The notes below the pieces were generated by a model. It made no database searches and had not been told where the DNA came from. It saw only the letters and a list, made by a program, of their open reading frames with translations. DNA of 64,000 bases from the NCBI GenBank assembly GCA_036023115.1, contig JAYKKT010000087.1, forward strand, positions 11,147,001 to 11,211,000, written 5' to 3'. The stretch is from Brasenia schreberi. Its lineage: Eukaryota > Streptophyta > Magnoliopsida > Nymphaeales > Cabombaceae. Of the stretch, positions 1 to 64,000 are shown piece by piece. The first letter of the stretch is position 1. Every line of letters begins with the position of its first letter. Both the position numbers and the translations under genes were made by a program.

Positions 1-1849
1 TCGTCATTTGGTGTTTACAATGAGAATCCCTAGTTGGTCTTCATGTGTTCCTTCATTGCTGATACCGACAAGTAAGAAAGGCCTATGTTCTAGTGTGTGG
101 ATTTATATTGGTCTTGATGGTTTCAGTCTTGATGAACTATGAGATTACAAAGATTTTGCGGTTTGGCAAAGAGATTTTAAAGGATATTGAAGTTAATATT
201 ATGAAAATAATCTGGACAACCATTTCGCTTTGGCACACCTTTCATAAGGAGAAAGGGGTTGAAGCTGTGATAGATTAACTGAGACTTTAATATGTTGAAG
301 TCACTGACAGACAGCCAACTCCCAATCCCACAGAATCCTTTCTGAAGTTGCTAAATTAAGCATGCTGTTGTAGTCTATCACACATTGGTCTGTGACCTTG
401 ATATCCTCTGCTAGTGCTGAAACTATACAAAGTAAACTTCAAGGATGCCCCTTCAAACCCTGGGATCAGTCACAGTCTTAGAGAATTCGTATCTTAGGGT
501 ATTCTTGTAAGTCTACAATTATTTGTATCCATGTATCTTACGGATTGGAATTTTTCTCTTACACTTTACAAATCTCAGCAGGGAGTCTATGTCAGCTATG
601 GTCCTCCACAATGTTGATCAGCACTTGTATTTCATATATATGTGGGTTGATTAATATTTCTCGGGTTTCTAACTCTTCCATGACTTTTATTACCAATTTG
701 CTGATCTATATAGCATTTGGATTCCACAGAAGTACAGTTTCTGAAATCCCGAGTTTGATTTATTATGTGTTGTTTTCTGACTCATATTTCTTAACATATG
801 GAAAACTGGAAGGGTGTGAGACTACCAAATAACCCCATAAATTTAGTGGAGCAGTAGATGGTTGGAGAAGAAGTTAGTACACATTGAGGTGCTTACGGTT
901 AACTGAAAAGGGACAACGGTCTCAACCCTAAACATTGGGACCAACTTTATACCACTTATTCATGTAAGTGATTGCGTATTTGCATGCATTTGTGTGTGTG
1001 TGTGTGTATGCATGTGTTGTACTGAGTCTACTGACCAGCAACCTTTTGGAGATAAGCCATGCTGAGATCACTAATGCAGGTCTTATTTGTTCCACTAGAT
1101 AAAGCTACGGATACTCCTGAATGAGATGGAATCAAACCTGGAATGCCTTCAACATAGCACCTTTATTTAAATTCTCTGTCACGATGCAACCATCACGTTA
1201 GTGAAAGTTATTACTGCAATCTTTTTTCTTTAACATCATTATGCATTAGTATTTCTTGCTATAGAAAAGTTTAGATGGCAACCATCAAAGAGCGCAAGGA
1301 TAAGTAACTGCCACACTTAAAAAATTAGGCTAGTTCAAATGGAGAACGATTGCATGAAGAGATAAAGATATCATCAAATGAAGGATTTGAGGAATCAAAT
1401 ATATTTAAAGGAAGTCCACATTCTTGGCTGATGAATTTATCGTGGATGACACTGGTGCAACAAAAGTAGTTTTCTAAGAAGATTGCTGATATTACAGGGG
1501 ACGTTCTCTGTATCTGAATGCTTTATCTGTTGAATTAATAACTGCGAACACTGAATGGCTAGTTGCTAGTTGGATTCACCCGCTAGAATTATATTGGAAT
1601 AGTTGAAGATTATAACACTGTGGGCAACTTTATCCCATCTCTAAGTTCAGGTGATAACAAAAGATTCAAAGTTCAGGTGCCTTACCAAAAGACCAAGAAA
1701 AGTTGATTCTGATCATGGAAGTAGTTTATGAAGAGCCCCAAGGGCCTAAGATCGTATAGGAAAAGGTTTCCTCTTTGTTTGTACGATATCTTTTAACTGG
1801 CATTATTAAAGATGCTGGCTTTATGATGTTCCTGTATTATTGGCTTGTA
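1..1849. other. Non-coding stretch, no gene recognised
   Basis: No reading frame here resembles a protein I recognise; the longest are below 100 codons. A short (TG)n run lies near 986-1008. The stretch may be intergenic or an intron of the gene whose last exon lies at 11153, but no exon could be identified. Confidence 0.4.
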
Positions 1850-2153
1850 TGGTACTAGTAAATTCCACCCATGTAAGGATTACCCTTGCATGGCCAGTCT
1901 CAAGTTAGACAAAGGAGGAGGGTTGCGTTAGGTAGCGGACGGTTAGCGTAAAACTTTATCGGGTCTTAAGGGGTGCAACTTTTCAAGCATGAATATACCG
2001 GATCCCATCCAAACTCCAAAGTTAAGTATGCTTAAGCGAGAATAGTACTAGGATGTGTGACCACCTAGGAAGACCTCATATTGCATGCTCTAGCTAACCT
2101 CACTTAGTGTGGGAAAAGGTTTAGGTAATGTAAGATAAATGGTATTAGTAATT
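1850..2153 (+). mobile_element. RTE-ended short element carrying a 5S rRNA-like core
   Basis: A 275-bp insertion (1865-2139) is flanked by imperfect 13-15 bp target duplications (TGGTACTAGTAAATT before, TGGTATTAGTAATT after). Its first about 100 bp match the 5' end of the RTE LINE found at 7376-10540 in this window (CCACCCATGTAAGG, then the GGAGGAGGGTTGCGTTAGG block). Its middle is a 5S rRNA-like sequence (1970-2087). Its last 40 bp match the RTE 3' end (GTGGGAAAAGG motif). It looks like a SINE-type parasite of RTE. The ends and TSDs are seen directly; mobilisation by RTE is inferred. Confidence 0.75.
1970..2087 (+). pseudogene. 5S rRNA-derived sequence
   Basis: About 118 bp, close to the 120-bp length of 5S rRNA, align collinearly with plant 5S rRNA: GGGTGCAAC at the start, CCGGATCCCATC, an A-box-like AGTTAAGTATGC (2020-2031), an intermediate element AGCGAGAATAG and a C-box-like GGATGTGTGACC (2051-2062), ending in CATATTGCATG. 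Substitutions are scattered. It is embedded in a mobile element and is not part of a tandem 5S array, so it is most likely a retrotransposed copy whose internal pol III promoter may serve the element. Confidence 0.8.
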
Positions 2154-2352
2154 GATAAATATTAATATCTCAATGACTAAATCTTAAGAGATGAAACAGG
2201 GGAAAATGATGAAAGTGGTATTGGTATTTCAAAGCACATCTTGACGTATTAAATGCTGATGAGATGTTTCTCCAAGTATAAGAACATATGCTTTAATATG
2301 ATCAGTACTCATTGGAATTAATGCATTAGCTTAGTTGCGTGGAGGTTGTTAT

Positions 2353-2674
2353 TGTTGAAGAATATGAGTTTTAGAGTCAATTTTAGTAAGGTTGATGTCT
2401 TAGGACATTAAATTTGATGTTTTAGGTATTATTGTAATTGTCCGAAGTCGTAAGGGCATTTTGGTATTTTTTTGTACTAGGGGTCATTTTATGTTTTACA
2501 GCTCCTTATATAAGGGCTGATAGGTTGTATTAGGGTTTAAGTTGTTGGGATTAAGAAAGAGAGAGAAAGAGGGGGTGTTCTCCATGGGAGGTCCGCCCCC
2601 TCCTCCGATCTCCAAATTTCCTTTTCGTTGTGTATGATCTTTTTCTTTTTCGTTGTGCAACCACGTTTTCAATA
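2353..2674 (+). repeat. 5' LTR of gene-capturing element
   Basis: It starts TGTTGAAGAATATG and ends TTTTCAATA; the 3' LTR has the canonical TCAACA, so the terminal C has mutated to T. A TATA-like box TATATAA lies at 2507-2513, followed by a purine-rich GAAAGAGAGAGAAAG stretch that may mark the transcript leader. The PBS follows directly. Confidence 0.88.
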
Positions 2675-2686
2675 TGGTATCAGAGT
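2675..2686 (+). promoter_or_regulatory. Primer binding site (tRNA-iMet)
   Basis: TGGTATCAGAGT abuts the 5' LTR. Eleven of twelve bases match the TGGTATCAGAGC typical of plant copia elements. Confidence 0.85.
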
Positions 2687-2828
2687 CAATCTTTCAATAG
2701 CGTCGGAAAGAATCATGATATCGATTGTGGCTAGGGTTCCCAATCCCGAAAAGTGGTGAATTTCTGGTTTTACGGAGATTGTGGGCGTTGATCGATTCGG
2801 TGTCTCTTTTGCCGGATCGGACAGCGTG

Positions 2829-3050
2829 ATCCTGGATGGTAACAAAGATGAGGCTCAAAAGTGCCTGAAGATCGGTCGAGAAGCCCTCGACTTTGGCGAC
2901 CATGCCAGAGCCATCAAATTCATTAACAAGGCTCACCGGTTTGACTCGACCTTGGAAGTTGATGATCTTCTCTCTTCCTGTGCCGCTGATTCTGGTAGTA
3001 ACCGGCCGCCGTCGGATCCCTCTTCCTCCGGCCAGTCCTGGCATCCACCA
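2829..3050 (+). pseudogene. Captured fragment of DnaJ (DNAJB12/14-type) co-chaperone
   Basis: The translation DGNKDEAQKCLKIGREAL followed by DHARAIKFINKAHR and DDLLSS matches the conserved N-terminus that precedes the J domain in plant DNAJB12/14-like ER-membrane co-chaperones. The expected initiator ATG is CTG here, so the native start is lost. The J domain itself is absent. The frame opens upstream at 2781 in what may be the donor gene's 5' UTR. It joins VDAC-like sequence at about 3045-3050. This is a passenger in the LTR element and not a functional gene. Confidence 0.75.
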
Positions 3051-3272
3051 TCGAAGGCGAAGGATCTGCTAACGAAGGACTATTGCTATGACCAGAAGTT
3101 CGCAATCTCGTCGAATACTACTATCTGCTAACGAAGGTCTCGGCCTCACCTCAATCGCAGCGAAAAAGGGAGGTCTGTCTTCCGGTGAGATTTCTACTGT
3201 GTTCAAGCATAAGAAGAGCACTATTGATGTCAAAGTGGACACAAAATCCAATATTTTCACAACCATCACCTG
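3050..3272 (+). pseudogene. Captured fragment of mitochondrial porin (VDAC)
   Basis: AKDLLTKDYCYDQKF, then, after a frameshift near 3105-3130, LGLTSIAAKKGG, ISTVFKHKKSTIDVKVDT and NIFTTIT match the N-terminal beta-barrel strands of plant VDAC, an outer mitochondrial membrane channel. About 70 residues of an expected 275 or so are present. It follows the DnaJ piece with no visible intron, which suggests transfer through RNA. The frameshift makes it non-functional. Confidence 0.8.
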
Positions 3273-3485
3273 ATCATCCTACCATGACATCTCCTGCTGG
3301 TGGTGGTGGAAATAAGCGTGTGCATCCGATTCCTTATGACCTCCATCATCAAACTAATAGAGTGGTCGAAGAAGTAATTTGCTGAAGGAGACTCGGTGTG
3401 GAGGTGCAACTGAAAGGCCGTGGATTGTTTTTATGTGCCGATTCCACTGAAAGATCTTAAGGCCGTTTCTGATTGAGCATTGGCC
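3273..3485 (+). other. Unassigned segment between captured genes
   Basis: An open frame continues to about 3385 with a Gly-rich run and NKRVHPIPYDLHHQ, which I do not recognise. It could be a further captured exon or untranslated sequence of the neighbouring donors. Confidence 0.3.
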
Positions 3486-3670
3486 ATGGATCCTCATGGA
3501 GGGGAATCTCAGCCTAAACATGTGAAGCATGTCAGTGGACAGGTGTGCTAGATTTGCAGTGATGATATAGGTTTGACACTGGATGGTGAGATCTTTGTTG
3601 CTTGCGATGTATGCTCATTCCCTGTATGTAGGCCTTGCTATGAATATGAGAGGAAGGATGGGAATCAGTC
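3486..3670 (+). pseudogene. Captured cellulose synthase zinc-finger (CesA N-terminus)
   Basis: Starting at an ATG, the translation reads MDPHGGES, then after a stretch SGQVC, a TAG in place of Gln, [32 protein letters not shown] and KDGNQS. This is the RING-type zinc finger at the N-terminus of plant CesA proteins, which mediates dimerisation of synthase subunits. Cys pairs of the first half are kept, but the distal CPQCK part is missing because the sequence switches to PPR-like coding at about 3671. The in-frame stop and truncation make it a dead passenger. Confidence 0.82.
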
Positions 3671-5220
3671 ATTATTAACATGGCATATCAAATGTTCGAT
3701 GAAATGCCTCATAGAGATACAGTTTCTTGGAACACCTTGATTTCGGGATGCTGCTGTAGGAGACACCAAGAGCACGCTGGATTTGTTTTATGTGATGTTT
3801 CAAGGGAGAATTGCGATGGATAGTTTCACTTTCTAAGGAGCAATCAGTGCTTGTTCAACTGTGTTGCAGGTTTGGAGTCGGCATACTTTGGTGATCCATG
3901 GGGTGTTTGTTTCATGTGTGTCGATTAACAACACACTGCTTACAGTTTACAGTAATCATGGTTGTTTGGACGACTCAAAGAGGGTATTTGAATTGACGCA
4001 AACAAAAGACGGGGTGTCTTTGAATGCCATGATTGTGGCTTATGGGCAACACAAACATGGTACAGAAGCTTTCAAGTTGTATCAACAAATGGTTCATGAT
4101 GAGTGGGTTGTTGATATGTATTTCTTGGCCTATCTTTTGATTGCATTTACAAGCTTGGCGGATCTTTCAGGAGGAAACAGTTCCATGCACGACTGATCAG
4201 AGGTGGTTATGAAAGCAATTCTCATATTGGTAGTGGGTTAGTTGATTTCTATTCAAAATGTGGATGCATATCTGATGTTGTTCGTGTGTTTAAGATGATT
4301 CCTGAACCGAACTTAGTTCTTTGGAATACTATAATTTCAGCATTTTCGATGAATGAGAGATCAGAAGATTCTATGATCTGTTTTGGCGCATTGCAGAGAG
4401 AAGGGTTGCAGCATGATGACTGCAGTTTTGTGTGTGTAATCAATTCTTGTGGAGAATTATCTGTTCCATTGCATGGTAAACAAATCCATTCGATGGTGGT
4501 GAGATCAGACTTTGTGGATCATATATCTATGAACAATGCTTTGATCACCATGTATTCAAAGTGCAGAAATTTCAAAGATGCTCTCTGCGCTTTCGATAGA
4601 ATGCATCAGCATAACACTATCTCATGTCATGCCATGATAGGTGGCTATGCACCGCATAGCCATGGGTTCGAAGCTCTTGAATTGTTTGAGGAGATGCTGA
4701 AAGCTGGGATTGAACCTACTGGTGTAACATTCATCTCTGTTCTATCTATTTGTGGGTTCACAGGGAAGGTTGAAGAAGGAATGATATACTAAGTCAATGA
4801 GCAAAGAGTATGGAATTGAGCCATCTGCTGAACACTACTCCTGTATGGTAGATCTTCTTTTGCCGAGCCGGTCAACTAGATGAAGTTGAGAGGCTCAACA
4901 ACTCGATGCCATTCAAACCAAGTGCCATAAGTTGGGGTGCTTTGCTTGGTGAGTGCAGAATCCACAAAAACATAGAGCTTGGGCAAAGAGTAGCAAGTGA
5001 ACTTTTCAGGATGGAACCGCACAATGTATCACTGTATGTAATGCTGTCAAACATGTATGCAGACTGGAAGATGGAACGAGGCTGCCTCTGATGAAAAGCC
5101 GAGGTGTGAAGAAATCACCGGGGTTTAGTTGGATAGAGATAAAGAAAAAGGTTCATAGGTTTCATTGTTTCAAGGGGGTAAATGCTTATGAGGGATTACT
5201 AGTGAATGCAACTGCTGTTC
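3671..5220 (+). pseudogene. Captured PPR gene (PLS class, At3g49710-like)
   Basis: About 1.5 kb encodes a broken pentatricopeptide-repeat protein: [20 protein letters not shown], then VSLNAMIVAYGQHKHG, DLSGG, EPNLVLWNTIISAF, DCSFVCVINSCGEL, GKQIHSMVVRSD, NALITMYSKC and a C-terminal region ending in KSRGVKKSPGFSWIEIKKKV. The order matches Arabidopsis At3g49710-type PLS proteins with a C-terminal E domain; these act in organellar RNA processing. At least four frame breaks or stops are present (near 3833, 4195, 4790 and 5090). PPR genes usually lack introns, so absence of introns says nothing about how it was copied. Confidence 0.82.
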
Positions 5221-5501
5221 AACGGTTGAAATTTGCTTCTTATATCATACATCCACAAATCTAAGAGAGATGTTTACTTGCATATCAAGTGTTTGCAGAA
5301 ATGCTCAAAAAGAAATGTTTACCTGAGCATCAAGTGTTTGAAGAAATGTTTAAGAGAGATGAAAAATTCAGGAAAAGAGTAAAGAAGAGATTAGTACGTG
5401 ATGATTGTCTCCATTGGAAAAACAACCTGAAGGAAGTTTATAGAAAAGAACTTTTTTTGGAAGTTTATAGAAAAGATTTTTTTTTTTTATATGTAGCCAA
5501 A
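5221..5501 (+). other. Low-complexity linker in LTR element
   Basis: This stretch contains short internal duplications (for example AAATGTTTAAGAGAGATG-like blocks near 5265 and 5345, and TTTATAGAAAAGA near 5438 and 5464). No protein is recognised. Confidence 0.35.
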
Positions 5502-5880
5502 GATGCTGCTTGAGGTAATTAGCTAGGAAGGCTAAGTTTATATTGCAGTTAAAGATGCTGCTTGAGATGATTAGCCAGGAAGGCTGAGTTGATGTTGCAG
5601 CTAGAGATGCTGCTTAAGATGGTCAACCACGATGGTTGAGTTGATGTTGCAGTCAGAGATGCTGCATAAGATGATAAGCCAGGATGGCTGAATTGATGTT
5701 GCAGCCAGAGATACTGCTTGAGATGGTCAACGAGGATGGTTGAGTTGATGTTGCAGTCAGAGATGCTGCTTGAGATGATTAGCCAGGAAGACTCAGTTGA
5801 TAGTACAGACAGAGATGCTGCTAGAGATGATTAGCCAGGAAGGCTGGGTTGAAGATGTTGCAGACAAAGAAGCTGTTGAA
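5502..5880 (+). repeat. 52-bp minisatellite, about 7 copies
   Basis: Imperfect tandem units of about 52 bp run from AGATGCTGCTTGAGATGATT through AGCCAGGA to GTTGATGTTGCAG. Alternate units read GATTAGCCAGGAAGG or GGTCAACCACGATGG, suggesting growth as a two-unit higher-order repeat. It lies between the captured PPR sequence and the polypurine tract. Confidence 0.85.
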
Positions 5881-6008
5881 GATCAGATCAGTCATGAAGC
5901 CAGATGAAGCATGTTGCACATGAACACTGACGAAGAATGTTGTAGACAAATGAAGAAAGAACCAGTTCTTTTGCAAGTTTGGAGTTCGTAGTATCTCACT
6001 CCCAACTT

Positions 6009-6016
6009 GAGGGGGG
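6009..6016 (+). promoter_or_regulatory. Polypurine tract
   Basis: GAGGGGGG directly abuts the 3' LTR and is the expected plus-strand primer site. Confidence 0.8.
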
Positions 6017-6349
6017 TGTTGAAGAATATGAGTTTTAGAGTCAGTTTTAGTAAGGTTGATGTCTTAGGACAGTAAATTTGATGTTTTAGGTATTATTGTA
6101 ATTGTCTGAAGTCATAAGGGCATTTTGGTAATTTTCTGTACTAGGGGGTATTTTGGTCATTTTACGTTTTACAGCTCCTTATATAAGGGTTGATAGGTTG
6201 TATTAGGGTTTATGTTGCTGTGATTAAGAAAGAGAGAGAAAGAGGGGGGGCGACCTCTATTGGAGGTCCGCCCCCTCCTCCAATCTCCAAATTTCCTTTT
6301 CGTTGTGTATGATCTTTTTCTTTTCCGCTGCGCAACCACTTTTTCAACA
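6017..6349 (+). repeat. 3' LTR of gene-capturing element
   Basis: It begins TGTTGAAGAATATG and ends TTTTTCAACA, followed by the GTTAT target duplication. It differs from the 5' LTR by a couple of dozen substitutions and small indels. Confidence 0.88.
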
Positions 6350-6354
6350 GTTAT

Positions 6355-7140
6355 CTCTTGTTTGCATTACGCTTTTCTGTTGTTTCTTTGGTTTTCTGGT
6401 AGGAAAGCATGGATTTTTATGCCTTGGGAAGATACATATTTATGTATACGATTTAGAGGAGCATCTTAATATAGGTTTGGTACGACATGAAGAGCCATCC
6501 CTCTCCTGCCCAAAAGGTCAAGCCAAAAGATACTCCAAGGTAAAAGGTCACAAGTTTGATGCCTGGGCATGCACGCACAACATCTGGTAGGGTTCTGACG
6601 TCTGCTGATTGATTAACCAGAAGAAGAAATGAATATTTTTTTCAGTTGCCTTTTTGTTTAACTTTGCTATTTTATTTTTTAAATATTTCTTCAAGACCTA
6701 TTCTTCAAATATGTTTTAGTGCATATCTTTCAGACTGTGCTCTAGGGAGAACGGTGCTGCCCATGAAAATGTTGTGCTTCATTCTGTTTTTACTCTTGCA
6801 GTGCAAATGATCTCCAAGCACGTGATAAGTCGTGGTGAACTATTAGGGATAGAGAGACATTTTCTCCTCGTAAAAGTTTGTTGAGTTAACGATGTTTCTT
6901 AGCTTTTAACAAGGTGTCTCTGTCATGTCCATTTGCTGGTTTGGAATGTAAGGGTAGCAAATAACTCATAGAAATGGGTAACAATCATACACTAATGTTC
7001 TGTTCTATTCTGGGTAAGCCTTAAGGTCAAGGTGCAAGCTAAAAGTTAGGTGGCTGATAACTTTGGACTGCGTTGTTTTGAAGATTTGTTTTTCTTTATG
7101 TGCAGCTGCTCTTGCATTTAGAATTTGTTCTTATTACATG
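6355..7140. other. Unassigned non-coding stretch
   Basis: A 95-codon frame (6303-6590) starts inside the LTR and has no recognisable family. The rest is AT-rich. It may be intronic to the gene ending at 11674. Confidence 0.3.
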
Positions 7141-7376
7141 CCGGTTGGTTAAAATGGAGAGGGGCATCTAACTATTCTATGTGATAAGAAGATACCATTG
7201 AAGTTGAAAGATAAATATTATAGAGCAACAGTTAGACCTGTTTTATTTTATGATTTTGAGTGTTGGGTATTTAATCATCAACATGTGCAAAAGATGTCTA
7301 TAGCAGAAATGAAGATATTGAGATGGATGAGCGGTCATACAAGGAAAGACCATATACATAATGTGGTTACAAAACA
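7141..7376 (+). pseudogene. RTE LINE fragment, plus strand
   Basis: The translation YYRATVRPVLFYDFECW, then VQKMSIAEMKILRWMSG, is the C-terminal part of an RTE reverse-transcriptase ORF. It is an inverted, diverged copy of the same segment in the adjacent minus-strand LINE (about 7590-7864). Confidence 0.75.
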
Positions 7377-7554
7377 ACAACAACTAAGCCTTTTCCCATA
7401 CTAGACGAGATTGTGTGCCATGTTAACAGTTAACTCACAATAAGCTAGATCATTCTTTATTGTTTCTTTCCAACACTTTTGTGGTCGTCCTCTACCTCTT
7501 TTAATACTTTCCAAATTTAGTTTTTCTAACCAGGTTCTTGTTTTGATCTTCTTT

Positions 7555-7749
7555 CTATATGTCCAAACCGTCATATTCTCTCATTTTATCCTCTATTGGT
7601 GTCACTCCTAATTTGTTTCTAATAACCTCATTATGTATACAGCCTTTTCTTATATGACCACTCATCCATCTCAACATCTTCATTTCTGTCACAGACATCT
7701 TTTGTACATGTTGATGATTAACTGCCCAACACTCAGAACCATAAAACAT
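7555..7749 (-). pseudogene. RTE ORF C-terminus
   Basis: FYGSECWAVNHQHVQKMSV and MLRWMSGHIRKGCIHNEVI are the conserved C-terminal tail of plant RTE proteins. It is cut from the RT block by frameshifts. Confidence 0.75.
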
Positions 7750-8042
7750 GGCAGGCCTAATTGCTGCTCTATAATATTTACCTATTAACTTTAATGGTAT
7801 CTTCTTATCACAAAGAATACCTTATGCTCCTCTCCATTTTAACCAACCAACATTAATTCTATGCGTAACATCTCCATCAATTCTTCCATCACTCTGAAAA
7901 ATTGACCCTAGGTATTTAACTTTCCTTTTGAGGAATGCAATATGTGCCAATTTTAATTTCCATGTCCTCTGAGGTAACCAAATGATCAAACTTACATTCC
8001 ATATATTCTGTCTTTATTCTACTAAGTCGGAGCCTTTGCTTT

Positions 8043-9109
8043 CTAATGTTTCTCTCCATAGTTCCAATTTCTATTAACTTTTTCCTTAGACTCCTCCACT
8101 AATACAATGTCATCTGCAAATAACATACACCAAGGTACTTCATCTTGAATATGTTTTGTTAACTCATCAATCACCATTATAAATAAGTATAGACTTAAAG
8201 TTGATCCTTGATGTAACCCAATATTAACTTCAAAGAAGTCTGTCATTACTTCATGAGTCCTCACACATGTTTTTGCACCATTATGCATATCTCTTATAAG
8301 GTTAATATATGTCAATGGGATACCTCTTTTTTCCAAAGTTCTCCAAAGAACCTCTCTCGGTACCCTATCATAAAGTTTTTCCAGATCAATAAATATCATG
8401 TGAAGGTCTTTCTTTTTTGCTCTAAAATGTTCCATAAGACGTCTTAAAAGGTGAATCGCTTCAATAGTAGATCTGCCTGGCATGAATCCAAATTGGTTCT
8501 CTGTTGTACTTATACTTGTCTTAACCTACGTTCAGTAATTCTTTCCCATAATTTCATAGTATGGCTCATTAACTTGATACCTCGATAATTTGCACAATTT
8601 TGAATATCTCCCTTGTTCTTATATATGGGTATAAGTGTACTTGCTCTCCATTCCTCGGGCATCTTTTGGTTTTTCCATATTTCATTAAATAGTCTTGTGA
8701 GCCAAGTGATTCCTATTTCTCCTAGTATTTTCCAAACTTCTATAGGAATATTATCTAGTCCTACCAATTTACCGCCCTTCATATGTTTAAGAGCCTCTTT
8801 GACTTCATTCTTTTGAATACGTCAGTAGAAATTGTGGTTTATATACTTTTCTGATTTGGCTAACTCTCCTAAGCTAATACTAACATCTTTATTTTCATTA
8901 AAAAGCTTATAAAAATAGTATTTTCGTCTATTTCTTATATCATCATTTGCCACTAGAATTTTTTCATCCTCGTCCTTGATGCATCTAACATAATTAAGAT
9001 CTTTAGTTTTCTTATCTCTAGCCCTAGCTATCCTAAAAATATCTGTTTCACCCTCTTTTGAGTTGAGTTTTTTTATATAAATCCTCCCAAATTTTAGCTT
9101 TTGCTTCAC
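8043..9109 (-). pseudogene. RTE reverse transcriptase region
   Basis: Three frame-shifted blocks encode reverse transcriptase: 9109-8822 (linker), 8782-8510 (GLDNIPIEVWK, WRASTLIPIYKNKGD, NYRGIKLMSH) and 8483-8043 ([40 protein letters not shown]). Catalytic aspartates are kept, but frames are interrupted. Confidence 0.82.
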
Positions 9110-9162
9110 TCACGACCTTTTTCGCTTCCTTCTTTGCTTTCTTATAAGCCTCTAAAGTTTCA

Positions 9163-10140
9163 CTAGTTTTCTTGTACTACTTCACTCCACCACCAAGCTT
9201 CTTTTTGTGTCGGTACACCTCCCTTAGATACACCTAACACATCTTTCGCCACTTTCCTAATATGTATAGCCATATTATTCCACATATCACAGGGTGTACC
9301 AACATAATTCCAAACATCTCTTTGAAGGACTTTGTGTTTAAATATATCTTCTTTCTCGCTTTTGAGGTTCCACCATTTAGTCCGAATAGCTCGATGCACT
9401 CTTTTCTTCTTTGTCCATTTTTTTATTTGTAAATCCATAACTAAAAGTCGATGTGTGGTTAAGCTTTCTCCTGGAATTACCTTGCAATCTTCACAACACG
9501 TTCTATCTTTTTTTCGACAAATAAAGTAATCAATTTGTGTATGTGATAAGCCACTCTTATAAGTAATTAAATGTTCATCTCGTTTTTTGAAGATTGTATT
9601 GACTATAAAGAGATCAAATGCCATAGCAAAATTTAAAATCTCCCTACCTTCCTCATTTATATCCCCAAAACCAAAGTTTCCATGAATACCTTGATATCCT
9701 AATGCCTCTTTATCAACATGTCCATTTAAGTCTCCTCCTAAACAAATCATCTCCCTTTGTGGAATCTTTTGAATCACCTTATCTAACTCTTCCCAAAATG
9801 TTGTCTTTATACTATCTTCTAGTCCTGCTTGTGCGTAAGTACAAACTATATTCAAAACCTCTGCTCCTAACACTAATTTCAACGTCATGATTCGGTCACC
9901 ATATCGTTGTATGTCTACTACACTATCCTTTAAATCTTTATTTATGGTAATACCAACTCCATTTCAAGCCTTTTCTTTACCTTAGTACCATAATTTAAAA
10001 CTTGTATCCTCTATCTCCTTTGCTTTTTCTCAACCCATTTTGTCTCTTCTAAACATAGAATATGAATCTTTCTCCGAATCATAGTATCTACCACCTCCAT
10101 TAGCTTACCGGATAATGTTTTGATATTCCAATAACCAATA
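9163..10140 (-). pseudogene. RTE endonuclease region
   Basis: An open stretch of 241 codons (9888-9163) contains CLGGDLNGHV, HTQIDYFICRK and THRLLVMDL, the endonuclease core in which the usual SDH/SDHR motif reads THR. The N-terminal part (LSGKLMEVVDTMIRRK, EETKWVEKKQ) continues upstream with stops. It would nick target DNA to prime reverse transcription; this copy is broken. Confidence 0.8.
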
Positions 10141-10664
10141 TGAATCTTATTATCTAGGACTAGCTTCCTTACCCCCGCATCCGTCCATATTCAAAATGCG
10201 GAGACCCTCTTTGAAAAATTTTCACTACATTCGGGTGGCAATGTAGCGGGATTAACTTCTTTACCCACACCCGTCCATAATGTGGGAACCCTCTCTGCAA
10301 TTGATTCACTACATTCGGGCGAAAATGTAGTGGCCATTGCATACTTATTACTGCATTCGAGCTCTGCAGCACGTCGCTAGACGGGGACGCCCCAAAGCAA
10401 TGCTCATAATTTTTGTAATCTATGTTATAAAATTCAACGAAGTTTTACGTTGTCTGTCGGAAGCCTAACACAACCCTCCTCCTTTATCCGGGCTTGAGAC
10501 CAGCAATGCAAGGGTGATCCCTTATATGGGCGGAGTTTAGTCACAATATTACTTAGATTACAAATATTCCTATGCGAAGAGATTTGGATTCTCTCTCTCT
10601 CTCTCTCTCATAGGTAATTTCGAAGGAACTAATTACCCTCTTTATCTTCACCTATTAGGAAGCG

Positions 10665-10904
10665 AAGTTACTTTACTCACCAACAACTAAGCCTTTTCCC
10701 ATGCTAGATGGGATCGGCTACATGGATTCTTTGTTTTCACATAGCCCAATCATAATTTGTATATTTTATGATAAATAAGTATGACAAAGTTTTACGCGGG
10801 CTGTCGGAAGCCTAACGCAACCCTCCTCCTTTATTCGGGCTTGAGACCGGTCATGCAAGGGTAATCCCTTACATGGGTGGACTTAAGTAAGTTACTTTAC
10901 TCAC
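10665..10904 (-). mobile_element. RTE-derived mini-element with 16-bp TSD
   Basis: An approximately 208-bp insertion (10681-10888) is flanked by a perfect 16-bp duplication AAGTTACTTTACTCAC. Read on the minus strand it starts with the CCACCCATGTAAGG block, has the GGAGGAGGGTTGCG block, a short AT-rich middle, and the RTE 3' end (CCATGTAGCCGATCCC then GGGAAAAGGCTTAG). It therefore has both LINE ends and lacks the ORF. Confidence 0.8.
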
Positions 10905-11152
10905 CTTTGAAATTTTACTTTGCTCATTAGAATGTTTCTTGGTTACAGAATTTTGTGGCTATCACCTTCATCAGTTTTACCTCATTAAAATAGCTAGACT
11001 CAGTATTCCATAGTGTATCTCAACTTCCGTTAGTAAGTGATCATTTTCGAGTTTGCATCTTTATGAGGGTTCTAAATATGAGCCTTTCATAAAAATTAAG
11101 AATGTTCTTTATCTGGAATTTGAGTACCCATGTGATTAAATCCTCTCAACAG

Positions 11153-11674
11153 GTATTGAAGTCGTATGGTTGGATGCTCCCAGCTATTCTAATATCTATG
11201 TTGTTAGCAACGGGGCCCAAGGCTTTTCTCATGGCACTGGCTCTTCCTCTTGGGCAGTCAGCCCTCTCCTTTGCTGTTGATAAGTTGTGGGGAAAGGCAG
11301 GTACAGTTCGAAAACCGCCAAGATCCAAGTCCAGAAAGCAAAAGTTTGCTGGCTCATCTGCAGCTGACAGTCGTCAGTGGAAAGCTCCAAGAGATACCGC
11401 ATCAGAAGAAAGCAACAGAGAATCATGGGATGCCTATGGTAAAGCAACTGGTGCGCGATCTACTTATGGTGGTTGGGATGAAGTGGACATCAAGGGAAAG
11501 GGTTCTAGCAGACAGCCAGCGAGCCCAAGACCAAACCCAGAAGGTGCAAACAGAACAGGCCCGCAGAGGAAGAGCAAGATGATAAGAAGGGGGAGAAATG
11601 CTGACATGCCTTTGCTACTGAGATTATTGATAGCTGTGTTTCCCTTCCTTGGCTCATGGGTTAAGATCCTGTAG
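11153..11674 (+). CDS. C-terminal exon of uncharacterised plant membrane protein
   Basis: A 173-residue open frame follows a good acceptor (CTCTCAACAG at 11143-11152) and ends at TAG (11672-11674). It reads VLKSYGWMLPAILISMLLAT, GPKAFLMALALPLGQSALSF, a long polar basic stretch with GGWDEVD, then MPLLLRLLIAVFPFLGSWVK at the C-terminus. Hydrophobic segments sit at both ends. It resembles C-termini of a conserved, functionally unassigned plant protein, likely plastid or membrane located. Upstream exons must lie on the plus strand before 11143, but none was recognised, perhaps because transposons expanded the introns or the 5' part lies outside the window. Codon use and the lack of stops argue it is real. 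Confidence 0.6.
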   Translation, partial: VLKSYGWMLPAILISMLLATGPKAFLMALALPLGQSALSFAVDKLWGKAGTVRKPPRSKSRKQKFAGSSAADSRQWKAPRDTASEESNRESWDAYGKATGARSTYGGWDEVDIKGKGSSRQPASPRPNPEGANRTGPQRKSKMIRRGRNADMPLLLRLLIAVFPFLGSWVKIL

Positions 11675-11699
11675 ATCTTTTATTCAATAACTCAAAAAA

Positions 11700-12140
11700 A
11701 CATAATAAAAATTTATTTACTGATTTCAACCATGTTTTAGTCTTGGAGTAGGCATGCTCTTGCAAGAATTACTCTTATCATGAAAGTGATTTATCTACTT
11801 CTAAAGATCCGCCTGGGTAAAAATAGAGATGTCTCCTCTGCTAGGATTTATGGTTGGCCAAGCAGCAGGTCCGTCCAAGATGCGAATTCTAGTGAATTCG
11901 GCGAAGTTCCTTTCTCCAAGAGTCTTTTATTAGAATTAGAAGTCTTACATGTGACATGCTTTTGATGGCACTATGTGCTCTCTAGACATCGAGTTGCTTT
12001 GTGATTCTTGTGAGTAGAGCTGTAAAACGATCAAGCCAAGGTTGGGTCCGGAGGTGGGTCGCCTCATTAGTTTAATAAATTAATGGCAAATTTGCATAAA
12101 AGTATCGATTTATGCTTTTGATATTCAACTTGATTTAAAT
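11700..12140. other. 3' flank, no gene seen
   Basis: This is AT-rich sequence after the terminal exon. The only short frame (11780-11965) has no recognisable similarity. Confidence 0.35.
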
Positions 12141-12142
12141 AA

Positions 12143-12705
12143 AACAGAGACCTAAGGTTTTTGTCATTAACAGAAAAGGGATCTTTAGGATAACTACCTA
12201 AGAACGTTACTTGATGTCTATGTGAGCATATCAATGTGGCACCTGAGCTTAGTCAGCTGTCACGCAAGCGTGTGAGGTATTAAGTTGGCACCTAAATTCC
12301 CACTTTATCTACTATGTTAGCTTATATTAAATATTTATTATTTCAAATTAGTACCTATTCAACACTAATTCATACTAAATAATAAGTTCAACATTACTAT
12401 TTATCATATTTTAATATTACTAGATTTATAATATATTTCAGTAATAAGTTAGTAATAATATTTTGATTATTTATTAATATTGTAATATTATAACTATATA
12501 TAACTTAATTATAACAATATAATATAAATTAATAATATAGTATGATATAATACGATCAATTAAATGATTATTTAATGCTAACTCGACTCAGGTGCTACAT
12601 CTACGTATTTACAGAGAGATGACTTAAACAAAAGCTAATGCTGTTACGATAGAAATCACTGCTGTTACTAATTGCAGAAAAGTTAGGTCTCGTTTTTATT
12701 GCGAG
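12143..12705. repeat. Long imperfect inverted repeat with AT-rich loop (MITE-like)
   Basis: About 120-bp arms pair imperfectly: GAGACCTAA and GTGGCACCTGAG in the left arm (12143-12260) meet their inverses in the right arm (12579-12700: CTCAGGTGCTAC and TTAGGTCTCG). The loop (12300-12560) is extremely AT-rich. This looks like a non-autonomous TIR transposon; the superfamily cannot be assigned. Confidence 0.45.
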
Positions 12706-12985
12706 TAAGGTGACACTTTTTGTAAAGTTTTTCTTAATTTATTTACATGGTTGTTTGTGTGCTCAGTCAAGAACGAGCAAGACGAGCTGCTGCTCCTCTC
12801 TTTTTTTTAACTGAAACTATCACACCCCTGGTCTGCCAGCCTACTGACAATCTACAAAATAGTTATCTTTTTGGATATCAATCTTCGTACGCCCAGCCTA
12901 GTTAGTATACATTGAGAGAGAGAGAGAGTACAACAATCAGCTCGGCCAAAGTGAGAGAATATGTGCTTGTGCAGCGTGGGATCTG

Positions 12986-13560
<575 letters not shown>

Positions 13561-13597
13561 TACAACTTTTTCTGTGTGTTTGGATTATTTTATTGTT

Positions 13598-13700
13598 TTA
13601 GTTACAAAGAGAGGCCGAAGCTTAACTCACCACCTAGAGAGAGTTGGAGAGTCCTGTCAGTTGATCTCTCTGAGTACTTTGATCTGGACCTGACTTTCGA
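13598..13700 (-). repeat. tRNA-derived SINE remnant
   Basis: The minus-strand reading ends in a GGCCTC block and holds an ACTCTCC region related to the B-box part of the SINEs at 21413 and 23230. It is strongly diverged. Confidence 0.3.
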
Positions 13701-14374
13701 TACCCTGGCTGCAGTGCTTCTCGTCTAACACTGGACTTAGACCTAAACTTAACCAAATTCACCCGTACCCATATGCTAAACTAAACAAATAGACTTCTGT
13801 CCTTGATATAGTGAATTTTCTACGACACGATCCTTTTCCCAATACCTTTTTCAGGTACAAAGTCGCCTTTTAACTTTTCAATTTTATACGCAATAGTTAG
13901 TACGTGTCTTAATAAAATTATTATTCAAGCAATATATATTCCCCCTTTTTTTCCCTTTAACAACCAGAATCCAGAAGCCCACAAGGACCCTGGATAACCC
14001 AGTTCAAGCTGGGTCAGCCCACTTTGGGGTAAAGATCTCCCGGAGATGGTTTTCTCCATTCACAAGATTCGAACTTGAGACCTTGATTAAGTGCCAAACC
14101 ACTTGAACCAACAAGCCGCTGGCATGCAATAGATATCTGCAATTCTTTTGGCTTGTAAAAGTTTGTTGTTTTCTTTAAATGATGAATTAATATGTTATTG
14201 CATCTATGATGAGTCCTTGTTCAGTACAAATGATCATACACTGCATATATAAGTTGCTTAAACCGCTCTTCTTTGATCTAAAAAACCTTTTGCAATTAAA
14301 AACCTTTTCTTTTGACACCATTAAAGATGAAAGTTATATACTCCTCCTTTTCTTTTGGCTACAATGGCGAGGTC

Positions 14375-14700
14375 TAGGGGTGGTAAATCTGGTCACCAGG
14401 TCGGGTTAAAAAATAGGCCAACCAGTTATATACTCCTCCTTTTCTTCGGGTCACATTCTTTAAATCTGAATCCAACCCATGACAGGTTATGGTCAATTTC
14501 AGGTAGATATAAAAAATAATATTTTAATATATAATTTAAAAAAATAATATTTTAATATATAATTTAAAAAATAATATTATATATATTTAATTATCAAAAA
14601 AATAATATTATTAAAAAATAAAAAATAATATTTCCGGGACCTGGATTTTTCGTGTCAGGATGACGAGTCGGCTCAAAATTGCCACACCTCGAACAGGTCG
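14375..14700. repeat. hAT-like MITE with AT-rich interior
   Basis: The left end GGGGTGGTAAATCTGG and the inverse of the right end (ATTGCCACACCTC) form diverged terminal inverted repeats typical of plant hAT MITEs that start with TAGGGGTGGCAAA. The interior has two copies of an AATAATATTTTAATATATAA unit (14515-14570). Confidence 0.4.
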
Positions 14701-16270
14701 AGGCCATATGCAGGCCCCGGGTATAGGAACCCAACAGTTTTTACTTGTGAGTCGACCCTCTAACCAGGTAAGCTATTGCTCTTTACGCAAGTCACACACC
14801 CTTTTCTTGGCACTGAGAATGTGAAAGGTACAAACTTCAATGCGTGACATACACATATAGACACACAAGGGAGCCATTTTCAAAGTGGTCGCAGTCAAAC
14901 AATCCAAACAGTGCTCTTCTGTCCAGCCAAAGCAGTGGAGAACTCTGTCTGGCCATCTCATTCTTTGGCTGAAAGGCACCATCAGCATTCTTCTATTCAT
15001 TTATTAAGCATTTCCACTAGAGATATATTTCCATTGTTAGGTAAACAAGTCACAGAGCACAGACTTTAGGTTGAAAAACTTGCATTAGAATTACAGATTA
15101 GATAGTTATTGTTCTTGCTTTTTTTGACAATTACACTCTCTCCTCATGGTTTCTGTGTCAAATCAGCAGATATAAGGTCCAACTTGATCAAAGATTAAGA
15201 TACATGGCGTATCAGTGACCACTCGCCAGTGGGTCAGCATCGTATCGTGAATTGTAAGTATGTTGGATGTACAAGAGGCGTATAGAAGAGCCTGTAATAT
15301 CTGCATCTTAATTAGTTTTCACTTTTTGTGTTTATTGTTTGAAATTAGTTGTGATAGAGTTCGATACATATTGTGTCATTGGACCTTCATGATACAGCTG
15401 AATACCAATACTTGGCATTAGTTCAGATTTAATTTAGAGAGAGATTGAGACCAAGAGACAGCCTCTGACTAAGTGTGAAAACAAACAGTAGGATTTATTG
15501 CTTTCATTGACAATTTACTTCTTACAGAGATTAGTTTTGGGTACCATCTGCAGAATTGAATGAGCTTGGATCATATCAGTGATCTGATAGATCATGCCCC
15601 AGCACCATTGTACATGCCCTTTGGGCGTCAACATGTTGAGACCTGTAACGGATCATGATCTCCTAAATCGCTTGATCGCTGGCTGAATTCAAGCTCATGA
15701 TGCCTATGGGTGACGAAGACGATTGACGATGATGAGAGGCTCGTTAAGCTCAGTCACTCGCGATCGTGGCAGCCCGCTAGTTCCAGCAAACAAGCTAGCC
15801 GTTGGGGACCGGTGGACAGGTTCGAGAAGACAGCAAGTCACCTACACCAACCTTCACAAGCGAGCCAAAAACCACTGCTTAATTCCCGATCCATTTACGC
15901 GTAATGAAGCTAAACTGAGGCAAACCATGAGCGGCGGCTCATCTCGATTTCATAGCACTCTAAACCCTAAACCCAGTTGTGTTGGGACAATCAAGCTCTT
16001 TTAAGCGTCACATGACACGAGATAAAACCCACTACAACAGAGAAAAGCACCAAAAGCTACAAAGTGAAGATAAAAAATGCTCTCTTGTCAAGACCTTCAT
16101 CGAGTAAAGCATGGGAGTCTTTCTGTCTGTCATTAACACACGCGTTTGAATAAAGTAATTGTAAATTAGAAAAAGAAGAAGAAAAAACATAATGCTTTAT
16201 GATCTCTCGCCAACACGGTACACCCATTTGAATTAACCTTTTTTCATATAATATTTGAGTAAACTAAATT
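14701..16270. other. Intergenic region upstream of TMKL1-like gene
   Basis: Frames at 14773-15000(-), 15710-15904 and 15723-16004 are short and unrecognised. A TATA-like ATATAAT (16247-16253) and CT-rich sequence precede the gene. No other feature is seen. Confidence 0.4.
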
Positions 16271-16377
16271 GTGTAAAATAATTGCAAAGGGAAAAAGAAA
16301 AGAAAGAGCTTGCTTTATATTCACAAGACCCCCCTCACTCTTCTCGCTTCTCTATGTTCAACTCTGGCGGCGTAGCA

Positions 16378-19300
16378 ATGGCGTCTTCGTTCCTTCAGTT
16401 CTTCCTCTTCCTCTTTGCTTTAATTGTTTTGGCTCCTTCTCCTTCGTTCTCTCAACCACTCTCGCCAGACGTCCTTCTGCTTATAGAGAAGATTAAGCCT
16501 GCTTTCAACGGCAACAACTCTGAAAACTTCCTTCTTGCTTCGTGGAACGCTTCCGTCCCCCTCTGCCAATGGAGGGGAATAAAGTGGGGCTTCCGGAACG
16601 GCACCACCATTGATTGCGAACACGGGAGTCCCAATTTCTCGATACTCACAAACGCAAACTCCTCCCTCCTTCAAGACCCATCGCTGCAGGTCGTCTCCAT
16701 CTTGCTTCCGGCTGCCGGACTCTCCGGCGAGCTCCCGCGGGAGATAGTGGAGCTATCCTCGCTTCGTTCTCTCTTCCTCGGCATCAATTCCCTCTCCGGC
16801 GGCATCCCTCTCGAGCTCGGCAACAGCCCTGCACTCGCGGAACTTGACCTCTCTGGAAATGCACTCTCCGGCCAGCTCCCGCCCTCTATTTGGAATCTCT
16901 GCGGTCAACTGAGCTCGCTTCGCATCGACGGGAACCGACTTTCAGGTGAAATCCCCCGCCCGGCACTCCCCAATGTCTCCTGCCCGAGTCTCCATGCTCT
17001 CAATCTCGCCGGAAACCATTTTTCCGGCGAATTTCCCGACTTCATCGCCGGATTCACCGCGCTTAAAGACCTAAATCTCGGTGACAATCTCTTCTCTGGG
17101 GAGATTCCTTCTTCTTCTCTTCTCAGAATGCCGACTCTCGTCTCGTTGAACCTCTCCCGCAACAACTTCACCGGAATCATCCCGGGCGAACTGCTATCTC
17201 GATTTGGCGATGATGCCTTCGCCGGGAACCCGGTGGCCTTGGTCGGAAAGTCCGGTCTGTCGCCCGGGGGGGTTGCGGGAGTGGTGATCGCGTCGATGGC
17301 CGGGTTGGTGGTTCTTGGCTCGGTTACGATCGGGTTGTTGCAGAGGAGGAAAAGGAAGAAGGGAGAAGGATGCGAAGAAGAAGAAGAAGACGAAGAGTGG
17401 GGTAGCGGCGAAGGCAAGTTAGTGATCTTCCAGGGCGGCGAGCACCTTACTTCCGACGAGATTCTGAACGCCACAGGTCAGGTGATCGCTAAAACGAGCT
17501 ACGGGACGGTCTACAAGGCGAAGCTCGGCGATGGCAAGGTCATCTCCCTTAGATTGCTCAGAGAAGGGAGTTGCAGAGAAAGAGAATGGTGTCTGCCTCT
17601 TGTGAGAGAGTTGGGGCGCGTTCGCCATGAGAATTTGGTGCCTCTCAGAGCCCTTTATCAAGGGGAGAGGGGAGAGAAGCTGCTTGTACATGATTACTTG
17701 CCACATAAATCACTGCATGATCTTCTTCACGGTGTGTGCGAAAGCCCTTTTTTGTTTTGTTGTTTGCTGTTTGTTTTTAGATTCATGAGGTTGTTTTCTT
17801 TGAGCTATTATATGCGTATTTGATTTTCCGCATGCTTGATTGGAGTTTTTGCAGCGAATGACCAACTTCTTGCTTGGTTCTATGATAGATGTGTTTGTAT
17901 GTGTCTGAGTTATTCTTAACAATCATAGAGAACAGAGGCTGCCGCCTTAGGCTAGTCTTTCACCCTTGCCTAATAAAAGGTTAAGAGATTTTAAAGGCTG
18001 AAACTTAAGACACCTCGAGGGTGTCCTACATGGCAGGAGTTAACGGTTACATCTTTTAGTATCTAACGTTTCTGTCCCTGGTTTAAGATGTTGAATGTGA
18101 TCCAACACCAATAATCTGCAGATCAGAGCAACGAATCTGATTTCAGAAGGACCTATCTTAGTATTGCATTTATTGTACTTATTTTCATGTGAAGGATTTT
18201 ATTGTACTCCTAATATTTCTCCTATTCCATTATTGAGAAGAATAACTCAAGTATTGTTTTACGTTCTTATGCATAGGCAGAAGTGCCGCTGAGATGTGAT
18301 ATCAGTACCTAGTTTGAGTCGGTGAAGAAAGTCTTGACGAGATTCATTAATGCTTTCAACTTTTGTAGTTCGTTCAGCAGATGGTGAATTCCTTTATTAA
18401 ATGCAGCATATCTGTCTCGCCATTGAGATTTTCTTTTTATTTTTAATGTAACAAATAAGAATTTCTTTTGTAATTATCCCTCATTAATTCATCTTTCCAT
18501 GAACTCTTACGATTGGATCGTGCGTTCTTATTGCTTGAGAGAATTCATGTGTTTCTGGTACCGGTTTTAAGTTTTAAGTTTCAAGTCATCTTGTGCTTCC
18601 ACTTGGGTCTGCAGCAACTTTAGTGTGAATTCATGTATGCCGGGGACCACTTTCAACTGGCGATCTTGTGCTTCTATTTTTAGTCTGCCGCAGCTTTAAT
18701 GCTGTCGCCATGGTTTTATTGAATTTAGTATGAACATTGAACTGAGAAAGGCATCAAAAAAGGTGAATATATTTTAGGTTTATATTTGCTTTGATATGTT
18801 TGATCGTAAATTATAGTTTCTAAAGTGCAACATGTTCTTGTATTGCGGTGCATGTTTCTTTTCTGTCTCTTTAAATAATATCCCTGGAGAAAGTTTATAT
18901 CAACCAGAGATTGTCTCTCGGCACAATTATTAGTTTTAATTTGGTGTAATACCCGGTGCAGAAAATAGACGAGGGAAGCCTATGTTAAATTGGGCACGGC
19001 GGCACAAGATCGCACTAGGGATAGCGAGAGGACTTGCTCATCTCCACACAGGACTTGAAACACCGCTCATTCATGGAAATCTGAGATCGAAAAATATCAT
19101 GGTCGATGAATTCTACACTGCTCGCCTGACCGAATTCGGGCTAGACAAGTTAATGGTCCTGGCTGTCACGGAGGAAATGATCTCTATCATGAAAGCTGAA
19201 GGTTACAAGGCACCAGAGTTACAGAGGATGAACAAGTGCAATACAAGAACAGATATCTACAGTTTCGGAATACTCCTACTGGAAATTCTCTTGGGTAAGA

Positions 19301-19602
19301 AACCTGGTAAAGATTCGAGAACTGGTAACTTTACAGACCTACCAGCAATAGTTAAAAGTGCTGTTTTGGAAGAGAACACGATGGAGGTTTTTGATGTCGA
19401 GGTACTGAGAGGGATAAGGAGTCCAATGGAGGATGGTCTGGTTCAGGCGCTGAAGCTCGCAATGGGTTGTTGTGCTCCTGTTGCCTCTGTAAGACCTGAC
19501 ATAGCAGAAGTTGTGAAGCAATTAGAAGAGAACAGGCCTAGAAATAGGTCTGCTTTGTATAGCCCAACAGATACAAGGAGTGAACTGGAGACACCTTACT
19601 GA
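16378..19602 (+). CDS. TMKL1: LRR receptor-like pseudokinase, TMKL1-like
   Basis: Two exons, 16378-17731 and 18962-19602, joined in phase (CAC-G|AA-AAT), give 664 residues; Arabidopsis TMKL1 (At3g24660) is of very similar length. Order: signal peptide (1-25, ending SPSFS), N-terminal LRR cap with WNASVPLCQWRGIKW, LRRs (about 100-285, for example NSLSGGIPLELG), transmembrane helix (about 298-320), acidic juxtamembrane run, kinase-like domain (from about 366). The domain lacks catalytic residues: Lys of the VAIK motif is Arg (SLRLL), HRD reads HGN (about 489-491) and DFG reads EFG (about 508), so it is a pseudokinase that probably scaffolds signalling at the plasma membrane. It ends ENRPRNRSALYSPTD, as in TMKL1. 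The start at 16378 was chosen because the signal peptide follows directly; ATGs at 16282 and 16354 are in frame upstream. Confidence 0.92.
17732..18961 (+). other. Intron of TMKL1-like gene
   Basis: A 1230-bp GT-AG intron (GTGTGTGCG donor, CCCGGTGCAG acceptor) splits the kinase-like domain after LHDLLH. No transposon is recognised inside. Confidence 0.88.
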
Positions 19603-20437
19603 GCTCATCTGTATTTTGTTCAACTACCTTTGGTATTTTTAGTTCATGGGGTCCACGATGTGGACCTCTTCATGAGCCTGGAAACATACCACCTGGAATT
19701 GTATTTCGAAGAGGCAGTGGGAAAGGTGTGTGGCCCTTCGGTCTTTTGTGTGTAATATGTGCTGGCTTGATGAAGACAACAGTCTTGCAATCAGCAAGGC
19801 TGCAACCAATTCATGTTCATAAAATCACAATTTCATGTATTTCCTCACCTTTATTGCTTTTCTATCTATGTTGGAGCAGATAAGATTCATAAGCTATGTC
19901 ACAGACACTTCTGAATTATAACCCTGTTTCTGTTGACACATCATGAAATTCTCTCTCTCTTACATACACACAGAAGTGCAAACCCATGTTTTTGAATCTA
20001 ACTCTGCTTGAAATTATTACATTTTCGTATCTTTTTAGTGTAATTATATGGTTATATACTGATGAATTGAAATTGGTAGTATGATCTTGCTATTGCTGCA
20101 CAGGATAGAGTGGAGAGGGTGTCTTTCTTGGACCAATGATGGGTGGCGTGTAGGGTTAGAGAGCATGTGCTAGGGAAACATCCTTGCTTCCTACCTTTGC
20201 TCCTTTTGACAAATTATTATGAGGTCCACATTGTGGGATATTCCTCCTGTTTTGGCTTTGTTTTAGCTTTTAATAAAGAAGGAGATAAAGATGTTCTTAA
20301 GAAAGTCCAGTCCTTTTCCAAGAATGAGAAGATGAAGGAAGAAAGGCAATCCAGTCAACTTAATGGATTGGTTGTCACCTTGAAGCTGCTTAGACAAATA
20401 GACACTGCTCCCCTCTTTCTTCTTTTCCAATAGCAAT
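19603..20437. other. 3' flank of TMKL1-like gene
   Basis: Likely 3' UTR and intergenic sequence. The frame at 20143-20433 is not recognised. Confidence 0.4.
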
Positions 20438-20920
20438 TGTTGAAGAATATTTTTTATTAATTTGATAAATTAATGGGACAAAATAAGCATGTGTGGATCC
20501 ATGGAAAGAGCCATGGAGTCAGAAGGGTCGACTGGAGGCATGTGGGGCTGTTAGTCTCAACCGACCCACGGGTACCCGGCTTGCCCTGCCTCTAGTGTTA
20601 GCATAGTGGAGGGTCTTCTACACCCCCGGATTACGAGGCTTGGAACTGTAGAACTAGTGTTTTTATTTCTAGTGTAATCAAACTTGAGTTTCAGTTTCGT
20701 AGTCTCGGTCTTGCAAGCGCCCTTTGGGGCTTGTTTGAAACCTTGGACAAAGTGGCATCCCGTGACGGATGCATTGCTTGCATGTATTTGCCATGCATCT
20801 CGGGTTATTAATTAATATTCTCAATATATATATATTAATAACATATTCTCGTTGATGTTATGAGTGGGTGTGCGTTTTGAACCCTAGGATCCATGTGTAG
20901 GTCGAGGCCGATTATCAACA
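20438..20920. mobile_element. Putative solo LTR
   Basis: A 483-bp segment starts TGTTGAAGAATATT and ends GATTATCAACA, giving the TG...CA ends and inverted TGTTGA/TCAACA expected of a copia LTR. Its start resembles that of the LTRs at 2353 and 42807 but the body differs. Flanking 5-mers (GCAAT and ATTAT) do not match, so it is either a recombined solo LTR or a misjudged boundary. Confidence 0.45.
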
Positions 20921-21289
20921 ATTATGTTTTTTCTTATTGCCGAGCAAGTTCAGGTACAAACCCACCCCAACCCACCTTATTACTATTTAGGGTTCTTAGT
21001 TGAAATATTTGCACCTAATGGTGCGTCATCTGCTCCAAGGATGACAATTTTAGACACTAGAAAATCAGGCACAAACACGAGCTGGCGGTCGTGTTCATGT
21101 CTATACAAATTAACAAAGATTCTGTCATGTTCGGTTTGACCTGTTTCAACACAAACATAAAAGAACAAACACAGAATTGCTGATAAGTTCAGACACAATC
21201 TGAAACAGATGCAAACACAATTCAATAAGTCCATATTCCTGTCCTCTCTCCGACGTCTTTGAAAAGATTAGTACTCGAATTGTCCTGCT
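20921..21289. other. Unassigned non-coding stretch
   Basis: No protein family was recognised in the short overlapping frames on either strand. Confidence 0.3.
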
Positions 21290-21395
21290 TTTCTTTGGTT
21301 ACAATAAGAGGCGGAAGCCTAACACATGCACCGACCATATGCAAGTGGGTGTCTGAGAGTCCACTTCTACTAGTGAGCTAACACTCTGGGTGCAG
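21290..21395 (-). repeat. tRNA-derived SINE remnant
   Basis: It carries GAGGCGGAAGCCTAACACATGC and later a GAGAGTCCAC block, in the same order as the better SINE copy just downstream, but more diverged. Confidence 0.4.
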
Positions 21396-21409
21396 TTGTT
21401 ATTTTTTTT

Positions 21410-21530
21410 GTTATGAGAGGAGGCCAAAGCCTAAAATACACACTTACACATGCACCCTTTGAGAGTCAAACTCTCCACCAGCAACAACGGTGTTAGAGTG
21501 CCCTGCCGTTGATCCAATGACAGGTCTAGT
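21410..21530 (-). repeat. tRNA-derived SINE
   Basis: The minus strand reads GATCAACGGCAGGGCACTC, a GGTGGAGAGTTTGACTCTC B-box region, TGCATGTGTAAGTGTG, and ends in GGCTTTGGCCTCCTC. This is the same order as the copy at 23230-23358, on the opposite strand. Confidence 0.6.
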
Positions 21531-23229
21531 TTTTTTTGTGGAGTGAGGCGAACTGCTTATTCAATGACTTGGGGTGGGAGGAACTATGTATAGTGGTCAT
21601 GGATTCAATCATCTCCCATAATTTTTTTCATTGCTTTTCTAAATTTTAGGTAGGGCGGCCACCCCACCTCACCTCAATGTAGATCTGCCATTTCATTGAG
21701 CTAACACTCTCGATGCATAGTTGTCTTGTTTTTGACATAGACAGAACATGGCAGACGAATATGACCCGAAACACAAAGTCTCCACCTCCTAAGTTGGTGA
21801 TGCATGCCCAGATTTTATGGGTCCCATAAGTAACTCAAGCAAAGATCAATGATCTGCGTATTGAATGTATTTGCGGGTCCAATCCATTAAGTATGAACTA
21901 GATTCCAGGTAAGTTGCGTGGCCGACAGTTTCTAGTGGGAAGAATGAAGTTTGAATCGTCTCCAACTCACACTTCCTCTAAGTTGAATTCCAAAACTGGA
22001 TTTTCTGCTCTGCTGCTCGTCATGTTATAACAATATTGAACCCTTTTTTCTAATTGGCGATGTAGCTATTTATTCTATTAGGCTTGTTTCGAGCTCGTGA
22101 TCTTAACCGGAGAAGGGATCTACCAAGTGTTCGATTCCATATCATATTGAGTTCCTTTCGCATATAACAATAAAGAAAATAATGCATAGAATCAAACACA
22201 AAAAGCGTTCTAAATATTCTCGTTGATTCAAATATTCTTTGTATGAACCACGGTGGCAAGAAATCTATAGCTAGCCTTCCAACAGGGAATTGTTAGCACG
22301 AATGGTATTGAACTATCTTACGCAAAAGTGGTAACTCTAACTATTTATTTGTTCTTAAATAACATAAATTTTCGTGTTACTAAAAACACACCCTTTTTAC
22401 TAAATCTACATTTCTTAGAATTAGAAATTTTCATATTACCCTTCCTAAGCAAAGAGCATCTCCTCTCTCTCCATCACTCATACCTAAGGAAGCGTGTCAT
22501 ATACGGGTTTCTTGTGTGATACGTTGTAGTCTCTCTCTCTCTCTCATGTTACAGGGCACGTCTTTCTTTTCTTTTTGAGAGAATGAGAAAGGGAGGGAGA
22601 TAGAAGGAGGAAAAGGGAGTAAGACAGGTGATGGACTCCGAGGATATGAGACAGAAAAAGGAACAGCAGGCGACGGAGAGATGAGGGGGGAAGAGAAGGA
22701 CAACAACCCACATGCTCCAATGAGAGAGAGAGCAGCTAGCCTCGCCAGTACAGGGGCGACGGGCTCCGATAGCACTATACTTGTAATGTAGAAGCCATAA
22801 TGACATGCAGAGGCAAAATGCAGGGCAGTAAAATCAATTATTGGAGACTGAAGATCTAAAACATAGAACCCCAGTAATCATATCAAGGGCATATCGCTGG
22901 ACTGTGCTTTTTCTGGGTTTTTTAATCGGATTTAACCCGTTCTGAAGTGCTATGGCACTTTGGCCCGTTCGAATCGGCCGCATCACGAACTGAGCTGCTG
23001 CTGTTGTCACGTACAACAGAGCATCGGTTTCAAACGTCTCTTTTGCTATCTGGTGCTTGAGAGGTCTGTCAGCCACAAAAAACACTTGCACCAACAAATG
23101 TCTGCCAATTCAAACACGTAACTATCCTATAGTTAACCCTTTTCCGTCTTCATAAACTTATGGAGGAGTCGATATCTAAAAATATGTGGATAAATAAAGA
23201 AAACCATAAAGAACTTAAATAAGAATATG
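21531..23229. other. Unassigned intergenic stretch
   Basis: A GA-rich patch (22560-22740) and short unrecognised frames only. A (TC)n run lies at 22531-22545. Confidence 0.35.
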
Positions 23230-23358
23230 GCACTCGGAGAGTTAGCTCAATGGATGGCAGTGCGCTCCAGCACTGTTGCTGCTGGTGGGGAGTTTGACTC
23301 CCTGAGGTTGCATGTGTTTGTGTGTGTTAGCTTTGGCCTCCTTTGTAACAATAAAAAA
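23230..23358 (+). repeat. tRNA-derived SINE
   Basis: An A-box-like TAGCTCAATGG (23243-23253) and B-box-like GAGTTTGACTC (23290-23300) are spaced as in tRNA-derived SINEs. The element ends with TTTGGCCTCCTTTGTAAC and an A-rich tail. Related copies occur at 21410(-) and 55053(+). Confidence 0.7.
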
Positions 23359-24600
23359 AGATAAACCGCACCAGAGTGTAATATAAGCAGGGGATTAAAA
23401 CGTAAATTTTCCATGCTTTCATTTTGTACGTCTCACAACTAGGATGAGGCACAGCAGTAGTAGGCTTCTGTTTGAGTGATCGTATCGGGTTGTCTTTTGT
23501 GTTTGGCAGTCCCTTTATACACGAAATATGCGTCCAAACAGTCACAAAAGTGATCCAGAGTGATGATGGGAGCTCTTTATATTCAGAGACTTTGGTAATG
23601 GTCACTTCAAGTTTCACAACCCCAATGTAACTGTTAGACAGGTTTATCAACTGTTGGTCCTAACCTGATTGACACAAGAACCCCAACTCTCCTAAGAATT
23701 TAGAGATGACAAGACTGAACTTTGTGATTGTGTAGTTTAGCTTCGTTAACATCATCATCCACAATCATTGAACAGGTTGTTTCTCGTGTATTGGGCGTTA
23801 CAAATCCAAAACCAAGATCTTTCCAACACGGGCCGACCACATGGACCTGTTAGTCATCATGATCGCTCTCGGGTCGTACCCATATTTACATCTGAAGGGT
23901 AAGATAATGTATTTCCAGTTCAAAATGGTTCCTCATGAGCAGTTGGGTACAACTAGGGAGGTAGTTTCAGACCTAACTGGAAAACCCAACACCAGAAGAA
24001 ATGACCAAAGCGGACCATGTCCGGTTAGAGTTGTGAAAAATAACCCAAGGAAAAAATGAGATGGTTTAGGGTTTATTGTTTCTTACCCCAACCCAAGTGA
24101 CCCATCCTGAACCCGACGGCGACCTGATTTGCCACCCCTAGGCACATAACCTCCACGGTGCACTTGCGACTTTAGGTTCTCCTACTGATAAGCAAGACAT
24201 TTTAAAACAGTTCGTGTTCACAGTGGCAGGATAATTCACCCCTTGCAGTTGATGAAGACAATTCAGCACCGGACTTTTCCAAACTCTGGTCCTTCACTTT
24301 GTCAGCAGTACTACCCAAGTGTACCTATCTGATATTATTCTCTATGATCCACAAAATCTTTAGGCCTGAATCATGGAGGCACTGCACTTGATTTTGAAGG
24401 CCTTATTGTTCTAAAACTGGAGAGGGTGCCTTGTCACACCAAGTTGGCATAAGACAGCTGACACTTGCAGATGTTCACAGCATAAAGGTTATGCAAAAAA
24501 GTAGATTTTCATTACCAACTAAATTTTACTCGGAACACAAAAATCTAGCAAATACACACTGATCAAATGATAAGTTCTCTTTAGAAATCTTGGTATTATG
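23359..24600. other. Intergenic stretch with hAT-like end
   Basis: Around 24080-24145 the sequence ends CGACCTGATTTGCCACCCCTA, the inverse of the TAGGGGTGGCAAA end typical of plant hAT MITEs; the partner end was not located. No coding region is recognised. Confidence 0.35.
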
Positions 24601-24611
24601 TCCCATTGTAC

Positions 24612-28608
<3,997 letters not shown>

Positions 28609-28819
28609 TCTATTCAGTTCCAGAGACTCGCAAGATATACGCGCGATAGAAACAACGCAAAACTGAAAGCTTCGGACGCCTTGACTACGAAATGCTGCAT
28701 ATCTCAAGCTGCGTTTTGTGCTCCACAAGTCTCTCTTTCTGCCGAACTTGGTGGATCGGCCTTTATACCAACGCAGCCAATGAAACGCTGCAAGAAGAAA
28801 CTTTGGGATCATGTGGCGC

Positions 28820-30220
28820 TTAGAATATTTTATTGAGTAAAAAGTTTTTGCCTTTTTTCTTTTTTAAGAAAAATCTGAAAAAACTGCACTAAAGATCTAC
28901 TCGTCTTTGCTTTGGAGATAATCCCCATAGATGAGGGTAATTATAAAATTCCTTCTAATTACTTTGGTTCTAAAACTATTAGTTATGGACTATCATATTA
29001 TATATATATATATATTTAATCTGTTTAAACTATAATTAAATTCATTCAAACATTTTTCATCGTTCGATTAGTATGGTCTGATATAAATATTTGAATTTAA
29101 AAAACAAATTGTATCATTCTATTTTTCTCTAAAAAGTAAGTAAGAAACTGCCAATATGAGAATCTTAAGCCATCAGGTGACTTAACTCGTTTCTGTGAAA
29201 AACAAAGGGAAGTAGGGGAGAGGCCAAGCATGATCAAGTATGATAATGTGATGCTCAAAATTCATCTTGCATTTGTTCCATAAATTGGAGGGTTTCTCAC
29301 TGACTTGCGAGCTAATACCTAATAATCCAAACACTTCTAGAAATGGTTCCTTTTTGCCGGTCATCGTGCAACTAAGCCCGACTGATCCTTTGAGGTTAGC
29401 CTTGTTGATGAACTCAGAGTCCAGCAAAACCCTAGCCCACTGCAGCCAAGTCAAAATGGGTCTCACTAAAGGTTATATTTTCTCTATCATATTGAGCTTT
29501 TTTGCTTGCAGAAAATCAATTGAATATGAAATGGAGCTTTCGAAGTTGTGATGGTGATTAAAATTTTTCTGTGTTCGTTCATAGTTCGTGAACTCGATTT
29601 ATACCCATCCCATGAATAAATACAAGAAGATGTTAAGGGTCAGTTGCAGACTTACTCATGGGGGAGGTAAGTTTATGTTAGAATAGTAACCTAGATATTT
29701 CTTCAGTTCTTCGTTAGGGGCGAGACCTTTCCTGCACCAATACATATTATGTAACTAGAAATGCTAAAAACGCTTAGGGAGAATGTTACTGCGGACGATG
29801 GACCGTCATCTTCTATTTAGACCCACCTACGTTTGCCAAACACTTGGTTAAGAAAGTTATTATTGTGACAGCAAGCGAAGTGCCATCATTCTTTTTATAT
29901 ATATATAAAGAGACCATAGTCCATACTAACTCATTAATGCTATAATCTTATTAAAGATTTAAACGTTTGATCTTTAAGATCGAGATCTTTAAAGCAAAAA
30001 CAACAAATAGTACGAAATGTATTTAATGCACGTACAAAGTACTAAGATATTTTTTCTTTTAAATTTTAACCAGATATCTCACACATCAAAGCATTCAAAT
30101 CTTTTGAGAATTTTTAATAATGAAAGGTTGGACGGATCGACTAATATATATATATATATAGTTATAGTTATACTCAATACTTAATCGTACTTATTTTGTA
30201 TGATTCGACCGTTTCAAATA
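28820..30220. other. Intergenic, AT-rich
   Basis: Overlapping frames at 29182-29551 on both strands are unrecognised. Short (TA)n runs lie at about 29001 and 30144. Confidence 0.35.
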
Positions 30221-30224
30221 TAAG

Positions 30225-30740
30225 TTATTACCTTCTCTTACTCTTTCACTGTTCAAAATCACTAACACTTGTTAAAATGATTGTCGCTACCATAAAAAAT
30301 ACTTTAAAAACCTAAATAAAACTATAATATATAAAAATATTTAGCTTTTTAAAGTGATTTTGGTGATAGCAACGGGTGAAAGATGGTTTTTAATCGTAGA
30401 GGAGTAGTGGAAGGTGATGAAAGACTCAAAGTCGTGATTGAAACGGTAGAGCCATAGAAAATGAGTCATTGAGTAATGAGTATGAACGACTTCCTCTCTC
30501 TCTATATATATAAATATTACCTTCCATTACTCTTTAATCACCATCATCGCTACCATCAAAAACACTTAAAAAACCTAAATAAAACTACAATATATATAAA
30601 TATTTATTTTTTTAAAGTGATTTTGGTGATAGTAAAGCGGTTTTGACACGTGAAAGATTGCTTTTAATAGTGGAGTAGTGGAAGGTGATGAAAGTCTCGA
30701 GCGTGTGATTGAAACGGTAGAACCATAGAAAATGTGTCAC
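30225..30740. repeat. Direct duplication of about 240 bp
   Basis: Two diverged copies (about 30225-30480 and 30514-30740) share ATTACCTTC, ACCTAAATAAAACTA, AAAGTGATTTTGGTGATAG, GAGTAGTGGAAGGTGATGAA and GATTGAAACGGTAGA in the same order. No coding potential is evident. Confidence 0.8.
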
Positions 30741-30790
30741 GTAGCCAACCTCATTTAATATGGAAAAAGTCTTAGTTGTAGTTGTAGTAA
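30737..30790 (+). repeat. RTE LINE 3' end fragment
   Basis: GTAGCCAACCTC, then ATATGGAAAAAGTCTTAG and TTG/TAG triplets, match the RTE 3' terminus used elsewhere in the window, in plus orientation. Confidence 0.6.
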
Positions 30791-31249
30791 AGTTATCTCT
30801 CTATGTGCGTGTGCTATTTTTCTACACATATATATACATACACATACATATATATTAATCGGGTCTGATCCAGGTCAACCTGTTTCTCACCCAGACTCAA
30901 AGTGACCCGACCCCATCAACCTGATTTACCACCCGTGCCCTGATTGAGTGTTCCATAACTTTTGCATACTCGTGGAAATCTCTTCTTCAGAATAGTTTAG
31001 CAGCATTTTTTCATTGTTATAAAGAGATAGTATGCATCTTTGCTCTATTTGGGAGGGAATACCACACCAGTTTGTGAGGAGGTCTCCTAATCTTGTACAT
31101 TGATCATCAATAATGAAATTCTCATTGTGGAGGTTATGGACGTAGGAGAACGAAGAATTCGCCTCTCAAACCCTATCATATGATTTGCGTGATCGTTTCT
31201 TCATTTTAATATTTATCCGTTCTTTGTCCTTCGTTCCAAGATTTAGAAT

Positions 31250-31600
31250 TATCAGCCTGAACCGTGCCATTCCTCAGCTCGCAGAGTGCGAGCCACGGCG
31301 GTAAATTTCTTTGTTTTGCAGGAAACCTTCAAAACTTGTCCCCTCCCAACCAGTATTTCATGAACTTTCCGCAGTAGCAAAATCTAATGAGTGGGATGCC
31401 ACTTCTAACTTCTTAATCTTTGATAACAATAATAAAAAATAACTTATTTCCAAGTAGATTCTTGGTCATTATTCCAGACGTATCTTGGGTCCCAACTCAG
31501 TCTTTTATTTATTGGCTTGTATTTTAATATCCTAATATTTGGGGTCTCCTGTGGAGATTGCGTACACAATGACAAAATGACCGGAATTTAATTATGACGT
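31250..31600. repeat. Degenerate duplicated segment, copy A
   Basis: CTCGCAGAGTGCG (31279) and GTAGATTCTTGGTCATTATTC (about 31455-31475) recur, in the same order, in the segment at 33590-33870; the second block recurs at 36535. Possibly relics of one ancestral locus; no gene identity is assigned. Confidence 0.5.
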
Positions 31601-31807
31601 AACTTAGATTACCCTGTAATACAAGAAATATGTATGACATTTGACGAAGAAGTTCATTGGCGGCATGTTGAATCCCTTTGATTTGTTAGCTCTTTTTTTT
31701 TGTTGGAAATTTATCAATTGGTTGCTTTTGGAGGCCGATGACAAACAAACAGGAAAATTACCTAAGTGCCAAAGAGATCTCCTAGAACAAGTGGTTAATT
31801 AATAACT

Positions 31808-32390
31808 AAGAGTGTTCATAGAACCGTCAGAACAAACCAAACCGCTAGATCTGAACCAAACTGGCTGTTTGGTTCGGTTCTAGAAGTCTGGCGGTTTGGT
31901 TCAGTTCTAGTAGGAAAAAATACATGGCGGTTTGGTTTAAGAGGTTCCATTGCTGAAACCGAACCATTATATATATACACATGTAGATATAAATCTTTGT
32001 AAGTTTATAAATTTATATATATGAGCTTTATAACCTTATATACATATAAAATGTTTATAAATTGTGAATATATAAAGTTTATATGCTTATATGGATATAA
32101 ATCTTAAGAAGTTTATAAGTTTATATATATATGTTTGTGTTTTATAACCTCATATACACATAAAATGTGGACTGTAAATCTGAATAATCTGGTGGTATAA
32201 TATATTGTATTTAGCAAAACCCATAAATATGTAGAACCGTGGTTGAAAACCAAACCAAACTAGAGCTGGTGATTCGGTTTGGTTCAGTTCTTACCATAGC
32301 ACAGTTCAGTTTAGTTCTCTAAAAGTCGTGAACTGAAACTAGCGGTTTGATTCAAGGTTGAGGCTAGGACAGAACCATGAACCCCCTATT
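31808..32390. repeat. hAT-like MITE
   Basis: The left end AGAGTGTTCATAGAACCGTC and the inverse of the right end (AGGGGGTTCATGGTTCTGTC) form terminal inverted repeats. The interior holds several GGTTTGGTTC/GAACCAAACC blocks and TA-rich sequence. Flanks share ATTAATA but a clean 8-bp duplication was not resolved. Confidence 0.5.
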
Positions 32391-32929
32391 AATACCTGCC
32401 ATCGGGCATAGAGAATGTTTACCCCACAGAAGGTGCAGAAATAGACAAGCAAACCAACACACACACTTCACACATACAAAGGTGACGGTTCTAGCCCCAT
32501 TGTTGTTCTAAAGGAAAGATGGTTTCTCCAAGACATGAATCTATAACAAAGAACTCCTTTTAAGCTACTTGATTTTCTTGGACTTCATATGAAGATGTTG
32601 GTCATTTCCCGACTCTTTGCGTCGACTTTCAGCTGAAACTTACTCGCTCTGATATTGCTTTTTGTAAAGCATATATTGAGATTCAATTAGTTTATACTAA
32701 ATCTTTATACTTTTCATCAACAGAGGCAGTAATTCTGATCAATTGTTAGCAATAATTTGGTAACGAGCTGTAAATGAATATCATCCACTAAAGGAACCTC
32801 AATAATCTTTGTGCTACCGAAATCATTTCAACCGACCCACTGGTTTTGATGCTAATTACTTGCTCGTTGCTCCTTGTAAGCTAATTTTTATCTAAGTCAA
32901 ATTAAGATAGGTAGAAAGAGCGTGAAGAA

Positions 32930-33070
32930 TATTCAGTCGTTTACCTTTCTGAAACTTGTGAACAATTTTTAAAGCGCCCTCGTCACAGGCAATGATGCTT
33001 GAAGTTTTTCAAAATCGGTGAAATATTAATTGATTGCTTGGGGCACCTACGTTGTTAATCTCGCTATCGT
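32930..33070. repeat. Degenerate duplicated gene-like segment
   Basis: The sequence from GTCGTTTACCTTCT-like to GTTGTTAATCTCGCTA aligns with 37590-37720, where the minus strand keeps a longer open frame (VLAKFRKHIRTLVSDDGDD). Here the frame is disrupted. Donor gene not identified. Confidence 0.45.
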
Positions 33071-33574
33071 AATTAACTTCACCAACAAACAAGTTATTAT
33101 TTTGATAATTGACTTACATCATTCCCCACAGTTCAATCCTTACCTTTATGAATCTGTTTCCCATCAATTAATAAGAACGACTCACATATTGAATGGAGCT
33201 CGGGTATACCCATTTCTCCAGATAAGGCAATGTAAAATAAGGTATTATCTAAGGGGGAAATTCCCAATTTCCAATTTCCAACTCCCCTTCTATTTTATCC
33301 TGATAATATATAAATGTGTAGCCAAAGACCTATTAATCACATATTTAAACTTGTCCACTTCCAAGTTCATATAAGTTAGTTCTCACGTTATAAGTTTGGG
33401 TATAGCTCAAGGTTCATATAATCTTGTGCTCATGTTAAGAGAGCCTTGGCTTGGTTTCTTCATCCTCATTTAGCTCTGGGTTCATATAAGTTTGTGCTCA
33501 CGTTTGGGTTTGATCGATGTATAAAGACGAGCTCAAACAGCCTTTGTTTGGTTCGTTCATCTCGTTTACCAGCC

Positions 33575-33960
<386 letters not shown>

Positions 33961-34093
33961 AATTAAATAAGATGAGAGTTGGATGGTGTGTGAGATGAGC
34001 AATCTGTAAGGTGTGGTATGACGTTGAATTAATTACTAGAAGTTTGTTGGTAATTCCCATCCTTATAAATCCTTTATAAGTAAATAGATGAAG

Positions 34094-34256
34094 ATGCTAA
34101 GATGGTTGAGTAGTTACATAAAGAAAGGTCATTCGTGAATAATGAAGTTGTTAGAAATAAATTAAGAGTGATACTAATAGATGACAAAACAAGAAAAAAT
34201 AATTTAAATACGTAGAAAAATAACCAAAAAAACTCCAATAAGAAGGTTGCTTTCAT
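34094..34256 (+). pseudogene. RTE ORF C-terminal fragment
   Basis: LRWLSSYIKKGHS followed by diverged sequence aligns with LRWMSGHIRKGCIH of the LINE at 7.5 kb. It is degenerate and 5' truncated. Confidence 0.55.
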
Positions 34257-34259
34257 GTG

Positions 34260-36130
34260 AAGAGCACAGGTCGTTTCTGCACTTTGGCTTTGCTTTCTAG
34301 TTTGATAACTTCAGGTTGTCGACCATAAATTCAACCAAAGGTTGCTTTCATCAATGCAGATTGAGATTAAATTAGTTTTAAACATTCTCACATTGTGTCA
34401 CCAATGACGCGATTCACACCAAGCAATAATCCTGTTAGCAATTATAAGTAAATAGCTGCAAAATGGACATATCTCCAATACGATAAGCCTTTCATTCTCT
34501 CTCAAATAGTTGGGAAAACACAAAAGTTGGATTTTGACAGGAAAAAACCTTGTGGGGGTGTAGCATGAATTCAAACTAGGATTTCTTGTCAGGTGGTTTA
34601 TCCCCTCTTTTTTATATACAAGAATTCGCACCCAGGTATTGAAGCCTCAACTTATTTGAGTTGACCTTCTAGCCGGTGGGCTGTAGCCCTTGGAAGAGGA
34701 TTATACATGGAAAAATGGTTTCTCTAAGTTTTAAATAAAAGTATATACAAATTCTGGCAGGGCTCTCGAATAACATGATGGAGTCAGTTCGATTCTTGGG
34801 GCTTGCATACCCGGCTTCGGCTTCCTGTTAAACAAAAACTGTTAAAACAAAAAATAAACATACCTTAAGTACCTTAATGTAATGGCAATGTTTAGGTAAA
34901 TGTTAGAAAATTTGTCATTTGCCAAAATGAATCGAACCAAGACCCAGAAACATGTTTTAGTGGCACATCATAGTTAATAATTGTTACTGCCATGTGCTTA
35001 ATTTGGTGTTAGATCATGACCATTTGATCTATAACCCTCCTTTTCCCCGCCTCTAATATGAAAGTTTAGATAGCAATATAAGAACCTTGCCTTACTATAT
35101 GCGCACTTGAGGATCAAACTTCTGATCGATTTTGAGAGGCAGTTTGAATAATGCCCGAAATTCATTTGGTGCTATTGGACTCGCTTCATGATTTCGTAAC
35201 ATCTGTATTCGTATATCTTACCGAACCGAAAATGTACTGCAGTTGAACAAGGATCTGGTCATGGCTCTCCTTGCTAAGGTCTCTGTCTCAAAAGTACCGG
35301 GTTCTACTTGAAAGGTCATGAGATCCTTTGAGGGTAGAATTGGTAAGGGGATCTGGCTCAAGGTTGCCAAACAAAGAAGAGAGAATGGGAAGCGAAAACG
35401 AGAAGCAAAGCATTTTCATAATTTCTCTCTAAAACCATATATAGCTAAAACTAGAAGATTATTGTCAGTATTACATTTTCTGATGTAAAGTTTTAACAAT
35501 TACAGCCTTACGAGTTCGCAAGTTAATATCAATATACATTGTTAATTTGTCTTTTAAGTGAGTGCATAAGGAGAACATGTGAAATACATATATGGATTGA
35601 ATGATTGACATATCTCATAGATATATACAGACATAAAACGTAAAAGAAGCTTTGGAATAAGGGAGATTTATGTAAGCATTGGAAGCTTTTCTCCTAAGCC
35701 AACATGTCACTAGAAAGAAGTTTCTGGTAAATGTGGTTTTTTGCCGTTCAAAAATGAATCGTGACGATGAAGCCGGAACAATAAAAGAGCAACTTTTAAT
35801 TGCTCCCAAACATGGAAAAACAGGAAATCTTTTTTCTCGTCAAATGGCTACTGTTATGCATATCTTTAGTTGTAAATAAGACAATTGAGACCTAACTACT
35901 CGTAAAAATTGAAAAGGAAAGGCATATGTACCTATAGTTTCACTTTTATTTATAAAGAAGTTAATTCTATAATTTTATTATACAAACAACTCCAATTGAG
36001 TGTTTGAGATTGACAATGAAGGTTTGAATCACTTTGCATTAAATATAAAATATAAGTGTATTTGATTCAAATCTCCACTATCAATCTCAAAAATCAAACA
36101 GTAGAGATGTTCATATAAGATAATGCACCA
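34260..36130. other. Unassigned intergenic stretch
   Basis: Short frames only (for example 34398-34631(-), 35615-35879 on both strands). None is recognised. Confidence 0.35.
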
Positions 36131-36134
36131 AACA

Positions 36135-36300
36135 ATATTATGAAAATGTTGAATGAGAAAGAAGAAGATCACAAAAAAGTTAGAATAAAACAATTAAGAA
36201 TGATCTAACATATGTTGACTTTACCATTAGTACGATACATGATCTAGTTTTATGAAACCTAAGCTAATCCTATTTAATATATAGTAATTGTTGTTGCTGT
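36135..36300 (+). repeat. Diverged RTE 3' region
   Basis: AATTAAGAATGATCTAAC and the terminal TAATTGTTGTTG match, in order, the RTE 3' UTR seen at 61.8-62.0 kb and on the minus strand at 7.4-7.5 kb. Confidence 0.45.
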
Positions 36301-36306
<6 letters not shown>

Positions 36307-36380
<74 letters not shown>

Positions 36381-36397
36381 AGAGAGAGAGAGAGAGA
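36307..36397. repeat. Compound microsatellite (AT)n(GA)n
   Basis: About 70 bp of AT are followed by about 18 bp of GA. It lies directly next to the diverged RTE end. Confidence 0.97.
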
Positions 36398-36834
36398 TTG
36401 AATCTCGAAGGATATATTCAAGTTGGCAACTGGCTTCTAAAAGGATTTCACGTGTGTAGAGACCAGCGAAATGGAGGATGCCATGTATAAATTCCGTATC
36501 TTTGGTATATTTTATATACATACAACACATAATGTAGATTCTTGGTCATTATTCTAGAAATGCGTTGCTTCCTCAGAGAAATTGGGTCATGTACACTGAG
36601 AAATCTAACGTAGACTGGGAAATTTGCCGATTATCTTAATGATTTGACTTTTTCACGTTTCTCTTCATTACATCAACAACAAAGATTTTCAAGCGAGAGA
36701 GAGAGAGAGAATCTCTATTTTATTGCTAATAACTATGTTGTGATTAGCCATTATTAAGCTACAGTAATCTTATTTAACTCGTTAATAATAAGTAAGCCGC
36801 TGAGTTGACGATCCAGCCGCTTCAATAACCCATC

Positions 36835-37106
36835 TAGAGATGGCCGGTTCTTACCGGAACCGAATCGGGTTAGAAACTGGTTAGATTCAGAATCGGTGAA
36901 AAAGGAATCAGGAAATCAGAACCATATCCAAATTGGAACCGATGGTTTTAAGTCATTGATTCCTATATTATTTTATTTTTTTATTAAAATTTAATTTTTT
37001 AATAGATTACCGGTTCCAGACTCAAACCGAAACTGACAGTTCCAGGTTCTGGGCTAACTGTATCTGAAACCAACGATTCCAGATTACCCAGAATTGGACA
37101 TGTCTA
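36835..37106. repeat. hAT-like MITE
   Basis: The ends TAGAGATGGCCGGTTC and the inverse TAGACATGTCCAATTC form terminal inverted repeats. The interior is symmetric (GGAACCG and CGGTTCC blocks) around an AT-rich centre. Flanks AACCCATC and AACCCAATC give an imperfect 8-bp duplication. Confidence 0.7.
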
Positions 37107-37424
37107 ACCCAATCCATTTCCTGAGTCCTTGAGAGTGAGAGAATACCGCTAACCCCGATCAATCGGACTTGAATATTCAAGCTGGTCGTAACAGGATGAC
37201 GCCTGAGTTAACCGAACCAAATCGAGCATGATTGTCGCCACAACACTGTTTATTATCATTGACTAACAACATCCTTAAGCACCAAGTTATTATAATCTAG
37301 AAGATTAATTCACACTCAATGTGTTCTCTCTCTGTTTACTTCTGAAACTAAAACTGAAAAGAACTCCCAAAATATTTAAATGAATCTCTGCCCAACCCAT
37401 CTCCACGGCCAACAGAACCCTGGA

Positions 37425-37539
<115 letters not shown>

Positions 37540-37559
37540 GCTGGCAATGGGTCCTAGCT

Positions 37560-37800
37560 CCATAGTCAACAGTATGATGAATATTCGAGCGTTTACCTTC
37601 TCAACCTTATCAACAATTTTTAAATCATCGCCGTCGTCACTAACAAGAGTCCTGATGTGTTTCCGGAACTTCGCCAAAACTTGAGTGCTTGGCAGCAACG
37701 TCGTAAATCTCGCTACGGTAATTTCGCTGAATGACCAACAAATATTTCTCTTTGTAACTTTATAATTCTCACTCTTTCCATAGGGGTGACGTTCTCCCAC
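37560..37800 (-). pseudogene. Unidentified gene-like fragment
   Basis: The minus strand encodes MGERHPYGKSENYKVTKRN, then VARFTTLLPSTQVLAKFRK, HIRTLVSDDGDDLKIVDK, before running into the microsatellite. A diverged copy lies at 32930-33070, so it is a duplicated sequence. I do not recognise the family. Confidence 0.35.
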
Positions 37801-37927
37801 TCATTTTTACTTCGTTCTTCTACATCCTTTTATCCAGACACAAGGAAGAAGGTAGATTCCGATTCCTAACTTATCCTACTTTATCTAGATAAATGGACAC
37901 AAGCACCTACGAGACACTTAATTTAGC

Positions 37928-38559
37928 TAGAGATGTCAATATGGACCGGGCCGGGCCACATATAAAAATATATATTTTATATAAATATAAATATATATAG
38001 TTTTTCGATTACATTTATATATGTAAAGTTTTGTTTGCTACATGTATAGTTTCTTAGTACATGTATATATATATATATACTATATATTCCATTAGATGTG
38101 TATATATATGTATGAATATGAGCCACGTATACTATATATATAGTTTTTCAATTACATGTATATATATACTACATATATACATGTATATATATACTATATA
38201 TGTGTTAGTTTTCTATTAAATATATATATATATATACATATATATAAATTTTTATTACATGTATGCATGTGTGTATATGTATGTATGTATACAATATATA
38301 TATATATAGTTCTTTTATTACATATGTATATGTCTTGTTGAAACTTTAAATACTAATGCTGGATTTGAATTTCAAATAGATTCGGATGGGGTTCTATAGA
38401 ACCGATCCAATACTCAATGAGCTTGTGGTCTTGTAGGCCTTCTAGTCCCTGCTCGGATTGACTTGAAGGACCTGATGGACTAGGTCATTCGGCTCTGTTT
38501 CAAATATGGGTCAGAAATCTCTGGTCCAGTTCACGACCAAGTCCATTTTGACATCTCTA
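37928..38559. repeat. hAT-like element with TA-rich core
   Basis: Terminal inverted repeats TAGAGATGTCAATATGGA and (inverse) TAGAGATGTCAAAATGGA agree at 17 of 18 positions. Flanking 8-mers AATTTAGC and AATTTAAC agree at 7 of 8, as expected for a hAT target duplication. The 632-bp interior is largely TATATG/ACATGTATA repeats. No transposase is encoded. Confidence 0.8.
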
Positions 38560-39023
38560 AATTTAACCATACAAGCTATGTTGTGTTTAGAGAGGCATCC
38601 ATTAAATGCGATCAGTCAATAGAATTGCACGGCTCCCTACGTAGGTTCAGAAGCATACTGACGCTGTTTAAACCGGAACCAAACCGATCTAAAACCTGAA
38701 CCAACTCTTAATACATGTATACCTGAAACCGGCCATGTATATCTCTTTGGTCCCTCAAGTTGGAGGACCCAGAGTTCTCCTTGATAGCTATATACGAAGA
38801 AGGTTTGCACGAACTACCAACTCAAATCAAAATCGATCCCCAGCAATAAGAACGAAGAGAAGACCACCATAGTCCCTTCTTAAAGTCAAGGTAACGGATT
38901 TTTTTGGTATAATTGACTCGCATTAATCAAGTCCAAATACATCATGCTAACCATTCGCGCGTGCACGTCGACGCCACTCTTCTCCTGACCCATCACACCT
39001 CTCTCTCTCTCTCTCCAGCATAA

Positions 39024-39031
39024 CTATATAT
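39024..39031 (+). promoter_or_regulatory. Candidate TATA box of AMT1 gene
   Basis: CTATATAT lies about 107 bp upstream of the AMT1 start codon, with CT-rich pyrimidine patches on either side (39001-39015 and 39091-39107), a common plant core-promoter arrangement. Confidence 0.4.
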
Positions 39032-39137
39032 TGCCCAAAGAATCAAAAGACGAAATACTGATTCCATCTCATTGAGGAATACCAGATTCCTCTCTCTCTC
39101 TCTCTCCCTCTTTTTCTGTGGAGGAAGGTTTGAAACG

Positions 39138-40601
39138 ATGTCTACATGCTCCGCCGCCGACTTGGCCGCCGTTCTCGGCAACCTTACCACCGGCATTAAT
39201 GCCGCCAACGCTACGGATGCTGCGAATTATATTTGCGGTTCCATGGGCAACGACTACAAGGCCACATACTTCGCCGTGAACAACACCTATCTGTTGTTCT
39301 CGGCCTACCTCGTGTTCGCCATGCAACTAGGCTTCGCCATGCTCTGTGCCGGCTCCGTCCGAGCCAAGAACAGCATGAATATCATGTTAACCAACGTGCT
39401 CGATGCCGCGACCGGAGGCCTCTTTTATTACTTGTTCGGTTTTGCATTTGCGTTCGGCTCTCCGAGCAATGGTTTCATCGGTAAGCACTACTTTGGCCTT
39501 AAGGCATTCCCAGATACCGCCTACGATTATAGCTACTTTCTTTATCAATGGGCCTTCGCGATCGCGGCCGCCGGGATTACCAGCGGGTCCATCGCCGAGC
39601 GTACTCAGTTTGTAGCTTATCTCATCTACTCCGCCTTCCTCACGGGGTTTGTTTACCCGGTGGCCTCCCACTGGTTCTGGTCCAATGATGGCTGGGGCAG
39701 TGCATTTCGGACGGGCGACCACCTTTTTGGTACGGGCGTTATCGACTTTGCCGGCTCCGGCGTGGTTCACGTAGTCGGCGGCGTTGCCGGACTCTGGGGT
39801 GCACTCATCGAAGGCCCACGAATCGGACGCTTTGATCACGAGGGACGCTCCGTTAATATGCGCGGACACAGTGCATCCCTCGTTGTTCTTGGCACGTTCA
39901 TTCTCTGGTTTGGGTGGTTCGGATTCAACCCCGGCTCCTTCAACACCATCCTTGTTCCTTATGCCGCCGGTGAGTCCTACGGCCAATGGAGCGCCGTAGG
40001 CCGGACTGCCCTCACCACCACTCTCGCTGGATGCACGGCGGCGCTCACCACGCTTTTCGCCCGGCGGCTTCTTTCCGGCCACTGGAACGTTACGGACGTC
40101 TGCAACGGCCTGCTCGGCGGCTTCGCAGCCATCACCTCTGGCTGCTCCGTCGTTGAGCCATGGGCTGCGATCATCTGCGGCTTCGGCGCGTCGTGGATGC
40201 TGATTGGATGCAATTATCTGGCTGATTTATTGCACTACGACGATCCATTGGAGGCGGCACAGTTGCATGGTGGATGCGGAGCATGGGGACTCATCTTCAC
40301 CGGCCTCTTTGCTTCGCAGAAATACGTGAACGAGGTGTACAACAACAAGCACGATCGGCCGTATGGTTGGTGGGTTGGTGGTGACGGTCGGCTCCTAGCG
40401 GCAAACTTGGTCGAGATATTGACCCTCGCCGGGTGGGTGAGCTTCACAATGGGTCCGCTCTTCTTTCTCCTGCACAAGCTCAACCTACTGAGGGTCAAGC
40501 CTGATGACGAGCTCGAGGGGATGGACAGGACACACCATGGTTGGAAAGAGCCCGAGGACGAGAGTCCAACGAGAAAGGGTGGTTTTATTGAAACTGCTTG
40601 A
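39138..40601 (+). CDS. AMT1-family high-affinity ammonium transporter
   Basis: A single open frame of 487 residues, no intron, as in most plant AMT1 genes. It encodes a plasma-membrane ammonium channel/transporter of the AMT/Mep/Rh family with 11 expected membrane helices. Diagnostic segments: [73 protein letters not shown] and [15 protein letters not shown]. The twin pore histidines correspond to His211 and His377. The C-terminal tail keeps [11 protein letters not shown]; Thr465 aligns with the regulatory Thr460 of Arabidopsis AMT1;1 that shuts the trimer when phosphorylated. The ATG at 39138 was chosen over the upstream in-frame ATG at 39072 because [14 protein letters not shown] matches AMT1 N-termini. 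Confidence 0.96.
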
Positions 40602-41360
40602 TGTAATCTAATAAGCAAACAACGCGGTCTGCGTCTAAGACTCTAAGTGTCTCAGTTCTCCCTCTCCCTTGTGGTGTTTTATTTGATTTGCAGGAACATG
40701 AATTGTGAATTGTGTTTATTCTCTATTCTTATGATTGTGTGGTGGCTTTGGTCTCTCTCTCTCTCTCTGCGAGTTTGGTTGACTAATTCCCAAAGGTTTC
40801 TTATCCATTTGTACGAAGAATTGAGGATGGAAATGAGTGGTCTCTGGTTTTCTATCTTATGGGTGTGGGTGTTGCTCTTCTCGATCATGGATTGGCAATG
40901 GGTTTGTATGCAAAATAAGGGTTTTTTTTACTGCTTTTCTCCTTTTCTTCCCACAAAATTAGGAAAGTAACTTTTGATAATTACTTTTTTGGTTTGCTTT
41001 CCCATAAATTTAGGAACCATAACTACCTTCTTGATTTGCTTTCTCACATAATCATAAAAGTATCCTACAACATTTGATATTCAAAATTTAAAATTACCTT
41101 TGTTAAAAAAAAACAAAATCTTTCTTTCCAAATAATGATGGGTCAACCTCCATCATCACTTTTGGCAACCCACCACCTTTCTTCTTGGTCATCTTCTTCC
41201 TTTTTCATTTGCTCTTTGTTCCCTTAAGCTTTGTAGTTTGATTCATATTAGATCAACAACATTCATCAGCATGCTCTGGTTTATGGCTTGAAGTGCTTTC
41301 GTTGCATCTAACAGGAAGCCCAAGATTGAAATATGCAAGCCTTACATTATCTTGAATTTA
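40602..41360. other. 3' flank of AMT1 gene, no gene seen
   Basis: Short frames near 40647-40970 are unrecognised. The left end of the minus-strand LTR element described next is not resolved and may lie here. Confidence 0.35.
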
Positions 41361-41364
41361 TTTT

Positions 41365-41475
41365 ACTTGTCCATAATCAAGCAGGGCAACCACCAGGATT
41401 GATGCCCCTTTTAGCCATCTCATCACCGAGATTCATTATTCGGGTTTCATCAATAAACTCCATTAATAAGACTCT
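41365..41475 (-). pseudogene. Captured middle part of ABC1/UbiB-like kinase
   Basis: MEFIDETRIMNLGDEMAKRG, then after a frameshift ALLDYGQVK and NVRLAYFNLGL, match segments either side of the kinase catalytic loop of ABC1K proteins. The sequence between (with the NPGN-type loop) is deleted. In the parent protein this region precedes the C-terminus captured at 41636-41790, so the order is reversed here. A stretch between the two (41480-41630) is unassigned. Confidence 0.65.
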
Positions 41476-41635
41476 CCTTCTGGATTGTGGAGAACATAGT
41501 TGAAGGTATCAAGGGGCACTTCATTACCATATTGTTTCCCACCATATGGTAATTTCATATCAAAGTTCACGACCTACATCTAAAGTGGGTCATTTTCTTT
41601 GAAATAACCTTATGAGGAAGCTCCTCCTTTACCTT

Positions 41636-41790
41636 TTATCTTTTGGGCTTACAATAGCATATAAGGCTTCTTGGGCGATGGGTCTCCATATAAGAATAGT
41701 TAATGCACATGCCAACACTTAACCCTCTTAACAAATTAACTGTACGTAGAATGAAGAACACCTTCTTTGGGAAACACTCAACTGAACAGA
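41636..41790 (-). pseudogene. Captured C-terminus of ABC1/UbiB-like kinase
   Basis: FPKKVFFILRTVNLLRGLSV followed by GMCINYSYMETHRP, then in the next frame IAQEALYA, matches the C-terminal LRTVQLLRGLSVG ... RPIAEEALY region of plant ABC1K atypical kinases, which act in plastid or mitochondrial quinone metabolism. It is fused in frame directly after the DnaJ piece. Confidence 0.72.
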
Positions 41791-41794
41791 GAGA

Positions 41795-42080
41795 CTCCAA
41801 TTGCAGGACAAATATAATGTCACCAATAATTATTTCAAGATCTTCCTCAGCTCCACCCTGAAACACAATTTTCTGCCTATGTTGCATCCCCTTGTAAACA
41901 TGCGCTTCCAACACCTTCTTCTCCTGAACAACTTTTCTCCTTTGCATTGTCCATATCTGTTTTTTTTATTTACAATTTCACCTACTCCTTTTGCACTTGG
42001 GGAAACTGTAGCATTTACGGGATCATGTCTGACACAGTCTGTCTAATGGAGACCTTCATGCCAGAGCCATGGCATCCTAA
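41795..42080 (-). pseudogene. Captured fragment of DnaJ type A co-chaperone
   Basis: Minus-strand frames give MKVSIRQTVSDMI, then GEIVNKKNRYGQCKGEK, RKVVQEKKVLEAHVYKGMQ and QKIVFQGGAEEDLEIIIGDI followed by IFVLQLE. This matches the zinc-finger end and first C-terminal substrate-binding domain of plant DNAJA (ANJ1-like) proteins. Most CxxCxGxG zinc-finger repeats are missing, and a frameshift lies near QCKGEK. It is a non-functional passenger. Confidence 0.78.
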
Positions 42081-42492
42081 ACCTTTCCCTTATGCACAAC
42101 TCTTTGAGCCTTCTCTTAGAACCAAGGATCGAAGCTCCTTCCTATCCTTTACGCTTTCTTTCGTAAGAGAAAAGAGGAAGCCAGAAAGAGAAAAAATATG
42201 CACACAATCTGTTCGCTGTCAAGATCTAAATCAGCCATCATAATCTGTAGTTTTACATCAACTGTATGATGATCTTCACATCTTTAAGAAACAAGAAATC
42301 TCATCCACCATATTGTAGAACAGAATCAACGATCAGACTATTGCGCTAGATTTAAATATCCTTCAATAAAGATTTCTTACACCAGAAACCAATTGATTTC
42401 ACACGAAAAAAAAAATTTATTTGCTTCACACGCTAATTTGACTCAAAGTTGAGCTTCTTTCTATACAAAATACTTGATCTAAATGTTTTATA

Positions 42493-42505
42493 GGCTCTGA
42501 TACCA
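42493..42505 (-). promoter_or_regulatory. Primer binding site (tRNA-iMet)
   Basis: TGGTATCAGAGCC abuts the LTR on the minus strand and matches the initiator tRNA-Met 3' end complement. Confidence 0.85.
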
Positions 42506-42807
42506 TGTTGTAATTCATAGGTAGCACATTGGAAGATTAAATATGAGAAATATTAAGAACATTGAAGAGTAAAAAATGGGAGATTGGAAGAGGGGGCAAA
42601 CCTCTAATGGAGGTTGCCCCTCTCTCTTACTCTTTTTCTATTAATCAAACTCTTAACCCTAATATAAAACATCCAATCCTTATATAATGGGTTGTAAAAC
42701 ATAAAATAACTAAAATACCCTTAATACTCCAGGCATTTACAATATACCCAAATATCAGAAATTACAAAACTAACATTAAGACCAGCAAATATGCATATTC
42801 TTCAACA
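42506..42807 (-). repeat. 5' LTR of second gene-capturing element
   Basis: 302 bp with TG...CA ends. It shares with the 2353 LTR the start, TTTTACA followed by CATTATATAAGG-type TATA, TATTAGGGTT, AAGAGAGAGGGGCAACCTCC-like and TCCAATCTCC blocks, but with many differences, so it belongs to a sister subfamily. Flanking ATTTT on the 5' side would be the target duplication; its partner is not found. Confidence 0.8.
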
Positions 42808-43013
42808 ATTTTCTCTGATGAGAAAAGCAAGCCAATGCAGACAACAGAAGAACATTAATGGGGCATGTATAACAATTGCAACATCACTATTGTGACTAGA
42901 ACAAGCATACACATATGCAAGCAATACGTCTGGAGGAGGGTAATGCAAATACCCATGAGATGTTGCTACAATCGTTTGTGAATCTCTCTAGCTGATGAGT
43001 CAAGAACAGTTAC
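42808..43013 (-). pseudogene. AMBRA1-like WD40 pseudogene, downstream exon
   Basis: After an acceptor (CTTGCAG) the minus strand reads VTVLDSSARE and, in another frame, QTIVATSHGYLHYPPPDVLL, matching the NDLDSSDS...TLATSPGYLRYPPP segment of plant AMBRA1-like WD40 proteins (At1g04140/At5g43930 type). Frame breaks show decay. The second gene-capturing LTR element begins right after it. Confidence 0.5.
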
Positions 43014-43472
43014 CTGCAAGAGGTTAAGTATGATTGCTCATATAAGGAAGAAAGAGTAAATGGTTGAAAATATAGAAACCATAGTATATCAAAGTTCCCT
43101 CCCAAAATATCATAACAAAATTTTTTATATGCATGTTATATCTGATCCATATCTATGCCAAAATTGTTAAAGGCTAAGGATATGGATATAACTATATCTA
43201 GTTGACATCCAATCCATTTGCATCCTAGTAAAAGCCATTACACTTTTGCTCATAGATCTCTAGAACGTCACATGGTTTATATTTTGAAACTTTCCCAAGT
43301 TTCAATCCTAAGGAAGGAGCATTCTAGAGTTGAGGAATCATAGTCATCAATTTCTCTAAGTTCACAATTGACGATGAGGACTTTCCTAACATTATCAAGT
43401 AGTTGCTAGCTTTTGCTCCAGAACATATTTCCTCCTCTATATTTTCCAGACAATCAAAATTAAGATATATCC

Positions 43473-43740
43473 TGTTGAATAAAAGCGATATTAATCACAC
43501 ATAAGAATAAATTGGAAATCGGGTTCAGTCCCTTTTCTTTAAGAGACAGTTGTCTTCTCTCTCTTTATTTTTCTTAATTGTTGTGGTCGCCTGACCACTA
43601 CGTTTATAATATAGCATATAGAGGAAAAAGACAACATTACCCCTAATAAGTGACTCCTAATTTAAAGAACCTTTAAAAATATTTTAAAGCACTAGCTTAA
43701 TATGTTGCATGTAACAACTAACACAAACTCTATTCTAGCA
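43473..43740 (-). repeat. 3' LTR of copia element
   Basis: 268 bp, TGCTAGAATAG at the start (minus strand) and TTTTATTCAACA at the end. It lacks about 20 bp (CAGCAATCAATGAAGAAGC-like) that the 5' LTR has. A polypurine tract AAGGGAGAG precedes it. Confidence 0.85.
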
Positions 43741-44449
43741 CTCTCCCTTAAGTTGGACCGAAGATACTTTGAGTTCCCAACTTGTTAACAAGTTTCTCAA
43801 GTCTTCCTTTAACACATTGTTCTTATGATCGTACTTATATCATCTCAATGATTCCTGACTTTATTGCATCTCTTATGAAGTAACAATTTATTTCAATATG
43901 CTTAGTTCTCTCATGATATACTAGATTCGTAGCTATTTGAATTGTTGTTTGATTGTCATAATAGAATAAGATTGACTCTTTAGTGTGTGTACCAAGTCTT
44001 GTAGTAGAGATTTTAGCTAGATTGCTTCACAAACTCCAAGTGCAATTGTCCTATACTCTACTTTTGTTGATGACATTGCCACTATAGTTTGCTTTTTACT
44101 TTTCCAAGAGACAATGTTACCCCGCCATCGTAAGATACACTGAGATTAACCTTCCATCATCAAGAGATCTTACCCAATCAACATATATATATGAGATCTA
44201 ATAGATTTATATGATGATCACACTGAGATTAACCTCCACATTTAGATGATCACGAGTTGTATACATAGACCATTTCCAAGAGTGTGTTTCATGTATCTCA
44301 ATATTTGTCTCACAACGTTCATATGAGATCTAATAGAGCAATGCATAAACTGACTTACCATACTTACAACATAGGAGACGTCAAATATATGAGTTGTCCC
44401 ACTAACTTTTGATATTCACCAACCTCATCAGTATTAGCACTCAATTTTG

Positions 44450-45300
44450 AGCTATTATCCATGGGCATATTTATTGGTTTACACTCTCACATGTGAGTAT
44501 CCTTCAGTAGGTTTAGAGTATATTTTCTTTGAGTTAGGAATATATCCCTTGAGTTTCTAAATACCTCAGTTCCCAAGAAATAATGAAGAGGTCCTAGATC
44601 TTTCATATCAAACAAGTTAGACAGTTGGCCTTTTAACTCCCTAATTTCATTATCATTATCTCTGATGATAATGATATCATCCACATAAACTACTAGGATG
44701 CAAATACCATTAACTTTCCTTATAAACATAGTGTGATTACTTATACTTCTTCTAAATCCAAGATTGGTAACACCATCGCTAAAACATTCAAACTATGCTC
44801 TAATTGATTGTTTCACTCCATATATGGCATCCTTGAGTTGGATACCCTGCTATCCATATATCCATCACAAGAGTCAGGCGGTAAATCTATGTAAATTTCT
44901 TCATTCATGTACCATTAGAGAAATGCATTTTTAACTTCAAGTTGTCAAAGTTTTCATACATCAAGTTGCCAAAGTTTCCAACCCCTTATTAGTAGTTATA
45001 CTAATAATAACTCTAATTGTAGTCATTTTTCCTACCGATACAAAGTCTTTATATAGTCTAAACTATAAGCTTGACTGTAACCTTGCGACTAATTGTGCCT
45101 TATATCTCTCAATACTATTAATGACATCAGCTCTATACTTAATAGTGTAAACCTACTTACATCCCACTAGTTTTCTTTCAGGAGATAGTTTCATAATCTC
45201 CCACGTGTTGTTTTCTCCAAGGCTTGAATCTCAGTTTTCATAGCTTCTCAATTTCTATAGCTTCTTTGTAGTGTTTAGAGTCATTGGTCTTCTCATAGTT
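44450..45300 (-). pseudogene. Copia reverse transcriptase remnant
   Basis: The best block (44729-44487) reads ICILVVYVDDIIIIRDND, the YVDD catalytic motif, then FDMKDLGPLHYFLGTEV. Upstream RT sequence is present but shredded. No intact RNase H was found downstream. Confidence 0.85.
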
Positions 45301-45646
45301 CTTTGGTACCTGGATAAGATAGAATTAAGGGTAAACATCTTTAAGTTGTTTGAAGTATCATGGTAAGAGCTTTTCTCAATGCAATGGGAACATCCAACTC
45401 ATTATCAGTGGGTAATGTGGCAGAGTGTTTTGACACAAAATCAACTAATTGCAAATCGGAGGAGAGACCATCTTCTTGGGGCATGGTAGGTTGCATGGTT
45501 TCCCTTGGAGTCTTCTTGTGCCTTCTGCTATACTTGCAGTTCACACCTATTCTGATTATCTGGTTCCAGCTCTTCTTATTGTGGTTTAACCCCACTTCAT
45601 TCTTCTAACCCAGGACTGATAGGTATGACGAATAAATTTGGATTTT

Positions 45647-46500
45647 CTATGAGTAGTTTCTCCCCTTGCTATAATAGTAAGTAGAATCTTCAAAGAAAGT
45701 TACATCCATTGACACTTGTACTCTCTTCCTACTGAGGTCATAACAGTCATACCCTTTTTGTGTAGAGAAATATCCAAAAAAAAAAATACTTGATGACTTT
45801 TGAATCCAGTTTATTCCTATGTTTGGAGTGATCATGAACATAACAAATACATCCAAATATTTTGAGAGGAATATTGAACGCTTTCTTATTGGGCATAAGT
45901 ACCTGAAGTGGGATTCCTCCTTGTAGTACGGATGAGGGAGTTATGTTTATAAGGTAGATAGTTATCAAAACTATATCACCTCAAAATACCTTAGGAGCAT
46001 TACTTCCAATTAATAGGGCTCTAACTGTCTCTAAGATGTGGCGATCATGTAGTCTAATGGATAATGTGATTTCTGAGATAATGTTTCAAGAAAGTTCCAT
46101 TGAATTTTTCACCATTATATGATCTAATACACTTACCATAACATTAAAATTGAGTTGTCACAAATTTGTGAAACGTAAGAAATATAGTTGAAACTTTATT
46201 TTTATTTTTCATTAAGTAAACCATTATAAATCTTATACAATCATCCACAAAAATAACAAAGTATTTATAGCCAGACATAGCAACTATAGGACTTGAACCC
46301 CACCCATATGAGTGGATAAACTTAAATGGGTTTAGACTCACTAATAGGAAAGCTAGCCCTATTATGCTTAGCTTTGTGATAAGTGTCACACTCAAGATAC
46401 AAATTACCATACCTAAACTCAAATCAAGAATCACATTTTTCAGTTTTGAAAAAGGATGGTAACCCAATCTTTGATGTCACAATCTGATTTCCTTGACACG
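45647..46500 (-). pseudogene. Copia integrase remnant
   Basis: Blocks include SGYKYFVIFVDDCIRFIMVY with the integrase-core Asp region (46467-46144), then NITPSSVLQGGIPLQVLMP and FGCICYVHDHSKHRNKLDSK (45968-45747). Multiple stops are present. Confidence 0.82.
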
Positions 46501-46598
46501 TGCATCCACAATCCCTTTATTCACAGTTAGGAACTCTATCTAACATATATAGTTCACCTTTTTCTCTATCATGCCAAAAAATCCTCCTTGTCCTCTAA

Positions 46599-47300
46599 TT
46601 ATAAAAGACAACTATTTTCATCGAATGTAAGTAAATAATCTAATTCTTTAGTAATAGCATGGATTGATAAAAGGTTGGTAGGGAATTTAAGGACATGTAA
46701 TAGTGAAGGGAGGCTGCCAATTGATGTTCTCACTTTTTCTTTTCTTTGGATATGAATGTGGGAATCATATGCAAGTTTTGTACTAATACCTACTTTCATA
46801 CATTTATACGAATTCAAAATATTTCTGTTACCAACCATATGGTCGGTAGCTCTTCAATCAATAATCCAAGAAGTACAAGAAGACAAACCAGTAGAGTTCA
46901 TGGCATTAAAGCTTGATGCATGAACCAAGGAAGCTTGCAGGTCTGATGTAGATTCTTGTCCCTCTCTAGATTTACCCAAGTAATGTAGTCGCTTTAATAT
47001 TTGAGAAAGCATATTGTTCTCTGCATCCATTGTATCTGAGGGGCTTGCATGATAGGCTTTATTCTTGAGGTATGCTGGTTTTTAAAGCAACTCCCAGCAT
47101 TTGTGTCTTGACTTCTCATAATAGGAGCACTTCAATTTGTCTTTCTCATTAGGACGTGAGGATTCATTCCCACATCCACGACCACTTATGGAGGCACTTA
47201 TTCTTCCATGACTACTTTCTTGCTGCCCCAAGACTCACAAAAGTTGATTTTTCCCCTGTCTATACTTTCTCTTTCTCTAAGTTCTTCTAGTCTTCCTCTC
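46599..47300 (-). pseudogene. Copia gag-protease remnant
   Basis: VRTSIGSLPSLLHVLKFPTN followed by LLSIHAITKEL matches the protease domain. Just upstream the active site reads WIID, stop, RATDHM instead of the DSGATDH type. A damaged zinc knuckle (KCSYYEKSRHKC) lies near 47090-47140. Confidence 0.7.
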
Positions 47301-47807
47301 GTATAAGCAACAAATATATTACACCGAAGGATGACAGAGTTTCAATGTTGATAATGTTCGCCTTTACATTGTCAAAATCACTAGATACTCCCATAATAGA
47401 TCGAATACTTCTTTTCTTCTAATTATGTATTTCCATTCTTGATACAATGAGAACAATCTCCTTGAAAATAATACTTCAATTCATCTCATAGGCTTCTAAG
47501 TTTTGCATAGTATTCACTAATAGAGCAGCTTACTTATTGACACTTCTTGATTTTTGCCTGTATTTTATACTTTTTTGTAATATTTATTTTTCTCAAATAA
47601 GCATATGTAACCATTGTCCAAATTTTACATATCGTATTCAGGTACATAAATGTACTGCCAATACTTGGTACCATAGAGTTAATCAACCATGAGACTGTGA
47701 TGGCATTCTCCTTTCTCCATTTAGAATATCTAGGATATGAAGAATGTGGTTGGGGAATTTCTCTCGTGATAAATTCTCATTTTTCCCTTGCAATTAGATA
47801 AAATTCA

Positions 47808-47860
47808 AGTACCATATACAACAACAACTAAGCCTTTTCCCATACTAGTACCATATACAA
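47808..47860 (-). mobile_element. 25-bp RTE 3'-end insertion with 14-bp TSD
   Basis: Two perfect copies of AGTACCATATACAA (47808-47821, 47847-47860) flank 25 bp that are the inverse of the RTE 3' end (GGGAAAAGGCTTAGTTGTTG). This is an extremely 5'-truncated LINE or SINE insertion inside the copia element. Confidence 0.85.
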
Positions 47861-48064
47861 GGTTTATAATTTTTCCTACCAAATTAAATGGAATTGCTAT
47901 CATTTTCTTCCAAACATTGAATATGATCGCTAAAAAAATCACCTTTTCCAACCATGTCTCGCTTGAGATTTACATTGGCTACCTCAAGATGTGTGCACAC
48001 ACTCTAATCACATCAAAATCTGTATCGTGTGTCAATCTTACAGTGGATGTTGGTGGATCTCCTT

Positions 48065-48608
48065 ATTTTTATCCGATATGTTAGCTTTGTGATAGTTTTT
48101 CACACTTTTCTTCAATGATTAAGGTTTATGCTCAAACCCTAACTAAAAACAAATTTTTGTTTCCAAACGTGTGTGCTACCCACAACCTAAAAACATAATT
48201 ATGCTCTAATACCATATTGAATAATCAGCAATCAACGAAGAAGCAATGCTAATCACACAGAAGAAATTGGAAATCGGTTCACCGTTCAACCCCTTTTCTT
48301 AAGGCATTGTTGCCCTCTCTCTTTAGTTTTCTTCTTATTTTTATCTGATACGTTAGCTTTGTGATAGTTTTTCACATTTTTCTTCAATGATTAAGGTTTA
48401 TATTCAAACCCTAACTAAAAAGGAATGTTTGTTTCCAGGTGCGTGTGCTTCCCATGGCCTAAAAACGTGATTTTACTCTAATGCCATATTGAATAATCAG
48501 CAATCAATGAAGAAGCAATGTTAATCACGCATAAGAAAAAATTGGAAATCGGGTTCAGTCCCTTTCCTTAAGGGATGGCTGTCCTCTCTCTTTATTTTTC
48601 TTACTTGT
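48065..48608. repeat. 272-bp tandem duplication across LTR/PBS junction
   Basis: Two diverged copies (48065-48336 and 48337-48608) each contain part of the element's leader, the PBS (TGGTATTAGAGC in one, TGGCATTAGAGT in the other, minus strand) and the first about 120 bp of the LTR end. The element thus has two PBS-LTR junctions. Confidence 0.85.
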
Positions 48609-48768
48609 TGTGGTCGGATGATCACTAGGTTTATAATACAACGCATAAAGAAAAAAAGAAGATATTGCCCCTAATAAGTGACTCCTGATTTAAAGAACCT
48701 TTAAAAACATTTTAAGGTACTAGCTTAATACATTGCTAGTCACAACTAACACAGACTCTATTCTAACA
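48487..48768 (-). repeat. 5' LTR of copia element
   Basis: 282 bp; on the minus strand it starts TGTTAGAATAGAG and ends TTATTCAATA, next to the PBS. It matches the 3' LTR apart from a small indel and scattered substitutions. Confidence 0.85.
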
Positions 48769-49084
48769 TATCCAACGAACAACATTTCATGGACAACCAA
48801 AAGTCACAAAAATGCAATGTGTTCTAATTGTAGAGTGCTTTCTTTTTCTACATTTTGCCGCAACTTTGGTTAACTTCAGTGATCTCCAAACTTTGCAATG
48901 TAACTAATGGTCACAAAACCACCCTTTATCTAACTATTGTCTCTTAATCATCTTTTGTTCACTCATCCATCCTTCCCCAACCATCTCATGAATGCGACTT
49001 CAACCCATAAACGTAAAATTCTTTTCTTAAACAAATAGTTAACAGCATAAAACAATATCACCATACAGAGAACCCAATAAGGAT

Positions 49085-50034
49085 AATCGCATACCACCCA
49101 AGGAGTGCGCCAAGGCCACTCAACACCATTAGAGTCTTAGACAGCTTCTACTTTGACAATCAAATATCTTAAGAGTGTGGTCAACTTTATGACACAACGA
49201 AATATTTCATGAGCAGGCAAAATCAAACTGGATTAAACTAAAAATCTCTATAACGTACTGAGTTGAAGCAAGGGTTTTCCCATCAGGACTAAAAGATGCA
49301 ACAATTATTGACCTAGGTGGTGGCACCAAAGAGCAGTACTTTGCAGATAAAGCCTTAATGATTTGGCTTCCACCCTGAAAGGAATAAAATATTGTCAATT
49401 TGAAAGAAACCATTCCATGATATTCCAATAAAGCTAGACCGTACCCAGTTCCTAAAGCTGGGCAAGGGTTGAGGAAACATCACCAAATAATGGATATGGG
49501 TGACTATGCCATTAAATTAAGCTACTGATATGAGATTATCCATGAAAACGACATAAGCAACCTGGACTTATTATTCTGTTTACATCACACCAAAAAAATC
49601 AGCTTTCCTCACAAAGGACGTGTCCATAGTTCAATGCATGATAAAGCAATCCTATCACAGAACTGCTTTAGATGCAAGAGGCATGCTCAATTGTTAAACT
49701 TGATCTAGTAGTTGAGGACAAGGAAATCAAGAAACACTGCTTTCAGACACTTCAGTTCCCAATAAAAACATAAGCATGATCGAGAATGAGGTTGATGCCA
49801 AACTTTTCTAATTACGTAACATGGATTTATCGACCAAACAACAAAGATCGTGATTAAGAATCAGAGGACACTTGAGAATGCAAAAATAAGTTGTGTATAT
49901 GAAACAAGATACTGCTTAGCATCTGTTACTTCACATCCAATCCTAAAGTGATTCGCATCTTTGTTAATAGCATCACCACATAGCTTTCTTGCTACTTTCG
50001 TTACACAACGAGAAATTTCCTTCCTAGTTAATAA
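49085..50034 (-). pseudogene. AMBRA1-like WD40 pseudogene, upstream exons
   Basis: Three exon-like blocks on the minus strand: 50034-49900 (after TTTCAG: LLTRKEISRCVTKVARKL, IGCEVTDAKQYLVS), 49374-49259 (IIKALSAKYCSLVPPPRSI then VASFSPDGKTLAS) and about 49192-49090 (VDHTLKIFDCQSRSCL). They match in order the N-terminus and first WD40 repeat of plant AMBRA1-like (CUL4-DDB1-associated) proteins. The third block has frame breaks and lacks an intact repeat. A further block lies beyond the copia element (42.9-43.0 kb), so the insertion split the locus. The first exon was not found. Confidence 0.65.
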
Positions 50035-50149
50035 CTGAAACAAATTGCTTAGAGCAATACAAACACATAGAAGATAGTGAGCATGTAGCATTTCGTGGTA
50101 TTGTAGATTCTGAATAAAATATTTAAAGGTAGAAAGGGTTGCCATGGCA

Positions 50150-52385
50150 CCAATAGAGGAGAAGATGAGACATTGTGATGGGGGCTAAGAGTGTTGCAAG
50201 TATCCATATGTATCATAAAAGCTCAACAACATAAACACATCAATGCGTACAGTATTCTTTTAAAAAATTAAAAATAATAAAATTCAGAACCAATTTGATA
50301 CATACACCTACAATACAAGTATGATATGACCCTCTCTTACAATATGCACCAATAAGCTCCCGTATCCTAGGATACAGACCGATATGAGGCGTACCTATGA
50401 TACAGGGGTTGTGCTGCATCAAAAGTTTTATCGATATGATACATATCATTGTACAATACACACCAACATGCATAACTACAAGAAGATGTGAAAAAATCAA
50501 TGGTTCCAAAGGAACTATAAAACATGATGTCGCTTCCCTGAAGAGAAGATTCAGCAAAATAGCAACTACACATCCATGAAGAGGACCTTTGTTAGTGTGA
50601 GAGATGGCTTTGTGTTGATTTTGACTTAGTGCTTATTTTGGGTACTTTGTTTCATGAGAAAACATGTTTTCACCTAGTAATAAACATTCTGTTGCAGATG
50701 CAACTGACAAGAGGAATGTTGTTGAATGGTAAATGGAGAAGAAGCATCGCATTGGCGCTCATGTTCAACAAGTATCCATTGTTCCAAAGGAAATGGCTCA
50801 TAGTTGGCTTGTTGTCATGCCAAGACATGACATATGTAACCCAACTACTTTTCTCAAGTTAGGGAAGATATGAAAATTTGATTCCACCTGCCATGTGGAA
50901 ATTTGGAGAGTCCAAAAGACCTTGAAGTCAATGAATATCATAAGACACCACTGTGCAGTATCCACAATTGCAATCGATCTCTCTGTGTCGACAGAGACGA
51001 ATCCATCATGGCTATGCTAACTTCAAATACATATTATATTCAAGAAGGTAATTCTTGCCTCTGTCTAGATGTACTGTGGAGCTGCAAGCACGTTAGGTTT
51101 GGATTACAGTGTCAATTTGCAGCTGAAAGCACATTAGCATCACCCACCGTATGTTGAGTCAATTTTTCTTTAAATCTCATACTCCTTCCTAAATGGTAGA
51201 TCATTGAAACGTCTAATCCAGTGTATTGAATTGACCAGCTTAACGTAAAGTAATCAACATGATGAGACACAGAAAGAGCATACTCAAACCCAAAACTTCA
51301 CGCTCTCCAATTATGACTTAACCGGCTTTACTGAACCATGCAAATCATCTTTTCTGCAAACAAATGATATTTATGGGGAAAAAAAGAAAGAAACAAAGAT
51401 TTGCTTGGGGTTCATCAAGGAAATCAGAGAAAGTAAATGATAGTAACATGTGGAATGCTCACATTTTCTACATGTTCCGTACAACAAAGTAGCCACATTG
51501 ATAGTTTACTCAAGCAGAAAACAGTAAGGTGGTCTGCATTTTGGCCAATCATTGCGAGTAAAATACAAGTTACAGTAACAGAAGAAGACATGAATTCATT
51601 AGTACCGTTACAGTTCTAGCAGGCAGTATTCACTCTCCACTGCATTTGGATACAGTCTCTACTTAAAAGCATAAAGAAATCTTCCAAAGATATCGATATG
51701 TAGGTAGGTTTTGATGGTTAGGAGAGAACCATGAACCACAGAACCAGGCATACGTTATCTTTTCAAAATCTGAAGAAGGTCAAGGTGTCGTTGATGTGCG
51801 AACAGAAAAGGAAGCCAAAATGCGCCACATGAAGTCCCCAGTTCCGCTAAAATAACTTCACCAGCATAGAAACAAAAATGGATTATCCACCAAAACATAA
51901 GTTCCTAAAAATGATGCGTCTCAATGAAGCTATCACAACCTAGAAATAATACTTGAATTTCCAACAGTTAAAAGATTACCTCTTTGTGGGTAATGCTCAA
52001 GAATTCCTCCTAGACGGTAAACTTACTACGATCATACACCGTCTAACCAGGCATGATTTCTTTTCTTGTTTACCCAAATTGAAAAGGCAGGAATGCAAAA
52101 TAGTAGTTCCGTGATCCTGGTTTTAGATTACTGTTGATGTTAGATGAATCAAGAAAGAAATCAGAGTTTGCATAATCTTTAAAAGCTGTTCTTCTTACTA
52201 ACTGGGTTTATGCTCATTTTCCCAGGATGAAAGTTTCACATCTGCTTATATGTTCAGTACCGAGGTAAAATTGTACTCTGTACTAATGGGCAACTGTATA
52301 TTCCTTACAACTTACACTAATTGTCTCGGTCTGCAATATATTCCTTGACTAAGGAACTAGCTGGGGAAGGAAACAGTTTGTACTT
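50150..52385. other. Unassigned intergenic stretch
   Basis: The region at 50697-50870 reads HRIGAHVQQVSIVPKEMAHS then WLVVMPRHDICNPTTFLK in one frame apart from one stop, looking like a decayed exon of an unrecognised gene. Otherwise nothing was identified. Confidence 0.3.
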
Positions 52386-52389
52386 TTGA

Positions 52390-52725
52390 GCCACTAACCT
52401 TAACCAAACCTTTGGCTAGAGTGAGTTGGACGAGGATTTATTAAGAAGTCACCCATTTAAAACTAGCCTTATCTTAGTGATGTTCTCGTGCAAACACTTC
52501 TTAACCGAGGGATTCCATATTAATGCTTTGGTAAAAAGATCTGACAATTTTGTGCTGTCCACTAACCTTAACCAAGCCTTTTCTCAAGTTAGGTGGGGTT
52601 TGCTAGAGAATGTAACACAGGATTTCTTAGAAAGTCGTTCATTTTAGTAATATGTTTGAATAAACAATCAACCTCAGGAGTTTTGATGGAGGGCCTCTTA
52701 GGAAGTCGTCCATTTCAGTACTCTT
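52390..52725 (+). repeat. Possible tandem 5S rRNA-like remnants
   Basis: Three diverged blocks resemble the 3' half of 5S rRNA (GATGGGTGACCTCCTGGGAA type): near 52433-52460 (GAGGATTTATTAAGAAGTC), 52616-52640 (CAGGATTTCTTAGAAAGTC) and 52684-52712 (GATGGAGGGCCTCTTAGGAA, then GTCGTCC). The second is preceded by CAAGTTAGGTGGGGTTTGCT, which lines up with box A and the intermediate element. Similarity is by eye and weak. Confidence 0.35.
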
Positions 52726-52880
52726 AGCAGACCTTTCCCTCTGACGGTGAACCTCATACAGCAAGATGAAGTTTGTGAGCCACTCATCCATTTGCAATAC
52801 AAAAGTTGATGGCCTGTGTCGCTGGGAACAATGATATGCACTACCATCCTTTGCCAACATACATTAGTTTTAGTATGGTT

Positions 52881-52954
52881 GTAACGCTTAAGCGTTAACG
52901 CCCAAGCGTTACCGGCCATTAGGATATGAAGGGCCTTTAAAAGGACCCTTCATA
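52881..52954. repeat. Two palindromes at the left end of the solo LTR
   Basis: GTAACGCTT...AAGCGTTAC (about 52881-52911, with an inner AAGCGTTAACGC) and ATGAAGGGCC...GGACCCTTCAT (about 52927-52954) are near-perfect inverted repeats. Confidence 0.7.
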
Positions 52955-53099
52955 GTGTCTTCTCCTGGGAGTTTGGACAGCCTCGAACCAGCCGGAAAAC
53001 ATGAGAGGAGTCAGCTGCAATCGGGTGAGTTTACCTATTTTTCAGATTTTCGTTTTTCCTGATTTTTTATGAAAAAACTTGTTGAAAATCATCGTTTTG

Positions 53100-53620
53100 G
53101 GCTTGGATTGAAGGTTTAAGGTAGAACTAAGTGTTTTGGCGGGGTAGGTAAGTCGATGTGTCAATTTGACCGGGAAACAGTTATGATTTACCGGAAACAG
53201 ACGAAATCGATGCCGAAAAAAAAGGAGGAATCGGCCCTTTTGGGCGTGCCCCTTGTTTTCATGTCGTGTCGTGTCTGAAATATCATGAACCGACATTGAT
53301 TCGTGTCGTGTCCTCGTACCACATGTTAAGAACCAGTTCTGTGCTTGTATTGAAGATTTGAGGTAGAACTAAGTGTTTTGATGCGGTAGGTAAGTTGATG
53401 GTTTCAATTTGGCTGGGAAACAGTTATGATTCACCGGAAATCGATGAAATTGATGCTGGAAAAAAAAAATGAGGAATTGGCCCTTTTGGGCGTGCCCCTC
53501 GTTTCCGTGTCGTATCGTGATGGACACGATGTGTCGTGTTTGAAATGTCATGAACCGACACTGATTCGTGTCGTGTCCTTGTACCGCATGTTAAGAACTA
53601 GTTCTGTGTCAAAACAAGTT
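53100..53620. repeat. Tandem duplication of about 242 bp inside the solo LTR
   Basis: GAGGTAGAACTAAGTGTTTTG-like starts at about 53118 and 53360, and each copy runs through GGGAAACAGTTATGATT, CCCTTTTGGGCGTGCCCC and GATTCGTGTCGTGTCC to CATGTTAAGAACCAGTTCTG. Copies differ by substitutions and a small insertion. Confidence 0.85.
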
Positions 53621-55052
53621 TCGTGTCGGGTTCTGTGTCGAAAACGGGTCAAGTTTGGGTCGTGTCTTGAAATGGATTTCTAGGTTAGAAACAAGACCCG
53701 TATCAATAGTTAAAGGTTCTCTGTTGACACAGTGACACAAGCTACCTATTATGTCACTCATTTGGATCAGATATGGAACTGGGTATCGATTTGGATCTCG
53801 GTTAACGTAAACGGATCCATATTAGGGTTTGGGATCCGATTCAGATACAATTTGTTTAGTTAGATTTATAGTTAAATAAATTTTAATATTTCAATTATTT
53901 GTAATTATTTAGAGATTAAAATTGGAGGATTTGGTGGTGATAAGAGTGGCCCAACAGCTTGGGGACTGAATCTTAGTGCTCCTTTAGATAGAGGGTTATG
54001 CATTCTTTTACAGAACCATGCTAGAAGTGATTTTACTGTTTTAGATAGATTTAAATATGCATGATTGATAAATGCTTTATTGATGTTTGTGAAATGTTAT
54101 TCGCAATTATGGGTTATTTGATATGCTTTTCAAATAGAACATGTTTATAACACTATTTGATAAAGAGCATGTTTTGATGTACATGTGTTGTATGAACACG
54201 GTATTTACATGTTGTTTAAATGTTATGTGGATATGAGTTTGATTTTGGATAATGGTGGATCTGAATATGATTTGTGAATGTGATGAAATGAATTTGGTTT
54301 TAGAAATATAATGATGTGTGAATATACTAGTCATACTTGAGTGGTTTGTGTGGGATCTCTAGAGACTTGCAAGTCCCTCGAGCGATCCGGCTTGGGGTGA
54401 ATACAAGGTGTGTTCTCGGGCACTCTGTTGTGAGAGTCGGCGTGGTTACCGTCGTGGACAGGGTTACCGAGGTCACATTAGGGAGGGCCGGACGACTCCC
54501 GTGGCCTTTGGGGCAGACACAGTATGGGCTGTAATTATCAAAACTAATGATGTGTGCGTGTGTGTAAGTGTATGCGTATGAATTTAAGATCATGATTTCA
54601 AGGTAAATGTGCTTTTCTATGAAATGATTGTGAATTATGCATGCTTTTAGTTTGTTTTCTGTTTAAAGATGTTTAACCTCCCTACTGATCTATGTATAGG
54701 AACTCACCCTATTGTTTTACAGCTCATTCTGAAGTTAGACTTCGAAGGCACACGGAGCATAATAGAAGTTTGATAGAGCTGCATTTTTATTTTAGATGGT
54801 ATGATAAGTATTGAATGATTTAGAAAGTCTTTTATTCGAGGTTATTGTTAGGTGGGCCCCGCACCATTTTGGACGTGTTGTTTAGAACTTCGATATGGAT
54901 ATTTATTTCGGTTAGATATTTCTTGAGTTTGCATTAAATTAGTATTGTATTTGGTTACTGCTCACCATCACGCCCGTGCGAGAAGCAGCTACGTGGCATC
55001 GGCTCGGACCGGGTCGTGATCGCGACCCGAGCGGGTGTGACAATGGTCGAGT

Positions 55053-55165
55053 ATGGCCATCCATGGTGCTTTGACGCCCTTGCTCCTCGTGGGAGTTCGA
55101 CTCGTGGGAGTGTACATGTGTGTCAGGTTTCGGCCTCCATTGGTAACCATACAAAAAGGTCATTG
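55053..55165 (+). repeat. tRNA-derived SINE
   Basis: TGGTCGAGTATGG near the start and GGGAGTTCGACTCGTGG (B-box-like) are followed by TGTACATGTGTGT and TTTCGGCCTCCATTGGTAACC, the same order as the SINE at 23230. It sits immediately next to the solo LTR. Confidence 0.6.
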
Positions 55166-55600
55166 GCGAGAGTTTAGAACACCGTATAGAATTGTGATGA
55201 TTTGAACCGTTCCTTAGAAAGCCAAACCACTTAGGGTTACTACTCTTTAATAGCACGTCCCTGCATTTAGGGGTCGTCTTTTGCAATTATCTTGTCCTTC
55301 CCTTGCGAATGTGGCCTAAATTTTCTTAAACTAGCCATCTTAATCTTACTGATTCTGAACCACGATGGTTCTTCAAACCTATCATCTAAGAGTCTCTCTC
55401 TCTCTCTACATACACACACTCAGACACATGTTAGAACTGAAATTAGTCACAGTAGTAGGCCGTGCTTTTGATCTTGATAAAATTTATTTATGACCATGCA
55501 TTTGGACTGCTATAAAAGAAATATTCTTCCAACTTCTGCTAATATTGGAAGTAAATTGCCTTCATCCATGAGGCAATATTAACCCTTGTACTTACAGCTT
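55166..55600. other. Short intergenic stretch
   Basis: No coding or structural feature beyond a (TC)n run near 55392 and a CA-rich patch. Confidence 0.4.
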
Positions 55601-55620
55601 GAAAATGTAACTTATTTGAT

Positions 55621-57231
55621 CTATTGTTTGATGCGGTTCGTGGACATGATCCGGAGGCTCTGTCTTACTATATCTACCTCTCTTTCTAGATTTGCACGTT
55701 CTTTCTCCATCTCCACGAGCTTTGCTTTTAGCTCCTTGTTGATAACCTCTTTTGCCTTCAGTTCTTCCTTTAACCATTCTGTGCATAACATCTGTTCTCC
55801 TGTCAATTCAAATCGCAGTTGAAACGGTCAGTGTTCCAATCATCTTGGATTCCATAACCACTGAATTCCAACATGATTTGCAGAAACAGAGGAAAGTAGG
55901 AGTTTCTGGTAGAAAGAGATCGCTTTTCTTAACTTCACCCCCAAAAGAGCAAAGGGATGGGAGGTTGCGCCAGAGTTTGGTGGCTTATGTTGTATGACGA
56001 AGGACCGCGTTTGGATATAATCATTACAGGGAACCACCGCTGGGGGAGCCAAGTCGTATCTATGGGTCAAGTTCGGGTCACTTTGAACATGGATCAGAAA
56101 CAGGTCAACCCTGACTTGACCCTTTTGCAGGTACAATCACAGGACAACCTGATCAGCTTCTGGTAAACCAAACCCAACACAAACTGGTTGTAATTAAAGA
56201 ATAGAATTTGTAGCCGACCCTAAAAACACCCAAAAAGGAAAAAAAGTTTATCGAAAAACAGGACCGTGAAAAACACATAAGAAACGAAATTGAGAAATAA
56301 ACTGAAATATGTCAATCAGCTGAGCTGGTTCACATGGATTCAATTAGACCGATTTCTGTTAGGGTGCTATGGGTCATATGGTAACCTTGAAATTGGATCC
56401 GGAATGTTCGATCGGGTCTGAGATTGTAAATCTCAATCCACCATCTCCTCCAACGATGTCACACGGAATTGTAGAGTTAATGTAAGCCTATGACCAGAGT
56501 GAGTATCGTTCATGTCCATGGGCAAATTAACTTCCCGCCGATTTTGGGCTCATGACCACAACTGTGGAACATGACGTGAGTTTTCTATTACGAACTGTGC
56601 CTAAAAATGTGGTGTACGGTGATATACACACGTATACGAAGAATGTAAATGTGTAATACCCGGGATATACATATATACATATACATGCCCACCAACGCGT
56701 ACACAAATACCTACCTTGAACTTGGGGGTGAGAAATAAGTGCTGTGGCTTGAATGAGTTGGTCAAGCTCGTTCTTGATTGAAAGATACAGACGCTTCCAC
56801 TTCTCGACGGCCTCGTCCCTTTTCTTTTGCTCCTTCATCTGCTGGATGAGGATGTGAGACCAATTATTCCCCTTGAATTCCAGAAGCTCCATCATCATCC
56901 CCTCTCTTCCGTATTGCTGCTCGCTCCAATTGGTTAAGGTAGCCCTTAGCTCCTCCTGCAGACGACTCTTCTCCTCGTTCCACTCTTCTTGTTTCATCAC
57001 CAATTCTTTCCTTCGAACTTTCTCTTCAATGTTCCGCTCCTTCCTCAACTGTTGGACCTCTGCTTCTAGTTGACGGATTGCCTGCTTTATTGCTACAGGG
57101 TCTTCGCCTGGTCCAGGTCTCAGGTTCTTCCTTAGTGCACACCCCATTTCCTTGCTCTCTCTCGGGAGAGAGAGAGAGAGCACTCGGAAAACTTCAAGGT
57201 TCAACGAGGCAGATGCCCTGTGAGACTCCAT
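55621..57231 (-). CDS. Coiled-coil protein, two exons
   Basis: Exon 1 (57231-56715) and exon 2 (55799-55621) join in phase (CAA-G|GA-GAA) across a GT-AG intron to give 231 residues. From about residue 45 the chain is highly charged with heptad-like patterns: IKQAIRQLEAEVQQLRKERN, EEKVRRKELVMKQEEWNEEK, then NWSHILIQQMKEQKKRDEAV, WKRLYLSIKNELDQLI and, in exon 2, KELKAKLVEMEKERANLERE. It ends in SLRIMSTNRIKQ. A Met at residue 29 (MGCALRKNLRPGPG) is an alternative start; the first 28 residues include a (GA)n-encoded LSLSLP run and may be 5' UTR. I do not recognise a named family. Likely a structural or vesicle-associated plant protein, which is inference only. Confidence 0.75.
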
Positions 57232-57239
57232 GCTCCATC

Positions 57240-60200
57240 ATTGTACTCCCTCTCTTAAAACTTGCCTAGCTTGAGATACGTCCATTTTAATAGCCTTTTC
57301 TCGGTAAAATCTCTCTCTCAAAAACTTACCTAGCGGGAGATCATATATTAATTTTAGCTTCAGCCTATTTGGGTTAAGTTTCCTTTTGTTCTTCTGGAAT
57401 ACATGTGAATTTTTGCTAAAGATAGCTTTTTCCAAATAATAGTACAGAAATGACACACCGGCCCGCAGGTCATTGACGATAATGACGCGTGTTTCACACA
57501 AGCGACATGTATCGCACGTGGGTGGGATGCAGGAAGGCCCTACATGGCTCGGTGTAACATGGTGAGGAGTTGTTGAAATGTAGTCCGAATCGAGATCGTT
57601 TCAACCTTGTGTTTTATGTTTTAAAAATCAAACCACAACTCAAACCAAGTCTTTTCCCGTATCAAGCCAGGTTGCAAATATCATGAATTGTTTGTTGCCC
57701 CTTTGCTACTTAAGCATCAAACATCATTATTTCCTTTTAAAACTTCAGAGGCTTTCTTTTGCCTATTTCAAGGTGTTCGACATCAAAATTTTCATTTCTC
57801 TGAAAGGAGCTTCACTTGGTTATCCTTAAAATGTAAAGCACTAATTAAATGATGGACTTCTCTCCATAGTCTATATTATACTGGTTTCCTATACGCTTTG
57901 ACATATGTGCATGTTGTGCTCCTCTTTAAAAGTGGAGACACAACATCATTTGTAAATATGAAAGTATACTTGGAAAATTAAAAAAAGAGAGCATCAAATG
58001 ACTTCGCCCTTACTTTTAAAGGAGTGCATAACAGTGCACACATGGTGTAGTATGCAGGAAAAAATCAGATATTTTATTTGGAAAAACATATGCGCTATTT
58101 TACGCCCCTTTGAATGTCAACGTCGTCTGCAATTTTGAAAGGTATTGAAAAGGTGAAAAATCATGCAAATGATTGTTTTGCCGTCGCCTTTAAAAGAGTG
58201 CATGATACCGCACTCACGTAAGTGTGTGTAGGAACGAATCGCTCATTGATAATCTGCCCTGGAAACACCAAATGGATCGCGTATTTTGCCGTTCTAAAAA
58301 TATGTTGTTGACTACACTTAAGCATTCCTAACTCATCTGAACAGTGAGATGGGATCCAAACTACTCCGACATGGTGTCACAATATGGCCTCACAAATACA
58401 CCTCACCATATGGGTGTGGGATTGTAGGCCTCTTTTCTTCATTTTGATCACTATAAGTTATAGGAATCCAAGAACATGCACGGACAAGTTGGACATGAAG
58501 AGGACATCGAAGATAAATCCAACCTGAATGGTTTTCTCTGGAGTAAAGAGTCGGTTGAAGGACTCATGACCTGATCTAGGGCTATGTTTCAGTAATTTCA
58601 GATTTAGTTGATCTATTTTGATGCTTAAGTAGATCTATTAAAACTCCTATTGAGGTCCAGTGTGCTTGTTTTGAATTTTAAAATGCATTCATTTCACCTT
58701 TTTATTTCATTGGTTAAGTGGGAGGTGGACTATTTAGTCATGATTATACTATACAAAGCATTATTTATTTATTGACTAAGGTGAGAGACTTGTTTTCTGA
58801 ATGAAAATGCATTTGTTTGGATTGCATCAAAGGAAATTATGAATTTATTCTTCTCTTATTTGGGTCTTCAAGGTTCAATGGTGAGTTTTTGACTTTCTCT
58901 CCTTATCAACCTTCTTTGTTGTGATGGATTTGAAGTTAGTTAGTATTTTTCTCTCCATTTCTTACTCCTCGTGAAGCAAGCACAACAATAAGTTTTAGTT
59001 TGCGCTCTTACATGCGGTAGTGTATTTTGCAGTTTACACCACAATCATGAGAGAATTTTGATTCTTTATATCAAAAGGATTTGTTTGGTTAATGCCTTCT
59101 GATCCTTTTTACCAACCCTCGTTAAAGTACAAATGAAAGAATTAGTAACCCTGTTAGCAAAGAACACGTTCTTCTGCAGCGATCTAAATCTGTGTTGGTA
59201 TTCTGGGCAGGGCAGCCACATGGTGTTGTACCGGCGCATCACATGGGTTTAATATTTGCTCATGTGCATGTCTTCATTCGGCGAAGATGGCAGTGATGTC
59301 ACTTGACGAAGTTTAAGCTTTTTCACCAGTTTTTATTTTTTTTCTTTTAAAGAACTCTGTTTTGAAGGTTTTACCATCCCATAACCGATCCCAAGCTCTG
59401 TTAAAGAAGAGGGTTGAGGTTGTCTTTGACGGCGCCTAGAAAACTAAGTCAAATATTTTACCATGGGTTCTACAACTGGGTTTTTGTCCGGGAAAAAACT
59501 TTTTGGTGTGTTGAGGGTGTGACCAAGAGTATAGATATCATGGTCGGTTATCGTATGTGATTTAAATAGTTGGTTGCAACTAATTTAGTAAGCAAATTTC
59601 AAATTCATAAAGATCAAAATATGCACAAAAAATGAAGAAAGTTCAAATCGACTCAGTCCTGGACAAACCTGATTCTACCACAATTAAAAAGTTCGATTTT
59701 GAACACCCTCCAATTGATCTGTATTCTATTGAACTTCCATTGTTTCGACTTGAATCTTCTGATTCACTTATTTTCGTTAGCCAGAGCCTCCGTAGACTAG
59801 AGGTTGTGTACGGTTTCCATTCACGGGAATGGCTATTTTGTTCTGGGTTGTGTTTGTGTTTGTGTTTGTGTCGGAATGGTTTAACACAAGCATGATTTAC
59901 TTTTCCTATTGTTCTGCAGGACATGCGCACGTAGTTCTGGGTCGTCTGTGTTGGACTTTTGTGTCAGGTGCTATGGCAGGCAACTCGTGTTTCTGGTTTT
60001 ATTCTTATTCTGTATCTTGTGTTCACGTACAAAAACAACCCAACTCGAACACGACATTGTATCTTTTCAATGTTACTTCGGATGGACGCGGGCGCAGATT
60101 TCTTGGTCATCTTCGAGCTACGCTTTCATATCCTGTCGCATATTGCCGGCCCTTGATGATAAGAGTGGACCTGCACTTTCCATCTTAAAGGCAGAACCCT

Positions 60201-60246
60201 GGGATCGGTTCCAAGTCTGCACCTTAAGCCCTTGATAACAGGAGCC
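57240..60246. other. Intergenic, no gene recognised
   Basis: Frames at 59632-59895 and 59829-60235 are short and overlapping and look random. GTGCATRAxA/GTGCACAC-type blocks at 57990-58060 and 58190-58230 suggest a decayed internal duplication. Confidence 0.35.
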
Positions 60247-60589
60247 GATTTGTATAGACATGGCCGGTTCCTAACCGGCCCTGTGGTTCCAACTGAAATC
60301 AAACTGGACTAAGAACCAACTGAACTGAACCGGAACTGAACACCACCAGATTCCAATTTCACTTTTTATAAAATTGGAACTGGAATAGGGACTATTGGTT
60401 TCAAATCCTCTGTTCCAAATTGTTTTTAAAAATTTTCCATAATTTTTTAATAAAATTACCGCCTCTGGGCTCAAACCGAAACCACCCAAAACTGACTGTT
60501 TTGGAACTGTAATAATAACCACCACCGGTCCAATTTGGTTACGGTTCCAGCTTCTGGTCTAACAAGAACTGGACATGTTTAGATCTGTA
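60247..60589. repeat. hAT-like MITE with 8-bp TSD
   Basis: A 327-bp element (60255-60581) has ends TAGACATGGCCGGTTCC and (inverse) TAAACATGTCCAGTTC, and flanks GATTTGTA and GATCTGTA (7 of 8). It belongs to the same family as the copies at 36835 and 62555. Confidence 0.82.
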
Positions 60590-61799
60590 AGAAAATTTGC
60601 TGCTTTATTAACTGAGACGATGGTGGGGATTTTCCAGTCGCTGTACTTAAATTATTATTGCCGGACATAATTCAAATACCTACATAATTGATTTTAGCAC
60701 TTATATATATATATCAGCAGCGGACCTATGTCATTCCAGAACTATTTACCACATTGTTAGCCTATCGTGAAGTTGGTGACTTCAGACCTGACCCGACAAC
60801 TTGGCCTGGAAAGTCTGGGTGATGTCAGGGTTCAGCTTACCATAGGTCGGATCTGGGTTAACCCGAAACAGCCTTTCAAGATTGGATGGGCCTCGTGGAC
60901 CCGAACCCAAATCAATCCTGACCTCTATATGTTTTCTTGTCCAATCCTCTTTTGACATAAACTCGAAAGAACCTTCTGGTCATCCAGTAGGTGCTTCCCT
61001 TACCCAAGGCTATGACTGAAAAAAGAAAGGCCATGGAAATGTGGAGTATGTATCATAGCCCATGGATTCAACCGTAGCTTATAGTTTTTTTGGGTTGTTT
61101 TTCTAAAATTGGGTGGAGCAGATGCCTCATCTTGGCTAAATGTAGATCTGCCACGACTATAGAACTTTATGCTTGATGAATAAAAGTTTACTAGCTTTAT
61201 GTTTTTAAAGTGGCCACATTGAAATCATGTTTGCATTATGCTTGCTTGGTAATATTGAATTCAGTAGGTCTTTATTTATTCATCAAAGATATTTGTCTGG
61301 TGTGTCATTTCATCATACAAAACGCTTTGGATCCCTTTTAGGCTGTTGCTTTCAAGGAACAACGTTCTATAATGATTGATCTTACAAACGTCCTTGCATT
61401 CAGTAGCATTCAAATACCCACCATGCCTGAGAAAAAGAAACCAGACAATATCAATGATTGAGACTCAGAGTGCTCCCGGACCTCCAAGGTTTTGCAGGGT
61501 GAGGCAAAGTCCAGTAGTGGTGAAACTCCGATGAGAAATTTCTATAAAAGATTGCGCTTCTTGTATAGCTTTCTTGGTATTTTGGGACTTCGGGTTAAGC
61601 GACCACCGAACCTCACCCATGAATGGATCCACTGTTTCATAGGCTTCTCACAAATGACAGAATAATAATAGGTAGGAGGTAAGGCTCTCCCGGCGCTGGC
61701 TTTTGATTTTGAACTCGAGACCTTGCTTAAGGCAAGCAGCTGTCGAGCCACTTGAACCAACTAAATGTTTGTAGATGGGCATTCTTTTAATTTATTCTA
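60590..61799. other. Intergenic, no gene recognised
   Basis: A GACCTGACCCGA/TCGGATCTGGGTT-rich patch (60780-60930) resembles interiors of hAT-like MITEs. Around 61680-61765 GAACTCGAGACCTTGCTTAA and GAGCCACTTGAACCAACTAA resemble the inverse of a tRNA-like SINE; a similar block lies at 14070-14115. Confidence 0.35.
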
Positions 61800-62008
61800 T
61801 AAAAATGTAATAGAAAGTAAATTGTGAAAATATTAAAAGCCAAAGATGAAAGACCACACAAGTATTGAAAAAAAACAATAAAGAATGATCCCATTGCTTA
61901 TATTGAGTTAATTGTTAGCATGATACATTATTGGGTTTTATGAAAACAAAGAATTCATATAGTCAACTCCATCTAATATGAAAAAAAGGCTTAGTTATTG
62001 TTGTTGGA
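61800..62008 (+). repeat. 5'-truncated RTE LINE 3' end
   Basis: AAGTATTGAAAAAAAACAAT, AAAGAATGATC, AGTTAATTGTTAGCATG and the terminal AAAAAGGCTTAGTTATTG then TTGTTG match, in order, the RTE 3' region of the minus-strand LINE at 7376-7530. Confidence 0.7.
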
Positions 62009-62554
62009 TTGCGAACTTGCATGCCATTGTAGTTTATTTATTTATTCTTAATACAGTAATTAGACTAAACCATGCCATTGAACATCCTGGTATTGAACGC
62101 CCCAGAGAATTGACCCGTTTGGGGGATGCATAAATCGCTTTGTAATTGTAGCCCCTAGGAGGGACCAATTAATTTTGATATGAAATAGTCGATAAACTAT
62201 AAGCATTGTCGATTTATTGCATTCTAGGAAAGTCTAAATTGGATCAATCCATATCTACTTGATGAATCTCGTCCTTGCTTGAAATCCTAAAATACTCAAA
62301 AGATTCGCATATTTCGTGCATTTTCAAGTTATTTTTTTGGAACAACTTGTTTGAAAATTTTCTTGAAAGGGAAATTGAAATGTTTACAACATACAGGTAG
62401 TTATGTTATTGTTTACGTTCTACACCTGCATGTTCATTTGGATCGATCTTGGATGAAGGAGATGCAACCATTGTTTTGAGAACTTGAGTATACGACACAG
62501 CGACCGCATCACATTCTGTGGATGCAGCCTTAATTTTCATAGGCAAATTGACGT
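62009..62554. other. Intergenic, no gene recognised
   Basis: AT-rich sequence with no recognisable coding capacity. Confidence 0.35.
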
Positions 62555-62828
62555 CGATACACATCATCGAATCGAGCCAGGAACCGGCTGGAACTTGAAC
62601 AGTTGAAACCGGTCTCAAACCAGAGACCATCTGGTTCGTTTCCGGTTTCACCTTCCATGATACTAGAACCAGACCAATCCAGAACCACTGGTTTCTTATA
62701 TTTTTAATTTTTGTAAAAAAAAATTATTTTTTTAGGTTCCGAACGTTTTGGGCCTCAAACTGAAACCCGCCTGATCCCAGTTCCGTTTAACTGGCACCGG
62801 CCATACCCAAACTGTATTAACATGTCTA
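62555..62828. repeat. Diverged hAT-like MITE
   Basis: The right end ACATGTCTA and internal GAACCGGC/GCACCGGCC blocks around an AT-rich centre match the family at 36835 and 60255. The left end is decayed and its boundary is approximate. Confidence 0.45.
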
Positions 62829-63099
62829 GTATCAAACTTTACAGTACAGTAATGAAAACTTGTATAAACCGTATTTTCGAAACTATTTCTTCAAACACAA
62901 AACATGTTTCTCAAAACACCAATGTGCTCCACCATTGCCGGTCCCAAGCTCAAATGCGAGAGGAGGTGGATTGCCTTTAGATAACCGATAGGCAGCATAA
63001 AAGATTCTAGAACTCATTCCACTCCATCACAAAATAATGTCAAACTCTTTTTAATCACCCACTCGACACATATCATAATTTTGTATAATTCATGGTATA

Positions 63100-63180
63100 A
63101 AAATTCTATAAAGTTTTATACTGGTTGTCGGAAGCCTAACACAACCCTCCTCTTTTATTATCGGCCATGCAAGAGTTAAT
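63100..63180 (-). repeat. RTE/SINE 5'-block fragment
   Basis: AAGTTTTATACTGGTTGTCG and GAAGCCTAACACAACCCTCC match the inverse of the block that begins the LINE at 10540 and the mini-elements at 1865 and 10888. Confidence 0.65.
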
Positions 63181-63555
63181 AAATTTTATTAATTCAAAAG
63201 TAAATTCCTCTATGTGGAGAACATGAGTACAAATGTCCTTTGCATATTATTTGGACGTTGACTTAACTATGTAGACTGATTTTGAAAAGCTAAAGAAGCA
63301 GAGGCATGTCCTCCACCTAATCCTCCAGCTAATTAATGCAATTTCTTCGATTTCCTTTGAAATGCTTTTCCTTTTCTTTTTTTTTTGGGTACTTGTGGGT
63401 CGATCCTGATAGCCAGGTAAACGATTGCTCGTTGTGCCATTGAAATGTTTTCATGAGCATGTGAATAGGAAACGATCAAACTGCCAACAATCACCAAGAG
63501 GATCAGGGGCTCAATTGCTGAGAGGCTATTCGGTCGTCTTACATGCTAACCGCTG

Positions 63556-63665
63556 CTGCTGCTGCTGTTGCTGATGATAATAATAACAAAAATAACTATT
63601 ATTATTATTACAACAAGGATGATTATGATGATGATAGCAATAGTAAGAAGAAGAAGAAGAAGGCT
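63556..63665. repeat. Trinucleotide-repeat cluster
   Basis: Runs of GCT, GAT/AAT, TTA, GAT and AAG triplets follow one another within about 110 bp. Confidence 0.85.
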
Positions 63666-64000
63666 TTCAGGACAAAAAATTCAAGAGAAATGTGTCACAG
63701 CTCGGATGTCTAGAAAGACCTGCAACCCTGCTTGAAGATCTTTATGTTTTCCATTACAGTTAAGTTCAGATGAAACGCAGGATCGGGTTGTAGATACGGT
63801 TTCAAAATAGACTTCTCATTGATTCGGAATTCAACATGCAGAAAAATTTCCATTCTACCGATCGACATCAACTTATCCTTGTTTCTAATCTGCCATTTGG
63901 CTAAGAAATAATGATCACGATAGAAAAAGAAAGGTTGAAACTAACATTAAACCCGAGTGCCATTTTATTACGATATAGGTTAGAGTATCGGCGAAAACAA

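Follow-up and report, generated by a model that had tools for sequence, protein, structure and literature searches.

A non-autonomous LTR family has very probably picked up pieces of spliced host mRNA repeatedly during reverse transcription, and it appears to join host messages while copying itself. The case is built on one element in the window, by which we mean the whole 64,000-nucleotide stretch of Brasenia schreberi DNA analyzed here, and on its relatives elsewhere in the genome. Together they show spliced donors, a predominantly sense orientation of the cargo, mobility of a chimera as a unit, a common 3′ block preceded by different 5′ cargo, and many cargoes within the LTR family.

Results

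Anatomy of the window element

With two direct LTRs, a PBS, a PPT and a short TSD, the segment at 2348-6358 (both TSDs included) is confirmed as a non-autonomous LTR retrotransposon (Table 1). A first-pass annotation had described it as structurally complete, and every part that it named was located; the start that it gave also stands, but its end at 6354 does not, as the right TSD reaches 6358. From LTR to LTR the element measures 4,001 bp. The LTRs are 90.3% identical (BLAST), with 23 differences over 326 aligned sites (K2P 0.0745), and the PBS, TGGTATCAGAG, begins at 2675, directly after the 5′ LTR. We take the PBS motif TGGTATCAGAGTC to be the complement of the initiator-Met tRNA 3′ end, and the LTR ends and PBS of the family to be copia-like. 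No gag or pol family was found by Pfam in the eight window ORFs scanned. Positions 5259-6016 are the 3′ tail of the LTR family itself, without host cargo; its best match to PPR falls below the cut-off (E 0.0017), and there is a hint that the tail was derived from PPR.

Table 1. Features of the window element, in window positions.
Feature	Position	Strand	Remarks
TSD GTTAT, left	2348..2352	.	sequence
5′ LTR (TGTTGAAG...CAATA)	2353..2674	+	BLAST; genome LTR search
PBS TGGTATCAGAGTC	2675..2687	+	sequence; LTR-end+PBS pattern in genome
PBS and short leader	2675..2716	+	first donor match begins only at 2717
DnaJ-49-like fragment, 5′UTR and N-terminal region	2717..3059	+	donor C51:7675273, 94%
Overlap AAGGCG (6 bases), DnaJ/VDAC join	3054..3059	+	
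VDAC fragment, made up of portions of 4 exons	3054..3269	+	donor C55:2941-2947 kb
Overlap CATCAC (6 bases), VDAC/CesA join	3264..3269	+	
CesA exon 3 fragment, 5′ of exons 1-2	3264..3349	+	donor match
Filler (12 bases), CesA exon 3/exon 1	3350..3361	+	4 bases in sister copy
CesA exon 1 fragment, 5′UTR and start	3362..3512	+	98% to C62 donor
CesA exon 2 fragment, zinc finger	3513..3672	+	intron of ~0.44 kb missing between exons 1/2
Short segment similar to the 45-bp repeat of the family tail	3673..3707	+	borders PPR piece
PPR gene fragment with E motif	3689..5245	+	common to four other sampled members with other 5′ cargo
Family 3′ tail, ~45-bp repeats	5259..5490	+	weakly PPR-like
Family 3′ tail, 52-bp minisatellite	5486..5909	+	
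Pre-3′LTR block with PPT AACTTGAGGGGGG at 6004-6016	5880..6016	+	sequence
3′ LTR	6017..6353	+	BLAST
TSD GTTAT, right	6354..6358	.	sequence

Cargo and donors

The interior carries DnaJ-49-like, VDAC, CesA and PPR pieces in that order, followed by the family 3′ tail. That fragments of these four genes lie in series and in sense orientation, as the first-pass annotation had claimed, is borne out by Pfam (CesA and PPR), DNA matches and donor domains; the CesA zinc-finger fragment is present, but with exon 3 ahead of exons 1 and 2, contrary to their order in the gene. At the DNA level, the DnaJ piece (2717-3049) is 94% identical to C51, the VDAC piece (3063-3252) 96% to C55 and the CesA piece (3264-3672) 95.5-98% to C62, the matching contigs being C51/C80/C66, C55/C50/C47 and C62/C49, respectively. 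The DnaJ donor is identified by its DnaJ domain (E 8.6e-24), with the closest protein in Nymphaea thermarum (74%), and the VDAC donor by Porin_3 (E 1.2e-19). Within the element, the DnaJ ORF has no Pfam match because the captured piece lacks the J domain; the VDAC piece alone gives a weak Porin_3 match below the cut-off (E 0.0033, Pfam), and CesA zf-UDP (E 7.8e-21) and PPR plus E motif are found by Pfam in sense ORFs. For the PPR piece (3689-5238) the best match is L058, a member of the same LTR family (94%), and the LTR-free matches are on C75 (93%) and C82 (91%), candidate donor loci without LTRs within 1.5 kb. Reading frames are broken: the longest stop-to-stop frame of the interior, within PPR, spans 225 aa, and no single hybrid ORF across the captured pieces was found in the window element. 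The donors or donor-like loci sit on other contigs and are unlinked.

Further copies and their cargo

An LTR search of the genome recovered a large number of further copies with these LTRs, and the pattern of LTR end plus PBS occurs at 232 sites, as against 0 for the reversed pattern. Sampled members are 1.4-4.7 kb long, and the TSD is perfect in six of the seven members with both ends read (that of L058 is one base off). Because a copy on C64 combines the cargo of the window element with a TSD of its own, CTTCA, the chimera has moved as a unit. The first-pass annotation had considered that capture would be doubtful if the four segments were contiguous in a host locus or if no other copy had these LTRs; the matches are scattered over different contigs and many other copies exist, one with the identical cargo set, so that capture is supported on both counts. 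No coding or autonomous family member was found, and the ORFs scanned contain no gag-pol. Loci L071-L073, of a diverged LTR subfamily, were rejected as coding (autonomous) elements, host fragments being found inside them instead.

The relatives have LTRs, PBS and 3′ tail in common and carry mostly different host fragments, among them chaperonin with PP2A, WD40 with PP1, aminotransferase, PIG-A and fibrillarin; golgin, villin, STRAP, PABPN1 and polymerase eta, names read by eye from family ORFs, are presumably represented as well, and the villin-like ORFs gave no domain match. From 15 exact sites chosen by LTR end and PBS alone, 10 were scanned and 9 contained a host domain (at least 9 of the 15). 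Sense ORFs, picked for length or appearance and including the same piece in L013 and L028, matched a host Pfam family above the cut-off in 37 of 67 cases and gag or pol in none. The PPR block is common to the window element, L058, L061, L062 and L064, whose 5′ cargo differs, and L013 combines five separate source loci. The first-pass annotation had regarded four donors in one element as unusual; multi-donor cargo, however, is common in the LTR family and not confined to the window copy. Antisense pieces in three members led us to reject strictly sense-only cargo: 2 of 20 antisense ORFs scanned match host families above the cut-off (Aa_trans in L005, zf_UBZ in L058) and none a gag or pol family, and L087 has an antisense Evr1_Alr piece.

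Missing introns and joins

All four checkable introns of the window element, three of VDAC and one of CesA with splice sites read, are precisely absent, and the VDAC and CesA pieces therefore come from spliced mRNA. At least two of the four cargo pieces were thus copied from spliced mRNA; alignment of pieces to donors, a check proposed by the first-pass annotation, speaks for VDAC and CesA only, since the captured DnaJ part is intronless and the PPR loci are candidate donors. Overall, 25 donor introns are absent, 4 in the window element and 21 in L030, L013 and L017, the latter counted from BLAST blocks that are adjacent in these members but apart in the genome, a method by which a retained intron would show as one unbroken, uncounted block. 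L030 unites 11 blocks that on C32 extend across 8.6 kb; L013 and L017 draw on several source loci without gene identification.

The eight measured joins between pieces leave out leader/DnaJ, CesA/PPR and PPR/tail (near 5245-5259) in the window element, and C50/next (L017), WD40/C71a and C61/C71b (L013) and C58/tail (L030) in the relatives. Four of the eight overlap, by 6, 6, 6 and 4 bases, and the other four have filler and no overlap, with filler lengths that derive from exact-match extension and may be overstated where the donor has diverged. By a simple model, an overlap of at least 6 bases has a chance of about 0.002 per join. The abrupt DnaJ/VDAC junction of the first-pass annotation exists, but at 3054-3059 rather than at about 3050.

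Discussion

We propose that an autonomous element acts in trans as the driver, and that its reverse transcriptase would repeatedly switch template onto host mRNAs. Element RNA (R/U5-PBS ... tail-PPT-U3) would be packaged with host mRNAs in particles of the autonomous element. In LTR elements, the minus strand is primed at the PBS and its synthesis resumes, after a jump, at the 3′ end, where in this family the conserved tail would be copied. Judging from the joins, the enzyme may then slip to a co-packaged mRNA, copy a few dozen to about a thousand bases and slip again, sometimes via a few matching bases, to end on element RNA near the PBS. The cDNA would integrate with a 5-bp TSD and be transcribed anew, and later rounds could pass on its cargo, drop it or add to it.

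Intronless pieces would likewise arise if separate retrocopies, made for example by LINEs, had been inserted serially into an LTR element and then carried along, and LINE-like sequence, read by eye, lies near several copies and in the window at 8043-9963. The joins inspected, however, show either short filler or an overlap of 4-6 bases, and no poly-A run was seen at them, and nested insertion alone explains neither the predominant sense orientation nor the order exon 3-exon 1-exon 2, which leaves this explanation improbable. Slightly less credit still goes to the idea of a few ancient captures, with member variety mostly from later shuffling between element RNAs. Some pieces do recur: a RING piece precedes the tail in L020 and PPR in L062, L004 and L016 have cullin in common and L066 and L067 an APH piece, and the first ~185 bases are common to L088 and L091, as are the first 119 bases of L087 to L094 and L095. 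Yet the interiors compared mostly mismatch beyond LTR, tail and re-used pieces, and many different donor loci were used.

Read-through transcription past an LTR into neighboring genes (3′ or 5′ transduction) has a precedent in that Bs1 is classed as transduction in the accessible part of a 2026 review (PMC13317346). We consider it very unlikely here, as the donors come from a number of contigs and a single read-through cannot join unlinked genes, and host sequence gained by 3′ transduction would lie beyond the 3′ LTR, not between PBS and tail. Pack-MULEs and Helitrons, too, carry fragments of several genes. DNA-level capture of that type, with LTRs acquired incidentally, is nevertheless barely conceivable given the 25 absent donor introns, the 5-bp TSDs and the LTR/PBS/PPT anatomy; the terminal inverted repeats and captured introns of Pack-MULEs were not found, the element having direct LTRs, a 5-bp TSD and no introns, whereas Pack-MULEs, in the text available, captured exons and introns (PMC4717578). 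A misassembly or ordinary host locus can be dismissed, as the same set of cargo recurs on C64, flanked there by another TSD, and the DnaJ, VDAC and CesA donors lie elsewhere.

Returning to capture during reverse transcription, we lean slightly toward a broader version, in which the family shuffles cDNA as part of its normal copying cycle. In this version, most lineages among the hundreds of copies would have a chain of their own, made of unrelated spliced mRNAs and located 5′ of the constant 3′ tail, and the PPR-like tail repeat would aid slips onto PPR messages. In that case the helper enzyme, or else the packaging, would have to be uncommonly tolerant, and transcripts of different ages would be preserved in the genome as a fossil record. 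Worked examples of plant retrotransposons shuffling several host genes are few in the literature consulted (Bs1, a few TRIMs). A family of 232 sites with mostly different host cDNA cargo would offer many independent captures with donors still in the genome, and would permit direct tests of template switching in a plant, of which mRNAs are packaged, of expression level against capture, and of whether new genes or silencing RNAs arise from the chimeras.

Multi-gene, exon-only capture is itself already known from Bs1 and GmaRetroS15. A search that reached few subscription journals found no description of an LTR family with such capture in most sampled copies. Hundreds of host genes are reported inside LTR elements of rice, sorghum and maize; the survey, in its accessible part, counts genes per genome and describes no family joining several spliced donors per copy (PMC3726574). 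Veju and BARE-2 are presented as template-switch products, with switching between unrelated packaged RNAs proposed, the same mechanism as ours, but what they gained, in the portion available, was either another retrotransposon or an unknown sequence, as opposed to chained host mRNAs (PMC13317346). Maize Bs1, an LTR retroelement, is described there as carrying three host genes (H+-ATPase, xylan endohydrolase and beta-1,3-glucanase; PMC13317346). Like Bs1, the window element holds fragments of several host genes, freedom from introns being testable for VDAC and CesA only; unlike in Bs1, the window copy draws on four donors and L013 on five separate source loci, cargo differs in most sampled members, and neither a chimeric reading frame nor a gag remnant was found in the window family. 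The soybean TRIM GmaRetroS15, according to the text at hand, has a 5-bp TSD and intron-free pieces (5′UTR, exons) of three host genes, and the gene-carrying TRIMs of that study, 30 elements of 1,172-1,449 bp from 7 of 289 subfamilies, mostly have further copies (PMC4717578). Our element resembles GmaRetroS15 in being non-autonomous, with a 5-bp TSD and intron-free host pieces, but at 4,001 bp, among members of 1.4-4.7 kb, it lies outside the TRIM size class, and, unlike in gene-carrying TRIMs, cargo varies from copy to copy inside a single LTR family.

The window element and its host-gene cargo

The genome searched comprises 1.055 Gb in 92 contigs (C-numbers; individual loci carry L-numbers), with the window at G000:C87:11147001-11211000. 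The complete LTR element described in the first-pass annotation, with its TSD, LTRs, PBS and polypurine tract (PPT), is borne out, and its interpretation as a capture of several host genes is upheld, with DnaJ, VDAC and CesA matched on other contigs.

Coordinates of the window element and of antisense cargo in its relatives
Feature	Locus	Position	Strand	Remark
LTR element, structurally complete	window	2348-6358		TSD GTTAT both sides
LTRs	window	2353-2674 and 6017-6353		
PBS	window	start 2675		
Polypurine tract	window	end 6016		
Antisense amino-acid transporter piece	L005	1055-1468	+	
Antisense UBZ zinc finger piece	L058	573-989	-	
Antisense Erv1/Alr piece	L087	243-449	+	

The DnaJ piece (2717-3049) matches C51:7675273 at 94% (C80, 90%; C66, 88%), where the sequence reads as an intact, intronless dnaJ-49-like protein of 347 residues, its closest match being from Nymphaea thermarum (74% identity). 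VDAC exons were found on C55, C50 and C47, the spliced donor peptide matching Porin_3 (E 1.2e-19), and CesA exons on C62 and C49, with exon 1 additionally on C85. Some of the best matches of the PPR piece are to other elements with these LTRs; L059 on C82 (91%) and L060 on C75 (93%), both long and without an LTR within 1.5 kb, are candidate donor-like loci.

The proposed check for missing donor introns found three VDAC introns and one CesA intron absent from the element. In the C55 VDAC donor, introns of ~0.1, ~5.1 and ~0.1 kb, each bounded by GT...AG, part the captured pieces, which in the element are joined exactly at the splice sites; the missing CesA intron, between exons 1 and 2, is ~0.44 kb in the donor. 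CesA exon 3 lies upstream of exons 1-2, which requires a backward jump on the message or a jump between two messages. The DnaJ part, intronless in its donor, and the PPR piece, with only candidate donor loci, are uninformative on RNA origin.

Between the two LTRs, 23 of the 326 aligned positions are different (K2P 0.0745), so the insertion is not recent. Directly upstream, a 5S rRNA match (Rfam RF00001, 63.7 bits; 1971-2089, +) is perhaps a 5S-derived copy. Elsewhere, the window holds diverged pieces 75-78% identical to the element's LTRs (42573-42765, -), a foldback-like inverted repeat of ~245 bp and 84% identity (7133-7377 and 7613-7857) and, read by eye, frames like LINE endonuclease/reverse transcriptase (8043-9963, -) and like a leucine-rich-repeat receptor-like kinase and an ammonium transporter (16282-19602 and 39024-40601, both +).

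A mobile family

An LTR search of the genome gave 3,373 first-look candidates, of which 40 were scored (two being the window's own LTRs), and a search with the family's 3' tail gave 2,173, of which 40 scored yielded 80 matched stretches. The LTR-end/PBS pattern occurs at 232 places and the PPT/LTR-start pattern at 68, versus none for either reversed pattern. Among 28 non-window LTR loci with flanks, 12 are a 5' LTR with PBS and 12 a 3' LTR with PPT; at the thresholds used four match neither class, namely L010, L024 and L026, which retain the pre-3'LTR block, and L023, which has a solo-LTR appearance. A second tail type, with ~530 bp in common replacing the 52-bp minisatellite ahead of the 3' LTR, was seen in L007, L010, L011, L014, L021, L024-L026 and L050.

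Comparison of cargo among further copies, also proposed earlier, identified a sister copy, L043 on C64, with identical cargo in identical order and its own TSD, CTTCA. Its 3' LTR is split by an insert (L043 5502-6058) similar to sequence in L066, L023, L045 and L047. TSDs are perfect in six of the seven members read at both ends (GTTAT, CTTCA, GATTT, GCAAG, TGACC, CATGT) and have one mismatch in the seventh, L058 (CTTGC/CCTGC).

Variety of cargo across the family

A host Pfam family scored above cut-off in 37 of the 67 sense ORFs scanned in the window and its relatives, which is no rate, as the ORFs were picked by length or gene-like appearance, a few of them include some tail sequence, and one piece is present in both L013 and L028. 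Matches include Cullin, PPR, TCP1 chaperonin, Metallophos, Response_reg, RING, PCRF, EMP70, WD40, APH, PIGA, aminotransferase, MMR_HSR1, PfkB, Fibrillarin, GH3, RNase_PH and Rhodanese; no gag or pol match was found in the 67 (E 0.01; 0.1 for window ORFs). PDB comparison identified PP2A in L017, PP1 in L013, aspartate aminotransferase in L061, ureidoglycine aminohydrolase in L068 and fibrillarin in L091, and gave no match for L015. Host fragments (WD40, GTPase, PPR) also occur in L071, L072 and L073, a diverged LTR subfamily, and the capture habit may therefore predate the split.

A cargo-blind sample consisted of the 15 exact LTR-end/PBS sites listed among the 232, including L029 and L070; the other 13 were newly read, 0.9 kb each. 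Of the ten sites scanned with Pfam, nine gave a host family that passed the cut-off (in antisense in L087), the exception being L086; as eight of the 13 were chosen for Pfam after ORF reading, the count is at least nine of 15. L089, L093, L095, L097 and L098 were assessed by ORF reading alone. L094 and L095 are copies of each other at 93% identity, and both share the first 119 bases of L087; L088 and L091 have their first ~185 bases in common. In L093 a frame near the end resembles the zinc finger of a transposon; the surrounding stretch partly matches the L058 flank.

Probable growth of the chains

Four donors in one element had been called unusual; the chains of relatives place four donors within this family's range. 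L030 carries, in order, 11 blocks of one C32 gene (10 introns absent), two C58 blocks and the tail; L013 carries, in order, five blocks of a WD40-like C91 gene, pieces matching C71, C61 and C71, a PP1-like gene and the tail; and L017 carries three C79 (TCP1), two C60, one C50 and four C37 (PP2A) blocks. These chains were scored by separate blocks, such that a retained intron inside an unbroken block would escape the count.

The window's PPR and tail block is common to L058, L061, L062 and L064, in which the 5' cargo differs, and a RING piece is followed by PPR in L062 and by the tail in L020. A constant 3' block, variable 5' cargo and recombining modules are the pattern expected from template switching during minus-strand synthesis. 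Bases common to both sides mark the DnaJ/VDAC (AAGGCG) and VDAC/CesA exon 3 (CATCAC) joins, and the CesA exon 3/exon 1 join has filler, 12 bases long in the window element and 4 bases long in its sister copy. Across eight distinct between-piece joins measured in the window, L030, L017 and L013, four overlap (6, 6, 6 and 4 bases) and four have filler (4 or 12, 10, 18 and 17 bases), overstated where the donor diverged, given that only exact matches were extended; where C71b meets PP1 in L013, BLAST aligns the two pieces to 791-895 and 885-1094, which overlap. The PPR piece has its left edge within a stretch similar to the 45-bp repeat of the family's tail, and this repeat weakly resembles the PPR motif; this likeness suggests that the tail may help the enzyme to reach PPR messages.

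Against a simple model stands antisense cargo, found in two of 20 antisense ORFs scanned (L005 and L058) and in L087. No helper (autonomous) element was found, and we infer what kind of helper acts, how packaging proceeds and when capture occurs. The family is very probably a lineage of non-autonomous LTR elements in which spliced host messages are assembled into chains, a larger finding than a single element; our confidence is slightly lowered by the candidate status of the PPR donor and the partly hand-picked ORFs.

Comparison with known systems

Three host genes are reported for maize Bs1 in a 2026 review (PMC13317346), and intron-free pieces of three genes for soybean GmaRetroS15 by Gao and colleagues in 2016 (PMC4717578); the window element has four donors. 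A rice and sorghum survey counts captured genes per genome (PMC3726574). Within the literature compared, we found no description of a family in which the host chains vary among most of the copies sampled. Multi-gene capture in LTR elements is thus already known, and what appears to be new, within the literature compared, is a family whose chains differ among most sampled copies.
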